This document shows, piece after piece, positions 1-64,000 of a DNA stretch of 64,000 bases. How positions within the stretch are numbered: the stretch's first letter is position 1; every line of letters begins with the position of its first letter. The stretch comes from Rhodobacterales bacterium (GTDB lineage: Bacteria; Pseudomonadota; Alphaproteobacteria; Rhodobacterales; Rhodobacteraceae). Made by a program: the position numbers and the translations under genes. The stretch is taken from NCBI GenBank assembly GCA_009993005.1, contig JAACUH010000057.1, forward strand, positions 1 through 64,000, read 5' to 3'. The notes below the pieces were generated by a model. It was not told the DNA's origin. It worked only from the letters and a program-made list of their open reading frames with translations, and did no database searches.

Positions 1-438
1 GCCTTCCGACAGCTTCATGCGCAGCTCGCGCAGCACGGGAAGCGCGGCACGCACGCGGTCGGTGCCGACCTTGTCCACCACATCGCTGATGAGTGGCGTG
101 ATCGCGGCCACAGCCGCGTTGCGCACCGACAGGCCGGTGGGGCTGATCGACACCAGCTTGCGCCGCGCATCGTCCCAGTCGGGGCGGATATGCACCCATC
201 CCGCCCATTCGAGCTTGCCCAGCGTGTTGGTCATCGCGCCCCGCGTCAGGTGAAACACGCGGGCAAGCTGCGCGGGCGTCTTTTCCGTCCCGGTATGGGC
301 CAGATGGTTGAGCACCGAGAAATGCGACAGCTCCATCCCGCGCGGCAGTGCCTTTGCGACGGCCGAGCGCGCCAGTTGATCGACAGCCAGAATCTCGCTG
401 AAGAGCGTGACGGCGAGGCTGTCATTGGGCGTGTTCAT
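1..438 (-). CDS. MarR-family transcriptional regulator (3' end cut by window edge)
   Basis: Winged-helix regulator of the MarR type. From the ATG at 438 the frame reads MNTPNDSLAVTLFSEILAVD, followed by a helix-turn-helix segment (LARVFHLTRGAMTNTLGKLE, about residues 58-77) and a wing with the basic DARRK sequence before SISPTG. These match the MarR fold: dimerisation helices flanking a winged HTH. The start overlaps the stop of the upstream Nit-type amidase gene by 4 bp (ATGA), so it is probably translationally coupled to it. The C-terminal end lies beyond base 1; 146 codons are visible. The ligand and target genes cannot be inferred. Autoregulation of this small operon is possible but not shown. 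Confidence 0.85.
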   Translation of the reverse strand, partial: MNTPNDSLAVTLFSEILAVDQLARSAVAKALPRGMELSHFSVLNHLAHTGTEKTPAQLARVFHLTRGAMTNTLGKLEWAGWVHIRPDWDDARRKLVSISPTGLSVRNAAVAAITPLISDVVDKVGTDRVRAALPVLRELRMKLSEG

Positions 439-1268
439 CGGGGTCCTTCAAAGGGGCGGTCATGGGTCAGCGACGGCACGCGACTGCGCGACCTTGCCAC
501 TTCATCCATGTCGAGATCAACATATGTGATCCCGACATCCGTCCCCGCATCGGCCAGGACCTCGCCCCAGGGCGACACGACCAGGCTGTGCCCATGGGTG
601 CGCCGGGGCGTGCCCGATTGCGCGGCATGGGTGCCGGTTTGCGCGGCGGCCAGCACATAACACCCCGTCTCGATCGCGCGGGCGCGCAACAGCGGCTCCC
701 AATGCGCGGCGCCGGTGACGGGGGAAAAGGCAGCGGGGGCGAGGATGATCCCGGCCCCGGCCTGCGCCAGCGCCCGGTGCAGATAGGCGAACCGCACGTC
801 ATAGCAGATGGTCAGCCCGAGCGTGGCAAAGCCCGCGTCATGCACAACCGCCCTGTCGCCGGGCCTGTAGGAGGCCGATTCGCGGTAGGTCTCACCGGGG
901 CCGACATCGACATCGAACATGTGGATCTTGTCATAGCGCGCGACGATCTGGCCCTTGGGGTCGATCAGGAACGACCGGTTGGCAAAGCGGCCATCGGCAT
1001 CGCCCGTGCGCAGCCCCAGCGATCCGATGGCCAGCCAGACGCCCAGCGCCGCGGCATCCGCGCGCAGGGCGGCGAGCGTGATGTCCGCGTCCTCGGTCTG
1101 CAACACCGCGTCCAGCCGGTCGCGGCTGTTGGCAAGGCAGTTCGTCACCTCGGGCGTGAGCACAAACCCCGCCCCGCCCGCCACCGCCTCGCGCAGCAGC
1201 GCGCGCGTCACGGCCAGGTTCGCCACCGGGTCGTCGCCTGCGGTGAGTTGCAGCAGCGCCGCCTTCAT
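435..1268 (-). CDS. Carbon-nitrogen hydrolase, Nit1/Nit2-type amidase
   Basis: 277-residue nitrilase-superfamily enzyme. The catalytic triad is visible: Glu in TPEVTN (about residue 40), Lys in YDKIHMFDVDV (about 113) and Cys in TICYDVRF (about 147). The YDKIHMFDVDV segment and the overall length fit the Nit branch, whose members repair deaminated glutathione or act as omega-amidases; the exact substrate is inferred. It overlaps both neighbours by 4 bp (grxC upstream, the MarR gene downstream), giving a tight grxC-nit-marR operon. The glutaredoxin neighbour fits a role in glutathione metabolism, but that is context only. Confidence 0.88.
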   Translation of the reverse strand: MKAALLQLTAGDDPVANLAVTRALLREAVAGGAGFVLTPEVTNCLANSRDRLDAVLQTEDADITLAALRADAAALGVWLAIGSLGLRTGDADGRFANRSFLIDPKGQIVARYDKIHMFDVDVGPGETYRESASYRPGDRAVVHDAGFATLGLTICYDVRFAYLHRALAQAGAGIILAPAAFSPVTGAAHWEPLLRARAIETGCYVLAAAQTGTHAAQSGTPRRTHGHSLVVSPWGEVLADAGTDVGITYVDLDMDEVARSRSRVPSLTHDRPFEGPR

Positions 1269-1522
1269 GCCGTGAGCAGAGGGTCAAGCCGCCCCGCGCT
1301 GTCGAGCGCATAGAGGTCATCGCACCCGCCGACATGTCTGCCGTCGATAAAGATCTGCGGCACCGTGCGCCCGCCATTGCTGCGCTGCGTCATCTCGGCG
1401 CGGCGCTGCGGCTCTGCGACGACATTGACCTCGGTATAGCTCACGCCCTTTTGCGCCAGCAGCCGCTTGGCCGCGTGGCAATAGCCGCAACTGGGCGATG
1501 TGTAGATTTCGATCTTGGCCAT
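1265..1522 (-). CDS. grxC: Glutaredoxin 3
   Basis: 85-residue dithiol glutaredoxin that reduces protein and small-molecule disulfides using glutathione. The active-site motif CGYC is at residues 12-15 of MAKIEIYTSPSCGYC, and the glutathione-binding TVP and GGCDD motifs follow. I chose the ATG at 1522 rather than the one 9 bp upstream because an AAGGGA ribosome-binding sequence sits about 8 bases before it, and because family members begin at this Met. First gene of a three-gene overlapping operon with the Nit-type amidase and the MarR regulator. Confidence 0.93.
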   Translation of the reverse strand: MAKIEIYTSPSCGYCHAAKRLLAQKGVSYTEVNVVAEPQRRAEMTQRSNGGRTVPQIFIDGRHVGGCDDLYALDSAGRLDPLLTA

Positions 1523-1556
1523 AGGGGGCATCCCTTAAACATCATTGACCCTTGAT

Positions 1557-2279
1557 CTAATGCTCTTTGACAGCCCTTGCCAGTAGCAGCACGCAGACCT
1601 CGCGCGCGCCGGCACCCAGCGCGGCCTGCGCACAGGCGGCGAGCGTGGCGCCGGTGGTCATGACATCATCCACCAGCAGCACCGCACGACCCCTGATCTG
1701 CCCCCCGCGCCCCGGATGCACCGCGATGGCGCCCGACAGCGCCGCAAAGCGCGCCTCGCGCGTCATCCCCTCCAGCGAGCGGGTGCGGGCGGGGCGGATC
1801 AGCGCATCGGCGCAGACCGGCCGCGCGGCAACCTTGCCCACCCAATTGGCCAGCAGCGCCGACTGGTTGTAGCGCCTCTTGAGCAGCCGCAGCCAATGCA
1901 GGGGCACCGGCACGATCACCGTATCCTCGCGCCACAGCGGCGCCGCGGCCATGGCCATCCAGGCGCCGGCAGGCCGCGCGAGGTCGGTGCGGTCGCCATG
2001 TTTGAGCCCCAGCACGATCTTGCGCGCATTGTCGTGATAGACCAGCGCGGCGCGCCCCTGCGTCCAGGGCCGGGCGACGGTCATGCAGTCGTCGCAATGC
2101 GCGACCTCGCCGGCATCCTCGCCCGGCAGCGGCGTGCCGCAGAGGTCGCAGACAAGCCCGCTCACAAAAGGCGTGTCGCGCCAGCAGGTGCCGCAAAGGC
2201 CAAAGTCGCTTTCGGTCATCGCACCGCAGGAAATGCATTGCGACGGGTAGATCACGCGCAGGGCGCTTTGCAATTGCAC
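1557..2279 (-). CDS. comF: ComF-family phosphoribosyltransferase-like protein
   Basis: About 240 residues. The N-terminus carries two zinc-ribbon Cys pairs (CISCG...CGTC and CDLCG...CDDC). The C-terminus has a type I phosphoribosyltransferase domain with the PRPP-binding motif VDDVMTTGAT. ComF proteins are needed for DNA uptake in naturally transformable bacteria and are widespread in Rhodobacteraceae; the enzymatic substrate is unknown. I set the start at the GTG at 2279, because AGGAG lies 7 bases upstream (2287-2291) and the product then begins MQLQSALRVIYPSQC. A longer in-frame GTG at 2315 would overlap the divergent methyltransferase gene and has no good ribosome-binding site. Confidence 0.88.
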   Translation of the reverse strand: MQLQSALRVIYPSQCISCGAMTESDFGLCGTCWRDTPFVSGLVCDLCGTPLPGEDAGEVAHCDDCMTVARPWTQGRAALVYHDNARKIVLGLKHGDRTDLARPAGAWMAMAAAPLWREDTVIVPVPLHWLRLLKRRYNQSALLANWVGKVAARPVCADALIRPARTRSLEGMTREARFAALSGAIAVHPGRGGQIRGRAVLLVDDVMTTGATLAACAQAALGAGAREVCVLLLARAVKEH

Positions 2280-2302
2280 CGCGTTTCTCCTAAATGCGCG
2301 GG

Positions 2303-3127
2303 ATGCAGACGCCACCCCGCCTTTGTGACCCCGAAGCGCTCCGCCGCAACCGCGCGCGCGCCGCGCGCGCGCCGGTGACGTTTCTGATGGAGCAGGTCGC
2401 CGCCGAGGTTCAGGAAAGACTCATCGAGGTTAACAGAAGGTTTACAGCACCCGCGATCGTGACCGGATGGCCCGGTTTCTGGGCTGGCGTGATGCCCGGC
2501 GCACAGGTTGTGCCTGATGACGACACGCTCTCGCTGACGCCCGGCGCACATGACCTCGTGCTCCACGCGCTGTCGCTGCATTGGGCGGCCGACCCCATCG
2601 GCCAGCTCGTGCAATGCCGCCACGCGCTGCGGCCCGACGGGCTTCTCATCGCGGTGCTTTTCGGCGGGCAGACGCTGCACGAATTACGCGCGAGCCTTGC
2701 CGCAGCCGAGGCCGAGGTCACGGGCGGGCTGTCGCCGCGCGTCGCGCCGATGGGCGAGATCCGCGATCTGGGCGCGCTGTTGCAGCGGGCGGGCCTTGCG
2801 CTGCCGGTGGCGGATGCGACGCCGCTGACGGTCAGCTATCCGACCCTGACGGCGCTGCTGCATGACCTGCGCGCGATGGGCGAGGGCAATGCGCTGGCGG
2901 GCCGCCTGCGCCATCCCACCCGCCGCGCGGTGATGGCGCGCGCCGCCGCGATCTATGCCGAAACCTTTGCCACCCCCGACGGCCGCCTGCCTGCGACTTT
3001 CGACATCATCACGCTCACCGGCTGGGCGCCCGCCCCCGACCAGCCGCAGCCACTGCGCCCCGGATCGGCGACGCACCGTCTGGCCGATGCGCTGGGGGCC
3101 ACGCCACTTGCCCCAACAGATGATTGA
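2303..3127 (+). CDS. SAM-dependent methyltransferase, BioC/NDUFAF5-like
   Basis: About 274 residues. It begins MQTPPRLCDPEALRRNRARA, the typical opening of the alphaproteobacterial group related to mitochondrial NDUFAF5 and to BioC (LRRNRARAAR, then the ERLIEVNRRF helix). The middle has an acidic LHALSLHWAADP segment, the usual post-motif of class I methyltransferases. The classical GxGxG glycine loop is poorly kept (IVTGWPGFWAG), so SAM binding is inferred from family resemblance. NDUFAF5 hydroxylates a complex I subunit; the bacterial role is uncertain. Its start lies only 23 bp from that of divergent comF. An alternative ATG is at 2294. Confidence 0.75.
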   Translation: MQTPPRLCDPEALRRNRARAARAPVTFLMEQVAAEVQERLIEVNRRFTAPAIVTGWPGFWAGVMPGAQVVPDDDTLSLTPGAHDLVLHALSLHWAADPIGQLVQCRHALRPDGLLIAVLFGGQTLHELRASLAAAEAEVTGGLSPRVAPMGEIRDLGALLQRAGLALPVADATPLTVSYPTLTALLHDLRAMGEGNALAGRLRHPTRRAVMARAAAIYAETFATPDGRLPATFDIITLTGWAPAPDQPQPLRPGSATHRLADALGATPLAPTDD

Positions 3128-3187
3128 CCGCGCGCGCAAAGCCTCTATTTCACCTGTTTCATGATGCAGAAACCCAGGACCCCGCCG

Positions 3188-4267
3188 ATGCTTGACGCCA
3201 AATCGCAGCGCAACACGGAAACCGTGGCTGTCTGCCCCGTCCATGCCGCGCCCGACCACCCCGCGATCAAACCCGCGCGCATCGGCATCCTCGTGTCAAA
3301 TCTCGGCACGCCGGATGCCACCGACTACTGGTCGATGCGCCGCTATCTGGGCGAGTTTCTGTCCGACCGCCGCGTCGTGGACTACTCGCCCTGGCTCTGG
3401 CAGCCGCTCTTGCAACTCATCATCCTGACCAAACGGCCGTTTTCCTCGGGCGCCAACTACCGTTCGATCTGGAACACGGAAAAGGACGAAAGCCCGCTTC
3501 TGACCATCACCCGCGACCAGACCGACATGATCCGCGCGCAGATGCAGGCGCGCTATGGCGACGATGTGATGGTCGATTTCTGCATGCGCTACGGCAACCC
3601 TTCGACCAGATCCAAAGTGCGCGAGATGGTGGATGCCGGCTGCACCCGCATCCTGTTCTTTCCGCTCTATCCGCATTACGCCGGCGCCACCTCGGCCACC
3701 GCGAATGACCAGTTCTTTCGCGCGCTGATGGAGGAGAAATGGCAGCCCGTCGCGCGCATCGTGCCGCCCTATTTCGACCAGCCCGCCTATATCGAGGCGC
3801 TGGCCCAGTCGATCGAGCGCGCCTATGCCGCCAAGGAGGACCGGCCCGAGATGCTGGTCTGTTCCTATCACGGCGTGCCGGAACGCTATCTGCGCGAGGG
3901 CGACCCCTATCATTGCCAGTGCCAGAAGACCACGCGCCTGCTGCGCGAAAGGCTGGGCTGGGACAAGACGCAGATCACCACCACCTTCCAGAGCCGCTTT
4001 GGCCCCGAGGAATGGCTCAAACCCTACACCGTCGAAGAGGTCGCGCGTCTGGCCGAACGCGGGATCAAGCGGATCGCCGTCTGCGCGCCCGCCTTCAGCG
4101 CCGATTGCATCGAGACGCTGGAAGAGATCAACGAGGAAATCCGCGAAAGCTTTGAGCACGCGGGGGGCGAGCAATTCACCTATATCCCCTGCCTCAACGA
4201 CGATGCCGCGCATATCGAGGCGCTGTGCGGCGTGATCGAGACCAACCTCAAGGGCTGGCTCGACTGA
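3188..4267 (+). CDS. hemH: Ferrochelatase
   Basis: About 359 residues. Inserts ferrous iron into protoporphyrin IX, the last step of haem synthesis. Family motifs are clear: GILVSNLGTPDA near the N-terminus, FFPLYPHYAGATSAT in the middle, the catalytic His in VCSYHGVPERY, and the C-terminal FSADCIETLEEI. The start at 3188 (MLDAKSQRNTE) is preferred over 3161 because AGGA lies about 9 bases upstream. It stands alone on the plus strand, and a terminator-like hairpin follows directly. hemW and hemJ, two further haem-related genes, lie later in the window. Confidence 0.96.
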   Translation: MLDAKSQRNTETVAVCPVHAAPDHPAIKPARIGILVSNLGTPDATDYWSMRRYLGEFLSDRRVVDYSPWLWQPLLQLIILTKRPFSSGANYRSIWNTEKDESPLLTITRDQTDMIRAQMQARYGDDVMVDFCMRYGNPSTRSKVREMVDAGCTRILFFPLYPHYAGATSATANDQFFRALMEEKWQPVARIVPPYFDQPAYIEALAQSIERAYAAKEDRPEMLVCSYHGVPERYLREGDPYHCQCQKTTRLLRERLGWDKTQITTTFQSRFGPEEWLKPYTVEEVARLAERGIKRIAVCAPAFSADCIETLEEINEEIRESFEHAGGEQFTYIPCLNDDAAHIEALCGVIETNLKGWLD

Positions 4268-4271
4268 CACG

Positions 4272-4303
4272 AAAAAGGGCCGCCCGGTGTCCCGTGGCGG
4301 CCC
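4272..4303 (-). terminator. Rho-independent terminator for the minus-strand L,D-transpeptidase gene
   Basis: A perfect 8-bp stem (GGGCCGCC at 4277-4284 pairing with GGCGGCCC at 4296-4303) encloses an 11-base loop. Read on the minus strand, the stem is followed by TTTTT (4272-4276 on plus). It sits 25 bp beyond the transpeptidase stop and 10 bp after the hemH stop, so it may stop both convergent transcripts. Only the minus-strand direction has a T tract. Confidence 0.8.
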
Positions 4304-4327
4304 TGTGTGCAAACGACGCGACCGGCG

Positions 4328-4948
4328 TCAGATCAGCATCACCTGCGTGCCGACATTGGCCAGCGCGAACAGTTCGGTGATGTGTTCGTTGTAAAGCCCG
4401 ATGCAGCCGTTCGACGACCGCCGCCCGATCTTGCGCGTGTCGTGGGTGCCGTGGATGCGGTAATAGGTCCAGGACAGATACAGCGCGAGCGGGCCGAGCG
4501 GGTTCATCGGGTCGCCGCCGGGCACGACCTCGGGCCATTCGGGATTGCGTTCGCGCATCGAGGGCGTCGGCCGCCAGGTCGGCGCGACCACCTTTTGCGT
4601 GACCTCGGTCCGGCCAAGGCGCGTCAGGTCGTCGGTCAGCGGCACGGAGGTGGGGTAGAGCTTGTAGATGCTCTGGTCCTCGGACCAGAAATGCAGCGCA
4701 CGCGACTGGATGTCGCACAGGATCGCCCCGTTGCGCGTGTCGGAAAAATAGGGCCGCCAGTCGAGCGCGCGGAAACTCGACACATTGCGCGTGACCGAGG
4801 CTGAGATCTGCCCTTCAAGCTCGGTCGAATTGTCCTGCTGTGCCGCGAGCCCGGTTGCAAGGCCCGTGGCAAGGCCGGTGCCCATCGCGGCGGTCGCACC
4901 TGCCACAAAGAGCCTGCGGTTGAGACCACCTGTTGTGTCTTTGGCCAT
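4328..4948 (-). CDS. L,D-transpeptidase (YkuD domain), Tat-exported
   Basis: 206 residues. The N-terminus carries a twin-arginine signal (NRRLFVAGATAAMGTG) ending in an Ala/Gly-rich stretch. The YkuD catalytic motif is complete: HGTHD, then SSNGCIGLY with the nucleophile Cys. Such enzymes make 3-3 peptidoglycan crosslinks or attach proteins to the wall in the periplasm. The start at 4948 is supported by AAAGGA 7-8 bases upstream; longer frames would run through the promoter region. It diverges from the CAP-domain lipoprotein gene, beyond which lies a second L,D-transpeptidase, suggesting a small cell-envelope group. Confidence 0.92.
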   Translation of the reverse strand: MAKDTTGGLNRRLFVAGATAAMGTGLATGLATGLAAQQDNSTELEGQISASVTRNVSSFRALDWRPYFSDTRNGAILCDIQSRALHFWSEDQSIYKLYPTSVPLTDDLTRLGRTEVTQKVVAPTWRPTPSMRERNPEWPEVVPGGDPMNPLGPLALYLSWTYYRIHGTHDTRKIGRRSSNGCIGLYNEHITELFALANVGTQVMLI

Positions 4949-4986
4949 GGCGTTGTCCTTTCGGGTCTGATCCCTGTTCTGCGGGC

Positions 4987-5015
4987 TTGATAGAAAAAAG
5001 GGGCGTAAGTTGCAA
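4987..5015 (-). promoter_or_regulatory. Possible sigma-70-type promoter for the Tat-exported L,D-transpeptidase
   Basis: On the minus strand TTGCAA (5010-5015) and TATCAA (4987-4992) are separated by 17 bp, about 40 bp before the start codon. Each hexamer matches 4 of 6 consensus positions. The surrounding sequence is locally AT-rich. Prediction only. Confidence 0.35.
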
Positions 5016-5122
5016 TTCAAACAACCGTCATGCTGGCGGATGTGTGCCCAACTCGCGCCATTGTGGGTTTGAACCCGGCCCAAGGAGGCGTTAAGCAGAC
5101 CGAACGTGATGAAGGAAGCATG

Positions 5123-5632
5123 ATGCTGCGACGTGATGTTCTTGTGGGGCTGGCGATGATCGGGCTGGCCGGCTGTAGCGCGCCGCGCGGGCGGATCGGG
5201 CCGGATGGCCTGCCGCTGCCGCAAATCTACCGCATCACGGCAACCGAGGCGGCCGACATCCCCTTTCGCATGCTCGATGGCGTCAACACCCTGCGTCAGG
5301 CCACCGGCGCGCGGCCGCTGCAACTCGACCCGCAACTGACCGCCGCCGCCGCCACCCATTCGCGCGACATGGCGGTGCAGAACCGGCCCTGGCATTTCGG
5401 CTCTGACGGGTCGTCGCCGATCGACCGGCTGCGGCGCGTGGGCTATACCGGCCCGCTGGTGGGCGAGGTCATCTCGGAAACATTCGAGACCGAGATCGAG
5501 ACTCTGTCAGCCTGGATGCGCGAACCCACAACGCGCGCCGTGATCCTCGACCCGGCCGCGTCGCGCATGGGGCTGGCCTGGTTTCAGGAACAGACCGGCA
5601 AGATCTGGTGGTCGATGGTGCTCGCGGGCTAG
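5123..5632 (+). CDS. CAP-domain (SCP/PR1-like) lipoprotein
   Basis: 169 residues. The N-terminus is a lipoprotein signal, MLRRDVLVGLAMIGLAGCS, with LAGC as lipobox, so the mature protein should be membrane-anchored on the periplasmic side. A CAP domain follows: FRMLDGVNTLRQATGARPL, then AAAATHSRDMA with a conserved His, and a C-terminal MGLAWFQEQ strand. The function of bacterial CAP proteins is poorly known; several act on or near the cell wall. AGGA 6 bases upstream favours the Met at 5123 over the one at 5120. It lies between two L,D-transpeptidase genes. Confidence 0.85.
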   Translation: MLRRDVLVGLAMIGLAGCSAPRGRIGPDGLPLPQIYRITATEAADIPFRMLDGVNTLRQATGARPLQLDPQLTAAAATHSRDMAVQNRPWHFGSDGSSPIDRLRRVGYTGPLVGEVISETFETEIETLSAWMREPTTRAVILDPAASRMGLAWFQEQTGKIWWSMVLAG

Positions 5633-5677
5633 CAGAGCGGGCCAGGGTGGGCGTGAGGGCGGACGTCAGAGCGGACG

Positions 5678-6181
5678 TCAGGGCAGGATGATGATCGGCG
5701 TGTTGTCGCGCACCATCGCATAGATCTCTTCGATCTCGTCATTGGTCACGGCGATGCAACCCGCCGTCCAGTCGCGCTGGCCCAGATTGCGCCGCGGCGT
5801 GCCGTGGATAAAGATCTCTCCCCCCGGCGGCAAGCCCAGCGCGCGGGCAAGCTCCACATCCCGCGTGTCGGGGTAGGAAATGCCCAGCGACAGGTGATAT
5901 TGGCTGTTGGGATTGCGCCGGTTGATCAGATAGGTGCCTTCTGGCGTGCGCCCGTCGCCTTCGACCCGTTTCGGCCCGGTCGGGGCAAAGCCAAGCTCGA
6001 AGGTGTAGCTGCGCAGCACCTGGTCGTTGTGCAGCAGATGCATCACGCGCCGCTCCTTGAACAGCAGCAATTGCGTGACCTCGGGGCCATCGTAGGTCCG
6101 AAATCTCGACGGCGCCGCCCCGCAACCCGCCAGCCCCGCCAGCCCGCAAAGAATGATCGCCCGTCTTGTCAGCCTGGTCAC
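5678..6181 (-). CDS. L,D-transpeptidase (YkuD domain), lipoprotein
   Basis: About 167 residues from a GTG at 6181. The start gives RRAIILCGLAGLAGCG, a lipoprotein signal with LAGC lipobox, and GGAG lies about 10 bases upstream. An ATG at 6241 would add 20 residues but has no visible ribosome-binding site. The YkuD motif is intact (IFIHGTPRR, then WTAGCIAVT with the catalytic Cys). Likely acts on periplasmic peptidoglycan. It points towards the CAP lipoprotein gene (convergent, 45 bp apart). The two transpeptidases here differ in export route, Tat versus lipoprotein. Confidence 0.9.
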   Translation of the reverse strand: MTRLTRRAIILCGLAGLAGCGAAPSRFRTYDGPEVTQLLLFKERRVMHLLHNDQVLRSYTFELGFAPTGPKRVEGDGRTPEGTYLINRRNPNSQYHLSLGISYPDTRDVELARALGLPPGGEIFIHGTPRRNLGQRDWTAGCIAVTNDEIEEIYAMVRDNTPIIILP

Positions 6182-6266
6182 TGTGCGCCTGCTCCGGTCT
6201 GTTGCCGTTTGCACAGCGGATAGACGAATTTGCCGCGGCATCAAAGAATTTTGGAGACCTCGCCCC

Positions 6267-7466
6267 TCACACCCGCGTGAAGCGTGACACGAGCTCCACA
6301 TGCGCAGCCCAGCGGAACTGATCGACCGGCTGCACCCAGTCGAGCGCAAAGCCCGCCTCAACCAGACGCCGCGCGTCGCGGGCAAAGGTCACGGGGTTGC
6401 ACGACACCATGGCCACCCGGTTCACGCCCGATTGCGCGATCATGCCGACCTGCGCCTCGGCCCCTGCGCGGGGCGGGTCGATCACCACGGCGTCAAACCG
6501 CCCAAGCTCATCGGGCAAGAGCGCGCGGCGAAAGAGGTCGCGCGCTTCGGTCGTCACGGCGCGCAGGCCCGACGTGCCGCGCCATCCCCTGTCGAGCGCC
6601 ATCAGCATGTCGGCCTCGCCTTCGACCGCATGCACGCTCGCGTTTTCGGCCAGCGGCAGGGTAAAGGTGCCGCAGCCGGCAAAGAGGTCCACGATCCGGC
6701 CCCCGCCCGCGACAGCCTCGCGCACAGATGCGACCAGCGCCGCCTCACCCTCGGCCGTCGCCTGAAGGAAGGCCCCGGCCGGCGGCAGCACATCGGCACG
6801 GCCGAACCGCTGAAGCGGCGGGGCAATCGTGACCACCGGCTCGCCCGCCCAGACCAGCCGCGCAAGTCCATGCGCCTGCGCAAAGGAGGCCAATTCGATG
6901 CGCAGCGCGGGGGTGAGCGCACGGTCGGTCTCGACCAGAACATCCGGCCCGGCGCGGCTGTCGGTGACGGTCAGCGCGACCTCGGCCTTGCGCGAGGCGG
7001 CGATGACGGTCAGCGCCTCGAGCGTCGGGATCAGCGCGCGCAGCGACGGGCGCAGGAGCTGGCAGTCGGGCACCGCGACCAGCATATCCGAGGCGCGGGC
7101 GTGAAACCCCACCGTCGCGCCCGCCTTGGTCCGCCGGCCCGACAGCTTGGCCCGCCGCCGGGATTGCGCGGGAGAGGTGTCTATCGGCCGGATCAGTGTC
7201 GAAAGCCCCTGCCCGGCCAGCGCCCGCGCGACGATTTGCGCCTTCCACTCGGCCACAAAGCCATCGCTGGCGTGCTGCATGGCGCAGCCGCCGCAGGTGC
7301 GGAAATGGCGGCACGGCGCGGCGACCCGCTGCGGCGACGGCGTCAGGATGCGGACCGCGCCTTCCGCCTGCACATCGACCTCTTCTCCCGGCAGCACCCG
7401 CGCCACAAGCGTGCCGTCATCCAGACGGCCCATCCCGTGATGCGTCACGCTTTCGACCAGCGCCAT
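6267..7466 (-). CDS. 23S rRNA (uracil-5)-methyltransferase family protein (RlmD/TrmA-like)
   Basis: 399 residues. A short TRAM-like N-terminus is followed by iron-sulfur cysteines C52, C58 and C61 (CRHFRTCGGCAMQH) and a further Cys in VPDCQLL. The C-terminal methyltransferase domain has VDLFAGCGTFTLPLA for SAM, VIDPPRAGA, and the catalytic Cys in VSCNPVTFARD. This fits 5-methyluridine formation in 23S rRNA, but the exact uridine (U747, U1939 or a tRNA) cannot be told from sequence. Its ATG directly follows the stop of the upstream ABC exporter gene with no gap (TAGATG). Confidence 0.9.
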   Translation of the reverse strand: MALVESVTHHGMGRLDDGTLVARVLPGEEVDVQAEGAVRILTPSPQRVAAPCRHFRTCGGCAMQHASDGFVAEWKAQIVARALAGQGLSTLIRPIDTSPAQSRRRAKLSGRRTKAGATVGFHARASDMLVAVPDCQLLRPSLRALIPTLEALTVIAASRKAEVALTVTDSRAGPDVLVETDRALTPALRIELASFAQAHGLARLVWAGEPVVTIAPPLQRFGRADVLPPAGAFLQATAEGEAALVASVREAVAGGGRIVDLFAGCGTFTLPLAENASVHAVEGEADMLMALDRGWRGTSGLRAVTTEARDLFRRALLPDELGRFDAVVIDPPRAGAEAQVGMIAQSGVNRVAMVSCNPVTFARDARRLVEAGFALDWVQPVDQFRWAAHVELVSRFTRV

Positions 7467-9347
7467 CTATTCCGCCGCGTCCTGCGCATTGATGAAGCCG
7501 CCAGACTGCCGGTTCCAGAACCGCGCATAAAGCCCGCGCTGGGCGAGCAGCCCCTCATGCGTGCCCTCCTCGACGATCTGCCCGGCGTCGAGCACCACGA
7601 TCCGGTCCATGCTCGACAGGGTGGACAGCCGGTGCGCGATGGCGATCACCGTCTTGCCCTGCATCGCCACATCGAGCGCGGTCTGGATCGCGGCCTCGAC
7701 CTCGCTGTCGAGCGCCGATGTCGCCTCGTCCAGCACCAGGATCGGCGCATCCTTGAGGATGGCGCGGGCCAGCGCGATGCGCTGCCGCTGCCCGCCCGAC
7801 AGCTTGACCCCGCGCTCGCCCAGATAGGCACCATAGCCGCTGCGCCCGCGGAAATCTTCCAGCGTGAGGATAAAGTCATGCGCCTGCGCGCGGCGCGCCG
7901 CCTCGAACACCTCTTCGTCTGTCGCATCGGGGCGGCCATAGCGGATATTGTCCATCGCCGTGCGGTTGAACATCGCCGTTTCCTGCGTGACCATGCCGAT
8001 CTGGCGGCGCAGGCTTTCCTGCGTCACGTCGCGCACGTCCTGCCCGCCGACGCGCACCGCGCCGGTCTCGGTGTCGTAGAGCCGCAAAAGAAGCGCCACG
8101 AGCGATGATTTCCCCGCGCCCGACGCCCCCACCAGCCCGATCTTTTCGCCGGCCTTTATGGTGAGGTTGATATGGCTCACCCCGCCGGAGGTGCGGCCAT
8201 AGGCAAAACTCACATCGTCGTAAACCACACTGTCGGCCCGCCCCAGCGTGCCCGCGCCCGGCCTGTCCGTCAGTTGATGCGGCGGGGTGAGCGTGTGAAT
8301 CCCGTCCTCGACCTCACCGATATTGGCGTAGATCCCCATCAGCGTGAAGCTCACCCAACCTGTCATCTGCGAGATGCGCAGCGACACGACCCCGGTCGCG
8401 GCGATGTCGCCCGGCGTCACACCGCCCGACGACCAAAGGTAAAGCGCGGTGCCCACCATCAGGACCGGCAGCGCACCGGCGATGATCATCAGATAGAACC
8501 GGAACACGGTGGACACGACGCCAAACAGCATCGTGCGGTTGCGGTAGCCGTCCATCGCGCTGATCGCCGCCTGATCCTCGTGGTCGTGATGCGCGAAAAG
8601 CTTGACCGTGCGGATATTGGTCACCGTATCGACGACCTGCCCGGTGACGAGCGCGCGGGCATTGGCGCGCGCCTCGGCGCGTTCGCGGATCACCGGCAGA
8701 TAGTGTCTGATAAAGGCCAGATAGCCCACCAGCCAGACCAGAAGCACCACCGCGATACGCCAGTCGATCGCGATGACCAGAAACAGCGTGGCGATGATCG
8801 ACGCCAGCGCATACACCAGCGTGTTGATGATCTCGACCACCGATTCGGTCAGCGCGCGGGCCGCCTGCATCTGCTTTTGCGCGATACGCCCGGCAAAGTC
8901 GTTGTCGAAAAAGGTGATCGCCTGCCCCATCGTCCAGCGATGCAGCCGCGACAGCACCAGCACGTTGATGTTTGGCGCAATCGAAATGCTCTGGATCGCT
9001 GCGGTGAGGCCAAAGGCGATAGGCCGCAGCGCCACCAGAAACACCGCCGCCCCCAGAAACAGCAGCCGGTTTTCGGCCCAGAGCTGCCCTGCCCCGGCCT
9101 GCGCGAGCGCGTCGATGACAAGGCCCAGCAGCATCGCCGCCAGCACCTCGGCCCCGCCGCTGATGACCGAAAGGAAAGCCGCCGCCAAAAGGACCGGCAT
9201 CGTCCCGGCCAGCGCCCAGCGCATGAAGGGCACAAGTCGTTGCGGCGGCGGCCCTTCGGCCATGTCGAACGGGGCGACAAGCCGGCCAAGCCAGCCTGCC
9301 AACCGTTCCCCCAAGGTCGCGCCGCCAGTCATTCTGCCGCCAGTCAT
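7467..9347 (-). CDS. ABC exporter, fused membrane and ATPase domains (second of a pair)
   Basis: 626 residues. Six predicted membrane segments lie in the first half, including FMRWALAGTMPVLLAAAFLS. The ATPase domain has Walker A GASGAGKSS, signature LSGGQRQ, Walker B ILVLDEATSALDSE and the H-loop IAHRLST. This is the MsbA/multidrug exporter architecture; the substrate is unknown. The start overlaps the stop of the upstream paralogue by 4 bp (ATGA), and a 15-bp duplication there supplies a second in-frame ATG at 9332. The two subunits probably form a heterodimer. It is the middle gene of an abc-abc-rlmD-like operon. Confidence 0.93.
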   Translation of the reverse strand: MTGGRMTGGATLGERLAGWLGRLVAPFDMAEGPPPQRLVPFMRWALAGTMPVLLAAAFLSVISGGAEVLAAMLLGLVIDALAQAGAGQLWAENRLLFLGAAVFLVALRPIAFGLTAAIQSISIAPNINVLVLSRLHRWTMGQAITFFDNDFAGRIAQKQMQAARALTESVVEIINTLVYALASIIATLFLVIAIDWRIAVVLLVWLVGYLAFIRHYLPVIRERAEARANARALVTGQVVDTVTNIRTVKLFAHHDHEDQAAISAMDGYRNRTMLFGVVSTVFRFYLMIIAGALPVLMVGTALYLWSSGGVTPGDIAATGVVSLRISQMTGWVSFTLMGIYANIGEVEDGIHTLTPPHQLTDRPGAGTLGRADSVVYDDVSFAYGRTSGGVSHINLTIKAGEKIGLVGASGAGKSSLVALLLRLYDTETGAVRVGGQDVRDVTQESLRRQIGMVTQETAMFNRTAMDNIRYGRPDATDEEVFEAARRAQAHDFILTLEDFRGRSGYGAYLGERGVKLSGGQRQRIALARAILKDAPILVLDEATSALDSEVEAAIQTALDVAMQGKTVIAIAHRLSTLSSMDRIVVLDAGQIVEEGTHEGLLAQRGLYARFWNRQSGGFINAQDAAE

Positions 9348-9350
9348 TCT
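9321..9350 (-). repeat. 15-bp direct duplication across the ABC gene junction
   Basis: GCCGCCAGTCATTCT occurs at 9321-9335 and again at 9336-9350 with no gap. Each copy holds an ATGA in minus-strand reading, so the end of one ABC gene and the start of the next each carry a copy. The product of the second gene therefore begins MTGGRMTGGA. Confidence 0.9.
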
Positions 9351-11209
9351 GCCGCCTGCGCGCCGTCGCCAGGCTGGCCATCTATCGCAAGAAACCCGCC
9401 CGACTGCCGCTGCCAGTAGCGCGCATAGGTGCCACCCTGCGCGAGCAGCGCCTCATGCGGGCCATCCTCGATGATGCGGCCGTTCTCCATCACGATGATC
9501 CGGTCCATCCGGGCGATGGTGGACAGCCTGTGTGCAATCGCGATCACCGTCTTGCCTTCCATCATGCCGTAAAGCGTCGTCTGGATCGCCGCTTCGACCT
9601 CACTATCGAGCGCAGAGGTCGCTTCGTCCAGCACAAGGATCGGCGCATCCTTGAGAATCACCCGCGCCAGCGCGATCCGCTGCCGTTGCCCGCCCGACAG
9701 CTTGACCCCCCGCTCGCCCACCTGCGCGTCATAGGCGCGCCGGCCCTCGCCATCCTGCAGCGTCATGATGAAATCATGCGCCTCGGCCTTGCGCGCAGCG
9801 GCGATCATCTCGGCCTCGGTTGCCTCGGGCTTGCCGTAGAGGATGTTGTCGCGGACCGACCGATGCAGCAGCGCGCTGTCCTGCTGCACCATGCCGATGG
9901 CGGCGCGCAGGCTGTCCTGCGTCACGCCACGCACGCTTTGCCCGTCGATCAGCACATCGCCCGCATCCGCGTCGTAGAACCGCAACAAGAGCTTGACCAG
10001 CGTCGTCTTGCCCGCGCCCGACTGGCCGACAAGACCGATCTTTTGCCCCGGTTCGACCACGAGGTCGATCGGGCCCATGCCCCCTTCCTTGCGGCCATAG
10101 CGGTGGTCGAGCCCGACAAGCGCGATCCGTCCCTCGGTGACGCGCAGCGGCTGCGCGCCGGCGCCATCCACCAGCGTGATCGGCTGGGCAATCGTCTCCA
10201 TCCCCTCGGACACCACGCCGAGGTTCTGGAAAAAGTTCGACACCGCCCACATGATCCAGCCGGTCATCGCGTTGAGCCGCAGCACCAGCGCCGCCGCCGC
10301 CGCGACAAGGCCGACCGAGGCCAGCCCGCCAACCCAGAGGTAGATCGCCCAGCCGACGACGCCCACGATCAGGATACCGTTGAGAAAGGTCAGGCTCAGG
10401 TCCATCACCGAATAGACGCGCATTTCGTTCATCAATGTGCGGCGCGTCTTTTCGATGACCTCCCTGGCATAGTCGATCTCGCGGTCATGATGGGCGAACA
10501 TCTTGACCGAGTGGATGTTGGTATAGCTGTCCACCACCCGCCCGGTGACGGCAGAGCGCGCATCCGACGACGCCTTGGACGCGACGCCGACGCGCGTAAC
10601 GGTCCAGCGCATCAGGATCATGTAGGGAAAGAACCACAGCGCCATCGGGATCAGCAGGCGCGGGTCGGCACCAAAGAGCAGCACCGCCGCACCGACCAGA
10701 TAGGCGATGGAATAGGTGATCGCGTCGAACACCTGGAACACGACTTCGCCCGCCGCGGGCGGGGTCTGCATGATCCGGTTGGCGATGCGCCCGGCAAAGT
10801 CGTTCTCGAACCAGCCGACCGACTGGCGCAGCACATGCCGGTGCGCCCGCCAGCGCACGATGGTGCCAAAGTTGGGCACGATGGCATTGTTGAGCAGCGC
10901 GACATGCAGGCCATAAAGCGCTGGCCGCAGCGTCATGACGAACACCGCGACCAGCAGCAACTCCATCCCGTAATCGCGCAGGAATGTTGCGGGCTCTTGT
11001 TCCGACAGCAGGTCCACGACCCGGCCCATGTAGGAAATCAGCCAGATCTCGACGACGGCGACCACGATGGACAGCACGCCGGTCACGGCAAAGACCTTGC
11101 GAAACGGCATCATATAGGTGCGCAGGAACGGCCAGAGCTTGCGCGGCGGCTCGTCGGTCTGGGCATAGGCAACATAAGGATCGACGAGGTTTTCGAAAAA
11201 GCGGAACAT
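9344..11209 (-). CDS. ABC exporter, fused membrane and ATPase domains (first of a pair)
   Basis: 621 residues from the ATG at 11209, which is preceded by AAGGGCA. The product begins MFRFFENLVDPYVAYAQTDE, the usual opening of this Rhodobacteraceae family. A six-helix membrane domain is followed by an ATPase domain with Walker A GQSGAGKTT, signature LSGGQRQ, Walker B ILVLDEATSALDSE and IAHRLST. It is closely related to the next gene, so a tandem duplication that now forms a heterodimeric exporter is likely. The cargo is unknown; lipids or hydrophobic compounds are typical for the class. Confidence 0.93.
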   Translation of the reverse strand: MFRFFENLVDPYVAYAQTDEPPRKLWPFLRTYMMPFRKVFAVTGVLSIVVAVVEIWLISYMGRVVDLLSEQEPATFLRDYGMELLLVAVFVMTLRPALYGLHVALLNNAIVPNFGTIVRWRAHRHVLRQSVGWFENDFAGRIANRIMQTPPAAGEVVFQVFDAITYSIAYLVGAAVLLFGADPRLLIPMALWFFPYMILMRWTVTRVGVASKASSDARSAVTGRVVDSYTNIHSVKMFAHHDREIDYAREVIEKTRRTLMNEMRVYSVMDLSLTFLNGILIVGVVGWAIYLWVGGLASVGLVAAAAALVLRLNAMTGWIMWAVSNFFQNLGVVSEGMETIAQPITLVDGAGAQPLRVTEGRIALVGLDHRYGRKEGGMGPIDLVVEPGQKIGLVGQSGAGKTTLVKLLLRFYDADAGDVLIDGQSVRGVTQDSLRAAIGMVQQDSALLHRSVRDNILYGKPEATEAEMIAAARKAEAHDFIMTLQDGEGRRAYDAQVGERGVKLSGGQRQRIALARVILKDAPILVLDEATSALDSEVEAAIQTTLYGMMEGKTVIAIAHRLSTIARMDRIIVMENGRIIEDGPHEALLAQGGTYARYWQRQSGGFLAIDGQPGDGAQAAE

Positions 11210-11393
11210 GAGGGTGCCCTTTTCAGGCAGATGCGGCAAAATGGGGGTGAAGCGGCCACGCGGGACCGCCCAGCACGGGATCTGTCCGGTCAGGCCAGAC
11301 GTGTAGAGATCCCGATATCCATTCAGCTACCCTCCGATGTTGCCGGGTTGAGGTAGCGCAGATGCGACAGCGTGTCACCCCTGAAAATGCAGA

Positions 11394-12542
11394 TCAACGC
11401 AGAAGCGCCGCCCTGTCGAGGGTAAAGCCGGAAGCGATCCAGCGCGCCTCGACCTCGCGCAGGCGCGCGCCGATGGCGGGGCCCTTGAGCGTTTCCGGCA
11501 GATCGGCGGCGCGCACAGGGCAGGTCTGCGTCGCGCCGAAACGGGCCTGTTCGGCCTGAACAGGGTCTATTTCCAGACCCATTGCGGCGGCACGCAGCGC
11601 AAGAACATCGACCGCCTCCGCCGCGCCATGGCGGTAGCCCAGCTCGCCCGGCTCTACCCCTGACCCGATCGCGTCGCGCAGGGCCTCCAGCCGCGCGGCC
11701 TCGGCCCGGCTGAGTCGAAGCGCCTCTGCGATGCCTTCGCCGCCCAGCGCGGCGAGGCGGCGGATCGGGTCGGGGGGCAGGGCCGCCATCTGTTCGACAT
11801 GCACCAGCACCGGCAGCAGGAGCGCAGAGGCGCCGGGGAGCAGATGCGCGAGCACTCCGCTCACCGCCATTGCGGCCACGGCCGGCGCGGGGTCGGGCGC
11901 GGCGAGCAGCTTGCGCATCTCGGCCCCCACCCTTTCGCGCGACAGCCGCGCGAGCCCGTCCAGATCCGCGGCGCAGGCGGCGAGCCCCTCGGCGTCGATG
12001 CCGCCGTCGGGGTCGGCAAACCAGGCGTGAAAGCGGAAGAACCGCAAAATGCGCAGATAGTCCTCGCGGATGCGGTCCTGCGCCGCGCCGATGAACCGCA
12101 CCCGTCGCGCCAGCAGGTCAACCATGCCACCCAGCGGATCGACGACCGTGCCATCGGGCGTCGCGTAGAGCGCGTTGATCGTGAAATCGCGTCGCCCGGC
12201 ATCCTCGGCCAGCGTCTCGGCAAAGGCGACGGTCGCATGCCGCCCGTCCGTCGCCACGTCGCGGCGCAGGGTTGTGACCTCGAAAGGCCTCGATTGGGCG
12301 ATGATAGTGACTGTTCCATGCGTGATGCCGGTCGGCACCACGCGCAGCCCCGCGGCCTCGGCCAGCGCCGTCACGCGGTCGGGCCGCGCGTCGGTGGTGA
12401 TGTCGATGTCGGTTGCGCCCGCACCGATCAGCGCGTTGCGCACGCAGCCGCCGACGAACCAGACCCCATGCCCGCCGCCCGCGATCGCGGCGCAGACCTG
12501 CTGCACCGCATCGTCCTGCACCCAAGGCGCCGCAAGCTTCAT
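11394..12542 (-). CDS. cca: CCA-adding tRNA nucleotidyltransferase
   Basis: 382 residues, class II nucleotidyltransferase. The nucleotide-binding loop is VGGCVRNALIG (about 30-40), and the catalytic carboxylates are in ATDIDITT. RRDFTINALY and the DPLGGMVDL/RIREDYLRILRFFRF segments are family hallmarks. It adds or repairs the CCA end of tRNAs; poly(A) polymerase I is the main alternative but is usually longer with a basic tail. The start overlaps the upstream NUDIX gene's stop by 4 bp. About 180 bp without a gene separate it from the ABC pair downstream. Confidence 0.9.
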   Translation of the reverse strand: MKLAAPWVQDDAVQQVCAAIAGGGHGVWFVGGCVRNALIGAGATDIDITTDARPDRVTALAEAAGLRVVPTGITHGTVTIIAQSRPFEVTTLRRDVATDGRHATVAFAETLAEDAGRRDFTINALYATPDGTVVDPLGGMVDLLARRVRFIGAAQDRIREDYLRILRFFRFHAWFADPDGGIDAEGLAACAADLDGLARLSRERVGAEMRKLLAAPDPAPAVAAMAVSGVLAHLLPGASALLLPVLVHVEQMAALPPDPIRRLAALGGEGIAEALRLSRAEAARLEALRDAIGSGVEPGELGYRHGAAEAVDVLALRAAAMGLEIDPVQAEQARFGATQTCPVRAADLPETLKGPAIGARLREVEARWIASGFTLDRAALLR

Positions 12543-13141
12543 CCGCCCACCCGGTCCGCGAGCGCGCGCAGGATGCGCGCCGTCGCGCCCCAGATGTAAT
12601 AGGGCCCATAGGGCACCGTAAAGTAATAGCGCCGCCGCCCCTGCCAGCGCCGCCCCTCGATGCGGTACTGCGCGGGGTCGAGCACATGGGCGAGCGGCAC
12701 GCGAAACACCTCGTCCACCTCACCGGGTTCCGGCCGTGGATCAAACGGCGCATGAACCAGCCCGACGATGGGCGTGATAGCAAAGCCCGTCACCGTCTCG
12801 TGCTGAGACATGGTGCCCAGAACCTGCACACAGGCGCGCGGCAGGCCGATCTCTTCCTCGGCTTCGCGCAGCGCGGCATCGGTCGGGCCGCTGTCGCCGG
12901 CGTCCTGCTTGCCCCCAGGAAAGGCGATCTGCCCGGCATGGTGCTGCAGCCGCGCCGCGCGCTTGGTCAGGATCAGCTCTGCCCGCCCGCCGGTCAGGAC
13001 CAGCGGCACCAGCACGGCGGCGGGGCGCAGCACGCGCCCCCCGGCAAGGGGCACATCGGGGTTGAGGTCAAAGTCCGAGGTGTCCGCGCCGTCACGCGCC
13101 AGCCCGGCGACGACACGCGCGATGAGGTCAGGCGTTGTCAC
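12539..13141 (-). CDS. NUDIX hydrolase, CoA pyrophosphatase type
   Basis: 200 residues. The CoA-pyrophosphatase signature LTKRAARLQHHAGQIAFPGG precedes an intact NUDIX box (GGKQDAGDSG, then AALREAEEEIGL). Enzymes of this NudL/YeaB type cleave CoA or acyl-CoA to 4'-phosphopantetheine and 3',5'-ADP. It overlaps hslO upstream by 14 bp and cca downstream by 4 bp, so hslO-nudix-cca is one operon, an arrangement common in Rhodobacteraceae. Confidence 0.9.
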   Translation of the reverse strand: MTTPDLIARVVAGLARDGADTSDFDLNPDVPLAGGRVLRPAAVLVPLVLTGGRAELILTKRAARLQHHAGQIAFPGGKQDAGDSGPTDAALREAEEEIGLPRACVQVLGTMSQHETVTGFAITPIVGLVHAPFDPRPEPGEVDEVFRVPLAHVLDPAQYRIEGRRWQGRRRYYFTVPYGPYYIWGATARILRALADRVGG

Positions 13142-14129
13142 CCGGCCCCTCGACTGCCTCGAACCCCAGCGTCAGCGGGTCGAATTCGTAATGCGCGCCG
13201 CAGAACTGGCAATCGGCGGTCACGATCCCTTCGGCCGTTGTCATGTAGCGGATATCCTTGGCCGAATAGATCGACAGGCTTTGCCGCACCTTGTCGTCCG
13301 AACAGGAACAGCCAAAGGCCACCGGCTGCGGGTCATAGACGCGCGGGCCCTCTTCGTGAAAGAGGCGCACCAGCAGGTCGGTCGGCTGCACCTGCGGGCC
13401 GATCAGCTCCATCTCTTCGACGGTGTCGAGCAGGATATTGGCGCGGTTCCAGTTCTCGCTTTCGTCCTCATCCAGGATGTCATGCGCGGCAAGCAGCCCG
13501 CCTTCGCCCGACCCGCCCTCACCCGAGGCAAAGGGCGATGCCTTGGGCATGTGTTGCAGCATGACGCCGCCAGCGCGCCAGCGCTCGTTCTCGCCCGCCA
13601 GCCGCGAGCGGCCAAAGGTCAACGAAAACCGCGTCGGCAACTGTTCGGACTGGGCGAAATACGTCTCTGCACAGGCAGAAAGCGAGTTGCCCGCGATGGG
13701 TGTGATACCCTGATAGGGCGCGGTGTCCGGCCCCTGGTCGATCAGGATCGCGAAATAGCCCTTGCCGATCTGGCTGAACGGCGCGGCGAGAAGGTCGAGC
13801 CGCGTGGCATCATAGCTTGCATAGGCGCGGATGCGGGCAGGTTCGCCATCATCGGTGGGCCCGTAATAATCGGTGGCGATCAGCCGCGCGGGGCCATCGC
13901 CGCGCACCTGCAAGGACAGCTTCCAGCGCAGTTTGACCGTCTGCCCGATGAGCGCGGTCAGCAGCGCCATCTCGGCCACCAGCGTCTCGATCACCGGGGG
14001 ATAGTCGTGCTGCGCCAGCACCCGGTCGAGCACGCCGTCAAGACGCGCGACCCGGCCGCGGATGTCGGACCGGTCGAGTTGAAAGGGCAGGACGGTATCG
14101 TCCCAGGCAATGCGCGCGCCAAGGGTCAT
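13128..14129 (-). CDS. hslO: Redox-regulated chaperone Hsp33
   Basis: About 333 residues from the ATG at 14129, which has AAGGA 8-9 bases upstream. The four zinc-binding cysteines of the redox switch are present near the C-terminus: FGCSCSDDK, then DCQFCGAHYEF (CxC...CxxC). Hsp33 is a holdase activated when oxidative stress and heat release the zinc. The N-terminal FQLDRSDIRGRVARL motif is typical. It diverges from a second NUDIX gene, with 77 bp between the starts that must hold both promoters. First gene of the hslO-nudix-cca operon. Confidence 0.95.
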   Translation of the reverse strand: MTLGARIAWDDTVLPFQLDRSDIRGRVARLDGVLDRVLAQHDYPPVIETLVAEMALLTALIGQTVKLRWKLSLQVRGDGPARLIATDYYGPTDDGEPARIRAYASYDATRLDLLAAPFSQIGKGYFAILIDQGPDTAPYQGITPIAGNSLSACAETYFAQSEQLPTRFSLTFGRSRLAGENERWRAGGVMLQHMPKASPFASGEGGSGEGGLLAAHDILDEDESENWNRANILLDTVEEMELIGPQVQPTDLLVRLFHEEGPRVYDPQPVAFGCSCSDDKVRQSLSIYSAKDIRYMTTAEGIVTADCQFCGAHYEFDPLTLGFEAVEGPGDNA

Positions 14130-14206
14130 CGGGAATCCTTCACTGGTCCTTGAGGCCATACCGCGCCTATATAGGCGCGACAAGCGGGCGACCAAGGGTG
14201 CGAGTG

Positions 14207-14650
14207 ATGATCAGACGGTATGGCGATCCTGTAAAGCGCGGGCAGCGCTATGCGCCGCGGCCCGGGGCCTATGCCATACTTCTCCGCGGGCGCGACCTGT
14301 TGCTGACGTTCCAGCTTGACCCGCATCCCGAGGTGCAACTGCCCGGCGGCGGCATCGACCCCGGCGAAAGCCCGGTGCGCGCGCTGCACCGCGAAGTTTA
14401 TGAGGAAACCGGCTGGCACATTGCCGCGCCACGCCGGTTGGGCGCATTCCGCCGCTTTGCCTATATGCCGGAATATGACAAGTGGGCGGAAAAGCTCTGC
14501 CATATCTTCCTCGCCACCCCCACCCTGCGCATGGGCCCGCCGGCCGAGGCCGGGCATACCGCGCTGTGGTGTCCGATCGGCGAGGCGGGGGATGTGCTGG
14601 CAAACGAGGGCGAGCGCGACTTTGTCGCCGCGCTGCGCCGGATGCTCTAG
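14207..14650 (+). CDS. NUDIX hydrolase
   Basis: About 147 residues. The NUDIX box is complete: LPGGGIDPGESPVRALHREV followed by YEETGW. The N-terminus MIRRYGDPVKRGQRYAPRPG is characteristic of an alphaproteobacterial group whose substrate I cannot name. Alternative starts are the GTG at 14204 and an upstream frame to 14150 that would run into the hslO leader. The stop codon shares a CTAG palindrome with the stop of ilvA on the other strand (14647-14650). Confidence 0.88.
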   Translation: MIRRYGDPVKRGQRYAPRPGAYAILLRGRDLLLTFQLDPHPEVQLPGGGIDPGESPVRALHREVYEETGWHIAAPRRLGAFRRFAYMPEYDKWAEKLCHIFLATPTLRMGPPAEAGHTALWCPIGEAGDVLANEGERDFVAALRRML

Positions 14651-15894
14651 ACCAGAAACTCGGCCAGCGCGTCGTCGTCGGTGATGTCGCGGTAGCTGAG
14701 CCCGCCGGCCTCCATCCGCGCGATAAAGGCGGGGAAATCGGCCGCATCGCGGGTTTCGATGCCGATCAGCACCGACCCGAAGTTGCGCGCCGATTTCTTG
14801 AGGTATTCGAACCGGGCGATGTCGTCATTGGGCCCCAGCATCGCCAGAAACTCCTTGAGCGCGCCGGGGCGCTGCGGCATCCGCAGGATGAAATACTTCT
14901 TGAGCCCGGCAAAGCGCTGCGCGCGCTCCTTGACCTCGGGCAGGCGTTCAAAGTCGAAATTGCCGCCGGATGTTACACAGACCACAGTCTTGCCCGCGAT
15001 CTGCCCGGCAATCTCTGGCAGGATATCGACGGCGAGCGCGCCGGCGGGTTCGAGCACGATGCCCTCGACGTTGAGCATCTCGAGCATGGTGCCGCAGATC
15101 CGGTCCTCGGGGGCGAGGTGGACAGTCGCCGGGTCCACCCAATCGAGGCTCGCATAGGTCAGATCGCCCAGCCGCGCGACGGCCGCGCCATCGACGAAAC
15201 TGTTGACCCGGGGCAGCGTCACCGGGCCGCCCGCCTGCAACGCGGCGGTCAGGCTCGCGCCGCCCAAAGGCTCGACAAAGCGGTAGGCGGTCTGCGGCGC
15301 GGCGGCGCGCAGGTAGCCTGTGACGCCGGATGACAGACCGCCGCCACCCACCGGCAGGATCACCAGATCCGGCGCATGGCCAAGCTGCGCGAGGATCTCG
15401 ACCCCGACGCTCGCCTGCCCTTCGATCACATCGGCATCATCGAATGGCGACAGGAAATGCGCGCCGGCCTCGGCACAAAACGCCTGCGCGGCGGCCAGCG
15501 TCTGGTCGAAATAGTCGCCCGTCAGGCGGATCGTCACCTGATCGCCGCCAAAAATCCGCGTCTTGTCGATCTTTTGCTGCGGCGTTGTCACCGGCATGAA
15601 GATGGTGCCGCGCACCCCGAAATGCCGGCAGGCAAAGGCCACGCCCTGCGCATGGTTGCCCGCGCTGGCGCAGACGAAATCCTGCTGGTCGGGCTGCGCC
15701 GCACGCACCTTGCGCATCGCGTTGAAGGCGCCGCGCAGTTTGTAGCTGCGCACCGGCGAGAGGTCTTCACGCTTGAGCCAGATCTCCGCGCCATATCGGG
15801 CAGAGAGGTGATCGTTGCGCTGCAAGGGCGTCTGGGGAAAGAGCGCCCGCAGGGCGGCGGTCGTCTCACGGGCGTGGGTCTGAAAATCGGTCAT
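14647..15894 (-). CDS. ilvA: Threonine ammonia-lyase (threonine deaminase)
   Basis: 415 residues. PLP enzyme converting threonine to 2-oxobutanoate for isoleucine synthesis. The PLP lysine is K52 in RSYKLRGAFN, and the phosphate-binding loop is VGGGGLSSG. A single ACT-like regulatory domain (YFILRMPQRPGALKEFLAML onwards) ends the protein, making it the shorter form with one regulatory domain rather than the two-domain E. coli IlvA. Isoleucine feedback control is expected from the family. Stands alone; convergent with the NUDIX gene. Confidence 0.94.
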   Translation of the reverse strand: MTDFQTHARETTAALRALFPQTPLQRNDHLSARYGAEIWLKREDLSPVRSYKLRGAFNAMRKVRAAQPDQQDFVCASAGNHAQGVAFACRHFGVRGTIFMPVTTPQQKIDKTRIFGGDQVTIRLTGDYFDQTLAAAQAFCAEAGAHFLSPFDDADVIEGQASVGVEILAQLGHAPDLVILPVGGGGLSSGVTGYLRAAAPQTAYRFVEPLGGASLTAALQAGGPVTLPRVNSFVDGAAVARLGDLTYASLDWVDPATVHLAPEDRICGTMLEMLNVEGIVLEPAGALAVDILPEIAGQIAGKTVVCVTSGGNFDFERLPEVKERAQRFAGLKKYFILRMPQRPGALKEFLAMLGPNDDIARFEYLKKSARNFGSVLIGIETRDAADFPAFIARMEAGGLSYRDITDDDALAEFLV

Positions 15895-15948
15895 GATGGG
15901 GCAGCCTAGCCCGCAGCGCGGGCAAGGCCAATGGTCATCGCTGCCGCA

Positions 15949-16725
15949 TCATGCGTTCAGCGCGCGATCCTCGACATAATGTCCGTAAAGCGTGGTGAGG
16001 ATGCTGACCCCGACCATCACGAACACCCATTGCGTCAGCGCCGACCAGATGATCGCGGGCACAGAGCCGGGCACAAAGACATAGGTTGCCGGCGCGTCGA
16101 GCAGAAAGGCCGCCACCACCGAAATGACGCCCAGCACCAAGAGCGTGCCGGTGGCACCCTTTGTCCGCTCCCACGCGCCACCCAGACCCAGCGGCGCGCC
16201 CAGCGCCGAGGCGGGCAGCGCGACGCTGAGCCGGTAGCCGATCACCAGCAGCGGCACATAGACCACGAGGCCGATCAGCAGCAGACCCGCGAAGCTCGGC
16301 CCGTTGGACAACAGCAAGGGCCCGAGCACGAGGCCGGCGACCATCCCGATGATGGCACCCAGCACAACCATGATGAGGGCGATCAGGATCGAATAGCCGA
16401 AATAGCCCAAGATCCTGTCCCCGCGAAACGCGGGAACCACGCTGCCCGGCTCTTCGTTCAGCAGGACATAGCGATGCCAGGCGACGGCGATCCACAGGCT
16501 TGTCACCAGTGCAATGATGAGCGTTACAAGAAGCTGGACAACGGGAAAATTGCCCGTCTGCGCCATTTCGGCATATTGCGACGCGTCAGCGCTCGTGAGT
16601 GACTGACCCAGTGCAAGCGCCACGCCGATCTGCACAAGGTAGAGCACCGCCGAAATGCGGATGGCGGCACCGAAATTGCCAAAAACCTGCTTCACCGAAT
16701 GGATGAAAATCCCGAGACCCTTCAA
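15949..16725 (-). CDS. Multi-pass membrane protein of unknown function
   Basis: About 258 residues. Five to six hydrophobic segments are visible, e.g. ISAVLYLVQIGVALALG, LLVTLIIALVTSLWIAVAW, ILIALIMVVLGAIIGMVAGL and LLLIGLVVYVPLLVIGYRL. I chose the TTG at 16725 because AAAGAGGAG lies 6 bases upstream, giving LKGLGIFIHSVKQVF; a longer frame to 16791 has no such site. The pattern resembles Rhodobacteraceae inner-membrane proteins of the YIP1/glycerophosphoryl-permease-like type, but no catalytic motif is seen, so no function is assigned. Divergent from argG with about 146 bp between starts. Confidence 0.8.
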   Translation of the reverse strand: MKGLGIFIHSVKQVFGNFGAAIRISAVLYLVQIGVALALGQSLTSADASQYAEMAQTGNFPVVQLLVTLIIALVTSLWIAVAWHRYVLLNEEPGSVVPAFRGDRILGYFGYSILIALIMVVLGAIIGMVAGLVLGPLLLSNGPSFAGLLLIGLVVYVPLLVIGYRLSVALPASALGAPLGLGGAWERTKGATGTLLVLGVISVVAAFLLDAPATYVFVPGSVPAIIWSALTQWVFVMVGVSILTTLYGHYVEDRALNA

Positions 16726-16871
16726 CGAATTCTCCTCTTTGAATATTTGGACAAGACAAGGCCACGCGCGGGCATGGCTGTCAACGACCAAGATCGGGCG
16801 AGCCCGCTTGCTCTTGGGTTCGTTTCTGGATAATCGCGGTCCCTAGCCCGCATGCAGAAGGATAGCCCGAC

Positions 16872-18113
16872 ATGACTGCCACCGCCGCGCCGAAAAAGGT
16901 CGTTCTCGCCTATTCCGGCGGGCTTGATACCTCGATCATCCTCAAATGGCTGCAAACCGAGTATGGCTGCGAGGTCGTCACCTTTACCGCCGATCTGGGC
17001 CAGGGCGAAGAGCTCGAGCCCGCGCGGCAAAAGGCGCTGATGCTGGGCATCGCGCCCGAGAACATCAATATCGTCGATGTCCGCGAGGAATTCGTGCGCG
17101 ATTTCGTCTTTCCGATGTTCCGCGCCAATGCGCTTTACGAGGGGCTCTATCTGCTCGGCACCTCCATCGCGCGGCCGCTGATCTCGCAGCACCTGGTGCG
17201 TATCGCGCATGAGACCGGCGCCGATGCGGTGGCGCATGGGGCGACGGGCAAGGGCAATGACCAGGTCCGGTTCGAACTGGCCGCCTATGCGCTCGACCCC
17301 GCGATCCGCGTCATCGCGCCCTGGCGTGAATGGGATCTGACCAGCCGCACCAAACTGCTGGAGTTCGCCGAGGCGAACCAGATCCCCATCGCCAAGGACA
17401 AGCGCGGCGAGGCGCCCTTCAGCGTGGATGCGAACCTGCTGCACACGTCCTCCGAGGGCAAGGCGTTGGAAAACCCCGCCAACGAGGCGCCCGATTACGT
17501 CTATCAGCGCACCGTCCACCCCGAGGATGCGCCCGATACGCCCGAGATGGTCGAGATCACCTTTGAGCGTGGCGATGCGGTAGCGATCAACGGCGAGGCG
17601 ATGTCGCCCGCCACGATCCTCACCCGGCTCAACGAACTGGGCGGCAAGCATGGCGTCGGGCGGCTCGACCTGGTGGAAAACCGCTTTGTCGGCATGAAAT
17701 CGCGCGGCATCTACGAAACGCCCGGCGGCACGATCCTGCTCGAGGCGCATCGCGGCATCGAGCAGATCACGCTGGACGCCGGCGCCGGGCACCTCAAGGA
17801 CAGCATCATGCCGCGCTATGCGGAACTGATCTACAACGGTTTCTGGTTCTCGCCCGAACGCGAGATGCTGCAGGCGCTGATCGACAAGAGCCAGGAGCAT
17901 GTGACCGGCACCGTGCGGCTCAAGCTCTACAAGGGCATGGCGCGGACCGTGGCGCGCTGGTCGGACCATTCGCTCTACAGCGAGGCGCATGTGACCTTTG
18001 AAGAGGACGCCGGCGCCTATGACCAGAAGGATGCCGCGGGCTTCATCCGCCTCAACGCGCTGCGGCTCAAGCTGATTGCGACGCGCAACGCGCGGGTCGC
18101 GGCCAAGGGCTGA
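16872..18113 (+). CDS. argG: Argininosuccinate synthase
   Basis: 413 residues. Joins citrulline and aspartate using ATP in arginine synthesis. The N-type ATP-pyrophosphatase loop is AYSGGLDTS at residues 13-21. The family motifs [15 protein letters not shown] and [11 protein letters not shown], and [17 protein letters not shown], are all intact, and the length is standard. A GGATAG ribosome-binding sequence precedes the ATG. Monocistronic by position: divergent from the membrane protein gene, and separated from msrA by about 95 bp containing an 18-bp inverted repeat. Confidence 0.97.
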
Positions 18114-18132
18114 CCGTTACAGCGGCTGAATA

Positions 18133-18150
18133 GCGCGTGATGTCACGCGC
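18133..18150. repeat. Perfect inverted repeat between argG and msrA
   Basis: GCGCGTGA (18133-18140) and TCACGCGC (18143-18150) are exact reverse complements separated by TG. It begins 19 bp after the argG stop and about 58 bp before the msrA start. No T tract follows, so it fits a regulator operator or a weak hairpin better than a standard terminator. Confidence 0.7.
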
Positions 18151-18208
18151 CGGTGAATTGCGCGTATCGCTCGGCGCGGGCAGGGTCTGCGGCAAAAGGA
18201 GATTTGCC

Positions 18209-18871
18209 ATGACCCAGTTCCGCCAGATGTTGAAAACCGTGATCCTGCTGGGGGCGATCCTTGTGGGATTTGCCCTGCAATCGGGCACAGCCGAAGCGCA
18301 GCAAAGCCAGCGCATGATCGTCGCGGGCGGCTGTTTCTGGTGTGTCGAGTCCGACTTTGAAAAGGTGCCCGGCGTGATTGCGGCGGTGTCGGGCTATACC
18401 GGCGGCACCGTTGCCAACCCCACCTACGATCAGGTCACGCGGGGCGGCACCGGGCATTACGAGGCGGTCGAGATCACCTTTGACCCCTCGCGCGTCAGCT
18501 ATGACACGCTTATCGCGATGTTCCTGCGTTCGGTCGATCCGACGGACGCGGGCGGGCAGTTCTGCGACCGGGGCAACAGTTACCGCACCGCGATCTTTGC
18601 GCTCGACGCCGCGCAGCAGGCCAGCGCCACCGCAGCGATTGCCGCCGCGCAGACCGACCTGGGCCGGCCGATCGTGACGCCGGTGATCCCGGCCGGGACG
18701 TTCTATGTCGCCGAGGACTATCATCAGGATTACTACAAGGGCGACAGCCTGATCCTGACGCGCGCCGGACCCAAACGGCAGTCGAACGCCTATGCCTTCT
18801 ATCGCGAGGCCTGCGGCCGCGACGCGCGCGTGCGCGCCCTCTGGGGTGACGCCGCCCCCTTTGCCGGCTGA
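18209..18871 (+). CDS. msrA: Peptide-methionine (S)-S-oxide reductase, exported
   Basis: 220 residues. Reduces the S epimer of methionine sulfoxide in proteins. The active site GCFWC (nucleophile first Cys) is followed by GYTGG, typical of MsrA. The N-terminus [20 protein letters not shown]...AEAQ is a signal peptide with an Ala-x-Ala cleavage site, so this copy should work in the periplasm, unlike the usual cytosolic MsrA. The start at 18209 has AAAAGGA about 8 bases upstream. It sits between argG and mutS without close coupling to either. Confidence 0.93.
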
Positions 18872-18937
18872 CGGCTTTCGGGCTTTTCGCGCCGCACGCG
18901 CTTGGCTAGTGTCCCCCGACAAGGACCGGGGGGCCCG

Positions 18938-21556
18938 ATGAGCAGCGACAGCGTGACGCCGATGATGGCGCAATACCTCGACATCAAGGCAGGCCACCCC
19001 GACGCGCTCTTGTTCTATCGCATGGGCGATTTCTACGAGATGTTCTTTGACGATGCCGTCGCGGCCTCTGCCGCGCTCGACATCGCGCTGACCAAACGTG
19101 GCAAGCATCTGGGCGAGGATATCGCGATGTGTGGCGTGCCGGTCCACAGCGCCGAGGGCTATTTCCTGACGCTGATCCGCAAGGGGTTTCGCGTGGCGGT
19201 CTGCGAACAGATGGAGGACCCCGCCGAGGCAAAGAAGCGCGGGTCGAAATCGGTGGTGCGGCGCGAGGTGGTGCGGCTGGTCACGCCCGGCACGCTCACC
19301 GAGGACGGGTTGCTGGACGCGCGGCGGCACAACTACCTGCTGGCCTATGCGCAGGTGCGCGACGACGGCGCGATTGCCTGGGCGGATATTTCGACAGGGG
19401 CGGTATCGGTGATGCCCTGCACGCGATTGCGGCTGGGACCAGAGCTCGCCCGCCTGGCCCCGCGCGAAGTGCTGGTGGCCGATGGCTTTGATGGCAGTTT
19501 GGCCAATATAGTCTCTGAATCGGGCGCGGCGCTGACCCCTTTGGGTCGTGCATCATTCGACAGCACGAGTGGGGAAAAGCGGCTCTGCACGCTCTACGCC
19601 GTTGCCTCGCTCGACGGGTTCGGGGTGTTTTCGCGGGCAGAGGTGGGGGCGCTGGGCGCGCTGGTCGATTATATCGAGATCACGCAAAAGGGGCGCCTGC
19701 CGCTGCTGCGCCCGCCGGTGCAAGAAGGTCAACGCGCCGCGATGCAGATCGACGCGGCGACCCGGCGGTCGCTTGAGCTGACCCAAGGCGCCGACGGCGG
19801 GCGGCAGGGCTCGCTCATCGCCGCGATGGACCGCACGGTGACGGCCGCGGGCGCGCGGTTGCTGGAAAAGCGTCTCGCGGGGCCGTCCTGCACGCTGTCC
19901 ACGATCCTCGCGCGGCAAGAAGCGGTCGCCTATCTGCACGACGACACGCGGCTCACGCAGGATCTGCGGCACAGCTTGCGGGCCGCGCACGATCTGGACC
20001 GCGCGCTCTCGCGTCTCGCGCTCGACCGGGCCGGACCGCGCGACATGACAGCGATCCGAGATACCATCGGCGTGGCGCGGCAGGTGGCCGCGCGCCTGCC
20101 CGAAGGGCTGCCGCCGGTTCTGGTCGAGGCAGCGAAAGGCCTGGGCGGGCTTGACGACCTTTTCGACCTTCTCGACCGGGCGCTGGTGGCCGAACCCCCG
20201 CTGCTCGCGCGCGACGGGGGGTTCATCGCGGCGGGGTTCGAGCCGGACCTCGACCAGGCGCGGCTGCTGCGCGACGAAGGACGCTCTGTCATCGCTGGCA
20301 TGCAGGCGGACTATGCCACGCTGTCGGGCGTCGCCGCGCTCAAAATCAAGCACAACAATGTGCTGGGCTATTTCATCGAGACGACCGACACCCATGCCGC
20401 GCGCATGATGGCGCCGCCGCTGAACGAGACCTTTATCCACCGTCAGACGACGGCCAATCAGGTCAGGTTCACCACGCTTGCGCTCAGCGAAATGGAAACC
20501 CGGATCCTCAATGCCGGCGGGCATGCCCTTGACATCGAAAAGCGGCTCTATTCAGGCCTGAAAGACGCTATTCTTGCCCAGGCGGCCGCGCTGGGCGCGA
20601 TGGCGTCCGCACTGGCAGAGATCGACCTCGCCACCGCGCTGGCCGATCTGGCGCGGGCCGAGCAATGGTGCAGGCCAACGCTTGACGACAGCCGCGATTT
20701 TGTGATCACAGCGGGGCGCCATCCGGTTGTGGAACAGGCATTGCGCCGCGCCGGCACGCCCTTTGTCGCCAATGACTGCGACCTGCGCGATGCGCCGATC
20801 TGGCTGCTCACCGGGCCGAACATGGCCGGCAAATCGACCTATCTGCGACAGAACGCGCTGGTCGCCATCCTCGCGCAGATCGGGGCCTATGTGCCCGCAA
20901 GTGCGGCGCGGATCGGGATCGTGAGCCAGATCTTCAGCCGCGTGGGCGCATCCGATGACCTCGCGCGGGGGCGGTCCACCTTTATGGTGGAAATGGTCGA
21001 GACGGCCGCGATCCTCAATCAGGCGGATGACCGCGCGCTGGTGATCCTTGACGAGATCGGGCGCGGGACGGCGACCTATGACGGGCTCTCGATCGCCTGG
21101 GCGGTGCTGGAGCACTTGCAGGCCGCCAACCGCTGCCGCGCAATCTTTGCCACGCATTATCACGAGATGGCGACGCTGGCCGACAGGCTCGACGGGGTCG
21201 CCAATGCGACCGTGATGGTCAAGGAATGGGACGGCGATGTGGTGTTCCTGCACGAGGTGCGCCCCGGAACAGCCGACCGCAGCTATGGCGTGCAGGTGGC
21301 AAAGCTCGCCGGCTTGCCCGCGCCGGTGGTCGAGCGCGCGCGGGTGGTGCTCGACGCGCTGGAAAGGGGCGAGCGCGAGGGGGGCGGCAAGCGGCAGGCG
21401 CTGATCGACGATCTGCCGCTGTTTGCGGTGGCGCCCCGCCCTGCCCCCGCGCCGCGCCTGTCCGAGGTCGAGGCGCGGCTGCGCGAGGTGTTGCCTGACG
21501 ATCTGACCCCGCGCGAGGCGCTGGCGCTGATTTACGAGCTGCGCGGGCTGCTCTGA
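18938..21556 (+). CDS. mutS: DNA mismatch repair protein MutS
   Basis: About 872 residues, the normal length. The mismatch-binding Phe-x-Glu is in GDFYEMFFDDA near residue 32. The core and clamp regions follow, then the ATPase with Walker A GPNMAGKST (about 625) and Walker B VILDEIGRGTATYDG. The C-terminal segment DLTPREALALIYELRGLL is the usual tetramer/MutL-interaction tail. The start at 18938 (MSSDSVTPMMAQYLDIKAGH) follows a GGGG-rich leader. It recognises mismatches and recruits MutL, which is not in this window. Confidence 0.97.
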   Translation: MSSDSVTPMMAQYLDIKAGHPDALLFYRMGDFYEMFFDDAVAASAALDIALTKRGKHLGEDIAMCGVPVHSAEGYFLTLIRKGFRVAVCEQMEDPAEAKKRGSKSVVRREVVRLVTPGTLTEDGLLDARRHNYLLAYAQVRDDGAIAWADISTGAVSVMPCTRLRLGPELARLAPREVLVADGFDGSLANIVSESGAALTPLGRASFDSTSGEKRLCTLYAVASLDGFGVFSRAEVGALGALVDYIEITQKGRLPLLRPPVQEGQRAAMQIDAATRRSLELTQGADGGRQGSLIAAMDRTVTAAGARLLEKRLAGPSCTLSTILARQEAVAYLHDDTRLTQDLRHSLRAAHDLDRALSRLALDRAGPRDMTAIRDTIGVARQVAARLPEGLPPVLVEAAKGLGGLDDLFDLLDRALVAEPPLLARDGGFIAAGFEPDLDQARLLRDEGRSVIAGMQADYATLSGVAALKIKHNNVLGYFIETTDTHAARMMAPPLNETFIHRQTTANQVRFTTLALSEMETRILNAGGHALDIEKRLYSGLKDAILAQAAALGAMASALAEIDLATALADLARAEQWCRPTLDDSRDFVITAGRHPVVEQALRRAGTPFVANDCDLRDAPIWLLTGPNMAGKSTYLRQNALVAILAQIGAYVPASAARIGIVSQIFSRVGASDDLARGRSTFMVEMVETAAILNQADDRALVILDEIGRGTATYDGLSIAWAVLEHLQAANRCRAIFATHYHEMATLADRLDGVANATVMVKEWDGDVVFLHEVRPGTADRSYGVQVAKLAGLPAPVVERARVVLDALERGEREGGGKRQALIDDLPLFAVAPRPAPAPRLSEVEARLREVLPDDLTPREALALIYELRGLL

Positions 21557-21584
21557 GGTTGTCGGCCCGCCGCATTGCGGCATA

Positions 21585-23276
21585 GTGAGGAAAGCATGGG
21601 GGGTGCGCGCCGTGGACTTTTCCTTTCACAGCATCTTTTACGAGATTGCGGCGCTGGTGTTGCTGGCGGCGGTGCTGGGCTTTGCCGGGATGGCGGCGCG
21701 GCAGCCGCTGGTCGTGGCCTTTATCGCGGCGGGGGTGTTGGCGGGGCCCGATGCGCTGGGCCTGGTGAGTTCGACCGAGTTTGTCGAGACGCTGAGCCAG
21801 ATCAGCATCGCGGTGTTGCTGTTTCTGGTGGGGCTGAAGCTCGATGTGACGCTGGTGCGCAGCCTGGGCAAGGTCGCGGTGGCGACGGGGCTGGGGCAGG
21901 TCGGCTTTACCGCGTTTTTCGGCTTTCTGATTTGCCTCGGGCTCGGGCTCGACGCGGTGACTTCGGCCTATGTGGCGATTGCGCTGACCTTTTCCTCGAC
22001 CATCATCATCGTGAAACTGCTGTCGGACAAGCAGGAGATCGAGGCGCTGCATGGCAAGATCGCGCTGGGGTTCCTGATCGTGCAGGACATTTTCGTGGTG
22101 CTGGCGATGGTCGCGCTGTCGGCCATTGGCGTGGGTGCGGCAGAGGCAAACGGCGGGTCGGCCGAGATGCTTGTGCTGGTTGGCGGCGGCATCGCGATGG
22201 TGGCGATTGTCTATGGCTTTGCGCGGTTCATCGCGACGCCGCTTTTGGGCCTCGTGGCCAGATCATCAGAGCTTTTGGTGATTTTCGCGGTGGGCTGGGC
22301 GGCGGGAATGGCGGCGTTGGGCGATGCGGTCGGGTTTGGCAAGGAACTGGGCGGGCTGCTCGCCGGCGTCTCGCTCGCCTCGACGCCGTTCCGCGACGCC
22401 ATCGGGTCACGGCTCGCCTCGCTGCGCGATTTTCTGTTGCTGTTTTTCTTCCTCAACCTCGGATCGGGGCTCGACCTCGATACGCTGGGCGCGCAGGTCG
22501 GGCCGGCGATCGTGCTGTCGCTTTTCGTGCTGATCGGCAATCCGCTGATCGTGATGGCGATCATGGGCTACCTTGGCTACCGCAAGCGGACGGGGTTTCT
22601 GGCCGGGCTGACGGTGGCGCAGATCTCGGAGTTTTCGCTGATCTTCATGGCGATGGGGATCACGATCGGCCATGTGACCGAGGCGGCGCTGGGACTGGTG
22701 ACGCTGGTGGGCCTCGTGACGATCGCGCTGTCGGTCTACATGATCACCTTTTCGCACCAGCTTTACCGGTTCTGCGAGCCGTTCATCGGGATGTTCGAGC
22801 GCAGCCGCACCTTTCGCGAAGAGTCGCAGGACGGCGATGCGGCGGGGGGCTATGATTTCGTCATTTTCGGGCTGGGGCGCTATGGCTGCAAGATCGGGCA
22901 AGCGCTGCAGGATGCGGGGCACCGGGTGCTGGGGATCGACTTTGACCCCGATGCGCTGGCGCATTGGCGCGCGCTGGGCTTTGTCGGGCGGTTTGGCGAT
23001 GCGACCGACCCCGAGTTTGCGGCGCATCTTCCGCTTGCAGGGGTGCGCGCCGTGATCTCGGCGGTGCCGCGGACGCGCGGGCCGCTGACCGGGTCCGACC
23101 CGCAGATGGCGCTGCTGCACGGGCTGAGGGCCGCCAATTTCGCAGGGGCAGCAGTGATGACGGTCAACCACCAGCGCGATGCCGCCCCCTATGAAGCGCA
23201 AGGCGCCAGCATGGTGCTGACGCCCTTTGAGGATGCGGCAACCTTTGCGGCAGAGCGGCTGACCGCGCTGCGCTAG
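21585..23276 (+). CDS. Kef-type cation:proton antiporter with RCK (TrkA-N) domain
   Basis: 563 residues. An N-terminal CPA2 antiporter domain of about 12 membrane segments (IAALVLLAAVLGFAG..., AFIAAGVLAGPDALG, FSSTIIIVKLLSDKQ) is followed by a cytosolic NAD-binding RCK domain starting FVIFGLGRYGCKIGQAL with its GxGxxG loop. Likely potassium or sodium efflux controlled by nucleotide binding. The listed start is a GTG at 21585; GTG codons at 21603 and 21612 (giving VDFSFHSIFYEI) are real alternatives. Convergent with grpE, only 4 bp between stops. Confidence 0.9.
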   Translation: MRKAWGVRAVDFSFHSIFYEIAALVLLAAVLGFAGMAARQPLVVAFIAAGVLAGPDALGLVSSTEFVETLSQISIAVLLFLVGLKLDVTLVRSLGKVAVATGLGQVGFTAFFGFLICLGLGLDAVTSAYVAIALTFSSTIIIVKLLSDKQEIEALHGKIALGFLIVQDIFVVLAMVALSAIGVGAAEANGGSAEMLVLVGGGIAMVAIVYGFARFIATPLLGLVARSSELLVIFAVGWAAGMAALGDAVGFGKELGGLLAGVSLASTPFRDAIGSRLASLRDFLLLFFFLNLGSGLDLDTLGAQVGPAIVLSLFVLIGNPLIVMAIMGYLGYRKRTGFLAGLTVAQISEFSLIFMAMGITIGHVTEAALGLVTLVGLVTIALSVYMITFSHQLYRFCEPFIGMFERSRTFREESQDGDAAGGYDFVIFGLGRYGCKIGQALQDAGHRVLGIDFDPDALAHWRALGFVGRFGDATDPEFAAHLPLAGVRAVISAVPRTRGPLTGSDPQMALLHGLRAANFAGAAVMTVNHQRDAAPYEAQGASMVLTPFEDAATFAAERLTALR

Positions 23277-23280
23277 GCGT

Positions 23281-23838
23281 TCATTTGCCGGCAGGGGTCG
23301 AGGACACGCCGACCTGCGCGGGGCGCAGCAGGCGGTCGTAGAGCAGGAAGCCTTCGGTCATCACCTGGATGATATCGCCGGCCTTGGTGCCCGGCACCGG
23401 GGCCTCGAACATCGCCTGATGGTTCTGCGGATCGAAACGGTCGCCGATTTCGGGCGCGATCACCTCGATGCCGTGTTTCTTGAACACGGTGAGGATCTCG
23501 CGCATCGTGAGCTCTACCCCTTCGAGGATCGGGCCAGAGACCGCCTGCGTATCGTCCTGCATCGCCTGAAGCGCGCGTTTGAGGTTGTCATAGACCGGCA
23601 GCATGTCGCGGGCGAGTTTGGAGCCGCCGTAATTTTCGGCCTCGCGGCGGTCGCGGTCGGCGCGTTTGCGCATGTTCTCGGCTTCGGCGAGCGCGCGGAT
23701 GAACTTGTCCTTGAACGCGTCCCGCTCAGCGCGGAGCTGATCGACCTCGTCCAGCAATTCGGTGGTCGCGGCATCGAGGTCGAAGGCCTCGTCAGCCAGT
23801 TCGTCAAGGGATTGCGGGGTTACGTTCTGCTCTGCCAT
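23281..23838 (-). CDS. grpE: Nucleotide exchange factor GrpE
   Basis: 185 residues. DnaK co-chaperone that releases ADP. A long N-terminal coiled coil (TTELLDEVDQLRAERDAFKD...) precedes the conserved FRKRADRD-like NMRKRADRDRREAEN, LLPVYDNLKRAL-like and GVELTMREILTVFKKHGIE segments. TGAGGA lies 9-10 bases before the ATG at 23838. It follows hrcA by only 12 bp, an hrcA-grpE operon standard in alphaproteobacteria; dnaK/dnaJ are not here. Confidence 0.95.
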   Translation of the reverse strand: MAEQNVTPQSLDELADEAFDLDAATTELLDEVDQLRAERDAFKDKFIRALAEAENMRKRADRDRREAENYGGSKLARDMLPVYDNLKRALQAMQDDTQAVSGPILEGVELTMREILTVFKKHGIEVIAPEIGDRFDPQNHQAMFEAPVPGTKAGDIIQVMTEGFLLYDRLLRPAQVGVSSTPAGK

Positions 23839-23850
23839 TGTCAACTTTCC

Positions 23851-24915
23851 TCAGGACCGGTCGGAGATGAGTTTGCCGACCAGCTGCGCTGTATATTCCA
23901 CGATGGGCACGATCCGCCCGTAGTTGAGCCGTGTGGGCCCGATGACGCCGACGGCGCCGACGATCTTTCGATCAGCGTTCATATAGGGAGAGACCACCAG
24001 AGAGGAACCGGAAAGTGAAAAAAGCTTGTTCTCTGACCCTATGAAAATGCGCACGCCCTCGCCGCCCTCGGCCAGTTCGAGGAATTGTGCGATATCACGT
24101 TTGCGTTCGAGGTCGTCGAACAGGCTGCGGATCCGGTCGAGGTCGGCGGTGCCCCCCTGCCCTTCGAGCAGATTGCCCTGCCCGCGCACGATCAGCCGCT
24201 CGGTTGATTCGTCCTCGTTCACCCAGGTGGCGAGGCCGGATTCGACCAGTTCACGCGCCAGGCGGTCGATCTCTTGCCGCCGCGTGCCAATCTCGCGGGC
24301 GATGACGCCGGACAGTTCGGAGAGGGTGTGACCCTCTGCGATGGCGTTGAGGAAATTCGCGGCCTCGCGCATGGAGGAGGGAGTCTGGCCCATCGGCGGG
24401 GTGAAGATGCGGTTTTCGACATGGGCATCGGCAAAGACGAGGACCACCAATGCGCGGTCGGGTGCAAGCGACACAAAGTCGATATGGCGGATCGGGGCCT
24501 CATGCTTGGGCGTCAGCACAAGGCTCGCGCCCCGGGTGACGCCGGAGAGCGCCGCGCCGATGCTGTCCAGCATCGTTGCCACATCGCGGTCGCCATGGCC
24601 CAGTGTCTCGTCGATCATCTGGCGGTCCTCACCGGCGAGGTCGCGCACTTCGAGCAGGCCATCGACAAAGAGACGCAGGCCAAGCTGCGTCGGCACCCGC
24701 CCGGCCGAGACATGCGGGCTGCCCAGCAGGCCGAGGTATTCGAGGTCCTGCATCACGTTGCGCACCGTCGCGGCGCTGACCTGTTCGGTCAGGGTGCGGG
24801 TGAGCGAGCGGGACCCCACCGGCGCGCCGGTTTCCAGGTAGCCCTCGACGACACGGCGGAACACCTCGCGCGAGCGGCTGTTCATTTCCTCGATCAGGGG
24901 TGTCTTGTCGGCCAT
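23851..24915 (-). CDS. hrcA: Heat-inducible transcription repressor HrcA
   Basis: 354 residues. Represses chaperone operons by binding CIRCE elements and is itself kept active by GroEL. The N-terminal winged helix includes [28 protein letters not shown] and [18 protein letters not shown]. The C-terminal HrcA domain ends [20 protein letters not shown]. The Met at 24915 ([12 protein letters not shown]) is the family start. No CIRCE element is visible in the 131-bp leader shared with rph, so its targets are presumably elsewhere (e.g. groESL). Confidence 0.95.
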
Positions 24916-25046
24916 GTGATCCCTTGCTGGTGGCCCATCATCGCGGCCTGCCAATTAAAGCCTTGCGCGGCCGGGCGTCAATCGGGGTTGGTTTTCGGCG
25001 CGCCGCGGCGTATCCCCTGCGCGTGCTGGAACAAAGGATGAGAGCG

Positions 25047-25754
25047 ATGCGCCCTTCGGGTCGGAAAACGGATGAGCTGCGCAAGGTCACGATCGAGACC
25101 GGGGTCAATCGCCATGCGGAAGGGTCCTGCCTGATCCGTTGTGGCGATACCCATGTGCTCTGCACGGCGACCATCGACGAGCGGGTGCCGCCGTTTCTCA
25201 AGAACACCGGGCTGGGCTGGGTGACGGCGGAATACGGGATGCTGCCACGGGCAACCAACACGCGGATGAAGCGCGAGGCCAAGGATGGGCAGTCGGGCCG
25301 CACGCAGGAGATCCAGCGGCTGATCGGGCGGTCGCTGCGCGCGGGCGTGGACCGGGTCGCGCTGGGCGAACGGCAGATCGTGGTGGACTGTGATGTGATC
25401 CAGGCGGACGGCGGGACGCGCTGCGCGTCGATCACCGGGGGCTGGGTCGCGCTGCGGCTGGCCGTCAACCGGCTGATGAAGGCGGGGCTGATCACGTCGA
25501 ACCCGCTGATCGACCCGGTGGCGGCGGTGAGTTGCGGGATCTATGCCGGACAGGCGGTGCTCGACCTCGACTATCCCGAGGACAGCGAGGCGGGGGTCGA
25601 TGGCAATTTCGTCATGGCGGGCGCGCGGCTGGTCGAGGTGCAGATGTCTGCCGAGGGATCGACCTATACGCGCGCGCAGATGGACATGTTGCTGGACCTT
25701 GCGGAAAAAGGCATCGCGGAACTGACAGCGGCGCAATTGGCGGCGGTCGGTTGA
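25047..25754 (+). CDS. rph: Ribonuclease PH
   Basis: 235 residues. Phosphorolytic 3' exoribonuclease that trims tRNA precursors. It begins [19 protein letters not shown], the family N-terminus, and contains [10 protein letters not shown]-like [40 protein letters not shown] and the [18 protein letters not shown] active-site region. AGGA 9 bases upstream supports the ATG at 25047 over the one at 25038. Its stop overlaps the rdgB start by one base (TGATG), so rph-rdgB-hemW form one operon. Confidence 0.97.
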
Positions 25755-26362
25755 TGCGGCGGTTTGACGGCGCGGCGCTGGTTGTGGCGACACACAACCA
25801 GGGGAAGCTGGAAGAGATGACGGCGTTGTTGTCGCCGTTCGGGGTCGTGCTGACCTCAAACGCCGACCACGGGCTGCCGGAACCGGAAGAGACCGAGACG
25901 ACCTTTGCCGGCAATGCGCGGATCAAGGCGCATGCGGCGGCGCGGGCGACCGGCCTTCCGGCGCTGGCGGATGACAGCGGGATCATGATCGACGCGCTCG
26001 GCGGGGCGCCGGGTGTGCAGACGGCGGATTGGGCAGAGACGCCGCAGGGGCGCGATTTCGTGATGGCGATGACGCGGGTCTGGCGCGAACTCGAGGCGGC
26101 GCGCGCGCCGGAGCCGCGGCGGGCGACGTTTTGCTGCACCCTGGTTCTGGCCTGGCCGGACGGGCATGACGAGGTATTCGAGGGGACGATGCCGGGGCGG
26201 ATCGTCTGGCCGATGCGGGGCGAGCAGGGGCACGGATTTGACCCGATCTTTCTGCCCGACGGCCACGACCTGACCCTTGGCGAAATGGATCGCTGGGAAA
26301 AGAACCGCATCAGCCACCGCGCCGATGCCTTTGCCAAGCTGGTGGCGGGCTGTTTTGCCTGA
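25754..26362 (+). CDS. rdgB: dITP/XTP pyrophosphatase (HAM1 family)
   Basis: 202 residues. Removes non-canonical purine nucleotides (ITP, dITP, XTP) from the pool by releasing pyrophosphate. The family motifs ATHNQGKLEEM at the N-terminus, FAGNARIKAHAAARATGLPA, LADDSGIMIDAL and GHGFDPIFLPDG are all present. Start codon overlaps the rph stop by one base, and the 3' end overlaps the likely hemW start by 8 bp. Confidence 0.96.
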   Translation: MRRFDGAALVVATHNQGKLEEMTALLSPFGVVLTSNADHGLPEPEETETTFAGNARIKAHAAARATGLPALADDSGIMIDALGGAPGVQTADWAETPQGRDFVMAMTRVWRELEAARAPEPRRATFCCTLVLAWPDGHDEVFEGTMPGRIVWPMRGEQGHGFDPIFLPDGHDLTLGEMDRWEKNRISHRADAFAKLVAGCFA

Positions 26363-27521
26363 GGATTGGGAAGAGGGCGGCTTTGGGCTCTACCTTCACT
26401 GGCCGTTCTGCCAGTCGAAATGCCCATATTGCGATTTCAACAGCCATGTCTCGGCCAATATCGATCAGGACCGCTGGGCGCAGGCCTATCTGGGAGAGAT
26501 TGACAGGATCGGTGCGCTGACGGCTGGCCGGGTGCTGCGCTCGGTCTTTTTCGGAGGCGGGACTCCGAGCCTGATGGAGCCGGCGCTTGTCGATGTGATC
26601 CTGCGCAAGGTGCGCGCCACCTGGGCCTGGGCGAATGACATTGAAATCACGCTCGAGGCCAATCCGACGTCGGTCGAGGCGGGGCGGTTTGCCGGATTTC
26701 GCGCGGCCGGTGTGAACCGGGTGTCGATGGGTGTGCAGGCGCTGAACGACGCCGACCTCAGGGCGCTCGGGCGGCGACACAGTCTGGCCGAGGCGCGCGC
26801 CGCGTTTGATGTCGCACGCGGTCTGTTCGATCGGGTGAGTTTCGACCTGATCTATGCACGACAGGACCAGACGCCGGCACAGTGGGAGCGCGAATTGCGT
26901 GAAGCGCTGGCGATGGCGGTCGATCACCTCTCGCTCTATCAATTGACGATCGAGGAGGGGACGGCCTTTGGTGACCGGTTTGCGGTGGGAAAGTTGCACG
27001 GGCTTCCCGATGAGGACCGCGCGGCCGATATGTATCTGCGCACGCAGGAGATCACCGCTGCGGCGGGGATGCCGGGCTATGAAGTCTCAAATCACGCCAA
27101 GCCGGGCCAGGAGAGCCGCCACAATCTGATCTATTGGCGCTATGGCGACTATGCCGGCATTGGTCCCGGGGCGCACGGGCGGCTCACGGTCGGCGGGCAG
27201 AGAATGGCGACCGAAGCGCACCGGGCGCCTGCGGCCTGGCTGGAACAGGTGGAGCAAGCGGGGCATGGCGAAAGCCTGCGGGAGCCGGTCGACGGGCAGG
27301 CCCAGCTCACCGAGATGGTCATGATGGGATTGCGGCTTCATGAGGGGATCGACCTCGCCAGACTGGGTCGTCTCGCAGACCGGTCTGGTCATGATATATA
27401 TAGCAATATCAATGGGCTACGCGATATCGGCATGGTTGACACCGATGGCGGCCGCCTGCGGCTGACTGAGCAGGGGCGGCCGGTGCTGAATGCGGTCTTG
27501 CGGAGGCTCTTGCCGGATTAA
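26355..27521 (+). CDS. hemW: Radical SAM haem chaperone HemW (coproporphyrinogen-oxidase-like)
   Basis: About 388 residues from a TTG at 26355 (LPEDWEEGGFGLYLHWPF); GGCGGG lies just upstream and the frame overlaps the rdgB end. An ATG at 26325 would add 10 residues. The radical-SAM cysteines are C19, C23 and C26 (CQSKCPYC), followed by FFGGGTPSL. Family members lack true coproporphyrinogen oxidase activity and instead hand haem to respiratory enzymes. Its placement after rph-rdgB is conserved in alphaproteobacteria. The last 130 bases contain an AT-rich patch (27392-27414). Convergent with parB, sharing TTAA at the stops. Confidence 0.93.
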   Translation: MPEDWEEGGFGLYLHWPFCQSKCPYCDFNSHVSANIDQDRWAQAYLGEIDRIGALTAGRVLRSVFFGGGTPSLMEPALVDVILRKVRATWAWANDIEITLEANPTSVEAGRFAGFRAAGVNRVSMGVQALNDADLRALGRRHSLAEARAAFDVARGLFDRVSFDLIYARQDQTPAQWERELREALAMAVDHLSLYQLTIEEGTAFGDRFAVGKLHGLPDEDRAADMYLRTQEITAAAGMPGYEVSNHAKPGQESRHNLIYWRYGDYAGIGPGAHGRLTVGGQRMATEAHRAPAAWLEQVEQAGHGESLREPVDGQAQLTEMVMMGLRLHEGIDLARLGRLADRSGHDIYSNINGLRDIGMVDTDGGRLRLTEQGRPVLNAVLRRLLPD

Positions 27522-28405
27522 TCGCCCGACAGGGCGCGCAGGAGATCGTCAAGCTGCGCGAGGTCCTTGTAGTGCAAGGTCAGGCGGCCACCTTCGGTGC
27601 CGGGAGTCTGGTCGATGCTGACCGACATGCCAAGCGTCGCGGCCAGTTCGCGTTCGATCTGGACGGTATCGGCATCCTTGGCCGCAACGGCGCGGCGCGG
27701 CGCAGCCTTCGGCGGCGCGTCTGTCGCCTTTCTGACCAGCGCCTCGGCGTCGCGAACCGACATGCCCCCCTGGATCATCCGGCGTGCCAGCTCTGAGGCG
27801 CGGGGGTGACCGACGAGGGTGCGGGCATGTCCGGCGGTCAGCCGACCCTGCACGAGGAAGGCCTGCACGTCGTCCGGAAGGGATAGCAGCCGCATCTGGT
27901 TGGCGATGTGACTGCGGCTTTTTCCAAGCGCGGCGGCAAGCTGTTCCTGGGTGTGACCGAAGCGGTCCATGAGCTGGCGATAGCCGGCGGCCTCGTCGAT
28001 GGCATTCAGATCAGCGCGCTGGATGTTCTCGATGATGGCGACCTCGAGAACCTCGGTATCGCTATAGTCGCGCACGATGACCGGGACATCGTGCAATTGG
28101 GCGAGCTGTGCCGCACGCCAGCGGCGTTCGCCGGCGACGATCTCGAACGCGCCGGCGTTTGTCGCGTCGGGGCGCACGATCAGCGGCTGGATGATGCCCT
28201 TTTCGCGGATCGAGGCCGCGAGCTCTGCGAGCGCGTCTTCGGCGAAGCTGCGGCGCGGCTGGTCGGGGTTGGGCCGCAAGTTCTCGATCGGGACGCGCTG
28301 ATCGGCCCGGCGGGGCCGATCCGGCGAGGACTCTGTCGTCACGTCTGCCATCAGCGCCGACAAACCACGACCCAAGCCTCTGTTTTTTATCTGTTTTTCA
28401 GTCAT
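27518..28405 (-). CDS. parB: Chromosome-partitioning protein ParB
   Basis: 295 residues. A CTPase clamp that binds parS and spreads to form the partition complex. The N-terminus has the ParA-stimulating basic segment (NRGLGRGLSALMAD). The conserved boxes follow: LRPNPDQPRRSF, then ENIQRADLNAIDEA, and the HTH around GKSRSHIANQMRLL. The GERRWRAAQLA CTP-binding motif (GxxRxxA) is intact. It follows parA by 30 bp on the same strand. Two perfect parS palindromes lie 1.4 and 3.3 kb upstream. Confidence 0.97.
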   Translation of the reverse strand: MTEKQIKNRGLGRGLSALMADVTTESSPDRPRRADQRVPIENLRPNPDQPRRSFAEDALAELAASIREKGIIQPLIVRPDATNAGAFEIVAGERRWRAAQLAQLHDVPVIVRDYSDTEVLEVAIIENIQRADLNAIDEAAGYRQLMDRFGHTQEQLAAALGKSRSHIANQMRLLSLPDDVQAFLVQGRLTAGHARTLVGHPRASELARRMIQGGMSVRDAEALVRKATDAPPKAAPRRAVAAKDADTVQIERELAATLGMSVSIDQTPGTEGGRLTLHYKDLAQLDDLLRALSGD

Positions 28406-28435
28406 TTCAGCCTCAAGTCCGGGGTCATTTCTGGC

Positions 28436-29233
28436 TTAGCGCTCTCGTGACATCAGTTCTGTCGCAAGCGCCTTGTAAGCATCGCTTCCGGTCGAAGCGG
28501 GGTCATAATCGAGGACGGGCATCGCAAAGGACGGCGCCTCGCTCAGGCGGACATTGCGAGGAATGACCGTGCGAAAGACCATTTCGCCAAGAGTTTGCCT
28601 GGCATCGGCCTCGACCTGTTGTGAAAGATTGTTCCGCCTGTCCGACATCGTGATCACAACGCCTTCGATCCTGAGGCGTGGATTTGCGGTTTCGCGGACT
28701 TCGCGGACTGTGAGCATCAATTGTGACAGTCCCTCGAGCGCGAAAAACTCGCTCTGGAGCGGCACAACGACAGAATGCGCCGCAACCATCGCGTTGACGG
28801 TCAATATATTCAGCGAGGGTGGGCAATCTATCAATATGTAGTCGAGCGCGAAGGCCTCCATGGAAGGTTGGCGCAATGCATCGTGGAGAAGAAAGCTGCG
28901 TTTTTCATTCGCGATCAGCTCGATATCCGCGGAACTGAGGTCTGTTGTCGCCGGTACGATGCAGAGGTTTTCGACATTGGTGGACTGGATCGCATCGCTC
29001 GGCGTCGCATCGCCAAGCAGGAATTCGTAGGTCGTGACGGCCCGGTCGGCAGATGAAAGGCCGAGCCCGGTGGACGCATTTCCCTGCGGATCAAGATCAA
29101 CCAGCAGGACACGGCGATTGGACTTGGCCAACGCAGCGCCGAGATTGATCGCGGTCGTCGTCTTGCCAACGCCGCCTTTCTGGTTGGCAATGGCGATGAT
29201 TCTCGGGATTGCGAAAAGTGGGCTGTCAGACAC
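28436..29233 (-). CDS. parA: Chromosome-partitioning ATPase ParA
   Basis: 265 residues. Walker-type ATPase that binds nucleoid DNA and moves ParB-parS complexes. The deviant Walker A KGGVGKTT starts at K19, and DLDPQGNASTGLG and DYILIDCPPSLN follow. The frame overlaps the rsmG stop by 8 bp, so rsmG-parA-parB are probably cotranscribed, the classical gidAB-parAB arrangement near the origin. The DNA here is visibly AT-richer than in the flanking housekeeping genes. Confidence 0.97.
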   Translation of the reverse strand: MSDSPLFAIPRIIAIANQKGGVGKTTTAINLGAALAKSNRRVLLVDLDPQGNASTGLGLSSADRAVTTYEFLLGDATPSDAIQSTNVENLCIVPATTDLSSADIELIANEKRSFLLHDALRQPSMEAFALDYILIDCPPSLNILTVNAMVAAHSVVVPLQSEFFALEGLSQLMLTVREVRETANPRLRIEGVVITMSDRRNNLSQQVEADARQTLGEMVFRTVIPRNVRLSEAPSFAMPVLDYDPASTGSDAYKALATELMSRER

Positions 29234-29840
29234 GCGCTATACTTTCGACGCGCAGAATTGCTGCGTTTGCATTGGTGATACTGCGATTTTGGGTCAGTTC
29301 AAAGCGCCAATTGCGCCGGGCCAGAGCTATTTCTTCAGCCACCGTCTCACCTTTGGGGAGCAAGGCGATGCCGGTTGGCGAGAGATGACGCGCGGCGTAT
29401 CCCAGCAGGATGTCGAGCGGCGCGAGCGCCCGCGCGGACAGAACTTCGACGCCGAGTGGCGCGAGCGATTCGATACGTTTGGTCACTACTGTGACGCGGA
29501 GGCCAAAGATGCGGGATGCGGTTCGCAGAAAGGTCGCCTTGCGTTGATCGCTTTCGACAAGGACAAAGCGTGCATCGGGCCTGCGTTCCTTTCCCAGAAT
29601 CGCCACCACGATACCCGGGAACCCTCCGCCGCTGCCAAGGTCGGCCCAGAGGTTGAAATCTGGCGGAGCCAGCGGGAATAGCTGCGCCGAATCAACAATA
29701 TGACGGTCCCAGATTTCACTCCTGGATGCGGCAGAGATCAGGTTGACCCGGGGCGTCCAGTGCAACACAAGGTCCACGAAGGCACCCAGCACCTCTGCTG
29801 TTTCACGTGAAACATCCGCTCCGGGTATCACCTCCCTCAT
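29226..29840 (-). CDS. rsmG: 16S rRNA (guanine-527-N7)-methyltransferase
   Basis: 204 residues. Methylates G527 of 16S rRNA; loss gives low-level streptomycin resistance in other bacteria. The SAM loop [18 protein letters not shown] is intact, with RSRGFAPL-like catalytic region [13 protein letters not shown] perfect parS palindrome lies inside its 5' coding region and encodes DVSRET. Start overlaps the mnmG stop by 4 bp (ATGA). Confidence 0.96.
29799..29814. other. parS centromere site 1 (inside rsmG)
   Basis: TGTTTCACGTGAAACA is a perfect 16-bp palindrome identical to the bacterial consensus parS bound by ParB. It lies within the rsmG coding sequence and encodes its VSRET residues. parB is about 1.4 kb away on the left. 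Confidence 0.95.
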
Positions 29841-31723
29841 GCAGTCAGGCCACGAACCGTGTCTGACGTCTGCCGGACCCGCGCCGAGATGAGCAAAAGC
29901 GCAGAAGGGGTCATGCCATCGACCTGGGCCGCCTGCGCGATTGTCGCGGGCCTGATCGCTGTCAGTTTCTGCTTCAATTCGGTCGAAAGGCCGGGGATCG
30001 CCAGATAGTCCAGATCGACCGGGATGGCCTGCGCCTCATCTCGGCGCAGCGCCTCGACATCACGCGCCTGCCGGACAACATAATGCGCATAAAGAGCGTC
30101 GGATTTGATCTGCTCCTGAATCTCCGGCGGCACGTCTGCCAAGGACGGATCAAGGAGACACAGGTGATGAAAGCTGCTGTCGGAAAGCGCAAGGATCTCC
30201 AGACCACTGCGGCTTTCCTTGTCTGGATTCACGTTGATACCAAGCGCGGCGATGGCGCGCGCCGTGTGGCTTTGGTCCGCCAGCCGGCGCCTTACGTTGT
30301 CAAGCGCATCAACCTTGCGGCTGAAACTCGCCCAACGCCGGTCGCCGACACATCCGATGGCCCGGCCTGTCGGCGTCAACCGCTGGTCGGCGTTGTCGGC
30401 TCGCAAGGACAGGCGAAACTCGGCGCGCGACGTAAACATGCGGTAGGGCTCGCTCACGCCGCGCGTCACAAGATCATCAACCATCACGCCAATATAGGAC
30501 GTCGCCCGGCTGAAATGGACCGGCTCGTCCCCCGCGGCCAACCTTGCAGCGTTGAGCCCGGCGACAAGCCCCTGGGCGCCCGCCTCTTCGTAGCCTGTCG
30601 TTCCATTGATCTGGCCGGCCAGAAAAAGCCCCGGCAAGGCACGCACCCCCAATGCCGGTGTCAGCGCCCGGGGATCGACAAAGTCGTATTCGATCGCATA
30701 CCCGGGCTGGGTGATCACCGCCTTCTCCAAGCCTGCGATGGAATTCACATACGCCTCCTGCACATTGGCAGGCAAGGATGTCGAGATGCCGTTGGGATAG
30801 ACGATTGGATCATCAAGCCCCTCTGGCTCAAGGAAAATCTGGTGCGACGACTTGTCGGCAAATCGCACGACCTTGTCCTCGATCGACGGACAATACCGAG
30901 GACCAATGCCTTCGATATGGCCGCCGTACATGGCAGACAAACCGAGGTTTTCCCGAATGATCGCGTGGGTCTGCTCATTTGTATGCGTGATCCCGCAAGA
31001 AATCTGCCGCGCGACCGGACCTGTCGCGAGAAAGGAAAACAGCCTCGGATCATCATCCCCAGGCTGCATTTCAAGCTGGCCCCAGTCTATCGTACGGCCA
31101 TCCAACCGCGGCGGTGTGCCGGTCTTGAGCCGACCGAGGGGGAGGCCAAACGATTCGATCCGCTGTGCCATTTTGGTAGAGGGCAACTCGCCCACCCGCC
31201 CGCCGGGGGTCGATACGTCACCAATGTGAATGACACCGCGCAGAAATGTTCCTGTCGTCAACACGACAGCGCGCGCGGCTATTATGCACCCGTCGGCCAG
31301 AACGATCCCGGCGATCTTCCCGTTGCTCACTTGCAGATCCGCCGCCTCACCGGCCATGACCGTGAGTCCGGGCGTCTCGGCAATTTCTTGCTGCATCTTC
31401 TGCCGGTAGCGGGCACGATCCGCCTGGGCGCGCGGGCCCTGTACAGCGGGCCCCTTTTTCCTGTTCAGCAGGCGGAACTGTATCCCGGCATAATCCGCAA
31501 CGCGCCCCATGAGGCCATCCATCGCGTCGATCTCGCGTACCAGATGCCCTTTTCCCAGTCCGCCGATCGCGGGGTTGCACGACATCACACCAATTGTATC
31601 AGCGCGCAGCGTCACAAGCGCAGTGCGCGACCCCATGCGCGCTGCGGCATGCGCCGCCTCGCATCCGGCATGGCCGCCACCGACGACGACGACATCAAAA
31701 TCGCGATGTTTCACGTGAAACAC
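29837..31723 (-). CDS. mnmG: tRNA uridine-34 carboxymethylaminomethyl-modification enzyme MnmG
   Basis: 628 residues. FAD protein that works with MnmE to make cmnm5U (or related) at the tRNA wobble position. The FAD loop [20 protein letters not shown] follows the first residues. The [20 protein letters not shown] segment, a second Cys region and RPGYAIEYD-like [10 protein letters not shown] are typical. Its first codons, MFHVKH, are specified by the second parS palindrome. It begins 3 bp after the mnmE stop, so mnmE-mnmG-rsmG-parA-parB read as one unit. Confidence 0.97.
31707..31722. other. parS centromere site 2 (at the start of mnmG)
   Basis: A second perfect copy of TGTTTCACGTGAAACA. It overlaps the mnmG initiator region and encodes FHVKH at residues 2-6. 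The same arrangement is known from many alphaproteobacterial gidA genes. It is about 1.9 kb from site 1 and about 3.3 kb from the putative origin. Confidence 0.95.
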
Positions 31724-31726
31724 TCC

Positions 31727-33010
31727 TCATTTGCCGATACAGAAACGGGAAAATATCTCGTCGAGTATATCCTCCACATCGACGCGCCCGACAAGTGAGT
31801 CGATACCCCGAACCGCGGCGCGCAGCTCTTCCGCGACCAGTTCGGCCGACACATCGCCGCGCTCCATCATCGCCTCAACCGAGTTGAGGGAAATGACAGC
31901 GCGCTCCATCGCCACCCGGTGCCGCTCCCGCATCGCAACGCCGATGCCAGAGACCCGCCCTTCGAGCGACCGGGCAATGGCAGCGATCAGGTCATCAAGC
32001 CCCAAGCCGGTCACGCCAGACACAGCCAAACCCTCTGCTTTGTAGAGATCGCCCTTGGCAGTCACCACAAGATCCCCATCCGTTGGCATCAGTTCCGGAG
32101 CCTGCCCGGGCAGGACAAGGTGGATCCGCAAATCGGCCTCTTGCGCGCGCGCCCGGGCACGACCGATCCCGATCCGCTCGACAGCGTCTGCCGTCTCCCG
32201 AAGACCGGCCGTATCCAGCAATGTCACAGGAAGCCCCGCAATTTCCATCCTCACCTCGATCACATCGCGCGTTGTCCCCGCATGTTCCGATGTGATCGCC
32301 GCCTCGCGCCCCGCCAAAGCATTGAGAAGCGTCGATTTTCCGACGTTCGGCGCACCAACGATCGCAACTTCAAAGCCGTCGCGCACGCGCTCTGCCGCAC
32401 TCACTCCGGCCGCTTCGCTGCGCAGCTCGCCTCTGACCGCCCTCACAAGCGTCAGCACCTCGGGCCCCACATCGACCGGCACGTCCTCATCCACAAAATC
32501 GATCGTCACCTCGATCAATGCCACCGCGCGGATCAGCCTCGCCCGCCACCCTTTTGCCAGATCCCCAATGGCCCCTGACAGGACGCGCATCGCCTGACGA
32601 CGCTGGGCCTCAGTTTCCGCATCGATCAGATCCGCAAGACCCTCGACCTGCGCAAGGTCCAGGCGCCCGTTTTCAAGCGCCCTCCGTGTAAACTCACCCG
32701 GAAGAGCAGCGCGCAATCTGGGATCCGCGCTCAAGGCACGCAAGACCGACGCGACAACCGCGATACTCCCGTGCAGATGCAGTTCCGAAACCCGCTCACC
32801 CGTAAAACTGCGGCCGGCCGCAAAAGTTAGAACCAGCGCCTGGTCGAGGATCTGCCCCCCGGCCCCCCGCAACAGCCGCAGAGCCCGGCCATGTTCAGGC
32901 AGCGCACCGGCAAGCCCCTGCGCCACGTCCAGCGCATCCGGACCAGAAATCCGCACAACAGCGACACCAGCACGGCCTCGCGCTGACGCTAGGGCAAAGA
33001 TCGTGTCCAT
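31727..33010 (-). CDS. mnmE: tRNA modification GTPase MnmE
   Basis: 427 residues. Partner of MnmG in wobble-uridine modification. The N-terminal tetrahydrofolate-binding domain begins [20 protein letters not shown]. The inserted GTPase domain has G1 GAPNVGKST (about 223), TTRDVIEV and DTAGLRET. The protein ends FCIGK, keeping the catalytic Cys of the C-terminal CxGK motif. Sits between rho (30 bp) and mnmG (3 bp). Confidence 0.97.
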
Positions 33011-33040
33011 TTGCTACAAGACTTTGTTATAAAACAGAAA

Positions 33041-34363
33041 TCAGCTGTTCATCGAGTCAAAGAAATCGGAATTTGTCTTGGTCTGCCTGAGTTTTGACAG
33101 CAGAAACTCGATCGCATCCGTGGTCCCCATCGGGTTGAGGATCCGTCGCAAGACATAGGTTTTGGCCAGATCACCCTTGTCGACCAGCAATTCCTCCTTG
33201 CGCGTGCCCGACTTGAGGATGTCCATCGCGGGAAATACGCGCTTGTCAGCCACCTTGCGGTCAAGCACGATTTCCGAGTTCCCGGTCCCCTTGAACTCTT
33301 CGAAAATAACCTCATCCATCCGGCTGCCGGTATCGATCAGCGCTGTCGCGATGATGGTCAGCGACCCGCCCTCTTCGATGTTGCGCGCCGCGCCAAAGAA
33401 CCGCTTCGGTCGTTGCAGCGCATTTGCATCCACCCCACCGGTCAGAACCTTGCCCGAAGACGGCACCGTGGTGTTGAACGCCCGGCCAAGCCGCGTGATC
33501 GAATCAAGCAGGATGACAACATCCCGCTTGTGCTCCACCAGCCGTTTTGCCTTTTCGATCACCATTTCCGACACCGCAACATGCCGCGACGCGGGTTCGT
33601 CAAAGGTCGAAGAGATCACCTCGCCCTTCACCGACCGCTGCATGTCCGTGACTTCCTCGGGCCGCTCGTCGATCAGCAGCACGATCAGGTAACATTCCGG
33701 ATGGTTGGTCGCGATCGAATGGGCGATATTCTGCAAAAGCACCGTCTTGCCGGTCCGCGGCGGCGCCACGATCAGCCCGCGCTGACCTTTCCCGATAGGC
33801 GCAACAAGGTCGATGATCCGCGCCGAACGGTCCTTGAGAGTCGGGTCATTCTCGATCTCCATCTTCAGCCGCTCTTCGGGATAAAGCGGTGTCAGGTTGT
33901 CAAAGGCAACCTTGTGGCGCGCCTTCTCAGGCGACTCGAAATTGATCTGCTCGACACTGGTCAACGCAAAATAACGTTCATTGTCATTGGGTTCCTGCAT
34001 CACCCCTTCCACCGTATCACCGGTGCGCAGCGAATATTGCCGGATCATGTCAGGCGAGACATAGATGTCGTCCGGCCCCGGCAGATAATTCGCGGACGGC
34101 GAGCGCAAAAAGCCGAAACCGTCCTGCAGGACCTCCAGCACACCATCGCCGCCGATCACCCAATCCTCGTCCGCGCGCTCCTTGAGGATGGCGAACATCA
34201 TGTCACCCTTGCGCATGGTCGAGGCGTTCTCGATCTCCAGCTCTTCCGCCATGTCGAGCAGGTCTTTCGGGCTCTTCGCCTTCAGATCGGCCAGGTTGAG
34301 GCGATGAACCTGTTCACCATCGGTTTCACCATCGGTGTTGAGGACGGTATCAATTTGCGACAT
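33041..34363 (-). CDS. rho: Transcription termination factor Rho
   Basis: 440 residues. Hexameric RNA helicase that terminates transcripts. The N-terminal domain begins [20 protein letters not shown], and the RNA-binding cold-shock-like region includes [20 protein letters not shown]. Walker A is [12 protein letters not shown], with ERPEEVTDM and [13 protein letters not shown] further on. The start at 34363 ([13 protein letters not shown]) matches the family. A gene-free 148-bp leader separates it from the upstream hemJ stop. Confidence 0.97.
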
Positions 34364-34511
34364 GGGATTTCCTGCAAACAGCCAGACGCTGGCCATTCAT
34401 GCTTGACTATAGGGTGATGATCCTGTCCCGGACGGGCAGTGTTGCTTCCTTAGGCGCCCAAGCGTCCCGAGTCAATTCCGGCCGTCGCTCGACCCGATGT
34501 CGCCGCATCCC

Positions 34512-34961
34512 TCAGAACGGCCGCACCACCACCATCACGACAATCAGCAGCATCAGCAGCGTGGGCACCTCATTGGCAATACGATAGGTCCGCCCTGCCC
34601 GCGTGTTGCGCCCCTCGGCAAAATCCCGCCGCCGCGCCGCCAGCCAGCCATGCACCCCTGTCATGCCAATCACGCCAGCCAGCTTGATCCACGACCAGGC
34701 GGCAGACCAGTCGAACATGCCCATCGCGATCAGCAGCAGCCCAAACACCCAGGTCGAGACCATCGCCGGATTCATGATCAGCTTCAACAGCTTGCGCTCC
34801 ATCACCTGGAACGTCCGGTCAAGATCCGATCCCACCGCGGCCTGTTCGGCGTGATAGACATAGAGCCGCGGCAAATAGAACATCCCCGCCATCCAGGCGA
34901 TCAGCGACACGATATGACCCACCTTGAGCCAGGGATAAAGTTCCAACGGTATGACTGTCAT
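34512..34961 (-). CDS. hemJ: Protoporphyrinogen IX oxidase HemJ
   Basis: 149 residues with four membrane segments (VGHIVSLIAWMAGMFYLPRL, STWVFGLLLIAMGMFDW, WIKLAGVIGMTGVHGWLAA and LLMLLIVVMVVV). HemJ replaces HemY/HemG in many alphaproteobacteria and oxidises protoporphyrinogen IX; the conserved His near the N-terminus and the Lys/Arg-rich RRRDFAEGRNT loop are visible. A GGAAAGAAGAGG leader precedes the ATG. It is the last minus-strand gene before the putative replication origin; hemE, often found here in relatives, is absent. Confidence 0.9.
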   Translation of the reverse strand: MTVIPLELYPWLKVGHIVSLIAWMAGMFYLPRLYVYHAEQAAVGSDLDRTFQVMERKLLKLIMNPAMVSTWVFGLLLIAMGMFDWSAAWSWIKLAGVIGMTGVHGWLAARRRDFAEGRNTRAGRTYRIANEVPTLLMLLIVVMVVVRPF

Positions 34962-35033
34962 GTCCTGCCCTCTTCTTTCCTGCTCTTCCTAAATAGAATT
35001 AAGAAAATAGAAAGATGTTGATGATGTAGGGCC

Positions 35034-35042
35034 TCGGGATAA
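35034..35042 (-). other. DnaA-box-like 9-mer (two mismatches)
   Basis: TTATCCCGA on the minus strand, keeping the TTATCC core. Next to the left AT-rich tract of the putative origin. Confidence 0.4.
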
Positions 35043-35069
35043 CCCGCCATTCACGATTCACCCGCAGAG

Positions 35070-35078
35070 TTATCCTCA
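35070..35078 (+). other. DnaA-box-like 9-mer (one mismatch)
   Basis: TTATCCTCA differs from TTATCCACA only at position 7. Lies 11 bp after a GATTC site in the putative origin. Confidence 0.55.
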
Positions 35079-35210
35079 GTCCGACAGGCTGCATCCGCCT
35101 GGGCCCTGCTGGTCTGTCGTGATGCAAATATCTGGTTTTGAACAGTTTATTTCTGAACATCCGGTCAAGATTCCCCAGTTCGACCCCTTGACTCCCACCA
35201 AGCGGCAAAG

Positions 35211-35219
35211 TCATCCACA
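35211..35219 (+). other. DnaA-box-like 9-mer (one mismatch)
   Basis: TCATCCACA differs from TTATCCACA only at position 2. A further TTATCC core follows at 35228-35233 in the same orientation. Confidence 0.5.
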
Positions 35220-35356
35220 ACCGACAGTTATCCCGCTCCACAGTGTATGGCCGGACCCGAAGCCGCCCGTTTCTCCCCGTTTCATCCCCTCTACCATCGT
35301 CGCCCCGAAAACTGCACACTCTACGCACAGCGTTTCCCTCATGATTGCCCCCGGCC

Positions 35357-35365
35357 TTATCCACA
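35357..35365 (+). other. Perfect DnaA box at the maf start codon
   Basis: TTATCCACA matches the strong DnaA consensus exactly. Its last base is the A of the maf ATG, so DnaA bound here would cover the maf translation start and could affect its expression. Confidence 0.7.
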
Positions 35366-35964
35366 TGTCCCAGCCGATCATTCTCGCCTCTGCCTCTGCG
35401 GTCCGCGCCACGCTCCTGCGCAACGCCGGCGTGCCCTTCACGACCGACGTGGCCCGCATCGACGAGGATGCGGTGCGCGACGCCCTTATCGCCGAGGCCG
35501 CCAGCCCCCGCGACATCGCCGATGCCCTGGCCGAGATGAAATCCGCCCGCATCTCTGCCCGCAACCCCGGCGCGATGGTGATCGGCTGCGACCAGGTCCT
35601 GGCCTTCCGCGGCGCTCTGCTGTCCAAGCCGGTCTCGCCCGAACAGGCTCTCGACCAGTTGCGCGCCATGTCCGGCCAGACGCATCAGCTCCTCTCGGCC
35701 GTTGTCATCCACGGCGACGGAAAGCCGCTCTGGCGCCATGTCGGCACTGTCCGTCTGACCATGCACCAGATGTCCGACGACTGGCTTTGCGCCTATGTCA
35801 CCCGCAATTGGCCGTCGATCCGCGAGGCCGTCGGCGCCTACAAACTCGAAGAAGAAGGCGTGCGCCTGTTTTCGCGGGTCGAGGGCGACTATTTCACCGT
35901 CCTGGGCCTGCCCCTTCTCGAACTCTTGTCTTATCTGTCGCTTCGCGGAACATTGCCGTCATGA
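35365..35964 (+). CDS. maf: Maf/YhdE-family nucleotide pyrophosphatase
   Basis: 199 residues from the ATG at 35365 (MSQPIILASASAVRATLLRN), the family N-terminus with the SASxxR phosphate-binding motif. Conserved GCDQVLAFRG, LRAMSGQTHQLLSAV and YKLEEEGVRLFSRVEGDYFT follow. Maf proteins hydrolyse non-canonical or modified nucleoside triphosphates; the exact substrate class is not certain here. First plus-strand gene to the right of the putative origin. Its stop overlaps the aroE start (ATGA). An in-frame ATG at 35341 is a weaker alternative. Confidence 0.9.
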   Translation: MSQPIILASASAVRATLLRNAGVPFTTDVARIDEDAVRDALIAEAASPRDIADALAEMKSARISARNPGAMVIGCDQVLAFRGALLSKPVSPEQALDQLRAMSGQTHQLLSAVVIHGDGKPLWRHVGTVRLTMHQMSDDWLCAYVTRNWPSIREAVGAYKLEEEGVRLFSRVEGDYFTVLGLPLLELLSYLSLRGTLPS

Positions 35965-36794
35965 CCCAGCACGACATTCCCCTCGCCGGCGTGATCGGCA
36001 ACCCGATCGCGCATTCGCTCTCCCCGCGGCTGCACAAACACTGGCTGGGCCGCTACGGCCTCAAGGGCGACTATGTGCCCCTGCACGTCCACGAAGAGGA
36101 CCTGGAACAGGTCGTCCGCACCCTGCCGCGCATGGGATTTGTCGGCGTCAACATCACCATCCCGCACAAGGTCGCGATCCTTGACCTTGTCGATCACATC
36201 TCGGACCGCGCGATCCTGATCGGGGCCGCCAATACCCTGATCTTTCGCAAGGATGGCAAGATCCACGCCGACAATACCGACGGCTACGGCTTTGTCTCCA
36301 ACCTCAGGCAAGGCGCGCCCGACTGGCGTCCCGACGCCGGGCCTGCCGCTGTCCTGGGGGCCGGCGGCGCGGCCCGTGCCGTGATCTCGTCCCTGATCGA
36401 GGTCGGCTGCACCGAGATCCTTCTGTCCAACCGCACCCGCCAGAACGCAGAGGCGCTCAAACATGACTTCGGCTCCAAGGTGCATGTGGTGGATTGGGTG
36501 CAGGCCGGCAACATGATCGAAGAGGCGGCAACCGTGGTCAACACCACCTCGCTGGGCATGACCGGCGGCGCCGAATTCCGCGTTCCGCTCGACGGGTTGC
36601 GCCCCGGGACCGTGGTCACCGACCTGGTCTACAACCCCCTGCGCACCCGCCTCCTGCTGACGGCCGAGGCCGCCGGCTGCACCGTCGTCGATGGGCTGGG
36701 GATGCTGCTGCACCAGGCCGTCCCTGCCTTCGAGCGGTGGTTCGGCACGCGGCCCGCCGTCGATGAAGCAACCCGGGCCGCCGTGCTCGGATGA
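35961..36794 (+). CDS. aroE: Shikimate dehydrogenase (NADP+)
   Basis: 277 residues. Reduces 3-dehydroshikimate in aromatic amino-acid synthesis. The substrate site SHSLSP-like motif is IAHSLSPRLHKHWL, the catalytic Lys is in NITIPHKVAI, and NTDGYGF precedes the NADP loop VLGAGGAARAVISSL. Overlaps maf and coaE by 4 bp each, giving a tightly coupled maf-aroE-coaE-dnaQ operon. Confidence 0.96.
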   Translation: MTQHDIPLAGVIGNPIAHSLSPRLHKHWLGRYGLKGDYVPLHVHEEDLEQVVRTLPRMGFVGVNITIPHKVAILDLVDHISDRAILIGAANTLIFRKDGKIHADNTDGYGFVSNLRQGAPDWRPDAGPAAVLGAGGAARAVISSLIEVGCTEILLSNRTRQNAEALKHDFGSKVHVVDWVQAGNMIEEAATVVNTTSLGMTGGAEFRVPLDGLRPGTVVTDLVYNPLRTRLLLTAEAAGCTVVDGLGMLLHQAVPAFERWFGTRPAVDEATRAAVLG

Positions 36795-37384
36795 CCTTTC
36801 TGCTTGGCCTCACCGGCTCCATCGGCATGGGCAAATCGACCACCGCCGCGATGTTCGCCGATGAGGGCATCCCTGTCTGGGATGCCGATGCCGCCGTGCA
36901 TCGCCTCTATGCCCCCGGTGGCGCCGCCACAGCACCGCTGGGCGCCGCCTTTCCTGACGCTCTTTCGGATGGTGCGATCTCGCGCGAGGCGCTCAAGACC
37001 GCCATCGCCGCCGACCCGGCCGCGCTGTCGCGGATCGAGTCCATCGTGCACCCGCTGGTCGCGCAGGACCGCGCCGCCTTTCTGGCGCAGACGCAGTCCG
37101 ATATCGTTGTCTTTGACATCCCCCTCCTGTTCGAGACGGGCGCAGAGCGCTGGCTTGACGCCACGCTCGTCGTGACCGCCCCGCCTGCTGTGCAGGCCGC
37201 CCGTGTTCTCGCCCGGCCCGGCATGACCCAGGCGCAATTCGACACCATTCTGGCCCGGCAGATGCCCGACGCCGAAAAACGCGCCCGCGCCACCCATGTG
37301 ATCGAAACGCTGACGCTGGACGACACCCGCGCCGCCGTGCGACAGCTTATCGCGCAGATCAGGGGGCAACCGGCCGATGCGTGA
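36791..37384 (+). CDS. coaE: Dephospho-CoA kinase
   Basis: 197 residues. Last step of coenzyme A synthesis. Walker A is [17 protein letters not shown] at the N-terminus, followed by [11 protein letters not shown] and [14 protein letters not shown]. The frame overlaps aroE by 4 bp and dnaQ by 8 bp. The maf-aroE-coaE-dnaQ order is standard beside the origin in alphaproteobacteria. Confidence 0.96.
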
Positions 37385-38072
37385 GATCGTTCTGGACACC
37401 GAGACGACAGGTTTCGAGCCTGCCGAAGGCGACCGCATCGTCGAGATCGGCGCGGTCGAGCTTCACAACCACATGCCCACCGGCCGCACCTATCACCAAT
37501 ATATCAACCCGCAGCGCTCCATGCCGCAAGGTGCGTTCGAGGTGCACGGCCTCGGTGATGATTTCCTGCGTGACAAGCCGGTCTTTTCCGCCATCGCGCA
37601 GGCGTTTCTCGACTTCATCGGCGATGCGAAACTGGTGATCCACAACGCCGCCTTCGACATGAAGTTTCTCAATGCAGAGCTTGGCTGGACCAACAGGCCG
37701 CTCCTGCCGATGGACCGGGCGATCGACACGCTTGCCATCGCGCGCCGTCGGTTTCCGGGCGCACCGGCCTCTCTCGACGCGCTGTGCCGGCGCTTTGGCA
37801 TCGACAATTCCACCCGCACGCTGCATGGCGCGCTGCTCGACAGCGAAATTCTGGCCGAGGTCTATCTCGAGCTGATCGGCGGTCGCCAGCCAGATTTCGG
37901 CCTCTCGGCAAACACCGACAGCCCCATGACGCGCGGTGGCGACGCCGGGGCATGGCGCCCGCGTCCCCGCCCGACGCCGCTCCCGGCGCGATTGACAGAT
38001 GCAGAGACCGCCGCCCACGAGGCCTTTGTGGCCAAGCTGGGCGACGATGCGCTGTGGAAGCGGTTCAGTTGA
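37377..38072 (+). CDS. dnaQ: DNA polymerase III epsilon subunit (3'-5' proofreading exonuclease)
   Basis: 231 residues. DEDDh exonuclease: Exo [12 protein letters not shown], Exo [15 protein letters not shown], and Exo [20 protein letters not shown] with its conserved His and Asp. A short C-terminal tail follows, as needed to bind the alpha subunit. Last gene of the maf-aroE-coaE-dnaQ operon; its 3' end overlaps that of secB on the opposite strand by 8 bp. Confidence 0.95.
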
Positions 38073-38571
38073 CCGTCGGCGCCGCTGCCTGCGCGGCCTG
38101 CGCGCGCCGGGCAAGTTCGTTGCGGTAAAGCGCAAGAAAGTCGATCATTTCGAGGTTCAGCGGCGGGAAACCACCGTCGCGCGTCACGTCGCTGACGATG
38201 CGGCGCAGGAACGGAAAGGTGATGCGCGGGCATTCGATCAGCAGGTAGGGGTGCATCTGATCTTCCGGCACGCCTTCGATCTGGAAGACCCCGGCATATT
38301 CGATCTCGAGCACGAACAGCGTGTCACCCGACGCCTTGGTCTTGGACGTGATGTTGAGCTTGGTGATGACCTCGTATTGGTTCTCGGTCCCACGCTTGCG
38401 CGCATCGAGGTTCACCATCACCGCGATCTCGGGCTGCACATCGCCCTGGATGCCCTTTTGCGCCAGACCGTTCTCGAACGACATGTCGCGGATATACTGG
38501 GCGACAACGCGCTGCGTGATCTTGGCGGGCTCGGTGGGGGTGGCCGGCGGGGTGGCGGGAATGTCGGACAT
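38065..38571 (-). CDS. secB: Protein-export chaperone SecB
   Basis: 168 residues. Keeps precursors unfolded and delivers them to SecA. Conserved segments include [33 protein letters not shown] and [20 protein letters not shown], then [17 protein letters not shown]. The Ala/Pro-rich ends are ordinary for alphaproteobacterial SecB. Convergent with dnaQ. Confidence 0.96.
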
Positions 38572-38646
38572 GGCTTTCGCTCCGGAAATTGAATGACTTT
38601 GCCGCTTACCTATCAGGCCGCGCGCAATGTCTCAATGCTCAAGCCT

Positions 38647-39126
38647 TCAGTGCTGCGTCCAGCCCGAAGGGCGATGCGTCGGCCGCTTGCCCGGCTCCAC
38701 CTCTTCGAACTCCGCGTCGATCACGCGATCGTCATGGGGCCGCGACCCCTGCGGACCCGGCCCCATCTGAAACGCCTGCATCCGCACGCGCCCCCGCAGC
38801 CAGCGGAACATCGCAAGCCGCACGCGCGGCACCAGCAGCACAAATCCGACCGTGTCGGTGAAAAACCCCGGCGTCAGCAGCAGCGCCCCCGCCAGCAGGA
38901 TCATCGCGCCATGCGCCAAAGGTTCCGCCGGATCATCGAGTTGCGCCATCGAGCGGCGCAGTTGCGACAGCGCCTGCCCGCCCTGCGCCCGCACGAGCCA
39001 GGTGCCCGCGATGGCCGTCAGGACCACAATGGCGAGCGTCGGCCAGAGCCCGATCAGCCCGCCGACCTGAATGAAAAGAGCAATCTCGATCAGCGGGATC
39101 GCGAGAAAAAGAGCAAACAGCCACAT
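38647..39126 (-). CDS. fxsA: FxsA-family membrane protein
   Basis: 159 residues from the ATG at 39126 (MWLFALFLAIPLIEIALFIQ). FxsA proteins are small inner-membrane proteins; in E. coli overproduction relieves F-exclusion of phage T7, and the normal role is unknown. The GTWLVRAQGGQAL helix junction and the GALLLTPGFFTDTVGFVLLV segment identify the family. The tail is charged and cytosolic. Between secB and the divergent Tim44-domain gene, the usual alphaproteobacterial order. Confidence 0.9.
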   Translation of the reverse strand: MWLFALFLAIPLIEIALFIQVGGLIGLWPTLAIVVLTAIAGTWLVRAQGGQALSQLRRSMAQLDDPAEPLAHGAMILLAGALLLTPGFFTDTVGFVLLVPRVRLAMFRWLRGRVRMQAFQMGPGPQGSRPHDDRVIDAEFEEVEPGKRPTHRPSGWTQH

Positions 39127-39252
39127 GGCCGCACCTCGTTGCTGGACTGTGGGGCTTATCTGCGGGCCGCAGGTGGACTTGGCCCCCCCCAGCACTTACA
39201 TAAGGACGGTGAGGGGACGATCAAAGCCCGCCCCGTCAAGAAAGAGGACCAT

Positions 39253-39915
39253 ATGAATTCGCCGATCATCCAGCTTCTTGTTCTTGCGGGGATTGCGATC
39301 TTTCTGATCCTGCGTCTGCGCAACGTGTTGGGCACGCGGGAAGGCTTTGAAAAGCCTGCCGTTCCTGCTCCGACCGAGAGCAAGCGCCGGGCACGCCCCG
39401 ACCTCGAGGTGATCGAAGGCGGCCCCGACCGCGACATCACCGACCATGTCCCCGCCGACAGCAATGCCGCAACCGCGCTGGCCGCGATGAAGGGGGTCGA
39501 TCACGACTTCAATCTGCGCGAATTCCTGCAGGGCGCGCGTGGCGCCTACGAGTTGATCCTCATGGCGTTTGAGAAAGGCGAGCTTGAGACGGTCCGCCCC
39601 TTCATCTCGCCCGAAGTGTTTGATGCCTTTGACGGCGTGGTGCAGCAGCGCGCCCGCGAGGGGATCCGGGTCGAGGCGACCTTTGTCGGTATCAGCGATC
39701 TGGGCCTCAAGGATGCGACCTTTGATCGTCAGAGCCGCGAGGCCGAGCTTTCGGTGCGCTTTACCGGCGAGTTGACCGAGGTCGTGCGCGACCGTGACGG
39801 CGCCATCATCGAGGGCAGCCCGACCGCGATCAAACGGCAGCGCGATGTCTGGACCTTTGCCCGCGTGATGGGCACCGACGATCCGAACTGGACGCTCGTC
39901 GCCACCAGCGAATGA
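39253..39915 (+). CDS. Tim44-like domain protein, membrane-anchored
   Basis: 220 residues. One N-terminal membrane anchor (IIQLLVLAGIAIFLILRLRN) is followed by a charged linker and a Tim44-like domain (FNLREFLQGARGAYELILMA, then RPFISPEVFDAF and the C-terminal VWTFARVMGTDDPNWTLVAT). Related proteins resemble the mitochondrial import motor subunit Tim44; in bacteria (TimA) the role is not settled. GAGGACC precedes the ATG. In relatives mltA and smr usually follow; here mltA is missing. Confidence 0.88.
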   Translation: MNSPIIQLLVLAGIAIFLILRLRNVLGTREGFEKPAVPAPTESKRRARPDLEVIEGGPDRDITDHVPADSNAATALAAMKGVDHDFNLREFLQGARGAYELILMAFEKGELETVRPFISPEVFDAFDGVVQQRAREGIRVEATFVGISDLGLKDATFDRQSREAELSVRFTGELTEVVRDRDGAIIEGSPTAIKRQRDVWTFARVMGTDDPNWTLVATSE

Positions 39916-40085
39916 TCCGCTGCCATGGCGGGCGTGAGCATGTGCAGGACGCCCGGCCTCGTCCAGGCCGACCGTGGCCGGCCCGGCGGCCGTGACGCCG
40001 CCGCCATGGTCGCGGGCGCCGGTCATGCGGCCATCGACCGCGTCGGACGCCGGGTCGCCCCCGCACCGCGCGACGGTGGCCGGGC

Positions 40086-40676
40086 ATGAGGCGCCCCCGC
40101 CACCTCTCTGCCGAAGAGCGCGCGCTGTGGGACATGGTCGCGCGCCGGACCAAGCCGCTCGACCCGCCAAAGGCGGCAGACCATCACCCCGAACCCGCCC
40201 CGCCACCGCAGATCAAACAGCCGCCCCGCGCCCTGCCGCTGCGCCCCTTTCACGTCGGGCAGGCGGTTGACCATCGCCGCGACCATGACCTGCTCCCCGC
40301 GCTGCCCGAGCGGCTGCATCAGGCGCCACTCCAGATGGATCACAAGGCCTATGGCAAGCTCAAGCGTGGCAAGCTCGACCCCGAAGGGCGCATCGACCTG
40401 CACGGCATGACCCTGGCCGAGGCGCATCCCGCGCTCGTCACATTCATTCTGTCCTCGCATGCCGCGCAGCGGCGGCTGGTCCTGGTCATCACCGGCAAGG
40501 GCAAGGTCCGCGATGACCTCGCGCCGATGCCTGTCAGGCAGGGTGCGCTGCGCCATCAGGTGCCGCAATGGCTCGCGCTGCCGCCGATCGGCCATATGGT
40601 GATGCAGGTCGCGCCCGCGCATCTCAAACACGGCGGGGCGGGGGCCTATTACGTCTATCTACGCCGCCACCGCTAG
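40086..40676 (+). CDS. Smr-domain protein
   Basis: 196 residues. A disordered, Pro-rich N-terminal half (about 75 residues) precedes an Smr domain with RIDLHGMTLAEAHPAL and VLVITGKGK, then WLALPPIGHMVMQVAPAHLK. Smr domains can nick branched DNA or bind/cleave RNA; the alphaproteobacterial role is unknown. The 170 bp between this gene and the Tim44 gene contain no recognisable gene. Overlaps the MFS transporter gene tail-to-tail by 18 bp. Confidence 0.88.
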   Translation: MRRPRHLSAEERALWDMVARRTKPLDPPKAADHHPEPAPPPQIKQPPRALPLRPFHVGQAVDHRRDHDLLPALPERLHQAPLQMDHKAYGKLKRGKLDPEGRIDLHGMTLAEAHPALVTFILSSHAAQRRLVLVITGKGKVRDDLAPMPVRQGALRHQVPQWLALPPIGHMVMQVAPAHLKHGGAGAYYVYLRRHR

Positions 40677-41888
40677 CAGCGGGCGCGCCCGCGCTACGCC
40701 GATCGCGCCGAGCAGCCCCGAAAGCAGGAACATCGCGGCAATCCCCGGCATCTGGCCCGGAAAGTCGATGCCGTAGTCGATCAGCGCGCCCGACACCCCC
40801 GGTCCGATGGCCGAGCCGAACACCATGATCGCCGCCGCCGCGGCCTTGATCGACCCGGTGTGCCGGGTGCCGTAATACTCCGCCCAAAAGGCGCTGGGCA
40901 CCGTGGCCGAGATCCCCGACCCTAGCCCCAGCAGCACCAGTGCCACACCCGCCCCCAGGATCGTCTGCGCCAGGAACAGCACGACGAACCCCGCTGCCCA
41001 GGGCAGCATGTAAAACGGCACCAGAGCGCCCGAGCCGAACCGGTCGATGGCCCAGCCCGATGCAAAGGTCGCGCCGATGGTCGCGGCGGTGTAGAGTGGC
41101 ATCAGCGCCACAAAAGCCGTCAGCGTCCAGCCTTTGACCCCCACCAGATGCACTTGTTGAAAGAACAGCGCCGTGCCCCAGGCGGGCGGCGCGATCAGCA
41201 GCGGCACCATCAGCCAGAAGAGCCAGTGCCGCAGCGTTTCGGCCCGTGTCCAGTGCCGGCTCGCCATGCCCAGCGACTGCGACGATTCCGCCAAGGACTG
41301 CGGTGTCCGCTCCTTGCGCAGCAACACGAGGATGGCGGGGATCGTCAGAACCGTCACCGCCGCCGCGATCACCCAGAGCCAGCGCCAGTCAAACAGCGCC
41401 AGCAGCGCCACAAAGATCAGCGGCAGCACGGCCTGCCCCATGGCAAAGCCCATGGTGACAATCGACAGCGCCCGCCCCCGCGTGGCGACAAACCAGCGCG
41501 CGGTGGCCACAATGGCAATATGGCCCATCAGCCCCTGCCCGAAAAAGCGCAGCGCAAAGATGCTGAACCCCAGCCCGGCGACCCAACCCGCGGGCATTGC
41601 GGACAGGCTCAGACAGGACAGCGCCAGCATGATCAGGGTGAACATGCCAAACTGCCGGGCGCGAAAGCGGTCGGTGAACCCGCCCATCCAGATCATCGCG
41701 ATGGCCGATGCCGTGGTCGCCACGGTATAGACCGCGCCCCATTGGCCGTTGGTCAGGCCAAAATGCGCCATGATCTGATCGGCAAAAAGCGAGATGAAGA
41801 AGGTCTGCCCATAGGACGACCCGAATGTCAGGATGAACCCGGCCAGAAGCCAGGTCCAGTTGTCGGTCACGAAGCGCAGGAAAGTCAT
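40659..41888 (-). CDS. Major facilitator superfamily transporter
   Basis: 409 residues with about 12 membrane segments (WTWLLAGFILTFGSSYGQTF, WVAGLGFSIFALRFFGQGLM, LLPLIFVALLALFDWRWLW and others). The cytoplasmic loop GGFTDRFRARQF is an MFS motif A variant. Sequence gives no substrate; the closest impression is of monocarboxylate/oxalate-formate-type carriers, which is weak. The start at 41888 (MTFLRFVTDNWTWLL) is the likely one. 48 bp separate it from the hslU stop upstream, so cotranscription is possible. Confidence 0.87.
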   Translation of the reverse strand: MTFLRFVTDNWTWLLAGFILTFGSSYGQTFFISLFADQIMAHFGLTNGQWGAVYTVATTASAIAMIWMGGFTDRFRARQFGMFTLIMLALSCLSLSAMPAGWVAGLGFSIFALRFFGQGLMGHIAIVATARWFVATRGRALSIVTMGFAMGQAVLPLIFVALLALFDWRWLWVIAAAVTVLTIPAILVLLRKERTPQSLAESSQSLGMASRHWTRAETLRHWLFWLMVPLLIAPPAWGTALFFQQVHLVGVKGWTLTAFVALMPLYTAATIGATFASGWAIDRFGSGALVPFYMLPWAAGFVVLFLAQTILGAGVALVLLGLGSGISATVPSAFWAEYYGTRHTGSIKAAAAAIMVFGSAIGPGVSGALIDYGIDFPGQMPGIAAMFLLSGLLGAIGVARARPLLAVAA

Positions 41889-41936
41889 GACCCTACATCC
41901 CAACAGAGTCAGGGAATGGAAAGCCCGAAAATCACG

Positions 41937-43238
41937 TCAGAGCACATATCGCGACAGGTCGGTGGACCGGCTCAGCGCGCCCAGATGTGTCTCTACAAAG
42001 GCGGCATTCACCTCAACCGCCTCACCGGCGCGGTCAGGCGCGGTAAAGGACAGCTCTTCGAAAACCCGCTCCATCACCGTGTAAAGCCTGCGCGCGCCGA
42101 TGTTCTCGACGCTGCGGTTGACCTCGGCCGCGATACGGGCGAGCGCCGCGATCCCGTCTGGGGTAAAGCTGACAGTGACGGATTCGGTGGCCATCAGGGC
42201 TGTGTATTGCAGCGTCAGCGCATTGTCGGTCTCGGTCAGGATGCGCACGAAATCCTCTTCGGTCAGCGGGCGCAGTTCCACCCGGATCGGCAGGCGCCCC
42301 TGCAATTCGGGCAGCAGGTCTGACGGTTTGGCGATGTGAAAGGCGCCAGAGGCGATGAACAGCACATGGTCGGTGCGCACGGGCCCGTGCTTGGTGCTTA
42401 CCGTCGTGCCCTCGATCAGCGGCAGCAGGTCGCGCTGCACGCCCTCGCGGCTGACATCGGCACCGCGCGCGTCGCTGCGGGCGCAGACCTTGTCGATCTC
42501 GTCGAGAAACACGATGCCCGCCTGCTCGACCGCCGTGATTGCCGCGCGCGTCACGGTCTCGTCATCGAGAAGCTTGTCCGCCTCTTCGGAAATCAGCAGG
42601 TCATAGCTGTCGGCCACGCGCAACTTCTTGCGCGTCTTGCGCCCGCCAAAGGCCTTGCCGAACAGGTCTCCGAGGTTCATCCCCGGCATCATGCCCGGCT
42701 GGCCGGGCACCTCGAACCCCATCGGGGTCGACGTATCCGCGACCTCGATCTCGATCACGGTATCATCCAGCTCGCCTGATTTGAGCTTGCGACGGAACAC
42801 GTCGCGCGTGCTGTCGCGCGCGTCGGTGCCGGCGATGGCGGCGATGACGCGGTCCTCGGCGGCCTTGTGCGCGCGGGCCTTCACATCCTCGCGCATCTGT
42901 TCGCGGGTCTGGGCGATGGCGATGTCCACAAGGTCGCGGATGATCTGCTCTACATCGCGCCCGACATAGCCGACCTCGGTAAACTTCGTCGCCTCGACCT
43001 TGATGAAGGGCGCGCGGGCGAGTTTCGCCAGACGGCGACTGATCTCGGTCTTGCCGACGCCGGTCGGCCCGATCATCAGGATGTTCTTGGGATAGACCTC
43101 ATCGCGCAGATCCTCTGCCAGGCGGCTGCGCCGCCAGCGGTTGCGCAGCGCCACGGCGACGGCGCGTTTCGCATCGCGCTGCCCGATGATGTAGCGGTCA
43201 AGCTCGGACACAATCTCGCGCGGGGTCAGGTCGGTCAT
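41937..43238 (-). CDS. hslU: HslU, ATPase subunit of the HslUV protease
   Basis: 433 residues, the standard length. AAA+ unfoldase that feeds proteins to HslV. Walker A is GPTGVGKTE at residues 57-65, the substrate pore loop [14 protein letters not shown] and the Walker B FLDEIDK are present, and the C-terminus ends with the HslV-docking SRYVL. The Met at 43238 ([20 protein letters not shown]) is the family start; upstream extension would enter the BrnA-like gene's promoter. hslV lies upstream on the same strand, but 465 bp with an opposite-strand gene separate them. Confidence 0.97.
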
Positions 43239-43305
43239 CTGGGCATCCTTCTGCTGCGATCGATCTAAGCGGCGGCGCGCGGTTTTCCAAGGCCGGGAAA
43301 CAATA

Positions 43306-43334
43306 TTGACGTTTTGTATATACACGCCTATTTT
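43306..43334 (+). promoter_or_regulatory. Promoter for the BrnA-like gene
   Basis: TTGACG (43306-43311) and TATTTT (43329-43334) are separated by exactly 17 bp and stand 28 bp before the ATG at 43363. The region is markedly AT-richer than its surroundings. TGTATATACA (43316-43324 area) lies in the spacer and could be an operator. Confidence 0.6.
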
Positions 43335-43362
43335 TACCATCAAATCCAGAGGATTGGACAGA

Positions 43363-43623
43363 ATGAACGGGCCAATGCCACCCCGAAAGATCCTGCGCAA
43401 GCTCTGGACGACGGAGACGCCTGCCACACCCGCACCGCCACCCGCGCCACCGCCGGTCGTCTGGGACGCGGCAGAGGTGCGCCTGCCGCAGCCCAAGCGC
43501 ATGATCTCGCTGCGCGTGGATCCGGAGGTGCTCGATTTCTTTCAGGCGCAGGGCAAGGGCTACCAGACGCGCATCAACGCGGTCTTGCGGGCCTGGATGG
43601 AGGCCGAGCGGCGCAAGGGCTGA
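43363..43623 (+). CDS. BrnA-family antitoxin-like protein without an adjacent toxin
   Basis: 86 residues. A Pro-rich N-terminal half precedes a BrnA-type ribbon-helix-helix module: [20 protein letters not shown] followed by [17 protein letters not shown]. BrnA normally neutralises the RNase BrnT, encoded just upstream in the same operon, and represses the promoter. No brnT-like frame is present on either side: upstream is hslU on the other strand, downstream hslV. It could be an orphan antitoxin, a repurposed repressor, or the remains of a toxin-antitoxin pair. AGAGGA ribosome-binding sequence before the ATG at 43363. It separates hslV from hslU. Confidence 0.82.
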
Positions 43624-43646
43624 CGGCCGCGCCCGTGGCGGGTGTC

Positions 43647-43682
43647 GGAGCCTCCGGCGGGGATATTTGTGGCAAGATGAAG
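43647..43682 (+). repeat. Dispersed intergenic repeat, copy 1
   Basis: Begins GGAGCCTCCGGCGGGGATAT and ends GGCAAGATGAAG, followed by a GC-rich palindromic tail (GGGCGGCGCGCCCGG). Lies between the 3' ends of the convergent BrnA-like gene and hslV. The other copies are at 57814 and 61698. Confidence 0.9.
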
Positions 43683-43703
43683 CGGGGGCGGCGCGCCCGG
43701 ACA

Positions 43704-44261
43704 TCAGGCGGGCAGGGATTCCACGGTGAGATTTCCGTTTGTGTAAACGCAGATATCGGCGGCGATGGCCATTGCGCGGCGGGCGATCTGTTCTGCGCTC
43801 AGGTCGCTGTCCATCAGCGCGCGCGCGGCGGCAAGGGCATAGTTGCCGCCTGACCCGATGGCGGCCACGTCATGTTCGGGCTCGAGCACGTCGCCGGCGC
43901 CGGTGATGACCAGCAGCGTGCTGCCGTCACTGACGATGAGCATCGCCTCGAGCTTTTGCAGATATTTGTCGGTGCGCCAGTCCTTGGCCAGTTCGACGCT
44001 GGCGCGGGCCAGCTGGCCGGGCGTGGCCTCGAGCTTTTTCTCGAGCCGTTCGAGCAGGGTAAAGGCATCGGCCGTGGACCCGGCAAAGCCCGCGATCACA
44101 TCATGGCCGCCGGGTGAGAGGCGGCGCACCTTGCGCGCGGTGCCCTTGATCACGGTTTGGCCCAGGCTCACTTGCCCGTCGCCAGCGATCACCACCTGCC
44201 CGCCCTTGCGCAGGCCGATGATCGTGGTGCCGTGCCAGCCGGGAAAGTCGGAATTGCTCAT
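43704..44261 (-). CDS. hslV: HslV, proteolytic subunit of the HslUV protease
   Basis: 185 residues. Proteasome-like threonine protease; the catalytic Thr follows a short propeptide ([14 protein letters not shown]). [20 protein letters not shown] and [15 protein letters not shown], then [17 protein letters not shown] are conserved. The start at 44261 ([11 protein letters not shown]) is the family start; an upstream in-frame ATG at 44336 is unlikely. hslU is on the same strand but separated by the BrnA-like gene, so it needs its own promoter or long readthrough. Confidence 0.96.
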
Positions 44262-44323
44262 GATGGTCCCCTCTTGTGCCCCCACAATATGTGGACGCGG
44301 ACCGTCGCCCGCAACCGGCATGA

Positions 44324-44347
44324 AAACGGGCGCCACGACGGGCGCCC
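44324..44347 (-). terminator. Terminator-like hairpin downstream of trxA
   Basis: GGGCGCC (44328-44334) pairs with GGCGCCC (44341-44347) around a 6-base loop. On the minus strand the stem is followed by GTTTTCA. It lies 28 bp after the trxA stop and about 63 bp before the hslV start. Confidence 0.65.
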
Positions 44348-44360
44348 GCGCTTCATTGCG

Positions 44361-44379
44361 TCTGACCCCGGGGGTCAGA
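44361..44379. repeat. 19-bp palindrome covering the trxA stop codon
   Basis: TCTGACCCC (44361-44369) and GGGGTCAGA (44371-44379) are exact reverse complements around a single G. The trxA stop codon (44375-44377) lies in the right arm. Confidence 0.75.
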
Positions 44380-44695
44380 GCGCGCCGTCGATCCAGCTTT
44401 GCAGCGCGGCCTTGGGGGCGGCGCCGGATTTGTTCGCGACAACCACGCCTTCCTTGAACAGGAACAGCGCGGGGATGCCGCGCACGCCCATCTGGGCCGG
44501 CGAATTGGGGTTTTCGTCCACGTTGACCTTTACGATCTTGATCTTGCCGGCATATTCAACCGACAGCTCTTCGAGGGCGGGGCCGATCATCTTGCAGGGG
44601 CCGCACCATTCGGCCCAGAAATCCACCACGACGGGGATCGGCGACTGGCGCACTTCGGCGTCGAATGTTGCATCGGTGACAGCTACGGTTGCCAT
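44375..44695 (-). CDS. trxA: Thioredoxin
   Basis: 106 residues. General disulfide reductase. The active site WCGPCK is at residues 30-35, with the cis-Pro region [12 protein letters not shown] further on. GGAG precedes the ATG at 44695. It follows addA by 54 bp on the same strand, an association common in Rhodobacteraceae. A palindrome and a terminator-like hairpin follow its stop. Confidence 0.97.
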
Positions 44696-44749
44696 AAGGC
44701 GCACTCCTTTGGTGATGAGGCCGGAACGTATGACCCCGCCCGGGGACCG

Positions 44750-47700
44750 TCAAGGGACCGCCGCCCGGTCGAAGGCCGCAAGGGCGAGATCGGCCGGAAC
44801 GGGCATCAGTTGTGCTGTCGATGTCCACAGGATTGCCATTTCGATGGGCGTTTCCGGATAAACCTGCCGCAACATGACGAAATAGGCGCCCATTTGTCGC
44901 AGCAGCCCCTCGGGAATGGCGGTCGCGCCGTCGGGAACCCGCTGATTGGTCTTGAAATCGACGACAAGCATGGCCTCGGGCGTGATCACAAGGCGGTCGA
45001 TGGTGCCGTGCAGACGCAGGGCCCGCCCGGGCCAGGGCGCAGTCACGGAGACTTCGGCCATGGCATTTGCGCCAAACACCGGGGCGAGGGAGGGCGCATC
45101 GAGGATCGCCATCGCCTCTTGGATCAGCGCGCCGCTGTCCTGCAGGAGCGCGGCATCGTCGCTCCCCGCGACCAGCGCCGCGGCCTGCATGGCGCGCCGC
45201 GGTCCGGCCAGGCCCGGCAGGTGTTCGAGCAGCAGGTGCATCAACCTGCCGCGGGCCAGCGCCGCCTCGCCATCGGTGAGCGCGCTGTCGCCGGGCAGCA
45301 CCTTGTCCCCGCCAAGGTCGGATGGCGAAACGGGTGCGCTGGCGACGGGGGGCGCCGTGACCGCCGATGGCTCTCGGGGTCCGCAGGGGGATGCGGCGGG
45401 AGGTTGCGGGGTGATCCGGGGCAGGGAGGCCCAGTCGAACACCTCGAGCCGCAAGCCATCTCCCTCACCCTCACCCTCGCCAAATCGCCGGGCCACGGCG
45501 CCGGCGCGTTCCATGCCCGCTGCAACGGCGCTATACCAGCTTTCATCCGCAGCGTTTTGATCCCCGGCGCCGCAGACGATCAGCCAGCTTTCGGCGCGGG
45601 TCATGCCGACATAGAGAAGCCGCTGTCTTTCCCGCCGCTGCGCGTCGATTGCAGCCTCGCGCAGATCGCATAGCGCAAGGGGCATATCATCCACGGCGCC
45701 ACCCCACAGCGCCTCGCCCCGCCCGCCGAACATCACCTGGCGCACCGCTTCCCGCCGCTTTGCGGTGTCAGGCAGAAAGACGATCGGCGCTTCGAGCCCC
45801 TTTGCGCCATGGACCGTCATCACCCGGATGCGGTCACCGATGGAATCCGACTGCCGCTTGACCTCTTGCGCGTCGGTATCCATCCATTCAAGAAACCCTG
45901 TCAGGCCCGGCACTTCGGTCGTCTCATAGGCGAGCGCCTGCGCGAGGAGCGCATCAATGCCGTCCTCGGCCTCGCTGCCCAGCCGCGCAATCAGCGCCTG
46001 CCGCCCGCCATGATGCAGCAAAAGGCGCATGATCAGGTCATAGGGCCGCAGAAAATCGGCCTGCTGGCGCAGATCGTCCAGGATCTCGCGGGTCTCCGCA
46101 TGATCCGGGGCGTCGCGCAGCGCCTGCCACAGGAACTGCCCCGAAGGCCGCCCCTGCGCGAGGCGATAGAGCGTCGGCTCGTCCCAGCCCAGAAGCGGGG
46201 AGCGCAGCGCGCAGGCGAGCGAGAGGTCATCCTCGGGCAAGGCGAGAAACCGCAGAACGGCCGCGATGTCGCGCACGGCAAGCTCTCCTCCGACCCGCAG
46301 CCTGTCGGCCCCGGCGATGGAGAGGCCGCGCGATTTGCAGGCGCGGATGATCTCGTGAAAGAGGGTTGACCGTCGCTGCACCAGAATGAGGACGTCACCG
46401 GGCGTCACCGGGCGCTGCACATAGCCTGAAAAACCCTCGACCTTGGCCGCAATAGTCTCTGTTTCGATCATCGTGGCGATGGCGTCGGCGATCCGGTCGG
46501 CCAGCAGCCTGTCATGATGCAACGCGCCGGGCCGGTCGAGTGGGTCAGTCCACTCCCGGTCATCCACGGCCTCGGCCTTGGGGATCACGGGCCACAGATC
46601 GACCCGGCCCGGCATGTCCGCGTTGAAGGCGCGGTGATAGACATGATCGCCCAGACCCGCGCGCTGCTCGCCCACGAAAGTCTGGTCAACGACGGCAAGA
46701 ATGGCCGGGGACGACCGGAACGAATATTCAAGCTCGAGCGGCACCAGACCGGCCAGGGTCCGCTGCCCGAACAGGCTGCGCATCCGGTCAAACGCTTCGG
46801 GGTCGGCGCCCTGGAAGGAATAGATCGACTGTTTGCGGTCGCCCACGACAAAGATGGTCCGTGTCCTGCCATCGCGGGCGCCGGTTCCGGCCGCGAACTC
46901 TTGTGACAGCCGCTCGACCACATCCCATTGGTCGGGGCTGGTGTCCTGCGCCTCGTCCACGAGGATGTGATCGATCCCGCCATCGAGCCGGAACAGCACC
47001 CATTGCGCCACGGCATCATCCGTCAGCAACTGGCGCGCCTTGCGGATCAGGTCGTCAAAGTCGAGCGCGCCGCGCCGCAGTTTGACCGCGTCATAGGCCG
47101 GCAAAAAGACGCGGGCAAAGTCATGCAGCCGCAGCGTCCGGTCGAGCGCCATGAGCGCAAGCCGCTGCGGACGCGCCGCCTCGACGACCGCCATCATCGC
47201 TTCGACGGCCGCAGTCAGGTCGGGGTTGGCCCCGCGCAGCGCACTGGTGGGAAAAGACCCTATCTTGGCCCCAAACGGGGTTTTGGCATCTTTGCCGAAC
47301 AGGAAAATGTCTTCGAGCACGGCCAGATCGCGCAGGCCCGGGTTGTCTGCGTTTACCCCAGAGAGCTTTTCAGCCGCGCGCAGATCCGACGATTTGCCCG
47401 TGCGGCACAACGCCATCAGCGCCGAAAGCACAGCCGCGCTTTGCGGTGGCAGCACCTGTCGCAAGAGCCCCTCACGGTCGAGCCCGGCCTGCACGCCAAG
47501 CCGCGCCGCGAGCGCGGCAGGGTCCGCCTCTGCCGCAAAGGCATCACGCCGCGCGACGATCTCCCTGAGCAGATTGTCGAGCGCGTCACCGCTGAACTGC
47601 CCCAGCAGCGCGTCAAGCAACGGTCGTTGCGGACCCATCGCAATGCCGTCAACCACTTCGGTCCGCAAGAGGAGCGCCATCCGGTCGTCCATCTCGGCAA

Positions 47701-48133
47701 ATCGCGGGCTCACCCCCGCTTCGAGCGGAAAGCGGCGCAAGAGGCCAGCGCAGAACGAATGGATCGTCTGGATCTTGAGCCCGCCCGGCGTCTCGATCGC
47801 GCGGGCAAAGAGCCTGCGCGCATCGGCAAGGCGGGACTGGTCGATCAGATCCTCGATCCCGAGCGCGACCAGATCGGCCCGCAGGGGACCGTCGTCGAGC
47901 ATCGACCACGCGCCAAGGCGGCGGAACAGCCGGTTCTGCATCTCGCTCGCCGCGGCCTTGGTATAGGTCAGGCAAAGGATGTTCTGCGGATCGACCCCGT
48001 CAAGCAGGAGCCGTGCCACCCGGTCGGTCAGCACCCGCGTCTTGCCCGACCCCGCATTGGCCGAAAGCCAGGTCGAATTGCGCGGATCGGCGGCTTCGAT
48101 CTGGCGCTGGGTGGCGTCGTCAGGGGCGGTCAT
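44750..48133 (-). CDS. addA: Double-strand break repair helicase-nuclease AddA
   Basis: 1127 residues. UvrD/Rep-type helicase fused to a C-terminal nuclease; with AddB it processes double-strand ends for RecA, replacing RecBCD. Walker A ANAGSGKT is near residue 25-32, Walker B LVDEAQDTSPDQWDV near 395, motif VGDRKQSIYSFQGADPEAF follows, and HGAKGLEAPIVFLPDT is motif V/VI. The nuclease signature VVDFKTNQ is near the C-terminus. The start overlaps the addB stop by 4 bp. Confidence 0.95.
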   Translation of the reverse strand: MTAPDDATQRQIEAADPRNSTWLSANAGSGKTRVLTDRVARLLLDGVDPQNILCLTYTKAAASEMQNRLFRRLGAWSMLDDGPLRADLVALGIEDLIDQSRLADARRLFARAIETPGGLKIQTIHSFCAGLLRRFPLEAGVSPRFAEMDDRMALLLRTEVVDGIAMGPQRPLLDALLGQFSGDALDNLLREIVARRDAFAAEADPAALAARLGVQAGLDREGLLRQVLPPQSAAVLSALMALCRTGKSSDLRAAEKLSGVNADNPGLRDLAVLEDIFLFGKDAKTPFGAKIGSFPTSALRGANPDLTAAVEAMMAVVEAARPQRLALMALDRTLRLHDFARVFLPAYDAVKLRRGALDFDDLIRKARQLLTDDAVAQWVLFRLDGGIDHILVDEAQDTSPDQWDVVERLSQEFAAGTGARDGRTRTIFVVGDRKQSIYSFQGADPEAFDRMRSLFGQRTLAGLVPLELEYSFRSSPAILAVVDQTFVGEQRAGLGDHVYHRAFNADMPGRVDLWPVIPKAEAVDDREWTDPLDRPGALHHDRLLADRIADAIATMIETETIAAKVEGFSGYVQRPVTPGDVLILVQRRSTLFHEIIRACKSRGLSIAGADRLRVGGELAVRDIAAVLRFLALPEDDLSLACALRSPLLGWDEPTLYRLAQGRPSGQFLWQALRDAPDHAETREILDDLRQQADFLRPYDLIMRLLLHHGGRQALIARLGSEAEDGIDALLAQALAYETTEVPGLTGFLEWMDTDAQEVKRQSDSIGDRIRVMTVHGAKGLEAPIVFLPDTAKRREAVRQVMFGGRGEALWGGAVDDMPLALCDLREAAIDAQRRERQRLLYVGMTRAESWLIVCGAGDQNAADESWYSAVAAGMERAGAVARRFGEGEGEGDGLRLEVFDWASLPRITPQPPAASPCGPREPSAVTAPPVASAPVSPSDLGGDKVLPGDSALTDGEAALARGRLMHLLLEHLPGLAGPRRAMQAAALVAGSDDAALLQDSGALIQEAMAILDAPSLAPVFGANAMAEVSVTAPWPGRALRLHGTIDRLVITPEAMLVVDFKTNQRVPDGATAIPEGLLRQMGAYFVMLRQVYPETPIEMAILWTSTAQLMPVPADLALAAFDRAAVP

Positions 48134-51081
48134 GCGGGGCCGCCCGGCATCGTCTCGGGCGCGACATCATCGCCCAGTTCCCATTCGCCAAAGCGGGAGA
48201 GATGGTCATAATCGCTTGTATCCGCATCCTTTTCCATGGTCATGCGGGCCGAATAACCGCGCGTGACAACCTGCCATTGCGCGATCAGGCTGCGCAATTC
48301 GTCCAGCACGCGCGCGGGCGGATGGTCGGCCAGCGGCGCCGGGACAACGGCTGGCGGCGCACCCAGTCCGATATAGGCCGCCTCTGCCACCGTCGCCGCG
48401 CCGATCGCGGGAAAGGCGCCCCGCGATACCATTGCCGCCTCGAGCAGCAGTTGCTTGTCGAACCGGGCCTGCTGCTTGCCGGTCGGCGGCTTGCCGGTCT
48501 TGTAATCGTAAAGGTTGACCACGCCTTCGGCGGCGATGTCGATCCGGTCGGCCTTGGCCGTCAGCGTGAAGCCGAGGTCGTCGAGCGGCAGCGCGCCGCG
48601 GATTTCGAGGTGCCGGGGCACGCCCAGCGCCTGCCGCCCGACCTCGTCGCGCAGGAAATCATCGGCCACCTTGTCGATCCGCGCGAGCCAGATCCGCTGC
48701 ACGGTCGGCCAGGGGCAGCGGGCCTCCAGAACCTCGGCCGCGGTCGCGATCAACGCGGCGCGGGTGCCGGCTGCGTCCGGCGGCAGGCGCAGGTCGATGA
48801 ACCGCTCGAACACCTCGTGCAGCACCGTCCCCCGCAACAGCGCGTCGGGCGTCTGGCTGAGCGGGTCAAGCGGGCGCAGCCCGAGGATGTATTCGGCATA
48901 GATCGCATAGGGGTCGCGGATCAACGTCTTGATCCGGGTGACAGAGAGGGTCTTCGGGCGATGATCGGGATGCGGGCGTGGTGACGGGCGTTTGGCCTTG
49001 TCAGTGACTGTTTGAGGCGCCGAAAGCGCCGCAGCGCGCGCAGCCCATCCCTGCCCGCGCTCACGCATCGCGGCAAGCGCGGCCTTGCCGCCCGTATCCT
49101 CCAGCCCGCCCAACAGATTGCAGAGCCGGTTGATCCAGCGCGACGGCACGGTCTGCGCCTCGTCGCCCCGCACGGCGCGCGTGATCCAGACTTCGGCACC
49201 GGCCACGGCCTGCATGTAGTCATGCGCGGACAGCCCGATCCGCCGTTCCGGCAGCAACAACCCCGCCTGCGCCCGCATGGTCCGGTTCAGCCAGGGGTCG
49301 GCGGCGGGCGCCTCCGGCCAAACGCCCTCGTTCATCCCGCCGAGGATGATGAGGTCAGCCCCCTGCACCCGCGCCTCGAGCGTTCCGCGAAACAGGACCT
49401 GCGGATGGCCGGTGTCGCGGTCGCGCACCTCGGCCCCGGCCAGCACCGCACCGAACAGCGCGGCATAATCCGTCGCCGACAGGGGGCCGCCGGCATCGGC
49501 ATGCAGCACCAGCGTGTCGCAGACCTGTTTTGCGACACGCCCGGCCGCCTCGTCCCACAGGCCGCCTCGTCCTTCGGGGCCGTCGGACAGTCGCTCCGCC
49601 AGCGCGAGATGCGCCGTCACATGATCGCAGAGCGGCCTGACCGGCGTCGGATCGAGATCGCAGAGCGTTGTGGCCAGCCATCCGGCCCAGTCAATGCGGC
49701 CCCGGTCGGCCCCGGCCGTCTTTTCCGCCCAGCGCACAAAGGTGTCAGCGACGGGAAAGGGCGGCCCGTTGCGACGCAGGTGCAGTTCAAGCTCGCGCGT
49801 CCGCAGCAGGTGCAACCCGCGGTCGGCGCCGCCATGCACGAGCGGGTGTTTGAGCAGCGCCAGCAGCGCGGTCGCGGTCAGCGGCCGGCCAAAGAGGTCG
49901 GCCACCTGCCGCAAGAGCCGCCCGGGTGGGGAAAGCGGCAGCGGCAGGCCGGCGCTGTCATCGGGCGTGATGTTCCAGCGGTCGAGCGCGGCCGCAACCT
50001 GCCGGGTCAGCATCCGGTCAGGCGTGATGAGCGCGGCGGTCCGTCCCTCGTCCACGGCGTGCCGCAGGCGCAACGCGATCGTTTCCGCCTCGGCGCGCGG
50101 CGAGACCGCCTCGAGCAGCGTCAGGTCGCGCGTCGCCAGATCGAGGTCGCGCAGGCCCGGCCCTTCGGTGCGCCATTGATCGGTGACAGGCGCAGGACGC
50201 AGCGACAGCGACACCAGCCGGTTGCGCGCCGCATTGGGTGGCGCGGCCGTGTCCCAGGGCCGGACATCGCCGGCCTTCAGGCCCAGCGCCTGCATGATCC
50301 GGCGAAAGCGGTATTGCGGATGGTCCTCGGCCGTCAGCACGCTGTCGAGCCGGTCCCACACCGCCTGTGGCATGTCAAAGTCGAACCCGGGCAGGATCAC
50401 CGCGCCTTGCGGCAGCCGCGCGACAGCCTGCATGAACAGCGCGGTGGTGCCGCGCGACCCGGTCGATCCCGCGACGATGACAGGATCCGACGGCGGGTTG
50501 GCCAGCCAGTTTGCAGCCAGCCGTTCGACCACGAGACGCTGCCGGGCCTCTTGGTCGGGCGGCTCTGACGGATTGTCGAAATAGCGGCGCACGATGTCGA
50601 AAAACCGTTGCGCCCGTGCCCAGTGGCCCGACAGGTCGGTCACGTCGAGCTGCGCGATGGTCTCGGGCGGCACACCTTCGCCCTGCATTTCGGCCATCAG
50701 CCGTGCCAGGCTCTCTGACAGGTCGAAAAGGGCCGCGCGCGGGGCGAGGTCGGGCTCGCGGTCCAGCAATTGCGCGACAAGCTGCGACAGCTCGAGCTTG
50801 CGGCGCAGCGGCGCGACAGGGGGCGGGATATCCGCCGAAACCGGGTCAAAGGCGAGGTCCGTGACAAGGCGGATGCGCGGCAGGAGGCGCGGCGGCCCGG
50901 CATCGAACAACGCGCGCATCCGGCGCTGCATCCGGCGCGTGTTGACATAAAGCGTGACCCGCGCGAGCGCCTCGGGGCCGATGCCGCCTGTCAGACGGTC
51001 AAGGCCCGCGATCACCCGATCGGCAAAATCCACACCCGGCGGCAGGCCAAACAGACGCGGACCGTCGCTGTCAGGAAACAT
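48130..51081 (-). CDS. addB: Double-strand break repair protein AddB
   Basis: 983 residues. Partner of AddA with an inactivated helicase-like N-terminal part and a C-terminal RecB-like nuclease (NLYDYKTGKPPTGKQQ). The PD-(D/E)XK region and the segment TRIKTLIRDPYAIYAEYILG are typical of alphaproteobacterial AddB. No iron-sulfur Cys cluster like that of Bacillus AddB is evident. Overlaps the murU-like gene by 11 bp and addA by 4 bp. Confidence 0.93.
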   Translation of the reverse strand: MFPDSDGPRLFGLPPGVDFADRVIAGLDRLTGGIGPEALARVTLYVNTRRMQRRMRALFDAGPPRLLPRIRLVTDLAFDPVSADIPPPVAPLRRKLELSQLVAQLLDREPDLAPRAALFDLSESLARLMAEMQGEGVPPETIAQLDVTDLSGHWARAQRFFDIVRRYFDNPSEPPDQEARQRLVVERLAANWLANPPSDPVIVAGSTGSRGTTALFMQAVARLPQGAVILPGFDFDMPQAVWDRLDSVLTAEDHPQYRFRRIMQALGLKAGDVRPWDTAAPPNAARNRLVSLSLRPAPVTDQWRTEGPGLRDLDLATRDLTLLEAVSPRAEAETIALRLRHAVDEGRTAALITPDRMLTRQVAAALDRWNITPDDSAGLPLPLSPPGRLLRQVADLFGRPLTATALLALLKHPLVHGGADRGLHLLRTRELELHLRRNGPPFPVADTFVRWAEKTAGADRGRIDWAGWLATTLCDLDPTPVRPLCDHVTAHLALAERLSDGPEGRGGLWDEAAGRVAKQVCDTLVLHADAGGPLSATDYAALFGAVLAGAEVRDRDTGHPQVLFRGTLEARVQGADLIILGGMNEGVWPEAPAADPWLNRTMRAQAGLLLPERRIGLSAHDYMQAVAGAEVWITRAVRGDEAQTVPSRWINRLCNLLGGLEDTGGKAALAAMRERGQGWAARAAALSAPQTVTDKAKRPSPRPHPDHRPKTLSVTRIKTLIRDPYAIYAEYILGLRPLDPLSQTPDALLRGTVLHEVFERFIDLRLPPDAAGTRAALIATAAEVLEARCPWPTVQRIWLARIDKVADDFLRDEVGRQALGVPRHLEIRGALPLDDLGFTLTAKADRIDIAAEGVVNLYDYKTGKPPTGKQQARFDKQLLLEAAMVSRGAFPAIGAATVAEAAYIGLGAPPAVVPAPLADHPPARVLDELRSLIAQWQVVTRGYSARMTMEKDADTSDYDHLSRFGEWELGDDVAPETMPGGPA

Positions 51082-51775
51082 CGCCAGCCCCCCTCGTTCC
51101 TTCAGCGATCAGCGATTCGGCAAGCGGCAGGTTCTCGGGCCGGCCGACATCGCACCACAGCCCGTCATAGGCGAGACCGTAGAGCCCGCCGCGCGCGGCG
51201 ATCCTGTCCCACAACAGGTTGAGCGAAAAGACCTCTTCGCGGATCGAGGCGAGCCCCTCCGTCCGCAGGATCTGCGCGCCGGAATAGACAAGCTCCGGGC
51301 CCCGCGTCAGCCGCCCCTCTGGCGTCAACCGGAAATCGCCCGCGCCGGAGTGACCGAGCGCGGCGTCGCGCGGCAGCATGAGCAGCAGCGCCTCCATCCG
51401 CGCGGGGTCCCAGGCGGCGGCGAGGCGGCGCAGCGGGTTGTCCCCGCGCCAGAGCGCATCCGAATTGAGCGTAAAGACAGGGCCGGGGCCGAGCAGCGGC
51501 AAGGCGTGGCGCAGGCCACCGCCGGTTTCGCGCAACAGGTCAGCCTCGTCCGACACCATCACGTCCTGCCCGGCGAGATGGTCGCGGATCTGCGCGCCGA
51601 GGTAATGCGTGTTCACCACCAGGCGCGACGGTGCGACGGCGCGGGCCAGGTCGAGCGCATGGTCGATCAGGGGGCGGCCGCTGACCTCGATCAGCGGCTT
51701 GGGCCGGGCAGCGGTGAGCGCGCCCATCCTTGTGCCGCGCCCTGCGGCAAAGATCATGACGGCTTGCGGTATCAT
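51071..51775 (-). CDS. Nucleotidyltransferase, MurU-like (N-acetylmuramate-1-phosphate uridylyltransferase)
   Basis: 234 residues. Sugar-phosphate nucleotidyltransferase fold with the NTP signature MIFAAGRGTRMGALTAARPK followed by PLIEVSGRPLIDHAL, and the metal-binding FTLNSDALW. The order with a downstream-facing AmgK-like kinase matches the MurU/AmgK pair, which recycles cell-wall MurNAc to UDP-MurNAc and bypasses fosfomycin-sensitive MurA. This assignment rests on that context; mannose-1-phosphate guanylyltransferase is the alternative. Overlaps the kinase gene by 4 bp and addB by 11 bp. Confidence 0.85.
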   Translation of the reverse strand: MIPQAVMIFAAGRGTRMGALTAARPKPLIEVSGRPLIDHALDLARAVAPSRLVVNTHYLGAQIRDHLAGQDVMVSDEADLLRETGGGLRHALPLLGPGPVFTLNSDALWRGDNPLRRLAAAWDPARMEALLLMLPRDAALGHSGAGDFRLTPEGRLTRGPELVYSGAQILRTEGLASIREEVFSLNLLWDRIAARGGLYGLAYDGLWCDVGRPENLPLAESLIAEGTRGAGDVS

Positions 51776-52761
51776 GCCGGGCGCAGCCGTTGCAGGTGGG
51801 ACGCGTCGGGCGCCGGCAGTCGGGCGATCAGAGGGCGCAACGGCGCAAGCGCGGGGTGGTGCAGGTCGGTCGCGATATGCCCCCAGACCCGCGGCAACAG
51901 GTCAAGGTAGCGCGGCTTGCCCGCCTGCCGCGCCAGCCGGGCAAAGATGCCGAGGATCCGCAGGTTGCGCTGAACACCCATCACGGCAAAGGCGGCGCGG
52001 GTCTGCGCCGGATCCTGGCCGGTCAGCGCACAGAAATGATCGGTCATCTCTGCGACAAGCGTCTCAGGCAGGTCGCGTCGCGCGTCGCGCAGCAGCGACA
52101 CGAGGTCATAGACCGCGGGCGCCAGAACGGCATCCTGAAAGTCGAGCAGACCGATCCTGTCGGTCCCGGCGCGCGTGGGCCGCCAGATCAGGTTTTCCGC
52201 GTGGTAATCGCGCAGCGCCAGCGTTGCGGCGTCGGGCGCGTGGCATGCGAGGGCCTCTTCGAGGCTGCGCTGCAGATCTTCGGCCCATCCGGCCGACAGG
52301 TCAGGCGCGTAATGGGCGGCAAGTGGTGCGATCATGGCGGCCGCATGGGCCGGCGTCAGAGCGATGAGACCCGTGGGCGCCGGGTGAGCGCGCAGCACGC
52401 CCAGCACAGCCACGGCCGCGCGGTAGAGCGTCGCCGCATCGCCCGGCGCGGTGGAGAGCCATTGCGCGAAATGCTGCGGACCGAGGTCCTCGATCACGAG
52501 AACGCCGGCCGCAGGCGCGGCATGGAGGATATCCGGCGGGCAAAGTCCGATGCCGCGCAGATGGTGCGCGATGCGGATGAAGGCTGCGGTTTCGGCTGGC
52601 GCGGCCGCGTCGGTGATCATCAGGATCGCGGTGTCCCCGCCGGGGCCGAACAGCCGCAGATACCGGCGCGACGACGCATCGCCCGCCAGCGGCACCGCCC
52701 GCCATTCGGCCCAGATGGTCCCCTCAAGGGTCGGCGCGGTCTGGACAGGCGCGTCAGTCAA
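51772..52761 (-). CDS. Anomeric sugar kinase, AmgK-like (aminoglycoside phosphotransferase fold)
   Basis: About 329 residues from a TTG at 52761 that overlaps the tsaE stop by 8 bp; no ATG or GTG is available in the first part. The fold motifs are GDASSRRYLRL, VLVIEDLGPQHFAQWL, the catalytic loop LALRDYHAENLIW and LLDFQDAVLAP. AmgK phosphorylates MurNAc/GlcNAc at C1 for recycling; the neighbouring MurU-like gene supports that. The RNA-level coupling tsaE-amgK-murU-addB-addA appears unbroken. Confidence 0.85.
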   Translation of the reverse strand: MTDAPVQTAPTLEGTIWAEWRAVPLAGDASSRRYLRLFGPGGDTAILMITDAAAPAETAAFIRIAHHLRGIGLCPPDILHAAPAAGVLVIEDLGPQHFAQWLSTAPGDAATLYRAAVAVLGVLRAHPAPTGLIALTPAHAAAMIAPLAAHYAPDLSAGWAEDLQRSLEEALACHAPDAATLALRDYHAENLIWRPTRAGTDRIGLLDFQDAVLAPAVYDLVSLLRDARRDLPETLVAEMTDHFCALTGQDPAQTRAAFAVMGVQRNLRILGIFARLARQAGKPRYLDLLPRVWGHIATDLHHPALAPLRPLIARLPAPDASHLQRLRPA

Positions 52762-53221
52762 GAGCCGGCACCAGTCGGTCAGCCCAGGCGGCAGGCCCTG
52801 AGATGTGCAGGATATGGCCCCCATCGCCGGCCGCAAACGTCAGCGTCAGCGCGGTCGCCGGCACCAATGAGCCGAGCCTGTCCGGCCACTCGATCAGGCA
52901 GATCGCCTCATCAAGGGCCGCGTCGAGGCCGAGTTCGACCGCCTCGTCGGGGTGGGTCAGGCGGTAGAGATCGCAATGCCAGACTTCGACCCCGCCTGCA
53001 TCATAGGTCTGCACCAGGGTAAAGGTCGGCGATGGCACCTCGAGATCGGGCAGAGCCAGTCGGGCGCGGATCAGCGCGCGCGCAAAGGTCGATTTTCCGG
53101 CGCCGATCGGCCCCTCGAGCAACAGGCAGTCACCCGCCCGCAGCAGCGGCGCGATCCGCGCCGCAAGCCCGGCTGTTTCAACGTCCCGGGCAAGAAGGAT
53201 GGGTCCGAACAGGAATGACAT
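52754..53221 (-). CDS. tsaE: tRNA threonylcarbamoyladenosine biosynthesis ATPase TsaE
   Basis: 155 residues. Needed with TsaB, TsaC and TsaD for t6A37 in tRNAs that read ANN codons. Walker A is GPIGAGKST at residues 37-45, followed by VPSPTFTLVQTY and VWHCDLYRLTHPDEAVELGL. The start at 53221 is the only ATG; TTG at 53227 is an alternative. TsaD, the catalytic partner, is cut by the right edge of the window. First gene of the run through amgK, murU, addB and addA. Confidence 0.95.
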   Translation of the reverse strand: MSFLFGPILLARDVETAGLAARIAPLLRAGDCLLLEGPIGAGKSTFARALIRARLALPDLEVPSPTFTLVQTYDAGGVEVWHCDLYRLTHPDEAVELGLDAALDEAICLIEWPDRLGSLVPATALTLTFAAGDGGHILHISGPAAWADRLVPALD

Positions 53222-53262
53222 GGCCAACAGACTATGGCCTTGTGCCGGACCCGCAAGTCAAA

Positions 53263-55002
53263 TCAGCCCTGTGCTGCGGTTGTCCTTGCGCCGCTGCGCC
53301 GGCGTGTGGGTTTGGCGGTCTTGGGGCCGAGTGATGGGATCGGGTCCGCCATGATCTTGCCGCGGATCCGGTCGTGGGTGTCAGACAGCAGGTCTGCCCG
53401 GTTGTCAGACAGCAGGTCTGCCCGGTTGTCAGACCGCAGGTCTGCCCGGTTGTCGATCCGGAAGCTCGCGAGGGTGGCGCCGCCGGCGAGCGGCACAAAG
53501 CGGCAATCCGCGGCGCGCCCGTCGTCGAGCAGGATGGAGTCGGACCATTCCACGCGATCACCGAAGGCGCCGACAAAGTCGCGCACATCGCCCCAGATCG
53601 GCGTCGGCACCGTGCGCGACTGCCAACGGCGCAATTCGGACTGGATCGTATTCTCGGACAGCGCGTCATTGCCATCCGTGTCGCCCGTTCCGCCCCACAG
53701 GTCGTGATAACGCGCATTGCTGATCGTGAGCGTGCCCGTCGCGGAAAAGACCGCCACAGCCTCTGGCATCACGTCAAGCACGCCCTGCGTTGTCCGCAGT
53801 TCGGCGCGGAAATGGCGGGTGAGGGATACTTCGGCGCTGATATCCTCGAAGAGGAAGGCGATGGCGCCATCGGGATGCGGCCGCCCCGTGACCCGGAAAG
53901 TCTGCCCCCCCGGCAGGCTCCAGTTCTCGCAATAGGTGCCCTCGGATGCGGCCGCTTCGAGAGCCGCGACCTGGTCGCGCCAGGAGGCATAGTTCCGGGG
54001 CTCGGGCAGCATGTTGATGTCGCGCAGGCGGTCGAGCACGGATTGCACGATGGGGCGGGCGCTCAGAAAGGTCACGGGCAGACCTGTGAGGTCGAGAAAG
54101 GCCGGATTGAAAAGCACCAGCCGCCGCTGCCTGTCAAAGATCGCAAGGCCGATGGAAAGGTGGGCAAAGGTCTTGGTCAGGGTCTGCACAAAGTTCTTCT
54201 GGGCATGTTCCGCCCGCACGATGCCGTTTGCGTCCGCCGCAAAATTGACCAGGCCATCACCGCGGCGCACGCGCGTGACCTCGAACCATTGCTGGGCCTC
54301 CATGTCGGGCACTGTCAAGGCCTGGCGATGGACCGTGGGCTGGCCCGGCTGGGCACCGGCCGGCCCCTCGCCAAAGATGCGCGCGGGTGGCCAGGCGGGG
54401 TCTGCGCCATCGGCCAGCGGCTGGAGGCGGTCGCACAGGGCGAGATAGGCGCGGTTGGCCCAGCTTACATTGCCCTGCATGTCTTCCTTCCAGATGAGTT
54501 GGGGCGCGTCCTCGCCGATGGCGCGCAGGGTCTGCAACTCTTCCTCGATTGCGGCATTCGAAAGCGCGGCAAAGGCGGCGGGCGCGTCCGCGGCTTCGTG
54601 CAGCGTGAGCCGCGCGAGCCCGTCCCAGAGCTCTGCCTCGAGCGTGCACTGGCCGTCGTTGGACGTCACCGTCAGGCTGCCTTGGCTGGCAAGCCCCGCC
54701 AGCCGCGTCGCGAGGTCGGGAAACTGCGGCGCCAGAAGGGCCAGCAGCGTCTCATAGTCAGAGCCGCGCGTGTCGGCCAGGCGGAACAGGTTCCGACCGG
54801 CCGCCGTCGCATCGACCAGCGTCTCGTCGTCAAAGAGAAAGGCGGCGCGCGCTTCCGCCTCGCGCAAGAGCTCGCGCGCGGACCTGCGGCGCGGCCTGAG
54901 GAGCCGGCCGAGCAGGGCCACGACCCCGATGGCCGCAAGCACCGCCGCGACGGTCACGACCAGGTAAAAGGCAAGGCCATCCGGGGAAAAGTTCAGGGGC
55001 AT
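53263..55002 (-). CDS. PAS-domain sensor-like protein without kinase domain
   Basis: About 579 residues. One N-terminal membrane helix (LAFYLVVTVAAVLAAIGVVALLG) is followed by PAS-like segments: WKEDMQGNVSWANRAYLALC (about 190-210), GLAIFDRQRRLVLFNPAFLD (about 300-320) and AVAVFSATGTLTISNARYHD (about 440-460). No His-kinase H-box, ATPase G-boxes, GGDEF or EAL motif is visible, so it would need a partner. The C-terminus contains three in-frame 24-bp repeats (DNRADLLS), then a basic tail. It lies directly downstream of regB on the same strand, so it may feed into that system; this is inference. Confidence 0.8.
   Translation of the reverse strand: MPLNFSPDGLAFYLVVTVAAVLAAIGVVALLGRLLRPRRRSARELLREAEARAAFLFDDETLVDATAAGRNLFRLADTRGSDYETLLALLAPQFPDLATRLAGLASQGSLTVTSNDGQCTLEAELWDGLARLTLHEAADAPAAFAALSNAAIEEELQTLRAIGEDAPQLIWKEDMQGNVSWANRAYLALCDRLQPLADGADPAWPPARIFGEGPAGAQPGQPTVHRQALTVPDMEAQQWFEVTRVRRGDGLVNFAADANGIVRAEHAQKNFVQTLTKTFAHLSIGLAIFDRQRRLVLFNPAFLDLTGLPVTFLSARPIVQSVLDRLRDINMLPEPRNYASWRDQVAALEAAASEGTYCENWSLPGGQTFRVTGRPHPDGAIAFLFEDISAEVSLTRHFRAELRTTQGVLDVMPEAVAVFSATGTLTISNARYHDLWGGTGDTDGNDALSENTIQSELRRWQSRTVPTPIWGDVRDFVGAFGDRVEWSDSILLDDGRAADCRFVPLAGGATLASFRIDNRADLRSDNRADLLSDNRADLLSDTHDRIRGKIMADPIPSLGPKTAKPTRRRSGARTTAAQG
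53381..53452 (+). repeat. 24-bp tandem repeat, three units, inside the PAS-protein gene
   Basis: Units at 53381-53404, 53405-53428 and 53429-53452. The first two are identical and the third differs by one base. Each holds CAGAC...GTCTG arms. The length is a multiple of three, so the product gains repeated eight-residue blocks (RADLLSDN) without a frame shift. Confidence 0.92.
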
Positions 55003-55086
55003 CGCGCGACTCGCTGTTCTGGTGTCGAGCAACCATGCGGGCCGATTGGTTAATCGGGCGTTAAGCCTGCCGCCGGACCGGACCCT

Positions 55087-56451
55087 TTACAGCGTGATCG
55101 CAGGATTTTTTCCCAGGGCGCCCCCCTCGGGCATCACCTTGTCGCGTGGCCATTCGACCAGCACCACGGCCCCGCCGCCCAGATCGCCCTCGGACCCGTT
55201 GGAAAAGCTCAGCCGCGCGCCGCTCCGCTCCAGCAGCGTCTTGGCGATGAACAGGCCCAGGCCCATCCCCTCGTAACCGGGCCTTCGGGCCTGGTCTTCG
55301 GGTTGGCGGCGGCGGCGCATGTAGGGTGTGCCGATCCGGCCGATCACCGAAGCGGGAAAACCGGGACCATCGTCGGCGATGCGGACAGACACGGCATCCG
55401 GCCCCCAGCTCGATTCGATGGAGACGGAGCGATCCGAGAAATCGACCGCGTTCTGGATCAGGTTGCGCAAGCCATGCACGATCTCGGGACGGCGCAGGAT
55501 GATCGGCTGGCGCAGGTCGGTGTCACTGGCCGGGATCACTTCGAAATGCAGCGCCTTGCCCCGGTCGAGATGCGGCTCTGCCGCTTCGCGCACCACGGAC
55601 TCGAGCGGCGCGCTGCGCAATTGCAGGTCATCCTTGCCCGCCCGCCCCATGGAGCGCAGGATGTCGCGGCAGCGATCGGCCTGTTCGCGGATCAGCGCCG
55701 CATCGGCGTGAAGTTCGGGGCGGTCGCCGAGTTCGTCGAGCATTTCGCCGCTCACCAGCTTGATCGTGGCGAGCGGCGTGCCAAGTTCATGCGCCGTGGC
55801 CGCCACGACACCCCCGAGGTCGGTCAGTTGCTGTTCGCGTGTCAAGGCAAGCTGCGTCGCCAGCAAAGCTTCGCCCATGGCGTGCATTTCGGTCGTGACC
55901 TGCCGGGCATAGACGCCCAGAAACAGGATGCCGATCAGAAGCGCGATCCAGAAGCCGGACAAAAAGAGCGGCGGCAGTTCGAGCACCTGCCCCGTCGCGG
56001 TGCTGAGCGCGAGGTGCCATGGCCACAAGACCGTGATCAGCACGATGGCGAGCGTCGCCAGAAACAGCGTGCTGCGCAGGTGCAGGACGGTTGCGGCGAT
56101 TGTCACGGGCGCGAGGATCAGCAGCGCAAAGGGGTTGTTCAGGCCCCCGGTGAGATAGAGAAGCAGGCCAAGCTGCATGAGGTCAAAGGCGAGCATCAGC
56201 GCCGCTTCGCGTTCCGACAGGCGGCGGTGCCCGGGCAGAAGGCGCGCCGACAGCAGGTTCGCGACGACAGAGGCCGCGATGGTCAGGATGACGAGCCCGA
56301 GTTCAAAGTGGAGCGTCAGCACGAGCTTTGCGATCAGCACCGCGGTGAGCTGGCCCAGGACCGCGATCCAGCGGAGCATGACAAGCGTGCTGACCCGCAC
56401 CCAGTTGCTGCGGCTCCGGTCCTGGAACATCTCGATGTCGCTCATGTCCAT
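55087..56451 (-). CDS. regB: Redox-sensing histidine kinase RegB (PrrB)
   Basis: 454 residues. Global redox sensor controlling photosynthesis, respiration and carbon/nitrogen fixation genes in Rhodobacter. Six membrane segments include the quinone-sensing GGLNNPFALL motif at about residue 102. The H-box is TAHELGTPLATIKL with His221, and the redox-active Cys lies exactly 40 residues later (C261 in ADRCRDILRSM), the same spacing as H225/C265 of R. capsulatus RegB. ATPase motifs IADDGPGFP and GYEGMGLGLFIAKTLL end it. The start at 56451 has GGAAAGA upstream. Divergent from senC-regA. Confidence 0.95.
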   Translation of the reverse strand: MDMSDIEMFQDRSRSNWVRVSTLVMLRWIAVLGQLTAVLIAKLVLTLHFELGLVILTIAASVVANLLSARLLPGHRRLSEREAALMLAFDLMQLGLLLYLTGGLNNPFALLILAPVTIAATVLHLRSTLFLATLAIVLITVLWPWHLALSTATGQVLELPPLFLSGFWIALLIGILFLGVYARQVTTEMHAMGEALLATQLALTREQQLTDLGGVVAATAHELGTPLATIKLVSGEMLDELGDRPELHADAALIREQADRCRDILRSMGRAGKDDLQLRSAPLESVVREAAEPHLDRGKALHFEVIPASDTDLRQPIILRRPEIVHGLRNLIQNAVDFSDRSVSIESSWGPDAVSVRIADDGPGFPASVIGRIGTPYMRRRRQPEDQARRPGYEGMGLGLFIAKTLLERSGARLSFSNGSEGDLGGGAVVLVEWPRDKVMPEGGALGKNPAITL

Positions 56452-56547
56452 CACGGTCTTTCCGCGCGCTTTGGCGTTGCCTTTTGCGGTCCTGTCGATG
56501 ATGTAGGGCGGCAAATCGCCAAAGTCAGAGCCAAGGACCGACCTGTC

Positions 56548-57183
56548 ATGACAAGAAGCCTTTTCTACGCCCTCATTGCAATCGTGATCGCAGGCACCAT
56601 CGGTGCTTTTGTGGCGACGCGCGGGACGGTTCAGGGCGGGGCTGGCGGCGACGACCTCTTTGCCCAGTGCCGGGCCGGGCAGGTGGCCGGTGGCGACATC
56701 GGCGGCCCCTTCACGCTCATCGACAAGGACGGTGCGACCGTCACCGATGCGGACGTGATCACGACGCCCAGCATCCTCTATTTCGGCTATACCTTCTGCC
56801 CCGATGTCTGCCCCTTTGACAACGCGCGCAACGCCGCCGCTGTCGATCTGCTCGAAGAGCGCGGGCTGCTGGTGACCCCGGTGTTCATCTCGATCGACCC
56901 TGAGCGGGATACGCCCGCTGTCGTGGGCCGCTTTGCCGACAATTTCCACGACCGGATGATCGGTCTGACCGGATCGCCCGAACAGGTCGCGGCGGCATCG
57001 CGCGCCTATCGCACCTATTATCGCAAGCAGGAAGGCGACCCGGAGTATTACCTCGTCGATCATTCGACCTTTTCCTACCTCGTCCTGCCCGGCCACGGTT
57101 TTGTCGATTTCTTCCGCCGCGAGGACACGGCCGAGGCGATGGCCGACCGCGTCGCCTGTTTCGTTGACGCAGCGGCGAATTGA
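56548..57183 (+). CDS. senC: SCO1/SenC/PrrC copper-chaperone-like protein
   Basis: 211 residues. An N-terminal signal anchor (FYALIAIVIAGTIGAFVATR) leads to a thioredoxin-like SCO domain with the copper-binding pair in FCPDVCPFDNARNAAA and the third ligand His in DHSTFSYLVLPG. SCO proteins deliver copper to cytochrome oxidase; in Rhodobacter, SenC/PrrC also links oxidase activity to RegB. Divergent from regB (96 bp between starts) and 52 bp upstream of regA, the same order as in R. capsulatus. Confidence 0.95.
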   Translation: MTRSLFYALIAIVIAGTIGAFVATRGTVQGGAGGDDLFAQCRAGQVAGGDIGGPFTLIDKDGATVTDADVITTPSILYFGYTFCPDVCPFDNARNAAAVDLLEERGLLVTPVFISIDPERDTPAVVGRFADNFHDRMIGLTGSPEQVAAASRAYRTYYRKQEGDPEYYLVDHSTFSYLVLPGHGFVDFFRREDTAEAMADRVACFVDAAAN

Positions 57184-57235
57184 CCTCGTCGGCGGTTCGC
57201 TCTACCTCTGTCCAAACGACGGGAAGGACGCGCGG

Positions 57236-57787
57236 TTGGAGAGCGACACCATTGATCTTGGCCATGACAAGAGCCTCTTGTTGGTGGACGATGACGAGGC
57301 GTTTCTGAAGAGACTTGGCAAGGCGATGGAAAAGCGTGGGTTTGACGTGACCCTTGCCGAAACGGTTGCCGCAGGCAGGGCCATCGTCGAGGCCCGGCCG
57401 CCGGCCTATGCGGTGGTCGATCTGCGGCTGGAGGATGGCAACGGGCTGGACGTAGTGGAGGCGCTGCGCGACCGGCGGCCCGATGCGCGGATCGTGGTGC
57501 TGACCGGATATGGCGCCATCGCGACGGCGGTCGCCGCGGTCAAGATCGGCGCCGTTGACTACCTGTCAAAGCCTGCCGACGCCACCGATGTCACGAACGC
57601 CCTGCTGGCGCGGACATCGCAACTGCCGCCGCCGCCGGAAAACCCGATGAGCGCGGATCGCGTGCGCTGGGAGCATATCCAGCGGGTCTACGAGATGTGC
57701 GACCGCAACGTGAGCGAAACCGCGCGGCGGCTGAACATGCACCGGCGGACATTGCAGAGGATATTGGCCAAGCGCAGCCCGAAATAG
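57236..57787 (+). CDS. regA: Redox response regulator RegA (PrrA/ActR)
   Basis: 183 residues, close to the 184 of R. capsulatus RegA. The start is a TTG at 57236 with GGAAGGA about 7 bases upstream; no ATG fits. The receiver domain has LLLVDDDEAF and the phospho-acceptor Asp in VVDLRLEDGNG (about residue 62). A Pro-rich linker (LPPPPENP) leads to the Fis-type HTH NVSETARRLNMHRRTLQRIL, near-invariant in this family. Phosphorylated by RegB. Confidence 0.96.
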   Translation: MESDTIDLGHDKSLLLVDDDEAFLKRLGKAMEKRGFDVTLAETVAAGRAIVEARPPAYAVVDLRLEDGNGLDVVEALRDRRPDARIVVLTGYGAIATAVAAVKIGAVDYLSKPADATDVTNALLARTSQLPPPPENPMSADRVRWEHIQRVYEMCDRNVSETARRLNMHRRTLQRILAKRSPK

Positions 57788-57813
57788 GCGCGGCCTGCGC
57801 CGGTGGCGGCGTG

Positions 57814-57850
57814 GGAGCCTCCGGCGGGGATATTTCTGGCCAAAAGATGC
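57814..57850 (+). repeat. Dispersed intergenic repeat, copy 2
   Basis: GGAGCCTCCGGCGGGGATAT is identical to copy 1 for its first 20 bases, then diverges slightly (TTCTGGCCAAAAGATG). It lies between the 3' ends of convergent regA and the HD-domain gene. Confidence 0.88.
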
Positions 57851-57863
57851 ATGGCCGCGCGCC

Positions 57864-58448
57864 CTAGAACTGCGCCAGCAGCGCGTTGTGCCGCGCGACA
57901 AAGGCGGCGCGCACGGCGCGCGGGGGTTGCGGGCGTATCGCGCAGCCCGCGATGACAAGCGGGTCGGGCTTGCCGAAGAAGCGGTCAGCCTCGGCGGCGG
58001 TGAAGCCCGCGATCTGTGTGGCCTCGAGCCAGGCGCTGACGCGGTCGGCCTTCTTGATCTGTTTCTTGACCGGCGCGGGGATCTGTGCGGGCAGGCCAAA
58101 GCGCAGGTGGACGGCGGCCGCGAGCCTGTCGTCGAGCGCGCCGTAATCGGGCCCTATCGCCGCCTTGACCGGCGAGATCATGTCGCCGATCACATATTCC
58201 GGCGCGTCATGCAGCAACGCGGCGAGCCGCCAGCGCGGCGCGATGCCGGGTGACATGCGGGCGAACAGGTCTTCGACCAGCAGGGAATGTTCGGCCACGG
58301 AATAGGCGTAATCGCCATGCGTCTGCCCGTTCCACCGCGCGACGAAGGCGAGGCCATGGGCGATGTCCTCGACCTCGATATCCATCGGCGTGGGGTCCAG
58401 CAGGTCGAGCCTGCGGCCCGAGAGCATACGTTGCCAGGCGCGCTTCAT
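57864..58448 (-). CDS. HD-domain phosphohydrolase (YfbR/HDDC2-like)
   Basis: 194 residues. The metal-binding His and Asp of the HD fold are visible: YSVAEHSLLVEDLF and ALLHDAPEYVIGDM, with a further basic ADRVSAWLEA segment. This pattern matches nucleotide 5'-phosphatases of the HD family that release deoxynucleosides from dNMPs, but the substrate is not proven here. Start overlaps the glycosyltransferase stop by 4 bp (ATGA), so it is the second gene of a two-gene operon. Confidence 0.85.
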   Translation of the reverse strand: MKRAWQRMLSGRRLDLLDPTPMDIEVEDIAHGLAFVARWNGQTHGDYAYSVAEHSLLVEDLFARMSPGIAPRWRLAALLHDAPEYVIGDMISPVKAAIGPDYGALDDRLAAAVHLRFGLPAQIPAPVKKQIKKADRVSAWLEATQIAGFTAAEADRFFGKPDPLVIAGCAIRPQPPRAVRAAFVARHNALLAQF

Positions 58449-59392
58449 GACAGCACCGCGAGGTCCGAGGCAAAGCGCGCGATGTAGCGGCGCATCTTGC
58501 CTGCCGAGAGGAAATGCCGCAGCAGCATCTTGCGCATCAGCGCGGTGTCGTGCAGTGGGCCGGGCCTGGTGGGAAGCGGCGGATGGTCGGGGAAATGCCG
58601 CGCGAGGAAGGCGCCGAGCGTGGTGGCAAAGCGCTGCGGCAACTGGCCGTCGCGGTCGGCCCAGGGTTTGCGCGGGCCGATGAAATGGACGACATGCGCG
58701 CCTTCCATCGCCTCGAACAGGCGGGCGGACCAGGAATATTGCCAGTTCCAGACCGGGCTGATCTCGCTCCACGCCCCGTGCAGCACGATGTTGAGCAGCG
58801 TCTGGTCATTGCGCATCAGGCGCGCGGCATTGGCGCGGCCAAAGGCGAGCGATTTGTCCAGCAGCCCCGCCGCCTGCCAGGCGGCTGTGTCGATCAGCAG
58901 CACGCCGGCGTTGAAATAGGGCGCGTTGCGCAGGCCGTGGGTGCGGAACTCGGGCGCCATGCGGCCAGGTGTGCGCCACTGGAAATTGTCGCGCACCGCC
59001 GCCACCGCGCCCGGCATCGGCACGCGCAGGAGCGCCGCCATATCTCCGCCCTGCACGAAGATATCGCTGTCGAGGTAGAGGATGCGGTCATAGTCGCCCG
59101 CCAGCGCATCGGGCACCAGCAGCCGCAGATAGGTGGAAAGCGTGCGGCGCGCGTCGCCGCCCAGCCCCGCCAGCGCATCGCCCGCATCGATCACGCAGGC
59201 CCGGATGTGCAGGGCAGCGAGGCTGTCGGGGATGGCGAGCGGCGCGGCGGAACACAGGCAGATGTCAAAATCGCGCGCCGGATGCAGGGCCGCGATCTGC
59301 GCCGCGGCAAAAAGCGCATAGGGCAGGTAATTGCCGTCGCAGCAGAACACGACCGCGTGGCGCGATCTGGCGGGGGTGGTGGCGGTCAGCAT
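58445..59392 (-). CDS. Glycosyltransferase family 8 protein
   Basis: 315 residues. Retaining sugar transferase with the metal-binding DxD in [12 protein letters not shown], a NAGVLLID segment, and the C-terminal HFIGPRKPW motif of LPS galactosyl/glucosyltransferases. Probably modifies lipopolysaccharide or another surface glycan. It has no other glycan genes nearby. A perfect inverted repeat lies 14-32 bp before its start codon. Divergent from ahcY. Confidence 0.9.
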
Positions 59393-59405
59393 CCGGACTG
59401 GTCCT

Positions 59406-59424
59406 TACCCGGAGCGTCCGGGTA
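59406..59424. repeat. Perfect 19-bp inverted repeat between the family-8 glycosyltransferase gene and ahcY
   Basis: TACCCGGA (59406-59413) and TCCGGGTA (59417-59424) pair exactly around GCG. It lies 14 bp upstream of the glycosyltransferase ATG and 118 bp upstream of ahcY. It could be an operator or a 5'-leader hairpin sequestering the ribosome-binding site of the glycosyltransferase. Confidence 0.75.
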
Positions 59425-59541
59425 TCTGCAGCGCTAGCACGCAGGCCGCCGACGGATCAATCATTCCGCCAAGCCGCGCATTGTCGCGCGGGGGCCAGAG
59501 TGCTAAGTGCGCTGCAAATTGCATGTTACAGGATAGCGATC

Positions 59542-60942
59542 ATGCCCAAGGATTACATCGTCAAGGATATCGCGCTCGCCGCCTATGGCCGCAAGGAGCT
59601 CGACATCGCGGAAACCGAAATGCCGGGTCTGATGGCGCTGCGTGAGGAATATGGCGTGGCCCAACCGCTCAAGGGCGCGCGGATCGCGGGGTCGCTGCAC
59701 ATGACGATCCAGACCGCCGTGCTGATCGAGACGCTCAAGGCGCTGGGCGCCGATGTGCGCTGGGCGTCCTGCAACATCTTTTCGACGCAGGACCATGCCG
59801 CCGCCGCGATTGCCGAGACCGGCACGCCGGTGTTCGCGATCAAGGGCGAGACGCTCGAGGATTACTGGGCCTATACCGACATGATCTTTCAGTTCGGGGG
59901 CGAAGGCGGCACCTGCAACATGATCCTCGACGATGGCGGCGACGCGACGCTCTACATCCTCATGGGCGCGCGGGTCGAGGCGGGCGAGACCGACCTGATC
60001 GCGGTGCCGACGAGCGAGGAAGAGGTCTGCCTGTTCAACCAGATCAAGAAGCGGCTTGCCGCCACGCCGGGCTGGTTCACCAAGCAGCGCGCCGCAATCA
60101 AGGGCGTGTCCGAGGAAACGACGACTGGCGTGCACCGCCTTTATGAGCTGCACAAGAAAGGCCAACTGCCTTTCCCGGCGATCAATGTGAACGACTCGGT
60201 CACCAAGTCCAAGTTCGACAACAAATACGGCTGCAAGGAATCGCTGGTCGATGGCATCCGCCGCGCGACCGATACGATGATGGCCGGCAAGGTCGCCGTG
60301 GTCTGCGGCTATGGCGATGTGGGCAAGGGGTCGGCCGCGTCGCTGCAGGGTGCGGGCGCGCGCGTCAAGGTGACGGAGGTCGATCCGATCTGCGCGTTGC
60401 AGGCCGCGATGGACGGGTTCGAGGTCGTGCTGCTCGAGGATGTGGTGGCCAACGCCGACATCTTCATCACCACGACCGGCAACAAGGACGTGATCCGGAT
60501 CGAGCACATGCGCGAGATGAAGGACATGGCGATCGTCGGCAACATCGGCCATTTCGACAACGAAATCCAGGTTGCCGCGCTCAAGAACCACAAATGGACC
60601 AACATCAAGGACCAGGTGGACATGATCGAGATGCCCTCGGGCCATCGCATCATCCTGCTGTCCGAAGGGCGGCTGCTCAACCTCGGCAACGCCACCGGGC
60701 ATCCGTCCTTTGTGATGTCGGCGAGCTTTACCAACCAGGTGCTCGCGCAGATCGAGCTCTGGACCAAGGGCGGTGACTATGCGCCCGGCGTCTATATCCT
60801 GCCCAAGGCGCTGGACGAAAAGGTCGCGCGCCTGCACCTCGCGCGGATCGGGGTCAAGCTGACCGAATTGCGCAAGGACCAGGCCGACTATATCGGCGTG
60901 AATATCGACGGCCCGTTCAAGAGCGAACATTACCGTTATTGA
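59542..60942 (+). CDS. ahcY: S-adenosylhomocysteine hydrolase
   Basis: 466 residues. Splits SAH, a by-product of methylation, into homocysteine and adenosine. The substrate region [15 protein letters not shown], the catalytic [16 protein letters not shown] and the NAD loop [18 protein letters not shown] are intact, and the protein ends SEHYRY as usual. In Rhodobacter ahcY lies next to regBA and is regulated with it (via HvrB in R. capsulatus); hvrA and hvrB are not present here. A large nested hairpin follows the stop codon. Confidence 0.97.
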
Positions 60943-61010
60943 GAACCGCAGGGGGATGCAGCAAAAGTCAGGCTTTTCCCCCTGATTTCCACTTTACCGG
61001 TGCGGTTCTC
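60941..61010. other. Nested inverted repeats downstream of ahcY
   Basis: An outer 10-bp perfect stem (GAGAACCGCA 60941-60950 with TGCGGTTCTC 61001-61010) encloses an inner 8-bp stem (CAGGGGGA 60949-60956 with TCCCCCTG 60977-60984) and a smaller AAAAG/CTTTT stem (60963-60967 with 60973-60977). The outer arm starts at the ahcY stop codon. It may terminate transcription, protect the ahcY 3' end, or form a leader of the next gene. The short runs of pyrimidines after the stem (TCCCTTT) are a poor T tract. Confidence 0.8.
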
Positions 61011-61095
61011 TCCCTTTACCGTGCCGCAATGTCGCGGAATGCGGCCGCATTTGAATGGGCCGTTGCGGCCCAACCAGAACAGTGGGGACTGCACG

Positions 61096-61437
61096 ATGGG
61101 TAAGAGAGACGATCTGATCGCCAAATACGCGGACGATCTGCGCAACAAATGTGGCATGGAGCCGGACATGGCGCTGCTGACCAAGGTCACAATCGGCTGC
61201 GGGCCGGCGATCTATGACAACGATGCGCAGACCGTGGCCGGTAGCCAGGCTTCGGAGATCGAGACCGTCAAGAAGAACTTTCTCATCAAGAAGCTCGGCC
61301 TCAAGGATGGCCCCGAACTCGGCGCCGCCATCGACGCGGTGATGGAGACCTACGGCAAATCCGAGCGCAACAAGTATCGCGCGGTCGTCTATTACATGCT
61401 GACCAAGCATTTCGGCAAGGAAGCCGTCTACGGCTGA
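61096..61437 (+). CDS. DUF2853-family protein
   Basis: 113 residues. Small, helical, charged protein; the conserved core is DDLIAKYADDLRNKCGMEPD and VMETYGKSERNKYRAVVYYM, then LTKHFGK near the end. Function is unknown; no catalytic or membrane motif is seen. GTGGGGA lies upstream of the ATG at 61096. It follows ahcY by about 150 bp of structured DNA and ends with a standard terminator, so it may be its own unit. Confidence 0.85.
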   Translation: MGKRDDLIAKYADDLRNKCGMEPDMALLTKVTIGCGPAIYDNDAQTVAGSQASEIETVKKNFLIKKLGLKDGPELGAAIDAVMETYGKSERNKYRAVVYYMLTKHFGKEAVYG

Positions 61438-61464
61438 CCCCTTGCGGATCGGCAAGACCGCAGC

Positions 61465-61495
61465 GCCCGCCCTTTCAGGCGGGCGTTTGCCTTTG
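61465..61495 (+). terminator. Rho-independent terminator of the DUF2853 gene
   Basis: CGCCCGCC (61465-61472) pairs perfectly with GGCGGGCG (61478-61485) around a TTTCA loop, and TTTGCCTTT follows. It begins 27 bp after the stop codon. Confidence 0.85.
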
Positions 61496-61508
61496 TGCAC
61501 TTGCGCAT

Positions 61509-61538
61509 TTGAAACAAGTTGTCGGTGCTTGGTATTTG
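61509..61538 (+). promoter_or_regulatory. Possible promoter of a short non-coding unit
   Basis: TTGAAA (61509-61514) and TATTTG (61533-61538) are 18 bp apart on the plus strand. No protein-coding frame follows before a strong hairpin at 61630. Weak by itself; the pairing with the hairpin is the reason it is listed. Confidence 0.35.
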
Positions 61539-61629
61539 CGGAATCACATCTGCCCGATGTAGCAAGAACGCGCAGGCCAGGACGGCCGGACCGATACTGA
61601 TCTTCGCGTGTGGGAGTACGCGGGTGAGA

Positions 61630-61668
61630 GGGAGGGTCCTGATCCGTCAGGCCCTCCCGTTCTCTTTC
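61630..61668 (+). terminator. Strong hairpin with pyrimidine tail, possible end of a small RNA
   Basis: GGGAGGG (61630-61636) pairs with CCCTCCC (61652-61658), and inner CTGA (61639-61642) pairs with TCAG (61647-61650). The stem is followed by GTTCTCTTTC. It lies about 90 bp after the promoter-like hexamers. On the minus strand it could instead serve the DUF1761 gene, but no T tract faces that way. Confidence 0.55.
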
Positions 61669-61697
61669 ATGCCGATGTTTGTGCGGGCTGCGATGTC

Positions 61698-61733
61698 GGA
61701 GCCTTCGGCGAGGATATTTGGGGCAAGATGAAG
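61698..61733 (+). repeat. Dispersed intergenic repeat, copy 3
   Basis: GGAGCCTTCGGCGAGGATAT followed by TTGGGGCAAGATGAAG and then a GC-rich palindromic tail (GGGCGTCGCGCCCGG) as in copy 1. Two substitutions relative to copies 1 and 2 in the first 20 bases. Lies between the 3' ends of the DUF2853 gene and the DUF1761 gene, which converge. Confidence 0.88.
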
Positions 61734-61754
61734 CCGGGGCGTCGCGCCCGGATC

Positions 61755-62150
61755 TCAGACCAGGGTCAAAACCAGCCCGATAAGCCCGCAACCGATGATC
61801 GCATAGCCGCCGTCGATCACGGTCAGCCGGAACGGGCGCATCGTGTAGGCGTTGTTGATCATGATCCAGGGCGCGATGAAGAAGGCGCCGACGCCGAGAC
61901 CGCTGAGCGTGCCGGCGCCGGGCGCGACCACGCCCGAGGTGGCAAAGATGTGCCGCATCATGCCGGCGACGAGGATCATGCAGAGCGCCGACAGCACAAA
62001 GGGCATCGGGCTGCCATTGCCGGCAGGCTTTCCATCCTTGTCGAGCGGCACGCCCGCGACGGCGAGCCAGGGCTTTGACAGCGCCATGTACCAGATCGCG
62101 CCGAAAATCCAGGATGCCAGCGCGGCAGCGAATACAGCAACGAAACCCAT
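61755..62150 (-). CDS. DUF1761-family membrane protein
   Basis: 131 residues with four membrane segments (FVAVFAAALASWIFGAIWYM, MPFVLSALCMILVAGMMRHI, GVGAFFIAPWIMINNAYTM and GYAIIGCGLIGLVLTLV). DUF1761 proteins have no known function. The SKPWLAVAGVP loop after the first helix is typical. GAGGATTTCAC precedes the ATG at 62150. Same strand as EVE-YciI-gpsA-tsaD upstream, with 51 bp between. Confidence 0.87.
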   Translation of the reverse strand: MGFVAVFAAALASWIFGAIWYMALSKPWLAVAGVPLDKDGKPAGNGSPMPFVLSALCMILVAGMMRHIFATSGVVAPGAGTLSGLGVGAFFIAPWIMINNAYTMRPFRLTVIDGGYAIIGCGLIGLVLTLV

Positions 62151-62201
62151 GTGAAATCCTCCTGTCCCTTGCGGCATCCTGCCGCGGACCGCAGGCCTTC
62201 G

Positions 62202-62621
62202 CTAGGGGGTTGTGCCGCCCAGTTCGCAGATGATCTGCCACTCCGCGGGCGTCACCGGCTGCACGGAAAGGCGCGAGTTCTTGACCAGGACCATCTCTGA
62301 CAGACGGCCATCGGCCTTGATCGCCTCGAGCGTCACGGGGCGGGCCAGCGGGCGCAGGGCGCGGATATCGACGCAATCCCAGCGCGGATCGTCGGTCGTG
62401 CTGTCGGGATGCGAGGTGGCGCAGACCTCGACGATGCCCACGACCTCAAGCCCGCTGCGCGAATGGTAGTAGAACCCCTGATCGCCCAGAGCCATCGCGC
62501 GCATGTTGTTGCGCGCCATGTAGTTGCGCACACCGTTCCATTCCTCGCCGGCCGCACCTCGCGCGACCTGCTGCTCCCAGCTCCAGACATCGGGTTCGGA
62601 TTTGAAGAGCCAGTAGGCCAT
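62202..62621 (-). CDS. EVE-domain protein
   Basis: 139 residues. EVE (PUA-like) fold: starts MAYWLFKSEPDVWSWEQQVA, then WNGVRNYMARNNMRAM and GDQGFYYHSRSG. EVE domains read modified bases in DNA or RNA (for example methylated nucleic acids), though the bacterial role is open. Start overlaps the YciI stop by one base (TGATG), so they are translationally coupled. Typical neighbours of gpsA in Rhodobacteraceae. Confidence 0.9.
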   Translation of the reverse strand: MAYWLFKSEPDVWSWEQQVARGAAGEEWNGVRNYMARNNMRAMALGDQGFYYHSRSGLEVVGIVEVCATSHPDSTTDDPRWDCVDIRALRPLARPVTLEAIKADGRLSEMVLVKNSRLSVQPVTPAEWQIICELGGTTP

Positions 62622-62890
62622 CAGCCGATCACCTTTTTCCATTCCAGAAGCGTCACCGTCTCGAATAGCCCCGCAAGCATGTAGGGGTCATTGGCAGCCC
62701 AGTGCTGTGCGGCCGTCAGGTCGGGCACATCAAGGATGATCAGCGAGCCACACATCTGCCCGTCCTCAAGGAATGGGCCGGCCATCTCGACCACGCCGGT
62801 CTGCGCGACATAGTCCAGATGGGCGGCGCGGGTGTCGAGGCGCAGTTGCAGGGCGCCGCGTTTGTCGTGGGTCATCAGGGCAAAACGCAT
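62621..62890 (-). CDS. YciI-family protein
   Basis: 89 residues. Ferredoxin-like fold with the conserved His-Asp pair region MTHDKRGALQLRLDTRAAHL and GPFLEDGQMCGSLIILDV, then NDPYMLAGLFETVTLLEWKK. Family members are small possible dehalogenase/ring-cleavage-like proteins without an established role. 4 bp downstream of gpsA and one base overlap with the EVE gene: part of tsaD-gpsA-yciI-EVE. Confidence 0.9.
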   Translation of the reverse strand: MRFALMTHDKRGALQLRLDTRAAHLDYVAQTGVVEMAGPFLEDGQMCGSLIILDVPDLTAAQHWAANDPYMLAGLFETVTLLEWKKVIG

Positions 62891-62894
62891 GGGA

Positions 62895-63848
62895 TCATTC
62901 CTCTTTGAGTGGGCGGGAGAGCAGGGTGCGCATGGCGTCCGACACGCTGATCTCCTCTGCGGCGAGGCGCGCGGTCATGGCGCAGACGGGCAGGTCGATC
63001 CGGTGCTCTTGGGCCAGAGAAGAGACTGCTTTGGCCGTTGCGACACCCTCGACCGTGGTGGTCGGGTCAAACGGTTCGCCCCGGCCGAGCGCATGGCCAA
63101 AGCGGAAGTTGCGCGACTGTGGCGAGGTGCAGGTGAGCACAAGATCGCCAAAGCCGGACAGGCCCAGCAATGTCTCGGGCTGGGCACCCAGCGATGCGGC
63201 GAGGCGCTGCATCTCTGCAAAGCCGCGCGTCATGAGGGCAGCGCGCGCGCTTTCCCCCAGCCCTGCGCCGATGCAGGCGCCGCAGGCCAGCGCGATGACG
63301 TTCTTGAGCGCGCCGCCAAGTTCCGCCCCGACGGTATCGGCGCTGCGATAAAGCCGGAGCGCCGGCGTCGCGAGTTGCTGTTGCAGGGCCCGGCATGCGG
63401 CATCGTCGGCACAGGCCAGCGTGAGCGCTGTCGGCAGCCCGGCGGCGATGTCGGCGGCAAAGCTCGGGCCGGTCAGGATTGCGGCGGTTGCACCGGGCAC
63501 GGCCGCGCGGATCGTGGCGACAGGGCCGATCAGGGTCCCCAGGTCGATCCCCTTGCAGCAGGCGATGATGGCCCGACCGGCGAGCAGCGCCGCGTGGGCT
63601 TCAAGGAACGGGCGCAGCGCCTGCGCGGGGAGGGCGACAAGGACCGTATCGACAGCCAGAACAGTTTCTATTTCAGCCGAAACTGCAACATTCTGCGGCA
63701 GCGTGACGCCAGGCAGATGCGGGCTTTGCCTTGTGTCCCGCAGCGCGGTCACGTCCCGCGCCCAGAGCGTGACCGGCACTCCGCCCCGCGCCAGTGACAC
63801 GGCCAATGCGGTGCCGAAGGCGCCTGCGCCCAGAACCATGACGCTCAT
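62895..63848 (-). CDS. gpsA: Glycerol-3-phosphate dehydrogenase [NAD(P)+]
   Basis: 317 residues. Makes sn-glycerol 3-phosphate for phospholipids. The dinucleotide loop [19 protein letters not shown] is at the start, followed by [26 protein letters not shown] and the catalytic [31 protein letters not shown] is the family signature. Start overlaps the tsaD stop by 4 bp; an internal Met (MVLGAG) at 63839 is an alternative start. Confidence 0.96.
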
Positions 63849-64000
63849 GCCTTGGCGCCCTTCTTGCCTGCGCCCAGAAGTGCCGGGGCCGTGCTGTCGA
63901 GCGGCCAGCGCGGGCGGGCAGAGAGCGTCATGTCGTCCAGAGCGCCGCGCCGGAGCCTGTCCAGCCCGACATAGGCGATCATCGCGGCGTTGTCGGTGCA
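63845..64000 (-). CDS. tsaD: tRNA N6-adenosine threonylcarbamoyltransferase TsaD (C-terminal end)
   Basis: Only the last 51 codons are in the window. They read [19 protein letters not shown], then an Arg-rich tail ending GAGKKGAKA. The CTDNAAMIA motif holds the iron-binding Asp of the Kae1/TsaD family. It completes the t6A pathway with TsaE elsewhere in this window. The stop overlaps the gpsA start (ATGA). The N-terminal part continues past base 64000. Confidence 0.93.

Follow-up and report, generated by a model that had tools for sequence, protein, structure and literature searches.

Whether the short intergenic gap between hemJ and maf holds the chromosomal replication origin (oriC) is the question raised by this locus. 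The window, that is, the whole 64,000-nt stretch analysed here, belongs to a contig of 92,068 bp in a genome of 3.40 Mb that is split into 196 contigs. Neighbouring genes were named with NCBIfam models, all scoring over the curated cut-off except parA. To the left of the gap, parB (27518 to 28405, TIGR00180), parA (28436 to 29233), rsmG, mnmG, mnmE, rho (33041 to 34396, TIGR00767) and hemJ (34512 to 34961, TIGR00701) run leftward on the minus strand; to the right, maf (35365 to 35964), aroE, coaE and dnaQ run rightward on the plus strand and are followed by a leftward secB. The divergence of seven left-hand and four right-hand genes noticed in an earlier sequence-only reading of this DNA was confirmed. 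The maf-like nucleotide pyrophosphatase gene was assigned by TIGR00172, barely above cut-off, with NF002690 below its cut-off. Two parS sites and parAB had also been placed near the gap. Two copies of the palindrome TGTTTCACGTGAAACA, parS-type by its consensus, were found at 29799 to 29814 and 31707 to 31722, i.e. 5.6 and 3.7 kb to the left of maf, and parB was found as well; the parA assignment is the softer part of this claim, its ParA/MinD-type family matches lying below the curated cut-offs. The gap proper spans 34962 to 35364 (403 bp), since a DnaA box at 35357 to 35365 shares its final A with the maf start codon (ATG, first base 35365).

We consider this gap to be very probably oriC (probability about 93%), because of its conserved position, the clustering of DnaA boxes, an element found once per genome and the proximity of parAB and parS, and because it agrees with a published family-wide location. 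The origin proposed by the sequence-only reading is thus well supported, and the origin of an unfinished genome would be placed. Directly established are the conserved sequence anatomy, the position and the uniqueness. The location itself is ordinary. According to excerpts of PMC4793288, the placement of oriC next to maf is a conserved feature of Rhodobacteraceae as judged from DoriC, with Ketogulonicigenium vulgare Hbe602 as the strain described, so that the location was already known in print. The K. vulgare origin belongs to the same family and shares the maf flank, the DnaA boxes and the intergenic setting; the excerpts give the maf neighbourhood only and not the element described below. 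Origins were also mapped by Ori-Finder in 101 Rhodobacteraceae, with parAB proximity as a criterion, and the available part of that text (PMC6699656) does not contain the word "maf"; eight strains without a placeable oriC showed, according to the same part, no box enrichment or composition differences. What is mildly new is the repeat detail within the gap.

All DnaA boxes listed by the sequence-only reading are present. The perfect box TTATCCACA (35357 to 35365, plus strand) overlaps the maf start codon. Two further plus-strand boxes carry one mismatch each: TTATCCTCA (35070 to 35078), whose first two T are invariant in 20 aligned gaps (the window and 19 relatives), and TCATCCACA (35211 to 35219). 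A TTATCC-core box follows at 35228 to 35236 (plus strand), with four of its six core bases invariant in the same 20 gaps, and TTATCCCGA, with two mismatches, lies on the minus strand at 35034 to 35042. The A/T contents of 80% at 34991 to 35020 and 70% at 35121 to 35160 were likewise reproduced, and the 30-mer richest in A/T across the whole window begins at 34990. An AT-rich region lies beside a box cluster beyond chance, next to maf and near parAB. The Poisson probability of three boxes with at most one mismatch in 404 bp is about 2.4e-6 for any one such interval and about 0.02 genome-wide. Elsewhere in the genome, boxes of this quality numbered 18 in 296 kb sampled, never two within 400 bp, against a background that is raised because part of the sample was picked for carrying a perfect box. 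The gap holds the densest box cluster of the contig. The perfect 9-mer occurs six times in 3.40 Mb, and a reversed-pattern control 11 times.

The gap was compared across 110 maf-bearing loci, 30 from relatives (40 of 41 genomes matched; our own copy is included) and the best 80 of 483 from a wider collection of genome contigs. hemJ, and not the hemE named by the sequence-only reading as the usual origin neighbour in some relatives, was the flanking gene opposite maf in 93 of these, with both genes around a gap of less than 1.2 kb (91 distinct; 24 labelled Ruegeria); 15 loci were without a hemJ match inside the locus and in two hemJ was too distant from maf. The rows of this 93-gap comparison are related and not independent. 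Gap length is narrowly distributed (median 404 bp, 5 to 95% range 366 to 417). Boxes with no more than one mismatch number 244 in the 93 gaps, as opposed to 9.7 expected by mononucleotide shuffling; one gap has no such box, nine have one, 41 have two, 22 have three, 15 have four, three have five and two have six. In the 78 gaps from the wider collection, boxes are 32 times as dense as in the remainder of those loci (200 in 31 kb of gap versus 187 in 945 kb outside). The boxes recur at preferred places: 71 of 93 loci have one on the maf start codon, with a perfect match in 24, and 41, 35 and 42 of 93 have one around positions −190, −296 and −322, respectively. The first of these ends on the start-codon A, and its recurrence suggests that maf might be under DnaA control as well.

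The longest conserved block of the gap, overlooked by the sequence-only reading, is an element at 34988 to 35042 on the minus strand, which is the hemJ-coding strand. It was delineated by alignments and by the sequence model R1 described below and resembles an unwinding element. Read from 35042 down to about 34990, it consists of the box TTATCCCGA, a GGCC spacer, a trio-like repeat (35014 to 35029) made of one CTA followed by the units CAT, CAT, CAA and CAT and a closing C, i.e. CTAC and four CAW units (W = A/T), and finally an AT-rich, G-free pyrimidine tract (34990 to 35013), the likely melting region, whose strand is nearly G-free across the 93 gaps. Two shorter stretches are also conserved in the alignments, one at the TTATCC core (35228) and one at the box on the maf start. 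The motif CAWCAWC was found on the element strand of the last 140 nt in 72 of 93 gaps, compared to one on the opposite strand, eight in the rest of the gap and 3.4 after shuffling; when extended by TT, the corresponding figures for the 93 gaps are 65, 0, 2 and 0.48. In 59 of these 72 gaps, a co-oriented box (two mismatches or fewer) is found within 45 nt upstream of the repeat, compared to 5.4 with shuffled sequences. The spacing between box and repeat is 22 to 23 nt in 34 of the 59 boxed gaps, and the 7 nt of the window represents a minority arrangement; the window seems to be without the more distant box. Tandem-looking boxes were seen by eye in three loci (L007, L106 and L110). As the repeat itself served to align the rows, the information peak seen there is overstated; MAFFT alignments gave the same conserved columns, one of them with rows cut around a similar anchor.

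The uniqueness of the element was assessed with R1, a sequence-only model from 40 relatives, with the window left out of its training. In our genome R1 gave a single match, at 34988 to 35039 (model positions 16 to 67 of 70, E 1.1e-7), and no second one even with the limit relaxed to E 10 (150 of 182 first-look candidates were scored). Among 41 relatives, 22 had a match at E ≤ 0.1, 18 of them within Rhodobacteraceae and four among the 16 genomes outside. The 13 matches at E ≤ 4e-5 were all in Rhodobacteraceae, one per genome; the four genomes from other families gave two to eight weak matches each, and in one member of the Rhodobacteraceae (G011) the match, at E 0.075, lies on a contig other than that of maf. 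A larger search with strict filters and 25 candidates scored per genome, covering 199 Rhodobacteraceae genomes and including those of training loci (e.g. G005, apparently that of training locus L089), returned exactly one match at E ≤ 0.001 in 113 genomes and none in 86, so that R1 provides a model that locates the origin element on the maf side in these 113 genomes. Where the place of maf was listed, the match was upstream of maf and on the opposite strand in 104 of 104 cases, at 266 to 1148 bp (median 317); for two of the 104 the place of maf was taken from the maf search in the 41 relatives, and nine of the 113 matches have no maf place among those listed. One match per genome at a conserved position, as is used to recognize a bacterial oriC, was observed both in our genome and in 113 of 199 genomes, the 86 genomes with no match speaking against the origin reading. 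In 12 of the 199, no maf match was obtained at E ≤ 1e-30.

DnaA also acts as a transcription factor, and the gap could be no more than a divergent promoter region of hemJ and maf in which the boxes serve transcriptional control. In its favour, the element occupies the stretch from 27 to 78 nt ahead of the hemJ start, and the perfect box sits on the maf start codon. The element, however, does not follow the genes in the manner of a promoter. It is kept between aroE (identified by eye) and hemJ in a genome without a maf ortholog (G023, contig C18, locus L185; best maf match E 4.5e-14), and it stays with hemJ about 1.1 kb away from maf in G001 and, weakly (E 0.012), in G015. Of five loci that have rho and no hemJ beside maf, four retain it, clearly in L010 (E 6e-13) and L091 (E 1.6e-6) and weakly in L012 (E 2e-4) and L016 (E 1e-3), whereas none was found in L026 at E ≤ 1. 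In addition, 78 of the 93 gaps carry two to four boxes with at most one mismatch at recurring places, and the element is single-copy where found. No sigma-70-like consensus promoter was detected in 34900 to 35420, which says little because only 0.3 would be expected by chance; no consensus terminator was found either (0.2 expected), nor any Rfam RNA in 34000 to 36500 at gathering score. We regard a pure promoter function as very improbable. It is at least as hard to believe, and we would rate it a shade lower, that the true origin lies elsewhere, for instance near dnaA or at a skew minimum around 49.7 kb, and that the gap is a DnaA-titrating cluster. This possibility draws on GC skew, for which the sequence-only reading had asked for a minimum at the locus. 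Such a switch was seen in four of seven relatives and not in the other three. Whole chromosomes were sampled for G003, G013 and G009 and flanking stretches only for G069, G130, G146 and G063 (for G152, one side only). In G003 and G013 the skew turns from negative to positive at the maf locus and back about half a chromosome away, the cumulative minimum within the surrounding 100 kb being 1.9 and 17.9 kb from maf, respectively; some stretches of the right arm of G003 have near-zero skew. G069 and G130 show the same turn in the nearest stretches, with a far right stretch of −0.021 in G069. The skew of G063 and G146 has no turn at the locus, and that of G009 turns 100 to 170 kb to the left of the maf/R1 locus (G009:C3, 2.74 to 2.91 Mb, L216 to L247), a displacement that an inversion beside the origin might explain. 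Our own contig shows no turn at the locus; its skew is close to zero to the left and to the right, with a local minimum at 49,737, 14.4 kb to the right. Against an origin elsewhere stand the densest box cluster of the contig and the only R1 match of the genome, both in the gap, and the turn of G003 at maf and not at dnaA, which is located 80 kb away at the contig start. Moreover, mean absolute skew in 20-kb stretches is weaker in our genome (0.034) than in G003 (0.044) and G013 (0.049). We read this picture as one of weak and locally rearranged skew; it is nevertheless the main evidence that does not fit oriC. In our contig, the sign of the skew is opposite to that expected over some 20 kb to either side of the origin (15000 to 55000 of the window).

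Taking the gap as oriC, DnaA would bind the dispersed boxes and the minus-strand box at 35034 to 35042, and would polymerise from the latter over the adjacent CTAC and CAW repeat, holding one strand single-stranded. The pyrimidine/AT tract at 34990 to 35013 would then be opened and the helicase loaded there; forks would leave both ways along the co-directional genes, and segregation of the duplicated origins would fall to ParB bound at the two parS sites close by. Opening of the trio type at the CAW repeat is likely. The same oriC could be opened as in E. coli, where AT-rich single-stranded DNA is recruited to the DnaA complex, with no trio-type element involved. We find this the less convincing mechanism, though one with a substantial chance of being right. 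It would be consistent with TTTATT- or TTATT-like stretches in the AT tract of several relatives, with a repeat that differs from the canonical trio, and with an IHF consensus in 12 of 93 gaps (2.0 expected by mononucleotide shuffling); in the window's gap, no exact match to the IHF consensus was found. The repeat, however, lies within the longest conserved block of the gap and is preceded by a co-oriented box far more often than in shuffled sequences, a layout typical of basal unwinding.

As described in excerpts of PMC6669920, PMC8287927 and PMC10721633, the B. subtilis basal unwinding system shares with our element the co-oriented box or boxes, a short spacer, a triplet repeat and an AT-rich tract into which the repeat leads. 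It differs in three respects. The triplet here is 3'-GTW-5', written CAW along the box strand, instead of the canonical trio 3'-GAT-5', and CTACTA was found on the box strand in three of 93 gaps, as compared to 64 for CATCAT; the commonest spacing in the relatives, 22 to 23 nt, is not the 7 nt of the window; and DnaA carries Tyr or Phe where B. subtilis has Asn187. The orientation of the trio strand was taken from a C. difficile example in PMC7561715, together with the B. subtilis arrangement. A shifted register, 3'-TAG-5', restores the A in the CAT units and not in the CAA units. A rule simplified from the excerpt of PMC8287927, namely a DnaA box carrying no more than two mismatches, with three or more trios 3'-NAN-5' no farther than 16 bp from it, does not fit the main box at 35034 to 35042 and was rejected for it; mechanically, it is passed from a weak two-mismatch box, TCATCAACA (35016 to 35024), which overlaps the repeat. 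The rule discriminates little, since it is easily satisfied in T-rich DNA (88 of 93 gaps have a run of at least three close to the repeat). Among the literature matches listed on alphaproteobacterial DnaA-trios or Rhodobacter oriC and maf, none described the CAW repeat, which is no proof of absence.

In the canonical trio, according to the passages of PMC10721633 used here, the adenine is contacted by Asn187 of B. subtilis DnaA, and changing the trio-centre A to T impairs origin opening. Our genome's DnaA (contig C186, L003:961-2304, minus strand) was aligned with PDB chain 8btg, which we infer to be B. subtilis DnaA from the residue numbers in those passages. With positions counted by hand, Tyr183 stands for Asn187, Lys198 for Arg202, Glu224 for Glu228 and Lys218 for Lys222. 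The survey was extended to the best-scoring and least divergent 30 of 40 genomes with a DnaA match. The Asn187 position is occupied by Tyr in 28 and by Phe in two of these proteins (23 from Rhodobacteraceae, seven from other alphaproteobacterial families), so that the adenine contact is changed in all of those examined, whereas the guanine-contact Lys and Glu are invariant. Tyr at this position was first taken as special to Rhodobacteraceae, an idea that was rejected, as it also occurs in the seven DnaA of other families. We hypothesize that an altered trio code accompanies the altered adenine contact. In Rhodobacteraceae, and perhaps across the Alphaproteobacteria, oriC might be opened with a variant trio 3'-GTW-5', with T in place of the captured adenine, matched by a DnaA that has Tyr or Phe at Asn187 and keeps the guanine contacts (Lys for Arg202, Glu for Glu228). 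This is a speculative proposal, and we hold it to be rather unlikely as it stands. If true, it would mean that initiator and origin code have changed together in a lineage-specific way. Should the repeat be a variant trio, it would offer a direct test of DnaA reading single-stranded origin DNA outside B. subtilis. The two genomes with Phe, G004 and G015, had no R1 match at E ≤ 0.1, though the maf locus of G015 matches weakly. A search of viral contigs with DnaA gave 66 loci, the matches listed being in the C-terminal part of the protein, and was set aside.

Finally, the gap can be compared to Cori of Caulobacter crescentus, located between hemE and COG1806 according to an excerpt of PMC1914354. 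Both origins are alphaproteobacterial and have DnaA boxes, an AT-rich region and an adjoining heme-synthesis gene. The flanks here are hemJ and maf, and the window's gap is without an exact CtrA site (TTAA-N7-TTAA) or IHF site. The CtrA motif occurs in eight of 93 gaps, with 1.7 expected by mononucleotide shuffling. The three GANTC sites counted by the sequence-only reading among the origin hallmarks are present (35055, 35169 and 35190) but were rejected as an origin feature, their frequency across the 93 gaps being at chance level (136 seen, 139.4 expected). One of them overlaps a −35-like TTGACTC at 35188 to 35194, in the window and in some aligned relatives, and a CcrM-sensitive maf promoter is possible at this place.
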